Under the pieces are notes generated by a model that ran no database searches, was not told the origin of the DNA, and worked only from the letters and a program-made list of their open reading frames with translations. From positions 372,001 to 436,000 of the forward strand of contig CAMPDV010000010.1 of assembly GCA_946699065.1 (NCBI GenBank): a stretch of 64,000 nucleotides of DNA, in the 5' to 3' direction. A program made the position numbers and the translations under genes. The stretch comes from Loxodes magnus (Eukaryota; Ciliophora; Karyorelictea; Loxodida; Loxodidae). Positions 1 through 64,000 of this stretch are shown piece after piece (positions within the stretch are counted from its first letter, which is position 1; each line of letters starts with the position of its first letter).

Positions 1-2235
1 GATACTATCCAGAAAATTCTAAAACATACGATCTCTGTACCTATTTATTTATATAAAGCTCTATAAATTCTAATTCATGGTAAACCAAATAAAGGTGACT
101 CCACGTTAATATATTATTATTATTATTTAAAATATGGATGGTGAGTCTCAAGCTAAGGATACTCTTGAGACTCAATATCAGAACAACTGAATCTTATTCT
201 GTAGTCCACATCTCAGGTACTCTTCTATTCTATATGCCGTCAACTTGAATAGGAGTTTGAATAAAATCAAGGCATAGTTGAGACAAAATTTAGCAAATAT
301 TTTTAATTATAGAAGACTACTCAAAAGACTTACATTTGTAAAATAATGAGTAATCTATAAGAGCTTCAACTGCGGTCTTCGACAATATTCACAAGAATTA
401 AAGGAAGAGAGTTTAAAATTTTCGAATTAAAGCAAGGAAAAAGGAAGTTCAAAAACTTTTTATTAAAACATTAATCTGTGGATGGCCTAGTAATGGCAGG
501 CCTACGTTAATTTATTGTGTTATTTTATATTAATTTAAAGTAAAAAGGAACATAACAATTTGAAATACAACGAAGTAAACGTAAATCAAAGTGTAATGTG
601 AAGAGAATAATAGGAATTAAGGAGTTTAAGAGTAAAAGAGAATAAAAGAAATATATCAAGAGAAGAAGTAATTTAAAAATTAAAAAAAAGACAAAAGTAT
701 TGAATATTAGCTAAATAAAAAATTAAATAAAAATGAATCATTATAAGTTATTTTAATATAAGAGAAGCAATGAAAAGAAGCTGAAAAATATTTAATCTTT
801 TAATTCTTCGATTAAAATAATAAAAAAATTAATAGGATAGACTGAAACATCATGGGATGGATTTAAAAAAGTAGAAGAGATAATTTAAATAAACTATATA
901 GAATATATATGGAGAATAAAAAAGATGCATTTCATTTGCATAGAGTATATCAGCTATACTATATTTATAGTGTTTTTAAACATTTCTGAGATATATTTTT
1001 ATAAAAATAAAATAGCACCTAAGAAATAGCAGACTTCACCAACAAAACTTAATAACACTTAGTAGGATGTAGTAAATGATCTCTACCTTCTTTAGACAAA
1101 GAATTAAAATTAATAAAAGCTATTAAAGATATTAAAGATATTTGTAAACGAACTAATAAATTATCAAACTCTATGGAAATTCTAAAATCGGAAAACCCTA
1201 CACTATGATAGGAATTAGCTCTAAACCGCATTTGCAAACAAATTTAAGGTAGAATTTTAAAGACAGAAAAATAGTAAAAGAAATGTAAATTTGAAAATAT
1301 GTAAGCCAGAACAATCCTAAATAAAAACGATATAATAGAAATAGAATAGCAACATGTAGCAAATATATTACCTATCGAAAAATAATGATATGTTGGCATT
1401 GCAAGCTTTCAGGGTATAAAGAAAGAAATTGCTTAAAATTTTAATAAAAATAAAAGAGATTAATATGAAATAAATGCTAAGATATATTTAGAATATATTT
1501 CACAAATGTTTACTCTATCTGAAAAAAATGCTCCGACTAAGCAAAGAAGATCCTTATATCTAAAAGGCAGTAAATGATTTCAATAGAAAATGATTGAGAT
1601 TCTATCTATCGGAAAAATCAAGGAAAATAATCTTAAAAATATCAAGAAACATGACAGTGAAGATTTATTTTTAAACAATAAACTAACAAACTAATAAGTG
1701 GTAAATCAAATAAAGGTGTAACCACCGTAATAATTATGTTATGTTATATTAATATTCTTTAGAATAAAGAAATATCATAAGTTTGATTTTTGATAAAAAT
1801 AAGATTTATCACATTTATGTCTAAGACTAGAACAATCTAATTAAATATGAAAAGTATTATTACTAAAGAATTGAGAAGATACTGGAATAGTTTAACTAGT
1901 TATAAAATTAATTAAAGTAATAATAAGTAAATTCATAAATAAGGACATTGAACAAAATAATAATCTTCTTGCTAATGAAGATAAAAATATCATATATATA
2001 ATTTACAACAAAATTTATAACTTGGTAAGAAACACAAGACACGAGGAAATAATTGGTTCTCTATTTAAGAATACATAATAAAACATTTTCTATGCTTCTC
2101 TTTACTTCTTACTACTCTTCTCAATTTTTCCTTTTATACTTTCTTTATTCATTTTTTTTTCTTAAATTAAACCTTAACTTTACTTGCAAACTTAAATATT
2201 TGATTAAGGAATATAAATTAATTAAATTAAAGTGA
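1..2235. repeat. Repeat-rich AT DNA with decayed transposon-ORF remnants
   Basis: No intact gene is visible. The stretch holds remnants of the same transposon family seen at 12.4 kb: the segment near 1020-1060 resembles the ORF start at 12391. A zinc-knuckle-like motif at about 1391-1432 (+) reads C-W-H-C then Y-K-E-R-N-C, with Tyr where CCHC knuckles have His, so it is probably dead. A short motif beginning TAAACCAAATAAAGGTG occurs at about 80-112 and in variant form at 1701-1730. Frames shift repeatedly, as expected of decayed mobile DNA. Confidence 0.45.
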
Positions 2236-2299
2236 ATTCACCTTAATAAAGTTTACCAAATTAATAAAAGAAGTCAAATTTAATTATTAAATAAATAAA

Positions 2300-2632
2300 T
2301 AAATAAATAAATTTGATTATAGAGCGCATAGCACTCTCATTGGTGCGCAGCTCTTTAAAAAAAATGTTTCATACTGACAAGAATGTTTGTTACTTATAAA
2401 ATTATCAGATACCTTGTTCAATACTGGTATAATTATTCAGTACTGATAAAAATGTTCAATACTGATATAATTTAAGAATACTCGTAATCTTTAATACTTG
2501 CTGGAGGTCCAAGGACATAGCAGGATTGTGTCTCATTGCATCACCAAAGCAGAGGACGATATGTGTCAATTATGGGTACTTAACTTCCCCAACCTCTGAT
2601 GAAGATGACCTTGTTGCTCACCTTCAACTATT
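2300..2632 (+). repeat. Left inverted repeat of an ~8 kb element
   Basis: This ~330 bp arm has a near-exact reverse complement at about 9858-10345. Its outer tip (AAATAAATTTGATTATAGAG followed by CGC) matches the right-hand tip read on the opposite strand. The hairpin-like GAGCGC...GCGCAGCTC block lies at about 2322-2355. Further inside, matching blocks include the stretch around 2505-2630 ending near CTTGTTGCTCACC. The arrangement is that of terminal inverted repeats of a DNA element, or of two inverted copies of one element. The left boundary is blurred by an (AAAT)n tract. Confidence 0.7.
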
Positions 2633-2639
2633 TAATAAT

Positions 2640-3500
2640 ATATTAATAATAGTCTAGTAATGTTCTAGTTTCACCTAGTCTCTTTGTTCAGATTTTATTT
2701 TTCTCCACTTTTCAAATAAAAATTGATTACCTTCTTTCTCTTATTTCTTCTGATTCATTTCGAAGAGTTAGAAGGGACTTAGAGGTTAATCCAATACTTT
2801 TGTCATATAACACAGTCTAGTTAAATACTTCTGAATAAAAATTATTTTTGATCTCAGTCATATCTTTAGGTGTTTTCCAATTCATGATCAGATTAACGAC
2901 ATGTAAAGATAAGGATAACTCTGAGGCCTGGATTTCAGTATTTCCTTGACTGATTTTCGTATCGATAGAGATAGCCTTCAAATAAGCAATGTTTATCAAA
3001 CAAAGGGCGCGTCTTAATTTATCTGTGGTGGCATATTTTAAACAAGAGAACTTGTAATGCAGTCTACACTGCCCCCGTATTATCTACTCGGCTGACTAGA
3101 GCCCAGCATATATTTAAAAATTAATATTTAATAATAATAATATACTTCAAAGTTAAATCTTTTATTCTCCTGGACTTTCAAAAAGATATATATTAATATT
3201 TTGTTAACACAGATGGATTCTATGCTCTTTTTTTATGAGGAAATAGCGCTTATGATTGTCTATAGATCTTAAGTGGGTTTTCTATTTAAAAAACTCAACT
3301 TTCCGTTATTCAGAGTTTATTAAGAATTCTTCATACTCTTTTTAAATTAAATCATAAAATGTTCGTCTTTCAGCTTAATAAAATAATTTTTATGATATCA
3401 CTCTCCTTCTGAAACTCTTTGATCTTCATTATTGTTTTGATTTGACTTTATTTTTTTATTGTTTTGTTTCTTTTCTTCTTTAATCTTTGTTCATATTAAA
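2640..3500. other. Subterminal non-coding part of the ~8 kb element
   Basis: No protein is recognisable here. The block at about 3027-3105 (GTGGTGGCAT..., AATGCAGT.TACACTG) is shared in altered form with about 11384-11470 of the next element, and faintly with about 12030, marking it as a repeat-family subterminal region rather than host DNA. Confidence 0.45.
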
Positions 3501-3750
3501 AATAATTATTTTAAATCTTCTTTATTCTCATATTACTAATGGATTTATTTTTCGCTCATTCATTCCTAAAATAAAGTTATTTTTTAATGTTTTTGTTTTA
3601 TTCTAGACCATGCTTTTTTATCTTAGATCAATAGCTTCTAATATTTATTTATTCTTTTTTGTTTCTTAATATATTAAAAGTTGATTATATTCTAGCATTT
3701 CCTTATAGTTTTTTTCTATTTTTTATTTTATATTTATTCTTTCCTTCTTT

Positions 3751-4380
3751 TCAGATTTATGTTTATGTTTAGGATTTATAATTTTCTTCAATCTGAAGAC
3801 TGTTTTCTTATATAATTTATCTGTAATATTAGCAATCAAAAACGTGTTCAAATTTTTCTTATTGCTTACAAATACATAATATTTACTCTTAATCAATGTG
3901 TCTTTCTGAGAAATCAGCTCTAAAAAATATTAATTGCGTTCTAAGTATAAAATTAATTTTTATTCTTTTATTAATTCTTTGTTTGTTGTAATATAAGTAA
4001 CTTTTTAATTTAATCTAATTTTTATATTGTTTATAAATTATTTTTGCTGTTTTCATATCTTATATTCTCTTTACTGTTTCCTCGAAAAATTTAGTTTGTA
4101 TTTTTTTAGATTTCTTTATTATATTTTTTGATTGAAGATATTTTATTTATTCATTGTTTATTTCATAGTATTTTTCAATTTTTTTAATGTTTTTTTTTAA
4201 TATTTGAGTTCTATTTTTAACTCTGCTTGAAAAGCTATTAGAATTTTGTTTCTTATCTGCTTTTTTCTTTTTCTCGATCATTTCTGAATTAATCTTATAA
4301 CTTCTTCTAAAATTTTAAAAACCTTTATGTTCTTCCTGCTCTTATTTCGTTTTTTCTGGAGTTCCTCTCAAGTTCAGCAT
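3751..4380 (-). CDS. Retroelement-like ORF with C-terminal C-C-H-C finger
   Basis: Read with TAA/TAG as Gln, the minus strand is open from an ATG at 4380 to a TGA at 3751 (209 residues). It is Lys/Asn/Gln-rich. Near the end the residues C-I-C, then H eight positions later and C five after that, followed by Y-Y-R, resemble the CCHC finger that follows reverse transcriptase in many non-LTR (LINE) elements. No RT domain was recognised upstream, so this may be a truncated 3' remnant inside the inverted-repeat element. The finger residues lie around 3830-3890. The assignment rests on the finger pattern only; the start codon is arbitrary. Confidence 0.4.
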
Positions 4381-7327
4381 TTTCTTAGAAAATTATTAGA
4401 TAAAAGTCAGTTCCATAAAGAAAAGCAAGAAAATTTTAGTCTATAGTAGAAGTATGAAATTAAATCTCCTTAAAACATTGATAGTTTACATATTAAGAAA
4501 GCTGATTCAATTGTCTGACATAATAAAGTAACAGTAGATAAAGAAACGATGTTCATTATAATTATAATTGAATGTGAGGGAGTGAGTCTAGTTAAATTTA
4601 ATTTAAGCTAAAAGAGTTGGTTGACTCTTTAATTGCAAAAATTAGTTCCTTCAACCATAGATGCTAGTAAATGTTTTTAATCTTATCTTGATCTCATCAT
4701 TTTTATTTACTTACTCCTTCTTTCTACTCATCTTTAACTTCTTCTTTTTAGCTTTCTCCATTTCTAGAATCTTATCATTAGCTTCTTATGAAATATTTTG
4801 ATTTATTAGTCTAAATACTCCATTTCATACCTTGAAAGTTAGTTTATACATTCTTGATTGTATAGTATGGGACACCTTAAATAATGAATTCTGATATTTC
4901 TGATAGTGAATCCCTTATATTAGAATAGCATATGCATTTAAAGATATATTCGAAAATTTTATAATCTCTATACATAAAATAGAGATTATCAATAGGATAA
5001 TGACGATCTTAAAGAACCTTAAGACTAGGTTCTAAGTTTATAATACTGATAAATTAGTATGGTTAAATGATTTTACTTAGTAGTTATAAAATCTAAAGGA
5101 AACGTTAAGAGAAAATATAGAAAAATAAGTTTAAATAGGTAAAAAATAAAAAAAGCAACGATGAATAGACAAAAGACTTGTAGAAAGCAAAATAAAGCTA
5201 GAAAAAGTAAATTAATGAATTTATAGAATACTTAGTTAAATAAAACATAATAGATGAAAACACAATAGATATTAGAATTAGAATAAGATAGATTCATTTA
5301 TAGCTAAAAGAACAAAAGTATGAAGAAAAAACAAGTAATTTATAATTTATCTAAACTCTTAACTAGTAAATAGAGCTACTTAATTAAAAGTAAATGGTTT
5401 AAGAGTAGGAAATTGAAGAAAAGCAGTAGTAAATTTAAAATTTATCAAAATAATATTTTTACTTTGTTAACTAAACGAATAGATAGAACATTATAAAAAA
5501 TAATTACTCTAGCAAAAAGAAATACTAAGATGAATCGTTTTAATTTAAGACTTAAAACAAGAAAAATGTTTGAAATAATAACTTATAGAAAAAATAATAA
5601 ATCTTAAATGCAGTGAAATAATTATTTTAGAATCAAATTTGAATGTTCTCCTAAAGTTAAAATAAATAAGATGTTCTATATTATTAAAATATAGATGCAA
5701 CAAGCAATAGAAATGGGAAAAGTACTAGCTTTGAGACTATTTTTCTCAACATTAAGATGACTTAATTTTTCTAATTTTTAATAAGTATATAATAGCATTT
5801 TTTTCTTCTAAAATTCATTTAAAATTAATGTAGAAATTAAGAAGTATAATTCCTTTCGAATTTACTTTAAAGGTTAGATTAATAAAAAATCATTGAAAAG
5901 TTTAAAGTTAAAAAAAAACAAAGTAAGCTCATTTTTTATTTATTACTTATCTGGCTTAAAAAAAGTATAAAGACTAATACGTTTTTATTATTATAGTTGG
6001 ATTTTTGATTGTTTGTGGATGACCAGAAGAAAGAGAAGGAAATATAACTTCAAAAATGATTTTGACTGAAAAATAATAGAAAAATTTGAAGAACTAAATT
6101 TAAAAGTTATTGAATAAAAGGATTAAAATATGATAGATGCGCATATCAAAACTGAAAATTTTATGGTTAAAATAGTTTATGCGGAGATATTTCAAACTCT
6201 TTCATTAAAAGAAGGCTAAACTTAGATGTATGGTTGTATTCATATTTAAAGTGCTTAAAATTGTGAGAATCTTATCTAGCTTCAGATTTTATTTTTCTTC
6301 TTTTCTTTCAATAAATAGCTGTCTTTTACTCTTTTAACTCATTTCTCATATTTTAAACTCACTTTTTTTGTCATTTATCCTTTTCTTAAAACTAAACATA
6401 ACGAATTCATTTTAAAAGATCTAAAAAATGAAGATTTATATTAGATTTTTGATTTCCTATCTGGCCTATCTAATATATATAGAAATTCTCTATATGAAAC
6501 TAACCAAAATTATCTTACTAAACTTACAATTCTCGATAAAATGTTTCATATGCATATCAGTAAGTTACATTGATCTTATAAATAACTATTTCTATCTGTA
6601 ATTTCTAGTGTTTATATAAAAGTCTTTATTATATTCCTACGATCTTAATTTATACTAGTGACTGAAAACCGCCTATTCCTGGCTTCTAAAATTACCTTTT
6701 TTACATATTTTGTTTGATAGTAATTTATTCTAACTATCCCTCATTTTGTCCCACTTTGATCCATTAACTTAATAAATTTTTCCTGCTTCCCCTTAGCTTT
6801 GCCATAGATTAAATATTTTTGCTCTTATACTATTAGTAAAAATAAATCTGGACTATAATATATCTTTCTATAGTTAGTGGTTGATATGTTACTGGTTTAG
6901 TATCCTTGATAATTGATTTTACTATAATAACTAGTCTTTTGTTACTATACTAATGGTTATCCTTTTCTATCAAGCTAGCTTGTAAAAGTAGATACTTAGA
7001 CTATCAATTACCTTATGAATTTTAAAGGAAATTAAAAAGAAAAAGAGATTAAAAGAGAAGGAAAGGAAATAAAGGAATCAGACTATTAATGATCCATAAG
7101 TAGAAAATGCTTGAATAATCCTTAAGTATAGGAATTGGAATGAATAAGGTAGATAAATAAAAGCAATTTAAGTATTAGAAGCAGAAAAATCTACAGCATA
7201 ACATAAAAGACTGATCCTATAAGAAAGAAAACGTAGTAATAGTTAATCTAAATCTAATAAAAGAGAAGTAACTTAGTTATTATAAACTAGTTTACTAATA
7301 AGAGAGATTGTTTATTTGAGATAGTTT

Positions 7328-8239
7328 ATGTCTAAGATAATGCTAACTAGTGATGTTGTCAGATTATATAAGAGGCTATAATAAGATTGTAATCTAGGCA
7401 ATTGAATAAATATCCTTGGTTAAAGAACTGTCTCCATATAGGAAAATATTAGCAGTTCTAATGATTAAAGACATTTGACTATTTTTGTCTCAAACTAGCA
7501 AGCTAAAATTAAAGTGATACATTAGGTATTGGAAGTAGAATATAAAGCTAGATTTAAAACTAAATTAGAATAAATTAAGCTTCCAATTATAAAAATTAAT
7601 CCTAAGGATATTTAGCAGCAAAGAATACTATTGCATTCTTAAAATACTCTTTTGCTATATCTTGACTATATAAATAGGCAAAGTATAATATTAGGATGTA
7701 ATTAAGCTGGTGATATCTAAGAGTTAAGAAGTTCTGTAAAAAGACTTAACATTAAGTCATACATAAGTTCCTAGAATCTATTATATTTCATAATGAAATA
7801 AGCATATAAAGATGCTTAATATTATAACCAGAATCTAGATTAATAAAGGGAGAGAATATCAAGATTGAGAGTCAAGGTTCATAATGAGATTAAGTTTTAA
7901 GAGAAATATAAGATAAATCTAAAAAAGGAAAAAGTGAAGTAAAAATGGAATGCTGAGAAATATACGAGATCTTAGGCTTATTGGTAACATATATATAATT
8001 AAGAAATTAACCTGAAGACGTAAACTTAAAAGCTGATAAATAGCACAAATGAATAGCTAAAGAAGATATTTAGAGAAGCAGCTATTTAAAGGAAAATATT
8101 CCTTTAACTTAATTAGGTTTCAGTTTATTTTTATATATACTAAGGAATTAAAAAAACATCAAGTATCAATGATACTTTTAGCTTAAAATTGCTCTTTTCA
8201 AGGTTGTAAAAAAGAGTATTGAAGGAATAGTTAATTTGA
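7328..8239 (+). CDS. Unidentified ORF inside the ~8 kb element
   Basis: The plus strand gives a long frame with unusually few TGA codons from about 7061 to a TGA at 8237-8239. The ATG at 7328 is one possible start and the true start may be upstream. About 300 residues are rich in Lys, Gln and Asn, with alternating hydrophobic positions and a basic region around 7850-8000. I do not recognise a family or catalytic motif. Its position between the inverted repeats suggests an element-encoded protein, possibly the mobility protein, but nothing in the sequence proves that. Scarcity of TGA is the main reason to think it is coding. Confidence 0.3.
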
Positions 8240-9295
8240 TGGGTAAGCAATTTCTCAGTAGAAAAATGATTCTAATATTAATATTAAGAGAAACATCGAG
8301 AATTATAATAGTGCTTTCAAAATTTAGTGCAGAAAGATCTTGATGTACTTAAAATGATTATCACCCCATGAAGCAAAAAAACTTGAAAAATCAAGAAAAA
8401 AGCAGATTAAACAGATTTTAATCTTTAAATAGAGTAAGAAAATTATAGCGGTACTTATTTAATATAAAATACTGCTTTATTTTTTAACTTTTACGTTCAA
8501 TTATTGAATAAATTCCTAAAATTTAATTAAAATCAAATACTAAAGAAAGCTAAAATAGGTATTTTATGGTATTTATTAAATAGAAATTATACTAAGAAAT
8601 TTTGCTGGATATCTAGTAATCAGAAGGCGTAATAAGAAGGCTAATTCTATCGATAAAAGTAGAAGATTGCTTTCAGAAATGGAATAAAAGATAGATAATA
8701 TATAAACAGGAGTATCTTTTAATTATGCGATCTTGGTTAGCTAATTACTACATTTAAAGTTACTTAAATTTAACAAGGATATCTAAGGTGTAAAAATCTC
8801 AATTCAGCTAGCTAATTTTTAATAATAAGATAAGAAAAAAGACTTAGTGAGTGAAAGAAAGAGTATTTGAATGATAAAGATAAAGTTACGAAGTAGAGAG
8901 ATAGTAAAATATCGAACCTCTGGAATTAAATTAGTTAGATAAAAGACATGAAATCTAAAAGGGAAAAACTGTTCAATGAGAACGAAGAACTGAAACTAAA
9001 AATGTCATTTTGGCAGAGATAATACTATAGCTATCCCTGTAATGATTAACTTGTAATGACTTAATTGAATTTGAAAGTAATAGAATATGAATAAAAATAG
9101 TAAAGGATATGAAAGTAATTGAGAAAGAGAAAATAGAATAGGTTATAATAGTGTTATAGATATTACTGAAATAAGCAGTATCTTGAATAATATTTAAACT
9201 CTGAATATATTGGTTGTCTATGGATTATCTAGATTATAGAGACAAACATAGTAGCTATTAGTTATAATTAATTTAGTAATTAAAAATGTTTAAAA

Positions 9296-9848
9296 TGTAA
9301 GGGTTTGTGCTATATGTGATGATGAGTTTAATGAGACTAATAGTCTAAGTGGTAATGCATAGGTAGTGATGTTTAAATGCAATGTATAAGAGAAATAATG
9401 TTATATTCTGTCTTGATGATAAGAGAAATAAACTAAACTTGTACATGAACTAAAAACTATCGAAACTAAAATTTAGAACTTGTGTTAAGAGCATCAAATA
9501 GTATTGTAATTAATATGTTCTAAAGATAATAAGCTTATATGTAATACCTGCTAATAACTAATCACAATCATGAATTTGAGCTAATATAGGAAAAAATAAA
9601 AACCTTGCAGAAGGAAAATAAGATAAAAATTCAATAATTACAAGAAATTATGCATTTATAAAAGTAAATAGAAACTATAAATAAAGCTCATCAATAGGTA
9701 AACGAAGCAAAGTTTGCTAATATAAATATGATTTAAGAAGTAAATAAACAAATAATTTTCTAAGTTACTAACATTTGCTAATCATGCTTTAATCAAAGTT
9801 TTATATAATTCGATACTTCAGAATAAAAGATATTATATATTTTTTAAA
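9296..9848 (+). pseudogene. B-box (TRIM-like) zinc-binding and coiled-coil fragment, frame-disrupted
   Basis: From 9483 the plus strand encodes C-x2-H-x7-C-x7-C-x2-C, the exact spacing of the first ligands of a B-box type 2 zinc finger. A Cys pair (C-A-I-C) lies upstream near 9307. Just after the last Cys the frame must change by one base. The other frame then gives N-H-N-H, supplying the final His ligands, and a long Lys/Gln/Glu-rich coiled coil to about 9720, followed by another C-x2-C. B-box plus coiled coil is the core of TRIM-type proteins. The single-base break at about 9550 does not look like a GT-AG intron, so I call it broken or mis-sequenced. It sits directly inside the right inverted repeat, so it may be captured host sequence or an element gene. 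Confidence 0.4.
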
Positions 9849-9857
9849 ACCGCCATA

Positions 9858-10345
9858 GTTGTTCGAAGGTGAACAACAAGGTCATCTTCATCAGAGGTTG
9901 GGGAAGTTAAGTACCCATAATTGACTTTATATCTTCCTCTGCTTTGGTTTGACCTCGAGACATAAGATTCTTAGACCTTCGACACTGGCTTAGTTTAGAT
10001 TTAATTCTGGAACGAAAAAGAAATAATATTGCGAGCTTCATCAGAGGTGGGGAATTTAAGTACCCATAATTGACACATGTCGTCCTCTGCTTTGGTGATG
10101 CAATGAGACACAATCCTGCCATGTCCTTGGACCTCCAACAAGTAGATAAGATTACTAGTATTCTTAAATTATATCAGTATTGAACATTTTTATCAGTACT
10201 GAATAATTATACCAGTATTGAACAAGGTATCTGATAATTTTATAAGTAACAAACATTCTTGTCAGTATGAAACATTTTTTTTAAAGAGCTGCGCACCAAG
10301 GAGAGTGCTATGCGCTCTTTAATCAAATTTATTTATTTATTAATA
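9858..10345 (-). repeat. Right inverted repeat of the ~8 kb element, with internal duplication
   Basis: Reverse complement of 2300-2632, ending in GCGCTCT then TTAATCAAATTTATTTATTT. It is about 150 bp longer than the left arm. The segment running from the GAAGATGACC-type block through GGGTACTTAA to the TTTGGT end occurs twice here, at about 9880-9950 and 10035-10100, but only once on the left. The remainder is collinear with the left arm. Confidence 0.7.
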
Positions 10346-10349
10346 AAAG

Positions 10350-11085
10350 TTAAAAAAATAATTAAAAAGATGTATAATATCATTTTTATTAAGGAACATA
10401 CAGGCAATATAAAATAGATAAATTATTAAAATAATAATTAAGTTATATATTTCATTTATAATCTAAATAATAAACATATCAACTTTATATCTTAATTCTT
10501 ATTATTTTTAATCTTTTTATAAAAATATAAATTTTTAGTTATTTACATATAATATTGATATTTTTTAATTTTAGCGTTTTGGTTTTTAAGATTAATTAAA
10601 AAATTAGCTGCTTAATTTTTTAAGAATATACAGATTGAACTTTTAACTTAGATATTACGCTTTGTGATTAGAATCCTTTCCTATTTCTTATAATAAAATT
10701 AAAAAATATCATTTAATTTCTTAAATTATATCTTTATTTTTTAGTTTTTTTTAACTTATTTAATTATTATGATAATTGGGCCTTTATTTCTAAACATTAG
10801 AGATTATAAAAAAGCAATTTATAAAGATCTACGACCCAGAAACGCAAGATGAATATGACATTGAAAATTTCTGTTTAGGAAATCTTTTTTATAAACTCTA
10901 ATATGTGATAAACCAAATAAATATGACACTACAATAATAAATTATGTTATTATGTTATAAATAAATTAAATTATTTTGTAATTAAATCCAATTTTGGTTG
11001 TTCAGATAAATTATTCTCATTTTTTTATTTTCTTTTTTAAAATATCAGAAAAGAGAAAAATAAAAAGTTAGTGATAAATAAAAAT
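10350..11085. other. AT-rich spacer between two elements
   Basis: No gene is visible. It is A/T homopolymer-rich sequence. A copy of the AAACCAAATAAA motif also seen at positions 80 and 1701 lies at about 10907-10930. Confidence 0.4.
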
Positions 11086-11086
11086 T

Positions 11087-11470
11087 ATTATAGAGCGCGT
11101 ACCACCTCATTGCTCTATTAATATTAAGAAAAATGTTCTCATGTTTCTTGTTAAAATAGAGGTCCGATGAGTCATGTCAGCTTCTCCAAATGGGGAATCT
11201 TCTTATTAAAATTTATTCTTAAATCTTGAGTCAAATACTTCAGTCTTCTTGAATAAGGTCCAAATAAGAATTAGTTATTAAGTCGGTAATTAGAAGGCCT
11301 GTCAGTCAAACTTTCATACTGCTAGAGATAACCCTCAGGGTAAGTTAGGTATGTCTCAACGGAGCTTATCCACCCTTCCCCGTGGTGGCATCTAGTGTGA
11401 GATTACTCGCAATGCAGTATACACTGTCCCAGATTACCTACTAATTTGACTGACGCGGCTGACATCCATT
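11087..11470 (+). repeat. Left end of a second hairpin-ended element
   Basis: Begins TATAGAGCGCGTACCACCTC, a variant of the tip at 2318 and of the reverse complement of 16175-16220. The part around 11384-11470, with GTGGTGGCAT and AATGCAGTATACACTG, matches the subterminal region of the first element (3027-3105). The related tips suggest one family of elements. Confidence 0.5.
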
Positions 11471-12387
11471 TTATTCATATATTCAATAATTTTTTTAATG
11501 AAAATTTTCAAAAAAATTGTAATATTTTAAAAGAAATTAAAATATAAAAAGAAGATTATCAAATGTTAAATTAGTGTAATATATCTATTCTTTAAATTTT
11601 TTAGGCAAAAAATGAAATAGTTTATATATTACCTACTTCAAAAAATTTTAATTAAAATTATTAAAAAAGATTTTAATTTGATCAATACTAAAATAAATTT
11701 ACAGAAAATATTTAAAAACTATAATAATAATTAAAATACGTTATCAAAACTTTTGCGTAATAATTTTAATAGCAAAAATAAATATATGTATTTTAAAACA
11801 AAATACCAATAATAAAAGCATTAATTTATATCAAATTTTATTAATTGTAATATCTTAGAATGATTAATGAGCAAATAGTCATATATTTTTTTATTAACAG
11901 AAGCAAAATACTAGTAGACTCAAGAAAAAAAGAGAAAAAATAAGAAGAAGTATTATTAAATTGAACGTGGTGAAACTTTTGCAAGGAGATTTTAAAAATC
12001 AAGAAAGAGGTGAAAAGACCAAGATAAGTATACACTACACAAGATTACCTGCAAGTTTTCTCTGACTGTGACCGATATCTTTATATATAAAAATAGCAAT
12101 AGATTAACGTGATACCACCATCGATAGAATTACTACAATTCAAATATTTATAAATTTATTCTTAGTAATATGTTCCTAGGATTTCTGGATCATATGCCTT
12201 TTGATCTTCATCCTTGCTCCCTAAAAGAGGAAAAAAATCTGAAAAATTCAGGTTCCAAATTTCGATAAAATGGTATGTCTTAATCATTTTTATTCAACTG
12301 CAGAAAGCTGAAACTGCTGTCTTCCGGAATGGGTTGAAATACCTCATAATGAAAAATTTTCTCTTTAATAGCATATTATTATAATAA

Positions 12388-13210
12388 ATGACTTCTAAGA
12401 AATAACAGAACTTTGAACAAAACACTTAAACAGGAAAATTCTCAAAAATAAAAAAGCGAAATAATTAAAATGAGTGAAAGTGAGAAGTATGATTGATATG
12501 AAGAACATTAACCACTAGGAAATCCAGAACTAAAAAAATTTCCGACACAAACTCAAATAGAAATATTATCTAAGTCATTAAAAGAGTTTAAGTTCAAAAA
12601 TGGATACCTCGCTGATAAATAGAAAAATTGGAAAACTAATAATGTCTTTACTTGAGAAAAAATATTAATCATCATAAGAAATAGAAAACAAACTGGAACA
12701 AAGAATTCTTTAAATTTAATAATAAATTCAGGTAGCACCATTTTCGTTTTAACAGAATTAATCAGATCCTATGAAATAGAAAATGAAGCCTCAAATTAAA
12801 ATAAACAGTAAACGTTTATTTAAAATAACTGTAAATTTAAGATAAGTAAGTGTTACAGGAATAATAGTTTAAAAGAAGAATAAAATGCTACGTGTGCAAT
12901 AAATAACACCAATGAAAATACTGCTACTAACTAAGCGAAATTTAAAGAAATAATAATAAGATATTTTTAGAAAACTATTTAGGATATATCCAACATAAAG
13001 TGGAAAAATTTATAGAAAAAATTCTTTAATTCAAATCTTAATCCTTGGATAAATAATTTTGAAAGCTACGTGCAAGATCAAAACTATTCAGAATATTAAA
13101 AGATGGTGCACTAATGAAAGTGCTACACTGCCTAACTAAGCCTAGTAGGAGATCAAGACAAACTAATGGAGACAAGCTGATAGAATAGGTCAGATGGCTG
13201 ACTACTAAGG
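12388..13210 (+). mobile_element. Transposon ORF remnant with CCHC zinc knuckle (copy A)
   Basis: A frame from an ATG near 12469 starts M-S-E-S-E-K-Y-D-W-Y-E-E-H and reads about 120 residues with TGA as Trp. After a frame change near 12830, a zinc knuckle C-Y-V-C-x3-H-x4-C occurs around 12888-12926, with TGA again inside it as a putative Trp. Knuckles of this kind are typical of retrotransposon Gag or LINE ORF1 proteins. About 500 bp of this unit recur in inverted orientation at about 26975-27465. Past 13080 the sequence looks like a non-coding 3' end. No integrase or reverse transcriptase was recognised. Confidence 0.5.
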
Positions 13211-15395
13211 CTTTAACAAAGCTTTTTAACTTTAACTTTATTATAAATTTTTATTATGAATATAAAAAATTTTAGTACGAAAAGGAAATATCTTATTTTA
13301 ATTAAAATTAAAAAATAAGTTAATTTTGAAGCAATAAATTTGCCTTTAGGTTATATTATCAGAAAAATTTAAAAGAATGTAAAAAAAGAGCAAATATTTA
13401 AATAATTTAAACTAAAAATATTTAATTTATTTTAATTGAGTCTTTTCCAATAAAAATAAACAAAGATAAAATTATATATTATTGCTAATTACTATATTCT
13501 TAATAAATATTTTTTATTATCAACCTTTTAAATAATTTAATAACTAAAAAATATAATAAAACTCAGGTAATAATCATATCTTTAAATATAAAAGTTATTT
13601 ATAAACATTTATTTATATTGAAAAAATTTAGTGAACAAAAATTAAAGAATAAAAAAAGAAATGATTATATCAAAAATTATTCAAAGACAATTCAAATAAG
13701 AAGAGATATTTCCAAAAAGTTAATATTTAATTTAAAACAGTTAAAAATTAAAGAAAGAAAAATAATATACAGACTACGCAATTAATTATTATTCTTTAAA
13801 AAAGATCTGTAAGAAAGACATATAGACTAAGAAGAATTAAAATGCATATGCAAAAAACTAGATACTTTTGAACTCATATTTAAATGTAAGCACTACAGCA
13901 CAACAATAATCTAACTAGAAAATAAAAATCAAAGATTACTAAAGAAATAAAAATCGAAAATAAAAATAATGAAATAGCAATAAAAGAACTGCTTGAATAT
14001 AATCAATTGAAAATAAACAAAATAACAAAATATAACTAATAAAAATAAAAAGAAATTGACCAATAATAAAAAACACCAGAAAACGAATAGAAAAAAATGG
14101 AAGCAACCAGAATCAAACATGAAATCAGACATCAACGAAAATAAGACTAATGAGCAGATTAAAAAACATTCGTATAGCTTTTTAGCAAACAAATTTTTCA
14201 TTAATTATTATTATATTGGAAAATGAATTGCATATATTAATAAATTTAGTAAATATCTAATTTAATTTTTTTCTTATACAAAAACTTAATTTAATTGTCT
14301 AGACATAATTATGTTTAGTAAAGTTTAAATCTTTATTGAAAAATATAATAATTTTAAACTAAAAAAGATTCAAAGAAATAATTTATTACTAGTTTCCATA
14401 AAAGTTTATAAAAATATAAAATATTTAATTAGTATCAATTCATTAAATCTAATTTTTTCGTTGGAATTCACTATAAGCACAATCAAGGTATTCTAAAAAA
14501 TAGAGGCCATCAATCTAAATATTTATATTTATAAGGGTGGGGCGTCTTTGTAAGTTTTACTATCAATGAAATAAAATAAATCATGCTTTAAAAAGTTCAG
14601 TTGAGTCAAGAAAAGTTCATCCTATTATTTTCAATTTAATAGAATAAAGGTTTAGTTTTTCTTGGAATAAAAAAGAGCTAAAATCTTTAATTTTAATTTT
14701 TTAATTAAAAAGAAGAATAAATTAATTAAAGTTTGAATTTGGAAACTAATTAAGGATTTTATATTTTAGCAAAGTTAAATTTTTAATTAAAATTTTAAGA
14801 TAAAACCAAGTTTAAATAACTAAAAAAAAGATTTTTTGCATAAATTTTTAAGTATAAATTAAGAATAAAAAAAGAATCTGTTGAAATATGTAAATTTATT
14901 ATATAATTATTTTATATATGTATCAAATTAAAAGTTGATATAATTTTTTATTGTAAAAAAATTATTTCGTACTCTTGAAATGGCTAAATAAAGAAAATTA
15001 AAGTAAACTGTTAATCTAAAACGAATGAAAAAAAACTAAAAAAATCAAAAACACAAGATTTAGATTTTTTTTTAATATAAATATAAAAAATAATTGAATG
15101 ATTATATTAGGTCTGCCATTTTTAGGCTAAATATTTTTAAGTTAAAAGTTAGGTATAAATAACCACTTCAAATCTGTTTGGATTTTGTCAATCATAAGTA
15201 TTGTTGTTTTTTAGGTTGTTATTTCTTATCTTTTCTAATAATTCGAATCCCAGTCACTTTTAATTGAATTCGTTAACAACCTATTAGATATAAGGAGCTA
15301 AACTCTTTAGTTGTAGTATTTTTTTCAATACAGTTTACCTTCTTAATTGCAATAGATCCTATAGATGATTTCCAATTAGATTTTATTAATTATTT

Positions 15396-15720
15396 TATTT
15401 TTATTAATCTTGGAAGCAGTCTATTACTTTGTGACCTAATCTCTTGCAGTACAAGCATCTCATTGCTTTCCGATATGGAATGAAAGCTGTTGTAGGCTGT
15501 TGCTAAATATTCATTAGATCACTCACTTTTATTTTTTATAACGATGTGCTTTCAGTTAACTTTGCGAATTTGTTGAATTTATGGTCCAAAGAGATTTTCT
15601 TCAGATCATTATATTTATCCTTCAAGTTAAATCGCTTTACTTCTGATCCTCAAATCCTCGACTTGAAAGTCTAGATACCCTTTATACAGTAAGGGTTTTA
15701 TCGTCTATTAAGAATGCTAA
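15396..15720 (-). mobile_element. Gag-like ORF fragment with intact CCHC zinc knuckle
   Basis: The minus strand reads without interruption through a basic, Lys/Asp-rich segment into C-L-Y-C-K-R-L-G-H-K-V-I-D-C, a perfect C-x2-C-x4-H-x4-C knuckle at about 15415-15456, then a Gln/Asn-rich tail using TAA as Gln. This is the RNA-binding motif of Gag or LINE ORF1 proteins. It lies in opposite orientation to the knuckle ORF at 12.9 kb within the same hairpin-ended interval, so the interval may be composite or nested. Confidence 0.5.
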
Positions 15721-16164
15721 AAAAAAATTATCTAATTGAAAGCAGTATTTACACAAGTTCTTTCTTTTTTAATCTTTGAGCACAGTCTCCTTCTCAATAA
15801 AATGTTTAAATTCCATTCCGAAATTTTTTAGTCCAATCCACACAACTCTTCAAGTGCAACTCTCTGAGCAAAAACTAACTCCTTAAAAAACTGATTTTTT
15901 TCAATCCGAAGTTATTTAGTCCGTTCCACATAAATTCTCTTTCGTAAATCTTTGAGCAATAAAATTCTTCTAAAAAAACTGCTTTTTCGATCAGAAGATA
16001 CTTAGTCAGTTCCGCACAAATCTTTTTGTATAAATTTCTGAGCTAAAAAATGTTCTGAAAAACTGTTTATTATTCTAATCCAGAAATTTTGTTTTACGAA
16101 GTTTATCTAGTTTTTTTTATTGAATGTTTTTTTAGAAAGCAGCTTAAGATTTAGTTTCAAGAAC

Positions 16165-16228
16165 AGATTTTATTATAAGAGCGCGCATCAACGAGGTGCT
16201 ACGCGCTCTATAATCAAATTTATTTATT
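16165..16228 (-). repeat. Right hairpin end of the second element
   Basis: AGAGCGCG and CGCGCTCT form an 8 bp perfect stem around a 16-nt loop (about 16178-16209), followed by ATAATCAAATTTATTTATTT. Read in reverse complement it matches the tips at 2310-2330 and 11091. It marks the right boundary of an interval of about 5.1 kb starting near 11087. Confidence 0.55.
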
Positions 16229-17224
16229 TATATCCTTAAATTTTCTTTACTTTTTTTCATATCGTTCATCTTTATTTTTTTAATTTTTATGCATTAAATT
16301 TTTTTTTCGTTTAAAAAGCAAGTAATATACTCTTCAAATGTTCTTTTAATTAACTATAATTTAGATTTTTTTTTGTTATTATTTTAATTATCGATGTATT
16401 ATTTTTTTAAGTATTAACTAATTTTTATTTATCTTTAAAAAATTTCATAGAAAAACATTTTTTTTCATTTTTTTAATTGTTTACAAAATTTGCGAAATTT
16501 TTCTTTTAATTCTCAACTGGCAATTCTTTTTTCTCGTTTTAAATTTTTAATATTTATTAAAAGTGAATTAATAATGGTTTTATATCATAGAGATTTTACT
16601 TATCAAAATATAAATTTTTAGAATATTTCTATAAATACTTTTTTAATTTTTTTCCAAGAAACTTAATCCTGTTTTTTTGGAAGGACAATTTAACTTTACG
16701 ATAATTTTAGGAAGATTTCCAATAGATTTTCGAATTTTTTATGATTAGTAAATAAGTATTGTATACATTTTTTCTGTATTGATTTCCTTTATTTTTTCTC
16801 TAGTTAAGCTTTAATAGATGATAATTTATGCTTATTTATTCTTTTTTTTAAATTTTATATACTCAAACTTTTTTAGTTATATCATTTAACCTTCTATTAT
16901 CTTATCTTAAGCTAATGTGATAAGTAGTTTCTTTAGTTTTATTAAAGTCTTTTAATTTAAATTTATTTTTCAATATAAACTATTAGCGCTATTAATGGGC
17001 TGAACAAATTGAATTGAGAAGATTACTTTATATTTCTATTTGCCTTATAGCTTTATATATCTATAATCAAAAATCAAAAATTTCTTTCAATAATTCCTCT
17101 TAAAATGATCCATCCCAATCGTTTTACGATCAACAATATTTTCTTCATGAACTCAAAGTTATTTAATAGGCGAATTTTAAACATTTAAAAAACGTATAAA
17201 AACTAGAAGGATAAATCGCATTAT

Positions 17225-17720
17225 TTATGTCAAACATTTGAATACTAAAAAAACGAAAATTCACAACTAGTCAATAAAAGAGAAGAACAAATAGAATCAA
17301 AAATCAATCAATTAGCGGAATTGACTGAAGCTTTTTTAAGACATACAACAGCAAATGATCCCATGGACGTGGAACAGAATCTACAACTACAAAGATAAGA
17401 ACTAATGCTGGTTCTGCAGAAAATATGAACATATTTTAAGATAATACTGAAAATTTCAATAAAAATAAGAATTAGAAAGCTTTAAGTTCTGGAAATCTAT
17501 ATGTAATCTATACTGTACTCCAGAAGGACTCGTGGATAGAAAAAAGAGGCATATTGGAAGTGAAATACTGATGGACATTACATATGCACAATAAAAAATA
17601 AATCATTAAATGCTTGGAGAGGAACTCGATTGAAATAAGATTTCAATGATCAAGAGCGGAGATCTCATTACAATAAGATATGTACTTTAAGAAAATGACC
17701 CAAAAGAAGACTGAAGATTG
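17225..17720 (+). mobile_element. Coiled-coil, Gag-like coding remnant
   Basis: The plus strand encodes a Glu/Lys/Gln-rich helix near 17270-17395, then after a frame change a segment up to about 17660 rich in Asn/Lys with several Trp codons. The base composition is more GC-rich than the surroundings. I read it as a remnant of an element ORF interrupted at its 3' side by the TTA array. Function is not established. Confidence 0.3.
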
Positions 17721-17785
17721 AAAATTTAACAAAACTATTAAATTTTTTAAAAGTAAGAACCCAACAAGGGCTGTATCACTATAAT

Positions 17786-22800
<5,015 letters not shown>

Positions 22801-22810
22801 TAAAAGGAGA

Positions 22811-23158
22811 ATGGTAGAAAAGGATGAGTAAGTTGAGTATTAATCTTTAATTACAAAATTGCTTGATGTTGCACATTCTTAAGACTAAAAAGAGAGTAAT
22901 ATAATAGAAGCTACATATGAAATGAAATTAAAGGCAATTCTTATAGCTAAAAAGAATTATTTAACTATTAAAAAAACAATCAAATTCCAAATAAATAAAA
23001 CTATTTACCATATATTTAGTTAAAAGCTTTTAGAAGTAGGATGTGCTCAATCTTAAGAAAATTAAAGTTATAATTTTATCACACTTTAGAAATAAGTAGA
23101 AGAAGAACTAGCACAAGAAGTAAAGAATAGCATTTATAAAAAAATATTGGAATAATGA
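22811..23158 (+). CDS. Putative small helical protein
   Basis: ATG at 22811 runs to a TGA at 23156-23158 (115 residues) with no earlier in-frame TGA. The translation is Glu/Lys/Gln-rich and predicted helical, with balanced hydrophobic positions, which is more protein-like than the flanks. The same frame continues past the TGA, if read as Trp, into a further Asn/Glu-rich stretch up to about 23640, so the gene may be longer or interrupted by small introns. No family is recognised. Confidence 0.25.
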
Positions 23159-23159
23159 G

Positions 23160-24685
23160 CTGCTGAATTAACAATAAATTAGGAAATTAAATTAGCAATT
23201 CATACTCAAATTCTAAAATCTATACCCTTTAAAATATCTTAGATGTTTTAAAATTATTTTAGCGAGAGTGTTTTTTAATTTTTTCGAGCAAATAAGTTTA
23301 TATTACTTTCTTAATTTTGTTCCTATATTATAAATTACCTTCGAAAAAATAAATTAGAGTAATAAAAGAATCATAGTAATTTGCAAAACCTTTTAGAATT
23401 TTTAAGCTAAGATGATACTAATTACTTTTTTAAAGATGAATCTAAAGAGATTTTTCGAGGAACCTACTTAGAAAATAGAGCAATAGAAGAAATCTATAAA
23501 TGCAAAATTATTATACAAACTAGATGAAAAAATAGGTAAGTATTCTTGAAGATGATTATAATTTAAATATATAAGATACAAGAAGTAAAGCCTGAGAGAT
23601 TTGATGTCTGAGCTGAAGAAGCTTTAGAAAATTAAAATGAGTAATAAAATAAATCATTTTTCAGCATAATTTAGAAAATAGAAAAGAGATGGAATATTTA
23701 AATTAATTTAATTAACTTTACTCTCTGAATTTGATATCAGATATTAAATAGCGAACTTTATAAAATAATAAAATAGCAAAGAAATATAACTTTAGTTTTA
23801 TTTCTATTGAATTAATTTGCTAAGTTTTTTTTAATTTTTTTAAACTTTGTTTCAAATACATTAAAAAATCGCTTACAAAAGCATTTTTTATTTTTTATTA
23901 CAAAATATTTAACAAAAGAGACTATTGAAAGTTTTAAGAGACTCATCGCATTTGAACTTAGATATGTAAACTTTTGACAGTATAAGATTCAAACGAAATT
24001 TCTTTGTTTAAAATATTTTAGGAAAACTTAATTTTTAATTTTTTTTATTAATAAAAAAATTTAAGACTTTTTTAAAACGTTTCACTTAGATAATTGTAGA
24101 TAAAATAGAAAATTTGTATAAAAGCAATAAATAAAAAAAAATTCTTCTTACAAAAGAAAAAAAAGTATTGTAAAATTATTTAATCGTATTATAACTTCCA
24201 AGCTATAAATGTGTTGTATATTTTTATGTCTTTTTTGTGTAAACCTCTGAGTAAAAAAAACTTAGACTTTTAGAATTTTTTTCATGGAGCTCTTATGTGA
24301 ACTTAGATAAAAAAACTTTGGTTTTGCTCGCTTTTAATAGATGTTTAAATAGTATTTTTCTTTAAAAACTTTTAGATTGAAGCTTTTAATCTTTTTGAAA
24401 TACTATAAAATTTTTTAATTTAAAGAGGCTCATTAGCAAGTTCATTAAGCAAATAAAAATAAATTTACTAAATCAATTTTATTTTTAAAGAAAAGACCAC
24501 TAATGATCTCTGTTTTTTATAGCATAAGCAAAAAATAATTGGCCTTAATAAAAAGATAAATGAAATGAACTTTGAATCATTATAATAAACTTAAGTAGAA
24601 AAAAGATTCACTTAGATTTATCTTCTTTTAAAACTTGTAGTCATAAACTGTAAAATAAAATTAGTCTTAAATACGTTCATTACAA
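23160..24685. other. AT-rich stretch, possible coding remnant then spacer
   Basis: The segment 23400-23640 (+) has a protein-like reading (Glu-rich, ending near 23645) that could be a 3' exon of the ORF at 22811. After about 23700 there is only T- and A-rich sequence up to the 3' end of the minus-strand kinase/WD40 gene. Nothing else is supported. Confidence 0.3.
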
Positions 24686-24689
24686 ACTC

Positions 24690-26560
24690 TCAACTCGCAA
24701 TTCTCCACTTTCTAACTGTTTTGTCATCACCTCCTGATACTAATCATCTATTGTCACTACTCAATGATATAGACCTAATTGATGTATGCCCTTCAAAAGT
24801 CTGTATACACTCACCCGTAGAAAAGTTCCAAATCTTAATTTTTCCGTCAAGAGAACCAGAAAATATAATACTTGAATCAATATTAAGCTGAATACTTGAT
24901 ACACAACTTGTGTGACCTAGAAGAGTACGAACTAGTTAACCAGTAGAGAAGTCCCATATCTTAATCGATTTGTCATTTGAACCTGATATTATATATTTAT
25001 TATCCAAAGACACAATTACCGAAAAAACATCTTTTGAGTGCCCAGAAAGAGTTCGATCACATTGCCCAGTTAGAAAATCCAAAAAGGAAGATTGGAAAGA
25101 CCAGATCATAATCGATTTATCTTCACTACCTGATACTAATCATTTTCGGTCGCTTGTTATTGTTACCGATAAAACAGGATCCTCATGTCCAGTTAAAGTT
25201 CTCTTACAGCTTCCCGTTTTGAAATCTCATATTTTTATCGATTCATCAGAAGATGCTGATATAATTCATTACTAGTCACTGGAGATTGCTACCGATTCAA
25301 CTCCACACGTATGTCCAGTTAAAGTTCTTGTACAGCTTCCCGTCTTGAAATCTCATATTTTTATCATTCTATCTAGACCTCCTGAGACAATTCATTTCTG
25401 GTCACTGGAGATGGCTACCGAGTAAACTCCATACGTATGTCCAGTTAAAGTTCTCGTACAGCTTCCAGTCTGGAAATCCCAGATCTTTACTGTTATATCT
25501 CCACTTGATACAAGTCATTTCTGGTCCTTTGTTATTCCTACCGAGGTAACTGTATTCGTATGTCCGGTCAATGTTAAGTCTAAAATATTAAAGAATAATT
25601 ACCTTAAGATTTGTCGTATTAAATTTCGTATTTTAAATTTTTGGCTTCGACTTAAGTTATTGCCTTTTATTCTTCGTTAAGATTTAATCTTTTTGCATTG
25701 GATGATAATTTTTCAATTGCCGTATTTGCTTTTGGTTCTGAATTTTAAGATGTCTTTATTATAGCTAACAATTAGTCTTTTATTTATTATAAACTCATTC
25801 TTAGATCAGGATTTTATAATCAACAACCCTAGATGATTTAGCGATACTCTTGAGGACAGTCCTAAGGTATCTCCTCTCTAACTCCTTATAAAATGCCTTT
25901 TTCAATAAATTGATCCTTAGCTTCTTTAAATGGCACTTGACGAGAAGCAATTTCCCAGAATATTACTCCTAATGCAAATACATCAGATTGCTTACTATAT
26001 TTTGGCAAAATGTTCATTAATTCTGGGGCCATCCACTTTATGTTACCAACCTATTAATTATTACTTAAAGGTTTTGATTATGTCTTTACACGAGATAATC
26101 CAAAGTCAGTTATCTTAGCTCTCATTAGAAGATCAATTAATATGTTGTTACTCTTTAGATCTCTATGAATTATGCTTTTCTCATGAATGTACTCTAAACC
26201 CAAAACAATGTCCAAACTTAAATTGTAACGCAAATCCCACAGCAACTCTTATTCACTATGCAACAAATCAAATAAATTAAATGGTAAATATTCCATTACC
26301 AAACATAAAGGATCAGTACAATATCCGAATAAATTTACTATATTAGGGTGATGCATTCTTTAAAATATCGCAATTTCCTAATCCATATCTTTTTTAGCAT
26401 TCTGAGGTATACTTTAGTCGTATAACTCTTTTATCGCTACCTCAATGTAACCCTACATCAAACCCTTATACACAACTCCAAAACCTCCCTTAGCTATCTC
26501 TTAGATTTTTATAATATTTGAAGGTTAGATGATGTAATCTTTTTCGCTTGCTGAAACCAT
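24690..26560 (-). CDS. TKL-type protein kinase fused to seven WD40 repeats
   Basis: A 615-residue protein after removing one 23-nt intron (25580-25602). Residues 15-270 form a kinase domain: Gly-rich loop K-G-G-F-G-V-V-Y-K at 24-32, A-I-K Lys44, H-R-D-L-K-S-N-N at 132-139, D-F-G at 152-154, M-A-P-E near 180, then F-A-L-G-V-I-F-W-E. The H-R-D-L-K-S-N-N loop and the W-M-A-P-E motif fit the tyrosine-kinase-like (MAPKKK/RAF-like) group, and all catalytic residues are present, so it should be an active Ser/Thr kinase. Residues ~321-615 form seven WD40 repeats (L-T-G-H ... I-K-I-W-D), expected to fold as one propeller that binds the kinase's partner or substrate. Trp is often TGA. The stop is TGA at 24690-24692 just after the last blade. 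The start is the ATG immediately before the kinase domain. Confidence 0.9.
25580..25602 (-). other. 23-nt intron in the kinase/WD40 gene
   Basis: On the minus strand the segment starts GTAATTATTC and ends ATATTTTAG. Removing it joins the kinase tail (...Y-D-K-S-Q) in frame to the first WD40 repeat (D-L-T-L-T-G-H). Without removal the two halves are in different frames. Confidence 0.85.
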
Positions 26561-26561
26561 T

Positions 26562-28540
26562 TTTTTTATTTTAAATTAAATTAAAATTTTTATAATTTAA
26601 AAACATAATCAAGATCAAATAAAGTCAAGAGTTCATTCTTTAGATAACAAATTATCTATATACTATTTATAAAAGAAGAAATATAGGAAATTGTTAACAC
26701 TTTTAGAAATAATAAAAGTCTTTTTTTAATTTATAAATTCGAAACTTTTTTGGTCTATCACGAACAAAAATTACAAAAGTAAAATTTAACTAATTATATA
26801 CAAAATGATCTTATAAAATGAAAATTTTTATAAACTCAAGCATATATATTTAAGATAATTTTATGATAATTTAATATCTACCTTATGTTCTGATATTTAA
26901 ATATAACAAAAATTTAAAATAATAAATTTTTAACTTGATTTAAATTAAAACCAAAAAATTTATGTTTTGTAGATTTTATTCTTCTTTTAGACTATTTGCT
27001 CCTGTAACACTTATTTAATTTAAATTTACTAGTTATTTTAAATTAATTTTTACTGTTTATTTTAGTTTGAGGCTTCATTTTCTATTTCCATAGGATTTGA
27101 TTGATTCTATTAAAACAAAAATGGCTTACCTGAATTTATTGCTAAATTTAAAAATTTTTTTTTCTATTTCATATGATGATTAATATTGTTTCTCAAGCAA
27201 AATCTTATTAATTTTTTCAATTTTTCTATTTATCAGTGAGGTATCTATTTTTGAACATAAACTCTTTTAATGACTTAGATAATATTTCTATTTGAGTTTG
27301 TGTCGGAAATTTTTTTAGTTCTGGATTTTAAAGTGGTTAATGTTCTTCATATCAATCATATTTCTCACTTTCACTCATTGTAATTATTTTGCTTTTTTAT
27401 TTTTTAGAGAATTTTTCTGTTTAATTGTTTTGTTCAAAGTTCTGTTATTTCTTAGAAGCCATTTGATGTTAATATAATATAATAATCATTTATCCACTCG
27501 TTTTTATTCTTGAACTTATTTTGACTTATAGCGATATTAAAATTGTAGATTACATTACAAACTCATTTTGCTCTATTAACTCTAATATTACTCAAATCAA
27601 AAGTTCTTTTCAACTTGAACTGTAATTGTGAATAATCTAGGCTATATTCACTAGTAACTAACTCATCTATCCATCTCCTCTGCCTTTCTTTTAATAAATT
27701 AACTGTAGAGAGTAAAAATTAAATAGCAACAGCAATAAATGCCACTTAAAAGTACAGACTAATAAAGAAGAGGTTTATAATTATTAAACTAATAAATCGA
27801 GTAGGAGACAAAGCTTGCTAAAAGATAGGAAAAGTCTTTCATACTCTATAACATAGTAATCAATAACTGCACAAGAGAATAATTAAAATAAAATCAGCTC
27901 CTTGCAGATATTTTAGTAAGTAAAACTGTATAAAGTCGATTAAGCAGTATGAAATGCAAAAAAATGCTAATAAAACTAATAGGAATTACAGTTTAATATG
28001 CAAGCATCAAATAATAAGGATTTACAAGACAGATAAATTTGTATTTTTCTAGAAATAGTTAATTAAGGAAAAATCTTATTTACTAGTAAGAAAAATTAAT
28101 TGCAACAGCTTCAGCAGCAATAGATTTAATAATGATTTCCACAAATATTTTATGGACTCAACTATGTTGAGTTATGCTAACACCTAATTTACTTAAGTTT
28201 TTGTGGCTTTTAAAAAGCAAAATTAATAGTTTTCAAATTCAGATAAAACTTTATACTGTAAAATGTTTATTGGTTAGATAAGAATAATTTGAATATAAAT
28301 AATAATTAGAAACATCAAAATACGAATTTAAAATGAATTCAAAGAAATTATAATCTGCGTGCTTGAAATAAGGCTTTGAGAAATATAAAAGTAGAGAACA
28401 CTATTCTAGGGAAAGTTTTAACTCGTTTTTAAGTGAGTTCAGTAGACTATAAAAATATAATAAAATTCTTTGCTAGTGAATAAGAACAAAATTTCATAAG
28501 AATTATTAAAAAAGAAATTTATTTTGAAAGATAAGAAATT
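26562..28540. mobile_element. Intergenic DNA with an inverted copy of the transposon ORF (copy B)
   Basis: About 26975-27465 is the reverse complement of 12388-12890, with scattered substitutions and small deletions. It includes the M-S-E-S-E-K-Y-D-W ORF start (read on the minus strand from about 27380), and the unit is truncated before the zinc knuckle. The flanks (26562-26950 and 27480-28540) are AT-rich with no recognised gene. Confidence 0.6.
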
Positions 28541-28543
28541 TAA

Positions 28544-28942
28544 ATGATTAAATTTAATTAAAAAATTTTAAGAAGCTTTAATGAAAAGATTACTAAGATT
28601 AAAGTAAATAAAAAACTGGCTTTAAGATCAAAAAGTTTGACAAGATAAGATATGTAAGAACCAATTAATCTTTTGATAAAATGAATTCTATAAAATATAA
28701 ACCTCTCCAAGTACTTTGGAGAGTAAATATTCACATTCATCTAATTATTTTTCATCTCCGAGTTACTAAACTGTAAATTCTGTAAAAATTATTTAAGATA
28801 CGAAATTGATGGTCAAATTATTCCTGTGTAGTATGAGTGCTTGTGTTATGAGTCTGGTTTCTATTTGTAATAAAGAAAGATGGACTTATTAAAGTAAAGA
28901 CGTGGCAGAAGAAAATGCTTCAGATTTACTCTCATACTCTGA
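28544..28942 (+). CDS. Putative ORF with Cys-pair motifs
   Basis: ATG at 28544 runs to a TGA at 28940-28942 (132 residues, one internal TGA as Trp). The C-terminal half contains N-C-K-F-C-K-N-Y-L followed about 20 residues later by Y-E-C-L-C-Y-E-S-G, a possible four-Cys zinc site, then a strongly basic K-Q-R-R-G-R-R-K tail. I do not recognise the family. A transposon origin or a small nucleic-acid-binding protein are both possible. The stop is followed by a short G-run and T-rich DNA. Confidence 0.3.
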
Positions 28943-30190
28943 GGGGGTGGTATAAAAACCCTTCTTGAATCTAACCATTTTTAAATATATATAATAATAT
29001 CAACTTTAAAATTTTTTGGAACAGTCAGCTTACGCTTTTCGTCCTTTAAAATAAAAACTGTTATTTCCCATTTATTTTGCAATTATTTTTCATCACATCT
29101 TCTCACTCTTTTTGGATATCGTCTCTCCATATTTTTTAAATTTATTTATTTCTAATTTTTTCACCATCCGTTGTTAAATAGAATTTTCCATAATTTTATT
29201 CTATTTTTTATTATTTATTTGTTTATATCTTCAGCGATTTAAGTATGTATTCCAAAAATTATATATATTTCTTATTTCTTCATATTTTTTGTAATATTAT
29301 TGAGAGTATTCTTAGCCCCTCAAGCTTTTTTATTCTATTTCCATTTGTAAATTTTGTCTTAAAGGAACTTAAGCTTGAAATTAAATTTATTCTTTAGTTA
29401 TTTTCGAATTTAATGCAAAAGTTTTTTCCACTAGCTTAAATTTGAACATAAGGTTTCTAATGAATTCTAGATTTAATCTGCAAAATTTTGATCTTCCTTT
29501 CTTTTGCTTTCCAGAAGCAATCTAAGATTTTTGTTTATCTCTTTAAATATCTACATTTCTATTTTAATTTGCTCAAATAAGGAATATAGTTAATTTAATT
29601 TATTGATCATAGGCTTTCTCAAGCTTTTGATTTTGCTTGTAAAATCTTGGATATTCGATTTCATGCATGAATAATTTTTCCTTTTTTTAGCTCTAGGTTC
29701 CTACTATTCAACGAATGATTACGATTATTTTGTTAACTACGAATTTAAAATTTGCATTCCCTGGTTTTTTCCATTTTATGGAAAATGATAAAAACTTAAC
29801 AAATCATATTAATTAGTTTATTTTTACTTAATTATACTTTTTAAATTTGATCTCTCTTTTTTATAATTTTAAAGCTATAAGGCTATTCTCTCAAATTATT
29901 TATTTAAAAATCAAACTATAAAATCTAAAAAATATAGCGCTTTCATTTTCTTTTATGCCTTTTAAAATTTAAAATAATAAGCTCGAAGATTTAATAAAAG
30001 TATTAAAAAAATCTGTTTATGGAAATAGATTTAAAATGAAGAATAAAGATTATAAATATGAATTTAAATATAGGCTATTGATTTAAATGAAATTCTATTT
30101 TCTTATTATATAAATGATATTTATATTCTATCAGCTATTTTGCTTGTATATTTAAATTTAAATTATTTTTATATTTTAGATTTTTATTGT
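28943..30190. other. AT-rich spacer
   Basis: Pyrimidine-rich on the plus strand. The minus strand shows Lys/Gln-rich open frames near 29500-29760 but no recognisable motif. It precedes the 3' end of the large minus-strand kinase gene. Confidence 0.35.
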
Positions 30191-30194
30191 TTCG

Positions 30195-33100
30195 TCACAA
30201 AAATCCTTTTTCCTCCTCTTTTACAGAACTCTCTATGAGATTTTAGCTCATTTATGAAGGTGTTAATCTAATTTGAGAAGTTTCACTAGATTAGATTTTT
30301 AGTCAATCTTAGCGATTTTAAAGGATACTTTAAGTTGAAATTTTATCTTCCGAATTTTCTTGCAGTAAGACTTTATTATTTCCCTGCTTATTTTGAGCTA
30401 GGCTGCTCTATTTAATTTGTTCAATATATTATATGAATTATTCAATATTTGGTCTTTCTTAAGGATTATAACTAAATGATTTTTTTAATAATTTTGTTAA
30501 TAATTTGTTTTCTTCAATTTCTGCTGAAAAGTTTGGGTATTTTCGTTTCTTTACTACATGTTTATATATTTAATTGATTTCAACTAATTGAGGATATGGA
30601 AGGCTTTCATTAAATATTTCAACAGCTACACATGCAAGAGCTCAGATATCACAATAAGGACTTATATTAAAATCAAACATCTCAGGAGCCATTCATTATA
30701 TAGATCCTCGTAAAATTTGAATAGTAGTATCTGAATCTAAACGTGCTAAACCTAGATCTGCTATTTTTGGCTCATAATTTTTATCTAGTAATATGTTCAA
30801 AGATTTAATATCACAATGAATCCAGCCTTTATTATGTAAAGCTTAAACTCCTTCTGCTATTTGCTAAATAAGATTAATTTTTCTAATAAATCTTTCACTT
30901 GATTATTTTGGTTAATATTAGAATAAAGAATTATATTTTATAGCATCGTATAAATTTTTATTTTCCTAATATTCAGTAAGATGACATAACTTATAATTTC
31001 CTTCTTCTGAATGATCTAATGCAATTCCTACGATTTATAAAACTCTTTCGTGATTAACAGATAAAAGAGATTTCAACTCATAATAAAAATTTTCTATAAG
31101 CGTCTGTTAATCCATCTCTTTCTTTTAAATCATTATCTTGATTACTAAATCATTTCCATCAACTTTTATTTTATAAGCTTTTCCAAATGCTCCTTTGCCT
31201 AAAAATTCTAAGCTTTATAAATACTATTCATCTGGTACTAACTTTTAATAATCAAATTCTCTAATTTAGTGCTAGATAAGTTCTTAAATATTTCTTATAG
31301 TTATTAGATACTTATTTTATTAGAATATTGGAACTGCTTCTTTACTATTTTATTAGCTTTACTAGATCATTTATAAACTTATATTTTCCTTTTTGTTTAT
31401 TTATCTTGATTATCATTCCTTGCTTTATATGTTAAAGATATAAATGTAAGAATTTTCTTTATCTTTTGCATATATCTTTTGCTTATGGATTATAAGGTTT
31501 TGCTAACAACATTTCCCAGGATATTTATTTTCTGATATTAATTCAAATTATAAGTTATTATCTTTTCATATCATCCCATAGACTCCTTTTAGTTATTCTC
31601 CAAACATATATATAATTCCATCTTCACCTTTAACTAAGCTAGCATAAGAATCACCTGGAATTTCTTAAGAAATAATATTTCAACTTTCCGTACTAAAATC
31701 CAAATATTAAGCTTAAGCTTTACTTTATTGGTATTAACTGTTTCCACCCAAAATTATAATACCATTTTGTTCTATAATTAAACCAAAATTTTTACAATCA
31801 AATGCTACGCTTTTGATTTCTTTGCATTATCCTTCATTAACATCGAAATACTCACACTTTTTCTAAGCTTACTCTTCTGATGTTCTTCCAAAAATTATGT
31901 AGATATATGTATTATTTTCAACTTTTCTTTATATCATTCCATGACCACTTCTTGGATAGAGCATTTAGCACTGCTTTATTACTTATCAGTTTTATCTGTT
32001 AATCATTTAAAAATTGTAAGAAAATTTACCATCTAATTTTCCTCCTGAAACATAAACAAAATCATTTGTATAATAAACTGAACTTTCTTTATCCATCTAG
32101 ATCTACCTTTCTTTCAGTTTGTATTCATAGAAAGCATTACCTTATTTAACGATTATAGTATCTTAGTTCTTAATAAAAGCAATAAATGGAATACTTTTAC
32201 TTTCTATTATGTTTTATTATCTTTTCTATAACTTGCTTAATAATCTTGATTCATCATTAGTTTTAATAGATCAATTAATATTCTCAACATTTGAAGTTAA
32301 CTCTAGATATAATTTAAGCTTAATCCTTTGCTTAACTTACTCGAGTATTTATCTGAATTACTGTATATTTGGTCTACTTCTATAATCATAACTTAGCGAT
32401 TGTTGTAGCAGTTATGCTAATTAATCATCTTGGAATATTTCATTAGAAAATGTAGGAATTCCTCTTTACTAGCAAACATAATTTTTAATTTAGTAATAGT
32501 TATTAAGTTATGGATAAGGAAGAGCTTCATTAAATATTTCTAAAGCAATAATTGCTAAGGCTCATATATCATTTTATTGGTATACAGTTTTATTAAAAGC
32601 CTCGGGACTCATTTGTTAATAATAAACTCTTTCTGCGAAATCATTAAAAGGGTATTAACTAATTAAGTCTTAATTATTTATTTTGGGCTCATCATTTTCA
32701 TCTAATAGAATGTTTAACGAGCAAATGTATTTGTGAGTAAGATTTTCATTATGAATTGCATGCACTCCTTCAGCTATTTATTAAAGTAGAATAACTTTTT
32801 TAAAAAATCTCTGTTAAGAATTTTGTAGACTATCTATAAATAATTTTTTATGTTCAATTACATCAGACAAAACTCCTCTATGCTAATAATTTGTATAATA
32901 GCAAAAAATGTAATTTTCTTCTTCTTAAGTATCTATTACTACTCCTTTAAGCTGCATAATTCTTTTATGCTTCACTTTAAGAAAAGATTCACATATTTAA
33001 TAAAAATGGTTAATTTCTAACTGCTGTGCGAAACTTTATTATCGAATAAATATTTTTAAGGCATACTAAACTCCTTCTATATTAATTACATAAATGTTTG

Positions 33101-33263
33101 CATATCATCCTGTCCCTATTTTTTTAAGACTATTTAAATACAATTTGTTTGGAATTAATTCTTCATAATCTCATATTCTTATCGAAGCTTAAGGATCTCT
33201 ACTAGCTCCGTTTTTTTATAAAAGTTCTAATATATCTTAGATAGAATAGTTTCTAGATTCCAT
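30195..33263 (-). CDS. Pseudokinase - kelch-like propeller - kinase fusion protein
   Basis: One uninterrupted frame of 1022 residues, ATG 33263 to TGA 30195-30197; an earlier in-frame TGA at 30303-30305 is an alternative end. Residues ~40-310 are a kinase fold that is degenerate: the loop is G-T-G-W-Y-A-N, the HRD motif is replaced by H-K-Y-I-C-S-L-N and DFG by N-N-Q-D, while Lys70 (A-L-K) remains, so a pseudokinase. Residues ~330-660 contain kelch-like blades (Y-V-S-G-G-K, I-I-L-G-G-N, I-Y-M-F-G). Residues ~680-960 are a second kinase domain with G-K-G-A-F-G-K at 689-695, H-C-D-I-K at 816-820, D-L-G in place of DFG, and W-M-A-P-E. The two kinase halves resemble each other, suggesting internal duplication. 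TKL-like; it may be an allosteric pair, as in JAK kinases. Trp is mainly TGA. Confidence 0.85.
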
Positions 33264-36200
33264 TTATAGTTTATTAATATCTTATTTTTATTTTTTATTT
33301 CTAGAAAGGCTAAATAAACTAGAAAGCTAAGTTGCTTCTTTATAAAATTTAGCAAATACTCGTAATTTCTCCTATTTAATTTGCTTTATTTGTGAGATTC
33401 TGATTTGTTTGATTTAGCTTTAGTTTGAAATATTTAATAAATAGAAAACGCATTTAAATAGCTACTTTCTTATTATCTAGAATAGCTGCTTAAATGCAAT
33501 CCCTTTGCAATAATAATTTGGTAAATTCTTATTTTCCACTTTTTATTTTCAGATATTTTTTAAATTTAACTTACCAAAAGTTAAAATAAATAGAAATTAA
33601 GTAATTCAGCATCAAAAAGATTACAAGTTCAAATAGCTTCTTATTTTAAACTATGAATAATCAGATTTTATTTGATTTTCAAATAGTTTTAAATAAGCTT
33701 TATTTAAAAGGAGTTAAATCCCTTCCAAATAAGTAATTTTACTTTTGCTAATTCTCTCTAAAGTAGATATTTTAAATTTGTTAGGTTGATTTGATATATA
33801 AAATAAGATTGAATAATAAAAAGCTTTAAAAAAGCAACAAGCTGCTTTATAGTAGTAAACAGTAGTTATTATGTAGGCATTATTAAGTCAATTAAAATAT
33901 TATGCAGATATTTAAGATTTTTAATAGTTTGATATTCATCAGATTATAGGCCAACAAGTTTAACATAATATAGACAAGCAAAACGTCAAGAGTAATATGA
34001 TAAAATTAAAGGAAATCAGAACTAAAAATAAACTCAGAAATCAATAAAATTAGATTTTCTTTAATGCATCATTTGAATAATTGGATTGTTATTATATATA
34101 ATAGAAATAAAAAGAAAAGCTTTAAATTGATTTAAAGAAGCTAGTTATTTTGTTCTTTTGTGAAGATAAATTTAGATAATTATATCTCATATTCACATAG
34201 TAAACTAGTTACAAAAGCTTACTTTTTAATGAATATTTGTCCTTTAAAAAGATTAATAATTTAAAATCTGTAGTGCGGATTTAAAAAGTTGGATTTATAT
34301 AATATCTACTTAAAAGCTATCCAACTTTTAGCTTATCTAAACTATTTGTTAGAGAAAAAAGGAAAGTTATTTGTTAACTATCTTTCAATTCCAAATTTTA
34401 AACTCTGGCTATAACTTAAAAAGTTGCTAAATTAATTAAAAAGGCATATATTAATTCTTGTTAAGCCAATAAATGAGCTTTCATTAATAATATCTCAGTA
34501 AATCATTCTGATGAGATAAGAGTATATTACTTATGCAAGTTCTAGTATAAAGTTTAGATTTCTTACTACTAATTTTTAAATTTGGCTGGCAAGTTTCTCG
34601 CAATTTAGATTAATGACTAAACTATTCTTTGATTCATAATTCTGTAATATAGCTAAAGTAAAATCAATTAATGTATCTCTTTCCAGATCTTTGATCTTTC
34701 TATTTTATCTAATTATACGCTGAATAATTCTGTGAATGAAGCTTTTTACTTTAATATTTTATTATTTTTATGGAATGAAAAATCCCTTCCTAAGCAATTT
34801 AATTAATTAGTTAGTGATTTTGAGAGTCTATCTTAGTTAAAGGTTGCTTTACCTTACCATGAAATAAGTTTTATACGTTTAGCAGCTAAATAATATGCTT
34901 TAGAAGGAATTATTATGTGCAACGAACTTGTAAAGATAAAATGCAAACCTTAAATGAAGTGCAACCCCTTTTAATTTGATTAGGCTAGCACTAAAACTTC
35001 AATTGTTTAATTAGTTGCTGAAGAAAATAGCATAAGATATTTAATAAAGTGAGGTAAAGAAGTAAAAAAGAGGGAAAATATATGAGGAAAATAAATCCAA
35101 GAGATTAAAGAAAAATCTACAAATACAGTCTCTAAATATGAGTGTATTTTAACTATTATAAAAAGGTATTTTGACAAAAGAAATGCTTTATATTATTATT
35201 TAAGCTGTAAGCTTTATTAAAGTTTAAGGAAAGTAAATAGATGAAAAAAGTTAAGGGTTGATTGAATAAAATAAGAGAACTAATATAAGAAAATTTTATT
35301 ATTAAATTGCTCAACGAAAATATAGAATTTTTTAATTAAGATAGATATAACTTTCAATTAAGAATAACTAATACATAGAGTTAAAAGAAAATTTAAAGTG
35401 ATCTAATAAATAAGCTAACTTTTATATATCTACTTTTTTAATATAATATAAAATGTTTAAATCCCATTTATAATAAATTAAATTGAAATTGATAAGGCGC
35501 CTATTATGAGATTACCTTTCTTTAATAAATTCTTTATCTACTAAAACTTAAATTTATTCCTACTTTCCCTTCTAAGAACTTCATGAGAGATTCTATAAAT
35601 AAATAAATCAGATTACCATATACTTTAAAAAATAAGCTTTTTTAATAACTTGTATTTATTATTTAGAAATATTTCACTACAAATGCAATTAAGATATTCG
35701 TAGGATATAATATTAGTAAGATTACTTAAAAGGAATATTTTAGTGCTATTAAAAAAGATGTAGAAAATATGCTTTGAAGCATAGCTTCTAATTATTAATC
35801 CACTTTCATAGGATTATGTTTTCTCTAAGGTTATCTATATTAGTAATTTTTAATATTGCTATTGAATTAACTTTCTAAATATTCTATATAGCAGATACAT
35901 TTAGAGTTAATTCTTACAGAAACTAGTTATTAAAAGATCTAAGATTATAGCTTTAAGATTAATACTTATCTTAATATTTTATAACTCTAGCCTTGCTTAA
36001 ATTAAATAGGTTTATTTAGACTCTCCAATCATTCTCATAGTTCTTCTTAATCAATAAAAAGTTCTTGTTTGAAAGGAAATAGATGCAAATAGAGGAGATA
36101 GCCAACTAGATGAAAATATTACTTCTTACTTAATTAAAATTTTTCTTCTATTTATTCATAAACTATTAGATAATTTATCCACTAAAGAGCTTAACTAAAT

Positions 36201-39200
36201 TATTTCTATTTACTTTTACTATTTTAAGCTTATTAAGAAATTAAGAATAGAAATAATTGACTAATGGAGCAATGGATGATTTATAATAATCTTAATATAT
36301 AAATATAGAGTATATTAATATTATTTATAGAGGAGTTATCCTTTCTGTCTTCATCTATTCATTAAGCTTTATTATTTCTATCCTTACCTCTTATTTAATC
36401 AATTAGTCACATTCAGTGTATTAAGTTTAATTACGTACTACTTAAAGTTAGATTTCAGAATTATCTTTAAGTGTTAAAGTGACTGAGTGCTACAGATGTA
36501 ATTAATAGCTGTGAAAAGATTATTAGATCTATCAAGCACTATTTAGATTTATCTTTTACTTCTTTGAAGTTTTATACTGTTAGCTATAAGCTTTTCTACT
36601 AAATGCTTACTATCATAGTCTGTCTATTTTGTAGAAAGTCAATTAGCAATGCTATGGTTTTAAGCTTCTAATAAAACTCAACCTTAGCCTGAATATAATA
36701 AAGCTAGCAATGATAATATTTTAGCTTCTAGATATAACTAAATCCCTGCTAAATATAGGGAAATTATAAAAGCTAAATTTAACTAAATATCTTAAAGAAT
36801 CTTAAGGAAATGGTTATCTAATAAGTTTCCTTCGATTAAATCTATTCTCATTTATCATAATCTAGTAAATTTAGATTCATAAACTTGAAGTGCTAACTAT
36901 TAAATATTAAAGAATGTGAAAAAGGATTAAAGTTAAGACTAAAGAACAATACTTGAAAAGCTTGAGTTAGTTAAAGCTAGTTTAATAGAAAAATCTATAA
37001 AATGGAAATAGATTTAAGATCCATTAATACTGATTAAATAAAACAGCATTAGTTTAAAGAAAGGTATATAATCAGTCTAGCTATCCTTACTTTTAACTAT
37101 ATTAAAAAAAGAAAAATCTAAATAACATTAAGTGTCTAGCATTTAATGAGCTACCTATTAACGAATTTTAGTGGAATAAAGTTAATAATAAATTGTACTT
37201 AATTTAGTAAATTTACTATGCTTATATTAAAGTTAAAAAGCGAAACAAATAAATTGGATATTATAAAAAATGCTTAAATTGAATAATTAAAGAGAAAAGA
37301 AAGCATTAAGAATTGATTACTAAAAACGAAATAAAATTAGAAAAAATAAGCTTTTTATCTAAGATTTTAATACTCTACTAAAATTTAATAATATCTTGTA
37401 AGTTAATATCCTTAATGAACTTCTAGCTAGTATGAGATACACCTTCTAAGGATTAACTTTTTATAAGGATCAAAATGTTTTTAGCTTTTTTAAGAGAAAT
37501 CCTTTTCTTTAACTATTATACCAATTTCTCTGATATTACCATATCCAAATCTCTTTTATATTTCAAGAAGATTAAAAATATAATGTGAAAGATATCTTAT
37601 GAAGTCATTTAAAGAATAACTGAACTATAAAAAATAAGCTTTCTTTTCTTAGAAGATTAGCTATTAGATCCTGCTTAGTTAAATATTTATTATAAGTATA
37701 ACTAAATTATTGGGGAGGGATATATCTATTTAATTTAGAAATAAAGCACTAAAATTAAAAACTAGAAGGGAGTTTATATCTTAATGGATTAGTATTATAG
37801 CTATATTTATTTAAAGCTTATAACTAAAACTCTAAGGTTTCATAAAAGCTTTATAGATCCTGCTTATGGAAGTTAGAATGAGAGGGTCTCATAAATTAAT
37901 TAATTAAAAGACATACTATCTGCTTTAAAAAACAAGGGAAGACTTTTATAAATAACAACTGACTAAATAATATGAACTTGCTATATATAATTTATAAACA
38001 TTGGTAATGAAACAAAAATAAAGATAGAATCAAATCTAAACTTATTCGTATTTTGGAACTAAGATTTAATAGGGGATACTTAATATTAAATTACTTTAAA
38101 ACACTAAAAATGCTTTAAAGTACTTCATTATTATTCTTAATTAATCCATTATGGCAAAATTCCTATTTAGCATCTCTAAAATATGCTTAATTTATATAAT
38201 TGGTTAGTTAAGATGTATATAAGAAGTGGATTAAGTTTAATGCTTTTCAGTTAAATTAATAAATCCATAAAAATAGTGCATATTGAAGATATTTTTATAA
38301 ACCCTTTTCTTTCTTAGCTGATATTATCCAAATTCTTAGGTATAGTTATAAAGCATAAGTAATTAATTAATTTGATTCAGTCTAAAAATGTATTTATTAA
38401 ACCTTTTTTAAATAGTATATTTATGGCTTCAATACTTAATAGCTTATAATATAAATCATTCATTTAACTATTTTATAAGCAGCTAAAACTTAACTGATTG
38501 ATATCACTTAGCTTTCATTGTAAGAATAAATGGAACTCAAGTTTTAATTTATTTAATCTTGTAGAAACTTACTAGAAGAAGTAATATATTTCAAGTTTCT
38601 AGCTATTTTAAATACTTACCTATAAATAGTTAAATTTAAATTAAATTATATTAAAACCCAAATGTATTAAGAAGTATAGCTATAATATTTTACTTTCCTA
38701 AATAAGTATATTACCTTCATTCAAGTAGCCTTTATTCAATATGTAGTATAGTTCTATTATTCAGATGTATTATTCTCAAAGGTTTGCCACTTAGGTTTTA
38801 TAAGTTAATATTTAAGTCAAATGCTTTTGCTCTGACATAAGTAGTTTAATCCATTTTTATTACTTTTAAATTTTACATTTTAAGCTAGTAGGGTATATAA
38901 GATAGACTTTGAATAGACTATCAATGAATTAAAGCTAAACTAGCCTATTCTTAAGTTAAAACTAGAACTATTTGCATATAGCATAGCTTTATCTTTATTT
39001 AATCTAGCTTATTTATAAGCCCTTCTAATATCATCATTAGCAAAATGCTTATCAATTATCCTTAGCTCTGCTGCTAACTTTAATTAATAGATATGCTGTT
39101 ACTCTAATTTTAAACTATCACTAGTAATAGGTTTAAGTCAATTAACGTATAATTTTACTTACTATAATCATGTCTTTATTTCCATGGATTGTAAAGAAGA

Positions 39201-39684
39201 TTAAAGAGTAAAATAGATATAAGCTTATGCTAATTAAATAGATAAAGCAAATATTATATAATAAATAGCTTCATAATGCTTATTTAAGTAAGCAAGCTGT
39301 AAGGATAATAAATTGTAGCTATATAGTAATAAACCATGAAATGCTAAGCATTATTAGCTTTCCTGTCTTATTTGTATATACCATAATTGTATATTATACT
39401 CTTTATTTTAAAAGCTCAGATATGATGCTTTAGTGTTAAGAAGAATGGTGTATAAGGATTTAAGTTTAGTGTAAAAATGCAAGTATAAGCTTATAAGTAT
39501 ATGTGAGAATGAGGAAGAAAACGGTTGATGATAATGAAATGCTATAAATATAGAAAATAAGTTAATGGTGTATGATAGAAGAGAGGTAGTTTGTTAAAGA
39601 AGAGCGTTAGAAATAAATATCGTTGAGTTTAAAATTTAGGTAATACATTTTAGAGAAAAAGTACAGTATTTTAAATTAATTAAC
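33264..39684. other. Long gene-poor AT-rich region
   Basis: About 6.4 kb with no protein, RNA gene or long repeat that I can support on either strand. The sequence is dominated by short words such as AAGCTT, TTAAG, CTAG and AGCTTT with almost no CG dinucleotides, a texture different from the transposon-rich left end. It could contain undetected small genes. Confidence 0.4.
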
Positions 39685-40254
39685 ATGAAAGTCTTCGTGT
39701 TCCTAGCTCTTCTAGTATGTCTCAGTTATTCTGAATTATCAGAGGAATAATAAGCGTAGTTCAACTAAGGATGATTATAAGGTTATTTTAATAATCAAGC
39801 AGCGACCAAAATTGAAGCATGCCTGGATACTCTAAGGTTTTATCAAGATTTGAATAAAGGAAGAGTTTAATTCCAAAGGTATACGCTTGAAGGATATATT
39901 GATGGCTTTAAATAACTTTAGCCCTGCTTTAATTTTGTTCCATCGGGTATTTCATAATGTATTCAAGATAAAACTCTTTCTACTTAATGGCTTGCTGAAA
40001 CAAGTAGAGTTAGCAACTTGTTTTATGACATAAGTTAATTAGCAGGACTTATAACCAGAAATGCAATTAGAAGTGCCAGCAAAATTTAGGCGACAAGTAA
40101 ACTATTTGATGCTGCCTTTAGTTAGTAAAAATATTTAGAGGCTGGTGGATATTATGGATCTATTTGCAAGCTATTATCCACTCAAACCAAAGAAGGAGAA
40201 AACATTGAAGATATCTTAGGTGAGATCGAATTTCTTAAAGAAGTAGAATGGTGA
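39685..40254 (+). CDS. Small secreted protein with signal peptide, function unknown
   Basis: ATG 39685 to TGA 40252-40254, 189 residues. The N-terminus (M-K-V-F-V-F-L-A-L-L-V-C-L-S-Y-S) is a textbook signal peptide with likely cleavage near residue 16-18. The mature part is mixed alpha-helical with Cys residues spread through it (E-A-C-L-D-T-L, P-C-F-N-F, Q-C-I-Q-D, I-C-K-L-L), suggesting disulphides and a secreted or organelle-lumen role. One internal TGA (near 39769) would be Trp. Gln is nearly always TAA/TAG. GC content rises sharply relative to its flanks, supporting a real gene. No homologue is recognised, and the gene stands alone in a gene-poor stretch. Confidence 0.75.
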
Positions 40255-42748
40255 TACTTTTAACTTTTATTTAGAATTCATTACATCTCAATTAAACATT
40301 CCACGTATTATACTTTCTTCTGTAAATCATTCTAAGATTAAACACTTATTTAGCTAGTAGAATTATCTATATGATATTGAGTAATAGACTAGCTATTCTT
40401 TAGCTGTCTCTTTACTTATTCATTTTTCTACTTTAAAAACACTTTAGAAATTTAAGACTCTAAAAGGAACTCCTGCTATAATAAAGCTTATGATTGCTGC
40501 TTATTTGTTCTTAGACATATTTATTAAGCAAAACTGATGCTTCCTATCAACGAAAAATTAAAAAATAAGTAATATTTAAGCTTTATTATGTAGGATATTC
40601 TTACTACTACTTACTAAAGAGTCTAATATAGCCAAAAGTTAAAATTATTGAAGTTATAATTCAAGATTTGTAATATAATTGGCATTAATACCTTATTAAG
40701 CACCTCCTTATAAATCTCTATATGTTGTACTGTTCTATAAAGCTTTAATTTACTATATTTAAAAAGGCCTAAATTAGCTTAATTATATAAAGCTTAAAGA
40801 GTATGATTGATAAGGGTATGGTTTAAATATAAATCAGTTAATTATAAGATTTATATTAGTTTCTGTCGCTTATTATTAAAAGCCACTAGTCTATTGCTAT
40901 CCACCAAGTTCTTTTATAATCTTAATAGTTATAGTTAAATCTATGTCTCTAAGCTTTTTAAGCATTGGTATTTAGAATACTTCTAACTCACATAAAAATA
41001 GTGCTTGCCTTGTTTTTATATGAAGCTATTATTTATAATGACAAAGTACTGTGTACTAGTTAATTTAATTGGAGATGGATTTTACTAAGCTTGCTAGCTT
41101 TTAATTATTATCCATAATATAGAAATCATTATTTTGTACTTATTCTACCCATTTCTTACCTTAACCCTTAAAGTAATTTTATAGTTTAATCTCTATTTAT
41201 TGAACTTCTAGATAAGATTCAAGACCTAAAAAGTTAAAGTAAATATTATAGTTAGAACTAAGCAAATTAGTGAAGGCTTTAAATGCTATATATCTAAATG
41301 AAATATCCTTTAATCTTGCATAAGGGACAGTTGATTATATATAATATTCAATGTATAGAAATAGATAAATCTTGTATATTGTATGTCATTTTAATACTTT
41401 ATAATCCCCATACAATAAAGTGTATTAGATATGCTATTTTGCTAATTAAAGTAATAGATTAAATATGGTCTGTAATTAATGCACTATACACTTTTCAGAT
41501 TTTAATATTGTTCTAAAATTATTAATTAAAAGCTAATATAAGATGGCATAATTATGCTGTACTAACTACCCATACAGCATTCCTATTTAATCTTATCAGG
41601 TGTTGCTTTATAGTTCATCTTAAGTAGAGTAAATCTTAGTTGCTAAGAGTAATGATTAGATCTTAAATTTGATCTTAATATCATTTTTTATAAAGAAGGT
41701 CATAAAGGAATTTAAGACTTATATGCTTAAGGTAATTCCTTAACTTAACTATTTTATTGTATAGATTAAATAATAAAAGAATAGAGAATAACAATAGAGG
41801 CACAGCATACTTTGCTCTATAGGTAATGGTATAAGCAGATATCTCTGCTCTATTTTAATTGCTTCTAAACTGTTTATCTTTATCTCAGAAATCAGGCAAT
41901 GTTGATATCTCATTTCAGCAAAATTATTAAATATATCAAAAATAAGTAAAAAAGAAGGAAACTCAAAAAAGAACACTATAAAGGTTAGAATTTAGTAAGC
42001 TGAAACTAATTTAGAAAAGTAGAAGCTTAGAAAAATGAAAAACAATTAAAGTTTTGAACTTTGTAAAAAGAGAGTGAAAGCATATTTTTAAATATTGGAA
42101 TAGAAATGACTTTAGATATAATATTAAATATAGCTAAAAGGTATTAAATTCTTTCGTTTAACTACTTAATAATAAATACTACTAAATGTTAGAACTAAAG
42201 CGTAGCAAATATATCTCGCTAATTAAAAATTAGCATGCCTTTATGAAATTAAATGCTTCATTTAGAAGTTAAATACAATAAGGTTTAGAGATATATGATA
42301 AAAGAGTAAGTTTAAAGTAATAAGGAATTAAGATCTATAAGATGATCTTTAAATTAAAGAGTACCGAAATAAGCAGCTAGTCTATTTTAATTTTTCTAGT
42401 AAAAGCTGTAAAGTAATAATGACATAAAGATTAAATGAAGTATTCATATAATACTATACTATTATTCTAACTTAATCTAGAAAACTTCAACTATGAAGAA
42501 GGTTATTATAACCTTATTAGAATCTAAGTATAATAAGTAAAGATAAAATAAGAATGCTAGTAGCGTTTCTTGTATATTTTGTAGCACTAAAACAAAAAAA
42601 GGTTAAATTAATTGCAAATGGATTAAATTAAACTTTAGTGAAAACAAAGGCTTATAAAAGTGAAATGATATTCAATATTATAGAGATAATAATACTAAAA
42701 AGACTTAATTTATAAGTACCAAAAATTAATAATTTTCATTTAATTAAA
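40255..42748. other. Gene-poor AT-rich spacer
   Basis: No supported gene. It has the same word texture as 33-39 kb. Short open frames on both strands lack protein-like features. Confidence 0.4.
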
Positions 42749-44306
<1,558 letters not shown>

Positions 44307-44466
44307 ATTAGAGGTTTATTTACTTTTGTTTAGTTCATTTTGATCTTTAAATTACTTAGACTTTAAAAATAATTTAGATCTAATATGCTTTTTATTAATC
44401 TTTCTCTATAGCTACACAAGCTAATTAAAATTAAGCATTTTAGTTAAATTTAAAATATTTCCATTC

Positions 44467-45537
44467 ATGTGAAACAAGTGAACTAGAAACTATCTTAAAT
44501 AAGCCTGCACTATTCTTAAATCCAATTTTAGCAAGATAAAGCCTGAGGATCAATAGGCTGTTTACAAATACGAAAAAGTATGGAAATATTAGAATTTATT
44601 ATGCATTCCTGCCTCAGTCTGCATTGGATACTATTTTCCTATTGAATATTTACTTCAATCAAGGTACGACTGAATCATAAAAACTTTAGTTAGCTCAATA
44701 AGTATTGACTAGTGCTGAAAAATGAACTAGTTATTATACTATAAGAAGATAGCATAGATTTCTGCTAACTATTCCTAAGAAGAATTTACTAAAAACTAAG
44801 AATAAAACGAAACGGATTTCCAAAACTTGTATCATGAAGTTAAGGAGAATTCCAAATGAAGAATAGCTCTTTATATCTTCACTTTTTCATTTATAGGCCT
44901 AATGTATCTACGGCAGGAAAGAAGATAAAAAAGCGTTAAAGATAAAACTTAGAAGGATAAGGAGGATTTATTAGATTTAATAAGAACAAAAGGATAAAAA
45001 TAGATTCTACAATACTAGGAAAATAAGCAAAAGCTTTCTATATAAAGATAAACCTTAATCAAATAGAAAAAAATGGATAAGTACAAGCAGTTCTTGTTTG
45101 AATCGGATGAGAAACTTATCAAAGAATACTACCTTATCATAAGAGAATTTGCTACTTAGTTTATTTAATAGAGAAATTATCAGTAGCAATACATTTAAGA
45201 TCTTATACTAAATGAAATGTATAACGAACTATTCCAATTATTTAATATTGCTGAGCTATAAGACAATTCTAAAGAAATATCTTAGTCTCAATTAATCGAA
45301 ATTCTCTAATTTTAGTAAACCTTTCTTCAACAAAATTACTCTAGTAGCAAGGAAAGAGGAGAAGATGTAGCTTACTATTACTAGATGTTTTCGTTAGATT
45401 CTAGTTTGATTAAGTTTAACATTAAAGAAAGTGACTTTGAATCTACATTAAATAAAAATAAAAATAAAGAGATTTAAGAACTTTGGACTAAAGTTTTAGG
45501 CGAAATAGAAAAATTTAAGAATACGAAAGTTAACTGA
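44467..45537 (+). CDS. Membrane protein with two hydrophobic helices, unknown function
   Basis: ATG 44467 to TGA 45535-45537, 356 residues in one frame. A hydrophobic segment at ~45-65 (L-L-C-I-P-A-S-V-C-I-G-Y-Y-F) and a clear transmembrane helix at ~131-149 (W-R-I-A-L-Y-I-F-T-F-S-F-I-G-L-M-Y-L) flank a polar loop. The remaining ~200 residues are Lys/Glu/Gln-rich and probably coiled coil. The basic N-terminus (M-W-N-K-W-T-R-N-Y-L-K) could be a mitochondrial targeting sequence, but this is inference. Internal TGA codons read as Trp. It follows the CDPK on the same strand with a 160 bp gap and faces a possible convergent ORF 65 bp downstream. No family is recognised. Confidence 0.7.
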
Positions 45538-45601
45538 ACACATAACTACTAATTTTATCTTATTTTCTCACTAATTTAATTTTAACTAAGAGTAAATAAA
45601 A

Positions 45602-46216
45602 TCATCATTTTTAAAAAATTGCATTAGTCTCAGTAATTAAAAAAAGTAAAAGTAACTAGTTATTGAGTGATAAATTTACTTTAATTTAATCTTCTTTAAG
45701 TATAAAAAATTTAAATATAGCTCTATTTTATAATTCTGAGGTTATTTTAAATACAAAGAAAGATAGAAAATTTAAAATTATTTTGCTAAGCTTTTAAAAG
45801 TGCAACTTATCCATTTGTCTGCTTTGTATTCTTTTTAAGTTAAATAAAATTCTAAAAGTTTTATACTAAAACTTAAAGATCTTCAAGTAAAGTATATAGT
45901 AATAATAAAACTATTTAATACAATGAATACTTGACCATTTCTACCTATATCTTTTTCCTATTTTGAGATTTATTTTTCTGATCCACCTATTCTCTTGCTT
46001 TTTCATATCTTCAATAATCTTAACCAATCTAATCTCTGAATTTAGCAAAATATATTTTCTGATTTGTCTATTTAATAAGCTTAAAGATCTAATTTTCTAT
46101 AATACTATGTCTTTTGTCCTTTTACATATGCTTTCATAAATCTATTTCATAATTAGCTTCAGTTTTCTGGGCTAATTATAAAGCGCTATTGTTACATCAA
46201 AAGTTCTATTTATCAT
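45602..46216 (-). CDS. Putative basic helical protein, ends in tandem TGA TGA
   Basis: From an ATG at 46216 the minus strand is open for 203 codons to two consecutive TGA codons (45607-45602). The first ~95 residues are protein-like: basic, helical, with I-A-L-Y-N-Q-P-R-K-L-K and a run of charged heptads. The second half is hydrophobic and AT-driven and may be untranslated. If real it is convergent with the membrane protein gene ending at 45537. No family is recognised. Confidence 0.3.
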
Positions 46217-46498
46217 TAAATAAAGCAGACAGCTACTATATAATTAATCCTATCGACTGACTCTATATTCTAAGCTAAAAGTGTTGTTAGAGATATTTAG
46301 TCAATTAGCAAAAGTAATATTAGTTTAGATTACTTTTTACTAAATCTTTTTTCCTTTATTTTGCTATAAATCTGTTGCTAACTGAATCACAATCCAGAAA
46401 CCTTGATTAAGAAATCTTAAAATAAATGTTTTTTTAACCTTAAGAATCTTGATTATCTAAGAAGAAACTATTAGCTTCGCTCTAGAGATTAGAGATAG

Positions 46499-46813
46499 AT
46501 GAAATGCTAACTATGCTAAAATATGAATATTCATTTAAATACTACTTATTCTATTAAAAGCAAGCTTCTGATAGAATAAGATGCAAACCTTTAGATAATA
46601 TGCTACTCTGGAATTATAAATTATGGAAAAAGTACTTTTATTGGGAAAATTTCTAATTGTTAAATTACAAAAATTTAGGATATATTTACTAATAAATAAG
46701 CAAGGATTAAAGAATCAGCTTCAAAGTAAGAGTTATAAGAAAAAATATAGTAATAATATAACGAGAAACGGAAGATGATTTTGAATAGATTATCACGGAT
46801 TTTTTTAATTTGA
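46499..46813 (+). CDS. Putative short protein with a P-loop-like motif
   Basis: ATG 46499 to TGA 46811-46813, 104 residues. The centre contains S-G-I-I-N-Y-G-K-S-T, matching the Walker A pattern G-x4-G-K-S/T, after a hydrophobic strand (L-Q-I-I-C-Y), and followed by a charged helical tail. This resembles the start of a GTPase domain, but no switch or NKxD motif follows, so it is a fragment or a coincidence. Confidence 0.25.
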
Positions 46814-48202
46814 ACCTAAGGCAACAATATACTTAAAAAAAGTCTTTATCATACAAATTTATCCTTATTAATATCTATAAAACAGAATTTTTGTGCATGT
46901 CTAAATTGAAAAATTGAGCACTTAAAATATCTCGTAATTTTTAATTTTATTTTCTATTTTTGTAAATCTAAATAGAACTATAGAACTATAGAACTCTAAG
47001 ATAATTTCTACTCTCATAATCATTTTTAAGTAAAAAATAATTCAAAGATTGATAGCCTAAAATTAAATTTTTTTTTCTTTATTGGAAACAAACAGATACT
47101 TAAGAAAAATTTTTAACTAAATTAGAATTAACAAATATTCAGCGCGCTCTAAGATTAATTTTCTTCCAAGCTTATTCCCTATAAATATAGTCTAATATTT
47201 ATATTTGATTGCATTGAGACTTAAAATTTTAATTTTTCTTTTTTATATTTTTGAAGAATTTTAATATTTTATATCAAACTCTTTTAAGTTCTGATTTATT
47301 CAAACTATTTACTATTTCTACATTCTCCAAAACTTTCTATGTAGTGCCTTAATATATTAAATGTATATGGATTAAGTCTTTTATTATTTAAGCCTTTTTA
47401 ATTATTTTTATTAGGTAATTAGTTTACTTAATTGTTCTGCTGCTTTCAAATTAAATTGACCTAATTAAGCTAATGTAATACCTTAGCTATTTATTTTCCT
47501 TTAGATTTAAAGCTAGCTGAACTATAGCTAAGTTAATATTTTAATAGTACTCCTTCTAATTTAATACCTAAATACATACTTAGACTTGCAAATAGCTGAA
47601 GTCTTAATTGGTGTAAGTATTTGCATCATAATTAATAAGTTTATAGGTATTTTCTTAGCTCTATAGCCATTTCCTTTCTTTAAAATTACTTTTCACTAAA
47701 TTTATTTATTACATGAGAGTGATACTAGCAGAGAAGAAACTAAATCGATTTGAATTTATTTTCTCTTTCTGCTGATAAAGTAAACAATCTACTAAGAGTT
47801 AAGGCTTATAGATCTAGCAATAGCTTATTCATACTAAGTAGTTCTTCTTAATGTAGTTTACTGTCTCCAAAGATAAAAAATATTAAAAACTTATATTTTA
47901 TTTAAGAATCACTCTCTTGTAGAGCTATTGTATAGTAAATTAAACGAAGCTTGCAAATCTTAGATCTGAATATGCTTGATTATGAATAATGTTTAGAAGG
48001 TAGTACTCTGATGACATTACTAGTTGATGAAGTAAGTATGAAGCATAATTTAGAAGAGCAATAAAATATTTAATTGAGAAGGTTTTGGTTGAATTTAAAC
48101 TAAGTAGTTTAGAAACTTCTATTTAAAGTAAATAAATTCTATGAAAAAATCATTTAATTAGTGAGACTTAAACTTTAACGCGACATATTTGTATAATTAA
48201 AA
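46814..48202. other. Intergenic region upstream of SDHA
   Basis: No supported gene. AT-rich sequence with scattered AAGCTT-type words. The promoter and 5' UTR of the SDHA gene must lie in its right part, but no recognisable promoter element stands out. Confidence 0.4.
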
Positions 48203-50080
48203 ATGTGGAGAGCATTTAGTCGAAGGAACTTTTCACAAGTCCTGACTAATAGAAAAGCCTCAACTGGTCCAAATTAAGGAAACATTACATCTGCATACAC
48301 TATTTTCGATCATACATATGATGCAGTTGTAGTAGGTGCTGGAGGTGCTGGACTCAGAGCCGCTTATGGTCTTGCTGAGCAAGGATTTAGCACAGCTTGC
48401 GTATCTAAGCTGTTCCCAACTCGTTCCCATACAATTGCTGCTCAAGGAGGTATTAACGCAGCCCTCGGTAATATGCATGAAGATAAATGGCAATGGCATT
48501 TCTACGATACCGTTAAAGGATCTGATTGGCTAGGAGATTAAGATGCTATTCATTATATGACTGAATAAGCTCCTGCTGCAGTTTATGAATTAGAAGCTGC
48601 AGGATGCCCATTCTCAAGAACAGAAGAAGGAAAAATTTATCAACGTGCATTTGGAGGACAAAGCAGAGACTACGGAAAACTAGGATAGGCTTACAGATGC
48701 TGCGCTGTTGCAGACAGAACTGGACATTCAATTTTACACACTTTATTCGGAAAATCATTAGCATACGGCTGTACTTATTTTATCGAATATTTCGCTACAG
48801 ATTTAATTATGGTAAACGGAGAATGCAGAGGTATTATGTGCTACTGCATTGAAGATGGAAGCTGGCATAGAATTCGTGCTAAACAAACTATAATTGCTAC
48901 CGGAGGATATGGAAGAGCTTATTTCTCATGCACAAGTGCCCATACCTGCACAGGAGATGGTGGTGGTATGGTTTCAAGAGCTGGTCTTCCAATGGAAGAT
49001 TTAGAATTTGTACAATTCCATCCAACCGGAATTTATGGAGCTGGCTGCCTCATGACTGAAGGTTGCAGAGGAGAAGGTGGAATTCTCAGAAATTCAAATG
49101 GTGAAAGATTTATGGAAAGATATGCTCCAAGTGCTAAAGATTTAGCATCTCGTGATGTAGTAAGTAGATCAATGACTCTTGAAATTATTTAAGGAAGAGG
49201 AGTAGGACCTCAAAAAGATCACATTCATCTACACTTAAACCATCTTCCTCCAGAGGTTCTTCATGAAAGATTACCAGGAATTGTAGAAACTGCAAAAATC
49301 TTCGCAGGTGTTGATGCAACAAAAGAACCAATTCCTGTATTACCAACTGTTCACTATAATATGGGAGGTATTCCATCAAATTATAAGACTATTGCTCTCA
49401 CATAAAATGAAAAGGGAGAAGATGTTTAAATTCCTGGACTAATGGCAGCAGGAGAAGCCGGATGCGCTTCTGTACATGGTGCCAACAGATTAGGAGCTAA
49501 CTCTCTATTGGATCTCGTAATTTTCGGAAGAGCTGCTGCCTTAACCTGCAAAGAATTATTCAAGCCAGGCGATAAACAACCAGATCTTCCTCCAGGTGCA
49601 GGAGAAGATTCGATTGCCAAATTCGATAGATACCGTTATGCTAATGGAGCACATCCAACTGCAAATTTGAGATTGGAACTTCAACAAACTATGCAAAAGC
49701 ATGCAGCAGTCTTTAGAATTTAGGAAACACTAGAACAGGGTGTTACTAAGCTTTATGATATTTGCAACAAATTCCAGGACATTAAATTATCAGATAGAAG
49801 TCTAAGATGGAACACTGATCTATTGGAAACTCTAGAACTAGAAAACTTATTATTAATGGCTAAATAAACGATCGTCAGTGCTGAAGCTAGAAAAGAGTCT
49901 AGAGGCGCTCATGCTCGTGATGACTTCTCTAAAAGAGATGATGTAAACTGGATGAAACACACCTTGAGTTGGCAGAAAACACCTGAGGGAAAATGTGATT
50001 TAACATATAGACGTGTTATTACTGAAACTCTTGATCCGGAGAAATGCAAAACAATTCCTCCAAAGGAAAGAGTTTATTGA
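48203..50080 (+). CDS. SDHA: Succinate dehydrogenase flavoprotein subunit, mitochondrial
   Basis: A 625-residue, intron-free gene. The product is the FAD subunit of complex II, oxidising succinate to fumarate at the matrix face of the inner membrane. Residues 1-~35 ([11 protein letters not shown]) form a mitochondrial presequence. The FAD dinucleotide motif [11 protein letters not shown] is at ~43-53. [10 protein letters not shown] at 74-83 holds the His76 expected to bind FAD covalently. Active-site H-P-T-G is at 273-276, C-R-G-E-G-G with Arg289, and [10 protein letters not shown] at 425-434. The C-terminus (T-I-P-P-K-E-R-V-Y) is typical for the family. Length and ends fit SDHA exactly. All eight Trp are TGG, and CAA is common for Gln, unlike neighbouring genes, suggesting high expression. 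Stop is TGA at 50078-50080. Confidence 0.98.
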
Positions 50081-51166
50081 GACCACACACAATTGCACTT
50101 TAAATTTAGTTTAAATATAATATAAGTTATTAAAATAATTAACTACTAAATATCTCATATCTACCCTACTATTATCGAAAGCCAATTATCATGCCAACAC
50201 ATTTAGGTATCAAATATCACGATACTTATTTTTATCGACTTTAGATTTCAGACATTTTAATACTATCAAAAAAAGAAAGATTTAGTAATCAAAATCAGAA
50301 TTCACTAAATCCTATATTCTAAGTCAAAGAAAAGTAGAATAGTGACAAAGATAAAATTGGGTATTATATCTTAAATACTTCTAGATAAGCTAGAGCTGCT
50401 AATACAATAAATAAGGAGAATATATTTAAGAATATTAAAAATAGAACTAAAATTATGAAAATTTAAGAAGGAAAATGATTAGAATATTTGAAGCAATTCA
50501 CATCACTAAAATTAAAAGTATTGCTTATTTACTTAATCTATTAAGTTTAATTTTTTAATAAGACAATCAGATCTCTTTGATAAAACTATTCTACATTTCT
50601 TGAGTGATGTTATCATAATGAAAATTAGCATCCACAGAAATTCCTACTTATCTCATTTACCTTATTTTTAAAGTTATAAAATTATTAATAATTACAATAT
50701 CCATACTTCAAAGAATTTGCTATTAATCATTATTATAAAGATAGTTAAAATATTCACAGTCACTCAAAATAGTTTATTTTTGATATAAGCCTAAATACTT
50801 TGATGACACATTAATAAGTTTAATAAATAGCTCTATATTGCTCATATTAAATGTATAATTAATAACTCCTTACAGTTTATAGTCTTAAAGGGTATACTGG
50901 TAAGTATTGTCAATCTAGAGTTAAGCGTATATTATTTGTCCAAACTATGATTTGCTCAATTTATTGTGATTTATTATTTGAAGATTTTCGCAATTAATAA
51001 AATTTATCCAACATAGGAATTAGAAGTTATTTATTAGTAGATTTTAAACAGATGATTGATATATTTTTGTATGTAGATGGTAGTTTTTTTGGTTTAAAGT
51101 GAATAAAAATTGTAGAAAAAAGGTTAAAAAATAGAGACTAGATGAGAAACATAATATCAAAAAAGT
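50081..51166. other. Convergent intergenic spacer
   Basis: Separates the 3' ends of SDHA (+) and the MIC60 gene (-). AT-rich with no recognisable gene or repeat. Confidence 0.45.
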
Positions 51167-52510
51167 TCAGGTAAAAACTTAGAGGATTAACTTAAATTGT
51201 GATGATAGAATGTTAGTAAAAGCTTCTAGACCTACTCTTGCTTGCAAAGCTCTATAAAAAGCATCCATTTCTTATCTAGGTAATCCACTTAACTGCTAAA
51301 TTTCTTAAAGAGCATTTCTGAGTTTATTTTATTTAACCAGTGCTTCTACTCTTTGTAAAATAGATAAAGACCCTTGTGAATCTACATCTTAAGCAGTATT
51401 AATATTTAGCTTAGCTTTTAAAAATCCCCACCAACTTTTATTGGTTTTACTTAATAAAACAGCTAATCTAGCGCTTTTCTATTCTTCCTAAAATAGCTAA
51501 TATATCTGGGATCTCGAAGGAACTCCTTTTTCACAAAGATACTGATAGTTCTCATTAACATATTAATCAAATGCTTTTTAAACCAATTCGTCTTTTATCT
51601 GTTTTGTCTATTTTAAGACAGTGCTAATATCTCCAACATCATGTTAGAGTTTCATTAAAAGATTGAAAGTTACTTAGGAAAAGTAAATGTTATTTCTAAG
51701 AATATAAATTCTTTAGTTCTTTTCTTATATTCTGTCTTACAAATTTCCTATTTCAGATTTTAAATTTTGCAATGAATTTATTGAACCAGAATACTTTTCC
51801 TAAAGTTCGCTGCATTTATTTTAGAGTTAAATTAAATTCTATTCGTACAATTTTAGATATTCCTCTTATTCTTTTTGGCTCATTCCTTAAGCTTCAGCTT
51901 TTTAAACTGGCTCCTCTTTTTTGATTTCTTAACTTGGAGTTGCTGCTATTAATTCTTTCTCTTTCAAATCTTTTTCTAATTACTCTCTTTCTAATCTTGC
52001 TAATTCTTCTTTTTATTCTTTCTATTTTAAATACTCAATTTACTGTGTAACTTTTACAAGATATCTCCATTTTTCTTATTCATCTTTATTTTTTTCCTCT
52101 TGCTCTTATTTCAATAATTGCTACTAAGCTTTAAGCTACTATTATACTAGTTCAAGCTAAGCTTAAAGATTCTATTTTTCAAGTTATTCATTTTTGAGTT
52201 TTTCCATTTCTTCTTACTCTTTTTCCTTTCTAAAAGTATCTTCAATAATGATCTTTTATTTTTGTTCTTCAGTAGCTTTAATCTCTTGAGCTGACCTTTT
52301 AACTAAAGCTTTCTATTCTAGTTCTTCTTTTTTCTACTAAAGGATTAATTTCTATTTGTTTTCTAAGGATTACTAGTACGTAGAGTAGACAACATAGCAA
52401 GAGCCTAACAAAAGAGAAGTGGAAGTAAACGCAACGACTCTTCTTTAAAAGAGCGATTCTCCTCCAAGTTAAGCTCGTTAGCTAATCATACGAAATGTTT
52501 ATCTCCACAT
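51167..52510 (-). CDS. MIC60: MIC60/mitofilin, MICOS complex subunit
   Basis: ATG 52510 to TGA 51167-51169, 447 residues, no intron. It has a basic N-terminal presequence (M-W-R-Q-T-F-R-M-I-S-Q-R-A) and one transmembrane helix at ~25-45. A long Glu/Gln/Lys coiled coil spans ~47-200. The conserved C-terminal mitofilin domain has ...S-L-S-I-L-Q-R-V-E-A-L-V and L-Q-E-I-Q-Q-L-S-G-L-P-R at ~380-430. This layout is that of MIC60, which shapes crista junctions in the inner mitochondrial membrane. It is shorter than animal mitofilin and near alveolate size. All four Trp codons are TGG. It is divergent from the docking-complex-like gene at 52997, with a 486 bp shared promoter region. The family call rests on the C-terminal block plus architecture. 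Confidence 0.8.
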
Positions 52511-52996
52511 TTCTATTACAATTAAATAAACCAATTCACTTTTAAACCTTCATTCTTTAATTAATTCTTCTTTATTTTCTTTCTATAAATATGTCTTCAA
52601 TCTACTCTCTCTGTCTATCTTACACATCAGCAACCCATTATAATCAAGCTTCCTCTTACTATCTACTTCTAACTTAATTCCTTTTGCTTAGAAGCATACT
52701 TTTGAAATTAGATAGTGAGATATCTTATATGTTAGAATAAGGAAAGAAAGGATAATCTAAAGAGAGTTATAGTATCCTTAGTGCTAGTATTTTCAATTTA
52801 TACAAGCAACTACTAATCTAAAAGGCATTCATCTAATAAGACAACTATAGCTTACTTAAGTATCCTATTTACTATTCTCTATAGTTAAAAGAAGTACAAT
52901 TAAAGTCTATTGTATTGTAAGGAAATAGAGGGATGAAAGATGAAGAAATATTTAAAGCAGTAAGAAGTAAAAATAGTAAGGTTTCTTTTAACTAAA
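52511..52996. promoter_or_regulatory. Divergent intergenic region between MIC60 and the docking-complex-like gene
   Basis: A 486 bp AT-rich spacer between two divergently oriented start codons, so it should carry both promoters. No specific element is identifiable by eye. Confidence 0.4.
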
Positions 52997-54685
52997 ATGG
53001 AATTACCTTAATTTCTCCCTTAAATTAAAGTTTCTCATACTCCTACTAGATCTTATCAGGATAATACTAGAAAGTAACAATATCACTTTTATTCTTAAAA
53101 GCAGTCTATTTCCGATATCGATATTTCATAGTTCCAGCCGATTGAAGTTTTAGATTTAAGAGAAAAATCGAATAAGTATCTTGAAAAAGCAATGATGTGA
53201 AGTAAAAAGGTTAGCAATCTTACTGGAATGATATAAGCGAATGCTGAATAAGTTCTAGAGCTTTAGACTAGATACAATAAAAAGAAATATCCTTTACAGT
53301 AAATAGAACTCAAGAGCGAGATAGATAAAGCAGAACACTAGCTAGTAATTGCTAGGTAGAGATACAATGATGCTACAGAGTAATATACAAGTTCTATTAA
53401 TTAAATAGATATTGTTAGAAAGGAAATCCAATGCTATAAATAAGCTATCAGTGATATGCAAAAGTAATTAGAAACTACTAAGAATAATATAAAGCATGCT
53501 TCAGTTAAAAATGAAACAGCTTAAAATTCAATAAAGGTAGTTAAAAACAAAATTAGGTCTATTGGGAAATAGTAAAATAAAGAAAACTACTATTACGGAT
53601 AAAGACTTGAAGAAAAGGTTATCAAACTAAATTAAGTTAGAGTTGCTAATTTAAAAGCGATTTTGCAATAGAAAAATTAAAATGAATTCGATGAAAACTA
53701 AGCTCTAGCAGTTGATCCAACAAATGTACAACAAACAAGAAAGCAAGTCTTAGTTAGATAGCTAAAAGATCTCAAAAGCTCGAAATAAAAATATTAGAAG
53801 TGAATTAATAAACTCTAAGAGGGATTTAACAAAATGATGGATATTAGCAAAACTAAGAATCTAAACAAATTGATTTAAACATTTATAGTTTCATAAGAAA
53901 ACAATTCTGAACTATTTAGCAGACTCAATTTCATGAATATGCAAATATCTGAACTTTAAGAGCAATCTAAAAGATTACAAAAAGAGATTTAGGAATATTC
54001 TAATAATTAAGAAAACGATAACATTTCCACAAAGCCTAAGATGAAACCTTAAGATTAACTAGATCTTACTCTTAAATAATTAGAAGAGTTAAACTAGCAA
54101 AATTAGAAAGAGGATAAACATTTGCTTTAGTTTAGTAGTTAATTAGAAAGCTTAAATCCATATATAGAAAATATAATAAACCAACTTAAGTTTCTGGTAT
54201 CAGAAAATGATATTGAAACAAAGCAGATGACAATGGATGAAGTTTCAGTCAACTTCGTAACGCTGAAATAATATTTAATTTATTTGGAAGAGAAAATCTA
54301 ATAGTTACTTTCTCTTTATTCTAGCAAATATCATTAAAAATCTGCAGTTTTTAGTTCAAACCTAGAAGAAAGTTATTCTTTGTAAGAATAGCGTAAAAAG
54401 TAATGATATATGACTTAGGATGAATCAATTTATGAAGATGAGCTATAAGCTGATTATGTTTTGAATAAATAAGAACTTTAAGAAAGAGGCTAAAAATAAG
54501 CGGCATTATTATCTGAACCTAGTTAACCTAAAAATTTATAAATCTATAACCATGAAACTTAAATTCGATCTCAAATTTAAAAAGGTATTTTCAATAAAGG
54601 AAGGAAGCGGTCTAATAAAAAGCAAAGGAACGAGGATATTTATCACGAGTCTCAACCTACAGTTCAATATTTACCTATATAATGA
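52997..54685 (+). CDS. Outer dynein arm docking complex-like coiled-coil protein (ODA1/CCDC114/CCDC63 family)
   Basis: ATG 52997 to TGA 54683-54685, 562 residues, no intron. The protein is coiled coil from ~60 to 480. The segment at ~289-330 (N-K-L-I-Q-T-F-I-V-S-Q-E-N-N then S-E-L-F-S-R-L-N-F-M-N-M-Q-I) matches the conserved signature of the DC2/ODA1 family, normally ...FI..E..NF.LF.YVNELN.E.E. These proteins anchor outer dynein arms to ciliary doublet microtubules. The tail is Gln/Asn-rich and basic, with no clear domain. All three Trp codons are TGA and Gln is mostly TAA/TAG. The assignment to this family is moderately strong; the exact subunit is not certain. Confidence 0.7.
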
Positions 54686-54943
54686 TATTTATTCTTATTA
54701 AAAGCTTCTATTAATCTTTACGCTTATTTCTACTTATCTTCACTATTAAAGTTAGTTAAGTAACATTTTTATAAAACTAGGTAGTTTATAGTTTTGAGAT
54801 GTAGAAATTAAGAAATCCTTTAATATGAAAATATTTATATACAACGGCTTAATTAAAATAGCCTTGTAAGCTAGTTCATAGAGATAATTGGTAGATGCTT
54901 TAATGTAAAGATTTTAAATGAATTAAATCAAAAAATCTTTCAA

Positions 54944-55321
54944 TCATAAATCAAAATTCATCAAGTCTGAATCAGGGAAGATTGTAGCCGTTTTTATTAA
55001 TGGATAGTCACATGAATTAGATGATTCTCCATTGTTCTCCTCAACAATTTTATCCACTGTCGCTGCGCTTTATTTTTCAAGTGCTATCTCATAATTCTAT
55101 ATTTTTTAAAGCGCTTATGTAATATGCTTGGAAGTAGTTATAGGTTTAGTTCTAATTGACGAAGGAATTGATTTAGAAATCAATCCTCGACGGGCTACGA
55201 AGCTCTAGCCATTCTAAGATTGCAATCCAGCAACCTTCTGTTGTTAATTTTATTCAATTGTTAAAACAGCTTAAGTACCTTCAATTTCATTAGTGTTATT
55301 ATTTTACTCTAGTTTCTCCAT
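54944..55321 (-). CDS. Small hydrophilic protein, unknown function
   Basis: ATG 55321 to TGA 54944-54946, 125 residues. Ser/Gln/Asn/Thr-rich with a conserved-looking core (S-F-V-A-R-R-G-L-I-S-K-S-I-P) and an acidic C-terminus. It contains no Trp and no membrane segment. The middle is noticeably more GC-rich (around 55160-55220), supporting a coding role. It is convergent with the docking-complex-like gene. No family is recognised; a regulatory or intrinsically disordered protein is plausible. Confidence 0.55.
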
Positions 55322-55900
55322 TTTTTATAAGTTATTTAATGTAAATTTATTTTATCCTCTAGCATTTATATTCTATTTCAAGCCATACCACATCTCTCAT
55401 TCTGCAATGCTGCTTTCTTTACTCCTTCTCACTTTTTAAACTTTAACTAGTTGCTAATTGAGCATCACTCATCCTATACCTTTTAAAGCAGAAATTACGG
55501 AATAGTATTTATAAATACCACTCTTAACTAAATATAGTCTTTTACTTTCTCTAGAATTCTAAAGCAAACTAGTGAAAATAAATAACTAAGTTATATCAAA
55601 TTATGATCGAAATGAAGCTTTTAAACTAAAGCATAAACATAGTAGAATAAGATGAACATTGCATTAGTATGACTATTTACTTAAGTTATCCATTTATAAA
55701 TATGCATTCTTAGCATATAAAGTAAAGCAATAGTCTGTAATTAAAATATTCAGTATTTCTGTTAAAAAACTGCCAATAAAGAGATATTAAAGGTAATAAA
55801 TAAAGGGAATGAATAGAATAAATAAAAGCAGTATTAAAAAGGATTCAGCTATTGTAATTATGATCTTTAATTCCTTTTTATTTAGTTGATTAATTAAACA
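55322..55900. promoter_or_regulatory. Divergent intergenic region
   Basis: Separates the starts of the small protein (-) and the gene at 55901 (+). AT-rich with no recognised element or gene. Confidence 0.35.
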
Positions 55901-57043
55901 ATGGAAATAGGTATCCTTAATATGGTAAGCAGAATAGGTAAATAATCTTCATAGAAGCATATGATTCTTAAACATAAGGAAGAAATTTTGTAGGGTACTA
56001 GGAAGAAGTATGTAGTTAAAGATCAATCTTATAAATTTTATGGGAAACAGGCAGCTAGCTACTAAGATCTTTAAAAAATCATTGAAGAAGAGAAAATTAA
56101 ATTGAATGAGGAGTAGATTAAAACTAAGAATATTTCACATGTATTTGCTAGGCAATCAAGAGAACAGTACTATAAATCCCATGTATTCTATTATTCAGAG
56201 CTCCAAAGATATTGTTCCTGATATGTGACATTATAATGTTAATATAGAAGGAACGAAAAAGTAATTCTCTTATATAGACGAATTCCCGAGACTGATTTTA
56301 AATTAAGATCAATTACAACTGCTAAAGTCATTAAATAAGCAAAAGATCCTCACGATACAATTTTAAACCCAGTAAAATAAAGTATTATTGAGTCTAAAAT
56401 GATACAGTTTGAAAAATAGCTAGCAAGATAAAATTTAAATTCTTTAGATCCTCATGAAGCTAGATTTAGCACTCAAAATTTATGGCCTTCTGCTTGATCA
56501 AAATCAAAAAAATAAAGAGCACCTATTATAGGGAAATAATTGCCCCGATAGAATTAATCTTTCCAAAACATAAATTAGCCAAGTTATAATCCTAATTTTG
56601 AATTTGTTAAAGCTTCTCTAGGCAATGTTGGTCCATCATTTAGTAAGTAAAATGGTAGATTTTCGTATTCTAGAAGATATGAACAAAAGCCAGATTTTTA
56701 CAATACTAATCCAGAAGCTATATCAAAAAAAATTCCAGCAGTAACATTTCAAAAGTAACTAGGGAGAGATGTATTTAAGTGTAAAGCAGAGAAAAATAGT
56801 CAAATAAACCTACTGCCTAGCTTCATGACTAGAGTTGGTAGTAGATGTGGTAATGGAGAATAAAATGCTAAATCGTTGGAAATGAACTATTTTAGCACAG
56901 GTCAGTTTTAAAGCACCACTAGCAGTTTTAATATTTAAACAAAAACTAGAAAATCAAGAAAATCAAATAACTTTGATAACCAAGAATATAGCTTTTCAAA
57001 ACTTATTGACTTGAATTATGGAAGTGACAGTGATTTTAACTGA
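55901..57043 (+). CDS. Putative cilium/microtubule-associated protein, two micro-introns
   Basis: After removing introns at 56183-56198 (16 nt) and 56261-56277 (17 nt), one frame gives 369 residues ending at TGA 57041-57043. Each intron restores a protein-like reading: ...K-S-H then S-S-K-D-I-V-P-D-M-W, and G-T-K-K then R-I-P-E-T-D-F-K-L-R. The protein is basic, with spaced motifs such as P-S-Y-N-P-N-F-E-F-V, F-Y-N-T-N-P-E-A-I and I-P-A-V-T-F-Q-K-Q-L-G-R that vaguely resemble the short Pro/Tyr repeats of sperm-tail and inner-microtubule proteins. The tail is Ser/Asn-rich. The family is not firmly identified. If the TGA is read as Trp the frame continues ~75 codons and overlaps the convergent kinase gene, so the end is uncertain. 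Confidence 0.6.
56183..56198 (+). other. 16-nt intron
   Basis: GTATTCTATTATTCAG; its removal corrects a +1 frame change within the gene at 55901. Confidence 0.75.
56261..56277 (+). other. 17-nt intron
   Basis: GTAATTCTCTTATATAG; it restores the original frame after the 16-nt intron upstream. Confidence 0.75.
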
Positions 57044-57240
57044 TCAACTTATAATTTAATTAGTGTTAATTCAGACTTTGATAACCATTTTTTAACTTTT
57101 TTAATTTAAAGCTCTTTATGCAAATCAATAGATTCAGCACTTGATACTTTAAAGGTTCAAAAATAGAGAGGATTTATTATAGTTGATATTAGTATTGAAA
57201 TAGTTCAATCTAAATATAAAGTTAAGATTTGCTTTCCTCT

Positions 57241-58673
57241 TCATTAGAAGGCTTCTATTACTCTATAGGAATATGGAGAACTTGGGGTTTAAAAGGGGGA
57301 TTGACTTACTTGTCTTAAAAAGAAGTCCAATTGATACTAGAAAATCAAGCGTGATGCTTAATATCCTCTACATCATTCTTAGCTCCTATTCTTTTTTCTA
57401 CTTGTTTTTCCAAAAGTTTAGTAATAAGATCTTAAAGATTTACGGAGATTTCTTTATTACTTAGCATCTATTAAGGAAAAGTTAATCCTACTGCTTTAGG
57501 ATTTAATGGTTCATTTTTCTAAAACGGTAAAATGCCGCAAATCATCTCATACAGCAATAGTCCGAAATTCCATCAGTCTGAACTATTTGAAAATCAGTTT
57601 TCCTAAACTTCAAGTGATTTTTACACTTCTGGAGCTAAGAGGATATTTTGCAATTGGTTACTTTTTTTGAATATTCCAAAATCAGTTAGATAAATGAATC
57701 CTTGCTCGTCCATTGCTAAGTTATCAAGCTTTAAATTTTAAAGGTTAATATTAATTGAGTGCAAATGCTAAATAGCCAAAATTAAGCTTGCGGCATAAAA
57801 TCTGGTTTCTTCTTCTGTAAATCTTTTACTTTCAGTATTAAGTAAATGATCCTTCAAATTACCTCCATTATAATATTTGATTGCAAAGTAAATTTTGTCA
57901 TTAGAAATGAAGCAACTATGAAGTGAAGCTATGAATGGATGAGACTTATACTCTTTTATCTTTTAGAGTGTTACTGAATTACTAAACTTATTTTGCTCAG
58001 CTACTTATTCTCTTCTTAATGAATGAATTTAATAGATCTAGTGGTCTTATTTATACTTAGCTAGCAAAATTTTATAATTTTCTTTTTGTTAAATTTTCAC
58101 TAAAATAAAGTCTTCTAGTCCTATGTTAAGACCATTTTAAGAGTAAATCGCTTCTTCTATTTATTAGAGCTCTAAGGGATAGTTTATTGCAGTTCTTTTA
58201 TCTGGTATTCTAGTTATTCCCTTTTTCCTTTCTGCTTTCAAAGTAGTGCAGCAAATCAAAGAAGGCTCAGGTGTTTCTCACTTATATAAAAACTAGTTTC
58301 CGCAGCACTTTGATTGGAAGGCTTTTTCTATAGATTCGATTACTTCATTCTTTCTAATCTAAAAACTTACTATACACAGCTAAACCTATAATCATAAGTT
58401 GAAGGACAATGAATAACAAATTCCTAACTTGAAGTAGAACAGGAAATTCCTTGCAATTCTTCAAGCAAAATCCTTCTCTAAATCTCTAAAATATTAAAAT
58501 AAAATACTCGATCCTTTCATATTCAGAATAGCAAAATTAGTAACAACGCAAAGCCTTTCTTATCCTTTATTTCTCTTATTATACTTTATTAACTAATATT
58601 AGCTGAATACCTTTTCTCCATGTTCTAATATCTTTAACAAGCTTTTATCTATTTCTGTATTACTATGACTCAT
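57241..58673 (-). CDS. AGC-family pseudokinase with N-terminal PH/TH1-like lipid-binding domain
   Basis: ATG 58673; introns at 58486-58507 (22 nt) and 58359-58375 (17 nt). Spliced, residues ~15-125 read E-K-V-F-S-Q-Y...K-Y-N-K-R-N-K-G-Q-E-R, C-V-V-T-N-F-A-I-L-N, then E-F-V-I-H-C-P-S and Y-D-Y-R, the pattern of myosin-I TH1/PH-like membrane-binding domains. The kinase domain follows: D-F-I-L-V-K, F-A-I-K-Y-Y-N-G-G-N-L, T-D-F-G intact. The VAIK Lys appears to be His, the HRDLKPEN loop reads N-L-Q-N-L-K-L-D-N (no catalytic Asp), and the activation segment is shortened (L-L-A-P-E-V). The AGC tail has K-R-I-G-A-K, H-H-A-W-F and N-P-P-F-K-P. Probably catalytically dead. No in-frame TGA is found soon after N-P-P-F-K-P, so the exact 3' end is unresolved (here set at 57241). 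Confidence 0.75.
58359..58375 (-). other. 17-nt intron
   Basis: On the minus strand GTATAGTAAGTTTTTAG; it links Y-D-Y-R-F-S-C to I-R-K-N-E-V-I-E-S. Confidence 0.8.
58486..58507 (-). other. 22-nt intron
   Basis: On the minus strand it starts GTATTTTATT and ends ATATTTTAG. It links L-N-M-K-G-S to K-I-Q-R-R-I-L-L-E, completing the PH/TH1-like domain. Confidence 0.8.
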
Positions 58674-59366
58674 TATATTAAGTTAAGATTATTAATTTTT
58701 ATAAGTAGCAATTTATTAATTCTTATATAGGCTTCTAAGTTTATCCTTTTACTATTTTAGCAGACTTATTCTTGCTGTATTTCTTAGATTCCCATTGCAT
58801 TTATCAAGCTTACTAGATTCTTAGCTATACTGTTCTATTGATAAAAGTATGCTTAAGTAAAGTTAGATTAGGTAGTCTACTTTATCCCTGAGTTTCTCTA
58901 TCTCTAGCTATAATATGTAACTAGTCTAAATAGCAATTACTTTAGTTCTTTTAATGTACTTATTTAAGTATGTATCTATTATAGTTTTAATGCTAGTAGT
59001 ATTTATTAAATTGTACTGATATAGAGCCAATCACTTATTAAGCTATATTAGAACTATCTTATTAATTTATTTAGCTAGCTAAAGTAAAACTTTAGTTATA
59101 TTACTCTAATCAATTAGATGCTAATAGCTTATTTAAAAATCATATGAATATGGAGTTAGATGCTAGGTTAAGTGAAGGTGCTGATATCTTACTAAATTAA
59201 TTTGATATCATATAGTATCTTAATTTCACTTTCGTTAAATAGACTCTTTATAGCCTTTAAAATAGGAGTTAAGAACTTATTTCTAGTCCTTATAGAAATA
59301 AGGAATAGCTACTGCTATTAAATGAGTATAAATACTATCACTTTACTTTATTCATTTTAATAAATA
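58674..59366. promoter_or_regulatory. Divergent intergenic region
   Basis: 693 bp between the pseudokinase start (-) and the sphingosine kinase start (+). AT-rich with no recognised gene or element. Confidence 0.4.
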
Positions 59367-60754
59367 ATGGAAAGTATAGAGTCAATAACCTCATAGCAGT
59401 ACATTTTGAAAGGAAAATTTGAAATAAAGAAATGAGAAGTGAATTTGGTTATCTAGGAAACACTGATGATAATAGAAGGATTGCAAAATTAAATAGTTTC
59501 TTATAATCTAAGGGATGTTATTGGAGCTATTTAGAGTGATAAAGCTGATAATTAGTTTATATTAAGCGTTTTTCCTAAAGTAAGAGGAAGGAATAGGAAA
59601 CTAATAGTAAGAATTAATGCAGTAATACAATGTAATTGCCACTAGTTAGTAGTAATCATTAGAGTGAGTTTAAGCCTTATAATAAATTTTATATAAGAAG
59701 GATAAAAAATTAATGGTATTTGTAAATCCTATTTCTGGTAAAGGAAAAGCTTTAAGATTATGAAGACAAGCCAGTTAGATGTTCCATTTTGCTGGTATTA
59801 ATGTAAAGGTTGTTGGTAATATTTTAAATAGCTTTAGAGACTTAATATAGGTACCATGCAAAAGAATATGTTTAGAACGTAAATTTATAAGAGTTTGACT
59901 GTATTATGGCTTGTTCTGGTGATGGGATAATCCATGAAATAATAAATGGATTATTCTTAAGACAAGATGCTTAGATAGCACTTAAATAAATAGTAGTATA
60001 TCAGATTCCTGCAGGAAGTGGGAATGCACTTTCAAAAACGATATGTGAATTGTCCGATGAAAATTGTAATGTTTAAACAGCTGCTTTTATTGCATTAAAA
60101 GGAACTAAAATTTAACTTGATCTATTTCAAATTGATTTTACCAGCGAAAATATATAAGAAGAAGAAAAGCAAATAGAAGAAGTTCCTTAATAGCATAGTT
60201 CTCATGATATAAGAAGTAAAAATAAAGAAACTATAATAGCATTCTTAAGTATTACTTGAGCTTTCATTTCACAAGTAGACTTAGGTTCAGAGTTTATGCG
60301 ATGTTGTGGAGAGATTCGTTACACAATATATGGAGCTTGGTTAGCTTGTAAAGGTAGTAGATATACAGGGGATTCACACTTTATATAAGTCTAAGAAGAT
60401 TAAGAATAGAAAGTAATGCAAAATAACTAATAGTACTTATACTGAAGCTTGTATAATTTACCTTATATATCTGAATCTTCACATGCAGCTCCACATGCTT
60501 AGATCAACGATGGACTTTTAGACTTAGTCTACATAACACCTTAACAGTGCGGAAAATGCAGATTTATTAAAATTCTACTTGATCACGATAATGGATCTTA
60601 CACAAGAGCAGGATGCACCAATTACCATAAAGTAAATAAGGTGAATTTAAATCCAAGGAACGGAGTTTTCAGTATAGATGGAGAGAGATATAACATAGGT
60701 ACAGTTGATATAAGTGTATTATCCAACATGCTGAATACTTTTGCATTAAAATGA
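59367..60754 (+). CDS. Sphingosine kinase (DAGK-type catalytic domain) with N-terminal PH-like region
   Basis: Two 16-nt introns (59607-59622, 59816-59831) are removed to give 451 residues, ATG 59367 to TGA 60752-60754. Residues ~10-105 look like a PH domain ending E-W-V-Q-A-L-Q-Q-I-L. The diacylglycerol-kinase catalytic fold starts V-F-V-N-P-I-S-G-K-G-K at 112-122, then the E-T...H-A-x-E block at ~147-156, S-G-D-G-I-I-H-E at 173-180 and P-A-G-S-G-N-A at 204-210. C-terminal blocks include I-N-D-G-L-L-D-L-V and F-S-I-D-G-E. This is the sphingosine/ceramide kinase family, phosphorylating sphingoid bases to signalling lipids; sphingosine versus ceramide substrate cannot be told from sequence. 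Five of six Trp are TGA. It lies 226 bp upstream of the VSD-PDE gene on the same strand. Confidence 0.9.
59607..59622 (+). other. 16-nt intron
   Basis: GTAAGAATTAATGCAG; its removal joins N-R-K-L-I to Q-Y-N-V-I-A-T and keeps the PH end in frame with the catalytic domain. Confidence 0.85.
59816..59831 (+). other. 16-nt intron
   Basis: GTAATATTTTAAATAG; its removal joins I-N-V-K-V-V to A-L-E-T-Q-Y-R-Y-H-A-K-E, the conserved ET...HAxE block. Confidence 0.9.
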
Positions 60755-60980
60755 ATAACAGATTTTTAACTATATCTTAACTTATCTCTCATCTACAGTT
60801 ATAATCCATTAACTTAATAAGCTCTATTCAATCATTCCAAAATTTCAAATAAACTCTAAATGTTTAACTTAATCAGTGAAGTACAATTAAGAGTAAGTTA
60901 ATAACGAGAGTATCTTTTATGTAGTTATAGTATAATTAAGAAAAAATATTTTGCAGGATAACGATTTAGTTAAATTTAAA

Positions 60981-62851
60981 ATGGTAGACAAAGCAAAAGT
61001 AGCTGTAAGTTTCTTAAATATAGCCTGAAAAAGAAATTTAATGAGGTTAAATGCCAGAATGGAGGTCTAAAATAGCTGATGTGATGTTCAGTAAAAAAGT
61101 GGAAACATTCATTCTTGCTTTAATTCTGATTTATGCAATAATATCAATAGTGAACATTACATTAGAGAATGATGTTAAGTATATATCCTAAGTTACTCAA
61201 TACATTGAAATTTTTATTCTAGTGGTATTTATTATTGAAATATCTCTTAAGGTAGCGGCAGTGGGATTAGTAAGCTTTTATTCAGATTTTTATAAAAGAC
61301 TGCTGAAATATATTCGATATCTTAATTGTTCTAGCCTGCTTTGCCTTTGTTATTATGGAAATTGTAAAACCTGAGTTATCAGGTCTTTTTTTTACCAAGT
61401 TTAGAGCTATTCTTAGGTTATTACGTATAGTCATTATGTTCAGAAAAATGAATCAAATGAGAAAAATTAGAGAAAAGCGCAGAAATTTTAAGAAAGGACT
61501 GATTTCACCAGTAGAGCGGTCATCTAATATTCTTAAATAGCTAAAAGATAATGAAATATCATAGTAAGATGGAGAGTTCATGCAAATATGTGACTGAGTC
61601 TTATAAATCATTGTCTCTAATAAGCTTTATGACCCAATCATTACTTTTGAAGGAGAAGAAAATGGAGAATAAGAGAAGGAAATTCTACAATGAGTTAACT
61701 AATACTCTACTAGTGCAACTCAAGGCTAAAAGAAAAATAAATAGCATACAATGACGCTAAAATAATCAGAATTTACTAGTAATGATTTACATGATAAAAT
61801 TTCTTCCTGCTTGGAAAAGAGCAGCAACTATGACTTTAATATGTTTGAGTTAAAAGAGATATGTGAGAATTAAGAAGTGATACACCTAATTCACCATATC
61901 TTCATTTAGCTTGATCTATTCAAGCAATTATAAATTGATTAGGAAAAACTAAAATTCTTCTTAAAGATAATTCAAGATGGTTATATAAAAGAGAATCCTT
62001 ATCATAATGCAACTCATGCAGCCGATATTACATAAACAATCCACTACTTCTTAATTACTGGAGAAGCAGCTGAAGTTGCAAAACTGACAGACTTAGAGTT
62101 ATGTGGATGCTATTTAAGTGCATTAGTCCACGATTTTGAGCATCCTGGCCTAAATAATTAATTTTTGATAGAGACTTCTCATAAATTATCAATAACCTAC
62201 AATGATGTAGCTGTCTTAGAAAATCATCACATTGCTGCTGCATTCAATATTATTCTTAATGATCCTGAAATCAAACTATTCAACGATTTTTCTCGTGAAG
62301 ATTACTGTGCTATAAGAGAATAAATGGTTTATATGGTGCTTGCTACTGATATGTCAAGACACTTTTCTGATCTTACAATTTTTAAAAGTAAATTTACAGT
62401 TCCTAGAGAATGCAAATCATCTGATAAAAAAAATTTCTTAGAAATGCTAATTCATATTGCTGATATAGCTAATGCTGCTAAACCTTGAGAAATATGCTAA
62501 AATTGGGCTTTGCTTGTAATGAATGAATTTTTTAACTAAGGAGATTAAGAAAGAAATTTGGGGATTCCTATTGGATAACTTAATGACAGATATGCTGTCA
62601 ATATTGCTAAAACTTAAGTTGGATATATATCAGCAATCGTTCTTCCTGTATTCGAAATATTCGGTTTCGTTCTTCCTAATTGTAAAATATGCTTCGAAAA
62701 CTGCCAAAAAAATAAAGAAACATGGGCTGGTTTGATCGAAATGCACCAGAAAGAACTAGAGAAAAGACAGAACGAATTAAAGGATAAGGAGGTAAAGTAA
62801 TATGACAATAATTTTGAGAGCACTAGAGATGAGTAGAAGAGTAAGAAATGA
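60981..62851 (+). CDS. Voltage-sensor domain fused to class I cyclic-nucleotide phosphodiesterase
   Basis: Spliced of introns at 61005-61023 (19 nt) and 61270-61285 (16 nt), the gene gives 611 residues, ATG 60981 to TGA 62849-62851. Residues 33-145 form four helices: S1 ~35-55, S2 ~66-88 with Glu80 and Lys84, S3 ~98-117 with Asp101 (N-I-F-D-I-L), S4 ~126-145 with Arg130, 134, 137 and 143 at about three-residue spacing. A basic linker (~146-160) follows, with no S5-S6 pore. Residues ~275-560 are a complete PDE domain: H-N-A-T-H-A-A-D at 330-337, [10 protein letters not shown] at 372-381, L-E-N-H-H, Asp483 in [11 protein letters not shown], and the invariant Gln534 (encoded by TAA). All metal ligands are present, so hydrolysis of cAMP or cGMP is expected. 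Membrane voltage may gate it, by analogy with voltage-sensing phosphatases. Five of eight Trp are TGA. Confidence 0.9.
61005..61023 (+). other. 19-nt intron
   Basis: GTAAGTTTCTTAAATATAG; its removal joins the first exon (M-V-D-K-A-K-V-A) to P-E-K-E-I-Q-W and the S1 frame. Confidence 0.75.
61270..61285 (+). other. 16-nt intron
   Basis: GTAAGCTTTTATTCAG, between S2 and S3; its removal yields I-F-I-K-D-C-W-N-I-F-D, the standard S3 entry. Confidence 0.9.
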
Positions 62852-63859
62852 AAGCCTGTAGTTTATAGTAATTTTATAATTTATTTGCTATAAATTTACT
62901 TCTATTTGTTATACCTATAAACTACTTATTTCTTAATCCTTCATATCCCTATTTTCATTTAATATCTACACCTTTATCTATATTTCGCAGTTTTCTCTTT
63001 AAACTATCTTACAGCTAATTCCCTTTGCTTTGACATCTTTACTAATTAAGTAGAGCAATTATCAATTTTACACTTCTTGAAGTAAACTTAAGTAATTAAA
63101 TGTCAGCTTAGCCTATTAAATATCTACCCCCGCACTTTTCTATAAAGGTATAACAAGAGAAAGTTATGAAATATATCCTTAGAATAGTTAATAACTGTAC
63201 ATTTAGTTCAGTTATATTGTAGCTAAAGGGTATTTAATACTAATGTTACTTTATATGGTTATGGTAATACAAAGCTGCTGCTCTTTTTTTAACTCTTATT
63301 ACCTTTTCATTTATAATTCCTCTTTCAATTAATTCAACCATCTATAATAGATTAACGATTAGAGCAATCGTTATATTTTCATATGCCTTATGTTGATACT
63401 TTATTAATACTTCAATAGCTAGATATTAAAGAAAAGAATAAGCATGATTATCGAAAGGCATTAGAGAGATAAACTCTAGAAACTAAGCTTTTAAAAGGAT
63501 AAGTTATGGTTGTATTTATATTCTATTCATATCATTATAATCTAAAATGGATAGACATAAACACTATTATTGAGGTTCGATTAACTAATATGAAGTAAAT
63601 ATCTTAAAAGCAAGTATCAAAATATTATATTTTACCGTTTTATCTAAAGAAAGGTTAATTAATAAAAACAGCATTAAACAAGAACTAATTAAGTACCTCT
63701 TAAGCTTATCATATAGTCTAATGTTAATCTTATTGAAGGTTTAGGTAAATAAAAGTTAAGTATTAATTAAGTTAAATGCTATATTAGTAGTAATAGGTAT
63801 AGATTATTGCTACTAACCTAGAAGGAATAATCATTATTAGTTAAGCTATTTTAAATAAA
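62852..63859. other. Intergenic AT-rich spacer
   Basis: About 1 kb with no recognised gene on either strand. It should contain the 3' UTR of the phosphodiesterase gene and the promoter of the gene starting at 63860. Confidence 0.45.
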
Positions 63860-64000
63860 ATGGGATGTGGAGTTTGTAAGAAATAAGCAATTCCAAATAG
63901 CTCTTTAAAGACAAAAAATAAAGTACTTAAAAATAACTTCTTTTCAGATACAATTTCGGTATCTTCTTGGACTTCATGTGCTTCAAATGAATATTTAAAT
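63860..64000 (+). CDS. N-terminus of a probably lipid-anchored protein (cut by the window edge)
   Basis: ATG 63860, open to the right edge (47 residues seen). It starts M-G-C-G-V-C-K-K-Q, a strong N-myristoylation plus dual palmitoylation signal like that of membrane-anchored kinases. The rest is Lys/Asn/Ser-rich linker. CDPKs and related kinases in ciliates often begin this way, and the CDPK at 42749 has a similar start, but no domain is reached here, so the function is unknown. Confidence 0.5.

Follow-up and report, generated by a model that had tools for sequence, protein, structure and literature searches.

The window analysed here, a stretch of 64,000 nucleotides from the genome assembly of the ciliate Loxodes magnus, carries at positions 60981-62851 of its plus strand one gene of 611 codons followed by TGA, whose three exons are joined in phase. 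Its limits, an ATG at 60981 and a TGA at 62849-62851, are those given by the first-pass annotation; three close paralogs back the start with an ATG at the corresponding position, and the stop marks the end of similarity-supported sequence, picked by eye as in the paralogs. Exon 1 (60981-61004, residues 1-8) agrees with these three paralogs in its start and in the position of the intron after it, exon 2 (61024-61269, residues 9-90) holds S1 and S2, and exon 3 (61286-62848, residues 91-611) encodes S3, S4, a linker and a phosphodiesterase (PDE). The two introns are predicted, run from GT to AG, and measure 19 nt (61005-61023) and 16 nt (61270-61285, in the S2-S3 loop); the S1-S4 frame is continuous only once both are removed, and GT-AG introns of 16-19 nt occur at the same two places in the three close paralogs. 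The coding sequence has a GC content of 0.303, and the 100 bases flanking it on either side 0.21-0.22. For translation, TAA and TAG were taken as glutamine and TGA as tryptophan, TGA also being the stop; the gene contains 20 TAA, six TAG and five TGA codons in frame. Both the code use and the intron lengths agree with the values for L. magnus in the accessible part of the genome paper, according to which UGA serves as stop as well as Trp (NCBI table 27), the MAC assembly amounts to 706 Mbp and the introns have a mean of 19.3 and a mode of 17 bp, those below 16 bp being negligible (PMC11441545). With amino acids assigned to all three stop codons, the openness of a frame is no proof by itself, and the evidence lies in similarity. 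The five TGA codons fall at residues 15, 97, 194, 226 and 491; among the 11 paralogs a TGG stands at residue 97, the W of WNIFD at the beginning of S3, in five, at 194 and 226 in three each and at 491 in one, which marks these four as Trp positions, and residue 15 has no TGG counterpart among them.

Searched against Pfam with E up to 1, the protein matched two families only, Ion_trans and PDEase_I. The Ion_trans match (PF00520, E=6.9e-12) spans residues 34-150 and profile positions 4-117 of 241. The helices predicted for this half are S1 (61093-61161, residues 32-54; an AlphaFold helix at 15-37 in model numbering, converted manually), S2 (61177-61263, residues 60-88), S3 (61301-61366, residues 96-117) and S4 with a basic extension (61385-61492, residues 124-159), the last with R130, R134, R137, R143 and K144 and with pLDDT below 50 from residue 151. 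S2 bears the motif E70-x6-F77-x2-E80, and D101 is the acidic residue of S3. The F-x-x-E of S2 and the D of S3 make up the charge-transfer centre, the residue roles being those of Kv1.2, and in voltage sensors the passage of the S4 arginines through this constriction of F, E and D moves charge across the field, in the outward direction on depolarisation. Among solved structures, the sensors nearest by sequence are repeats of Cav3, Nav and Cav2 channels (E down to 9.9e-16), and TPTE2 is a weak match (E=0.0013). The S4 is light in charge, with about three to four charges in register and an uncharged position at I140, so that sensing could be weak, a point that counts against a voltage-regulated PDE. 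The first-pass annotation had proposed an S1-S4 module with acidic partners in S2 and S3, arginines in S4 and no pore, and both the module and the lack of a pore were borne out: the motif residues recur throughout the gene family described below, the Ion_trans match ends at profile position 117, the strongest hydrophobic stretch beyond S4 (residues 535-553) lies inside the PDE part, and no Ion_trans match was obtained in the six frames of 62852-64000 or in the upstream plus-strand frame at 59630-60754.

The second half is a PDEase_I catalytic domain (62000-62704, residues 329-563), matched over 238 of 238 profile positions at E=1.5e-76. PDE1B and PDE4 are its best sequence matches in the PDB (E down to 3e-60), and the metal ligands (H, H, D, D), the general-acid H and the invariant Q are all there (H330, H334, H372, D373, D483 and Q534), with catalytic roles as in PDE4. 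The class I PDE is thus intact, as had been noted at first, and the profile searches of both halves that were then suggested as a check agree with the initial assignments. N486, conserved in 10 of the 12 genes of the family, occupies what we take to be the site of the PDE4 Asn linked to cAMP preference; it is weak evidence pointing to cAMP, and the substrate is a guess.

Between the two halves lies a linker (61493-61798, residues 160-261), for which two helices are predicted and which carries the motifs SPVE and NKLY; it may resemble the helical region preceding the catalytic domain of human PDE8. A profile of this linker recovered the voltage-sensor PDE genes at E<=2.5e-22 and no other locus below E=1 among the loci compared (L001-L059), and a profile of S4 plus linker gave nothing significant against the PDB (best SAP97, E=0.2). 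Structure prediction, also suggested in the first-pass annotation, was made with AlphaFold from an alignment of the 12 paralogs, in which the window gene retained five intron-coded residues and three paralogs were represented by exon 3 only. The model (mean pLDDT 72.3, pTM 0.59) places the four S1-S4 helices, two linker helices and the PDE domain in this order, with pLDDT below 50, in model numbering, at 80-82, at 139-157, where S4 ends and the linker starts, at 189-243 in the linker, and at 369-386 and 587-599. Foldseek returned PDE4D first (E=2.1e-18, TM-score 0.89 by target length), and the best 50 matches listed were all PDE chains. A second model, for the intron-free paralog L038, has a like order of helices at a mean pLDDT of 64.9, with values below 50 at 148-168, which is the same S4-linker junction, and elsewhere. 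The prediction yielded four helices and a PDE4-like fold, but a poor junction between sensor and linker in both models, for which reason the path of coupling from S4 to the PDE is here a proposal.

The gene belongs to a family. The L. magnus assembly searched comprises 705,730,643 bases in 7,843 contigs, and the PDEase_I profile gave 133 matches in it, which manual merging reduced to 109 places in addition to the window gene; at about 110 places, PDEase_I forms a very large family in this genome, which also holds 73 matches to guanylate/adenylate cyclase domains, many of them paired about 1.5-2.8 kb apart. With the window sensor as protein query, the window gene and 11 more were found, each directly ahead of a PDEase_I match on the same strand, so that there are at least 12 voltage-sensor PDE genes; four weaker hits (L047-L050) coincide with full Ion_trans channel matches. 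Sensors were counted by protein queries, the Ion_trans profile on the genome having been scored for 150 of 954 candidates. The genes fall into subfamilies A (the window gene, C9, C41 and C47:928k, which share the positions of their two short introns), B (two genes on C17, and C109 and C209), C (C46 and C3) and D (two genes on C47). Sensors of subfamilies C and D, used as queries against the whole assembly, each recovered eight of the 12 genes and no additional PDE-linked sensor; their other hits (10 and 6, respectively) all coincide with Ion_trans matches except one, C3:812425, which adjoins such a match. In the eight genes of subfamilies B, C and D (L036-L039 and L043-L046), a single similarity match in one frame runs across sensor, linker and PDE. 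The paralog ends were picked by eye, and a TGA follows the picked end in 10 of the 11, with none within 200 nt in subfamily A3. Ahead of the sensor, the genes of subfamilies C and D (L043-L046) encode some 330-360 extra residues with hydrophobic segments and a Cys-rich stretch; in the two of them that were scanned this extension has no Pfam domain above the cut-off, and through it a ligand may act as an input besides voltage. In prokaryote genomes 12 loci were found, all with matches confined to query residues 238-576, a range that excludes the sensor, and 16 pattern matches in IMG/VR included no relative.

Conservation across the family extends to both halves and to the linker. All 12 genes keep E or D at position 70, F77 and E80 in S2, D101 in S3, R134, R137, R or K at 143 and K144 in S4, N202 and Y205 in the linker, and H330, H334, H372, D373, H376, E402, D483 and Q534 in the PDE; R130 is restricted to subfamilies A and B (8/12). 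The dN/dS ratios are 0.047-0.121 for the sensor (six of six pairs), 0.036-0.269 for the linker (the five pairs with measurable dS) and 0.030-0.122 for the PDE (the three pairs with unsaturated dS), and the first 12-20 residues in subfamilies A and B are freer, at 0.179-0.793 (four pairs, few codons); two pairs share the window gene, dS is saturated for the PDE part in three of the six pairs, for one linker and for one N-terminal part, and values of 1.9-2.9 in several other comparisons make those ratios rough.

Among the remaining PDEs of this genome, all 27 loci sampled from the approximately 97 places that have no voltage sensor show 3-7 hydrophobic segments within 1.5 kb upstream, and the upstream part of the one such multi-TM locus scanned with Pfam gave nothing above the cut-off. 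Profile comparison revealed no kinship between the voltage sensor and this multi-TM module (hhalign probability 0.7%). A tree of the PDE domains was built from the 12 voltage-sensor PDEs, the 27 other PDEs and five of the 12 bacterial loci; nine multi-exon PDE loci and about 60 further places are outside its sample. In it the 27 multi-TM PDEs form one clade (100/100), the voltage-sensor PDEs stand outside it as A, B and C+D, and C+D lie closer to the multi-TM clade (support 89/77). The voltage-sensor PDEs appear as a single group in 8% of the bootstrap trees and not in the best tree, for which the program issued a long-branch warning, and the starred branches of the tree would allow a single origin of the fusion.

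That one protein combines a stand-alone voltage sensor with a class I PDE is well supported by these comparisons, and the reading at odds with it is that of an artefact, in which two adjoining genes, an error of assembly or splicing, or termination at TGA would leave sensor and enzyme as separate proteins. The window copy does require two assumed introns, predicted from DNA, and every one of the 12 genes has one to four TGA codons between S4 and the PDE, in the window gene those at residues 194 and 226. Termination at these codons would be compatible with the DNA alone, yet they look like Trp codons, both positions of the window gene being TGG in some of the paralogs, as given above. The short introns recur in three paralogs, the order of sensor and then PDE is kept in all 12 genes, and the eight genes whose similarity runs from sensor through enzyme in one frame make an artefact of assembly or splicing, and likewise two separate transcripts, very unlikely; taken as a whole, the artefact explanation seems to us close to negligible. 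Hardly more credible is the idea that the S1-S4 part itself conducts ions, as a proton or gating-pore current of the Hv1 type, with the PDE attached. Hv1 is likewise an S1-S4 protein with no pore, and the sensor has a weak sequence match (E=6.3e-5) to the chain 3wkv_A, named 'Ion channel', which we assume to be Hv1-derived. The sensors of Ca2+ and Na+ channels are far better matches, though, and the Hv1 signature of S4, RxWRxxR, is absent from all 12 genes, on which ground membership in Hv1 was rejected.

Two further alternatives accept the fusion and question its purpose. The S1-S4 part may descend from a channel and do no more than anchor the enzyme in the membrane or target it, for instance to cilia, with the PDE constitutively active or otherwise regulated. 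A membrane part is common in these PDEs, as the 27 sampled loci attest, with no known sensing role. An anchor, on the other hand, has no need of the acidic residues and phenylalanine of S2, the aspartate of S3 or the RLLR of S4, yet these are kept in all 12 genes, although sensor identity to the window gene falls from 84% to 23% across the family, and the low dN/dS of the sensor in every pair also speaks against it; we regard an anchor as unlikely. Less probable still, in our opinion, is that the S1-S4 part associates with a pore protein or with another sensor, the PDE making a local zone of low cAMP around that channel. Voltage-sensor subunits can act as partners, and the genome is rich in Ion_trans channels; against this, the sequence indicates no partner, and the linker shows the conservation that an element coupling sensor to enzyme would have.

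Several known systems resemble the window protein in part. The voltage-sensing phosphatases (Ci-VSP, TPTE/TPTE2) likewise join a pore-less S1-S4 module, a linker and a cytosolic hydrolase in one chain, as far as the available descriptions go; their enzyme is a PTEN-like lipid phosphatase, whereas that of the window protein is a class I PDE. PTEN-like phosphatases have the pattern HCx5R, which is absent here, and with Ion_trans and PDEase_I as the only Pfam families, membership in this group was rejected. The channel-adenylyl cyclases of Paramecium, Tetrahymena and Plasmodium also combine a voltage-sensor module with a cyclic-nucleotide enzyme in alveolates, according to the accessible parts of two papers (PMC4588038 and PMC10651576, both citing Weber 2004). 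Unlike them, with their K+ pore and their production of cAMP, the window protein is pore-less and its enzyme belongs to a family that breaks cyclic nucleotides down, and assignment to these cyclases was rejected as neither a pore nor a cyclase domain was found. In Rh-PDE, as described in the part of its paper available to us, a membrane sensor and a class I PDE dimer are connected by a helical linker of 76 residues, that of the window protein measuring about 100, and the sensor acts on the dimer through this linker, modelled as crossing between the protomers (PMC7644710). Rh-PDE, however, senses light by a retinal-binding domain and not voltage, and this kinship too was rejected, the N-terminal half of the window protein matching Ion_trans only and having four predicted membrane helices, not seven. 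The multi-TM PDEs of alveolates such as Plasmodium and Toxoplasma, on the portion of their review that was accessible, also have membrane helices ahead of PDEase_I, and the terms 'voltage' and 'ion channel' are absent from its main text (PMC10865986). In four subgroups of Euplotes, PDEase_I and Ion_trans are always adjacent and were reported as adjacent genes in the accessible portion of that study (PMC8670190); the likeness is in the pair of Pfam domains and their neighbourhood, and these pairs may be the same fusion, unrecognised. No description of a voltage-sensor PDE was found in the literature searched, which leaves out most subscription journals. The proteins with a voltage-sensor domain named in the available part of one paper are ion channels, a phosphatase, a Na+/H+ exchanger and a cyclase (PMC10651576), and the main text of another on voltage sensors has no mention of phosphodiesterase (PMC13095418).

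Of the first proposal of a PDE wired to a voltage sensor, then, the fusion in one protein stands, with a family of at least 12 genes behind it, and the voltage dependence, the PDE activity, the substrate, a location in cilia and a part in their beating are inferred. From its sequence and by comparison with the voltage-sensing phosphatases, we consider it fairly probable that the protein is a voltage-regulated cyclic-nucleotide phosphodiesterase. Such a protein would be seated in the membrane and would form a dimer through its PDE domains, as is usual for class I PDEs. On depolarisation, S4 would move outward past the constriction of F77, E80 and D101, and the S4-linker segment would relay this movement to the PDE and alter its activity. 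The activity would most likely rise, by analogy with the voltage-sensing phosphatases, which respond to depolarisation according to abstracts in the literature, although this direction is a guess. Depolarisation would then lower cAMP, and perhaps cGMP too, the reverse of the ciliate channel-adenylyl cyclases, which are linked to hyperpolarisation; a PDE activated by depolarisation would make up a push-pull pair with them. In Paramecium, the available text reports that hyperpolarisation is accompanied by a fast rise of cAMP, and in each of the sixteen adenylyl cyclase genes it describes the cyclase as joined to a K+ channel domain (PMC4588038). The wider proposal, for and against which we find the case evenly balanced, is that this would be the first voltage-gated cyclic-nucleotide PDE, an old kind of ciliate signalling enzyme, present in Loxodes with at least 12 genes that form several subfamilies, which would directly destroy cAMP/cGMP upon a change of potential as the push-pull partner of those cyclases. 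Only a few enzymes driven by membrane potential through a sensor of their own are known. If true, a voltage-sensor PDE would convert voltage into loss of a second messenger within one molecule, would make one half of a long-standing question testable, that of how the membrane potential of ciliates sets cyclic-nucleotide levels and ciliary beat, and might serve as a tool for the electrical lowering of cAMP.

Other features of the window were recorded in passing. Just upstream of the sensor-PDE gene and on the same strand, a diacylglycerol-kinase-like gene occupies 59630-60754 (DAGK_cat, E=3e-13), and a protein kinase domain lies on the minus strand at 57594-58700 (E=6.8e-18, a partial profile match). 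An ATT repeat of about 980 copies, with 99% matches, fills 17788-20727, and the segment 48001-50000 has a GC content of 0.382, against 0.208-0.290 in the other 2-kb bins outside this repeat.
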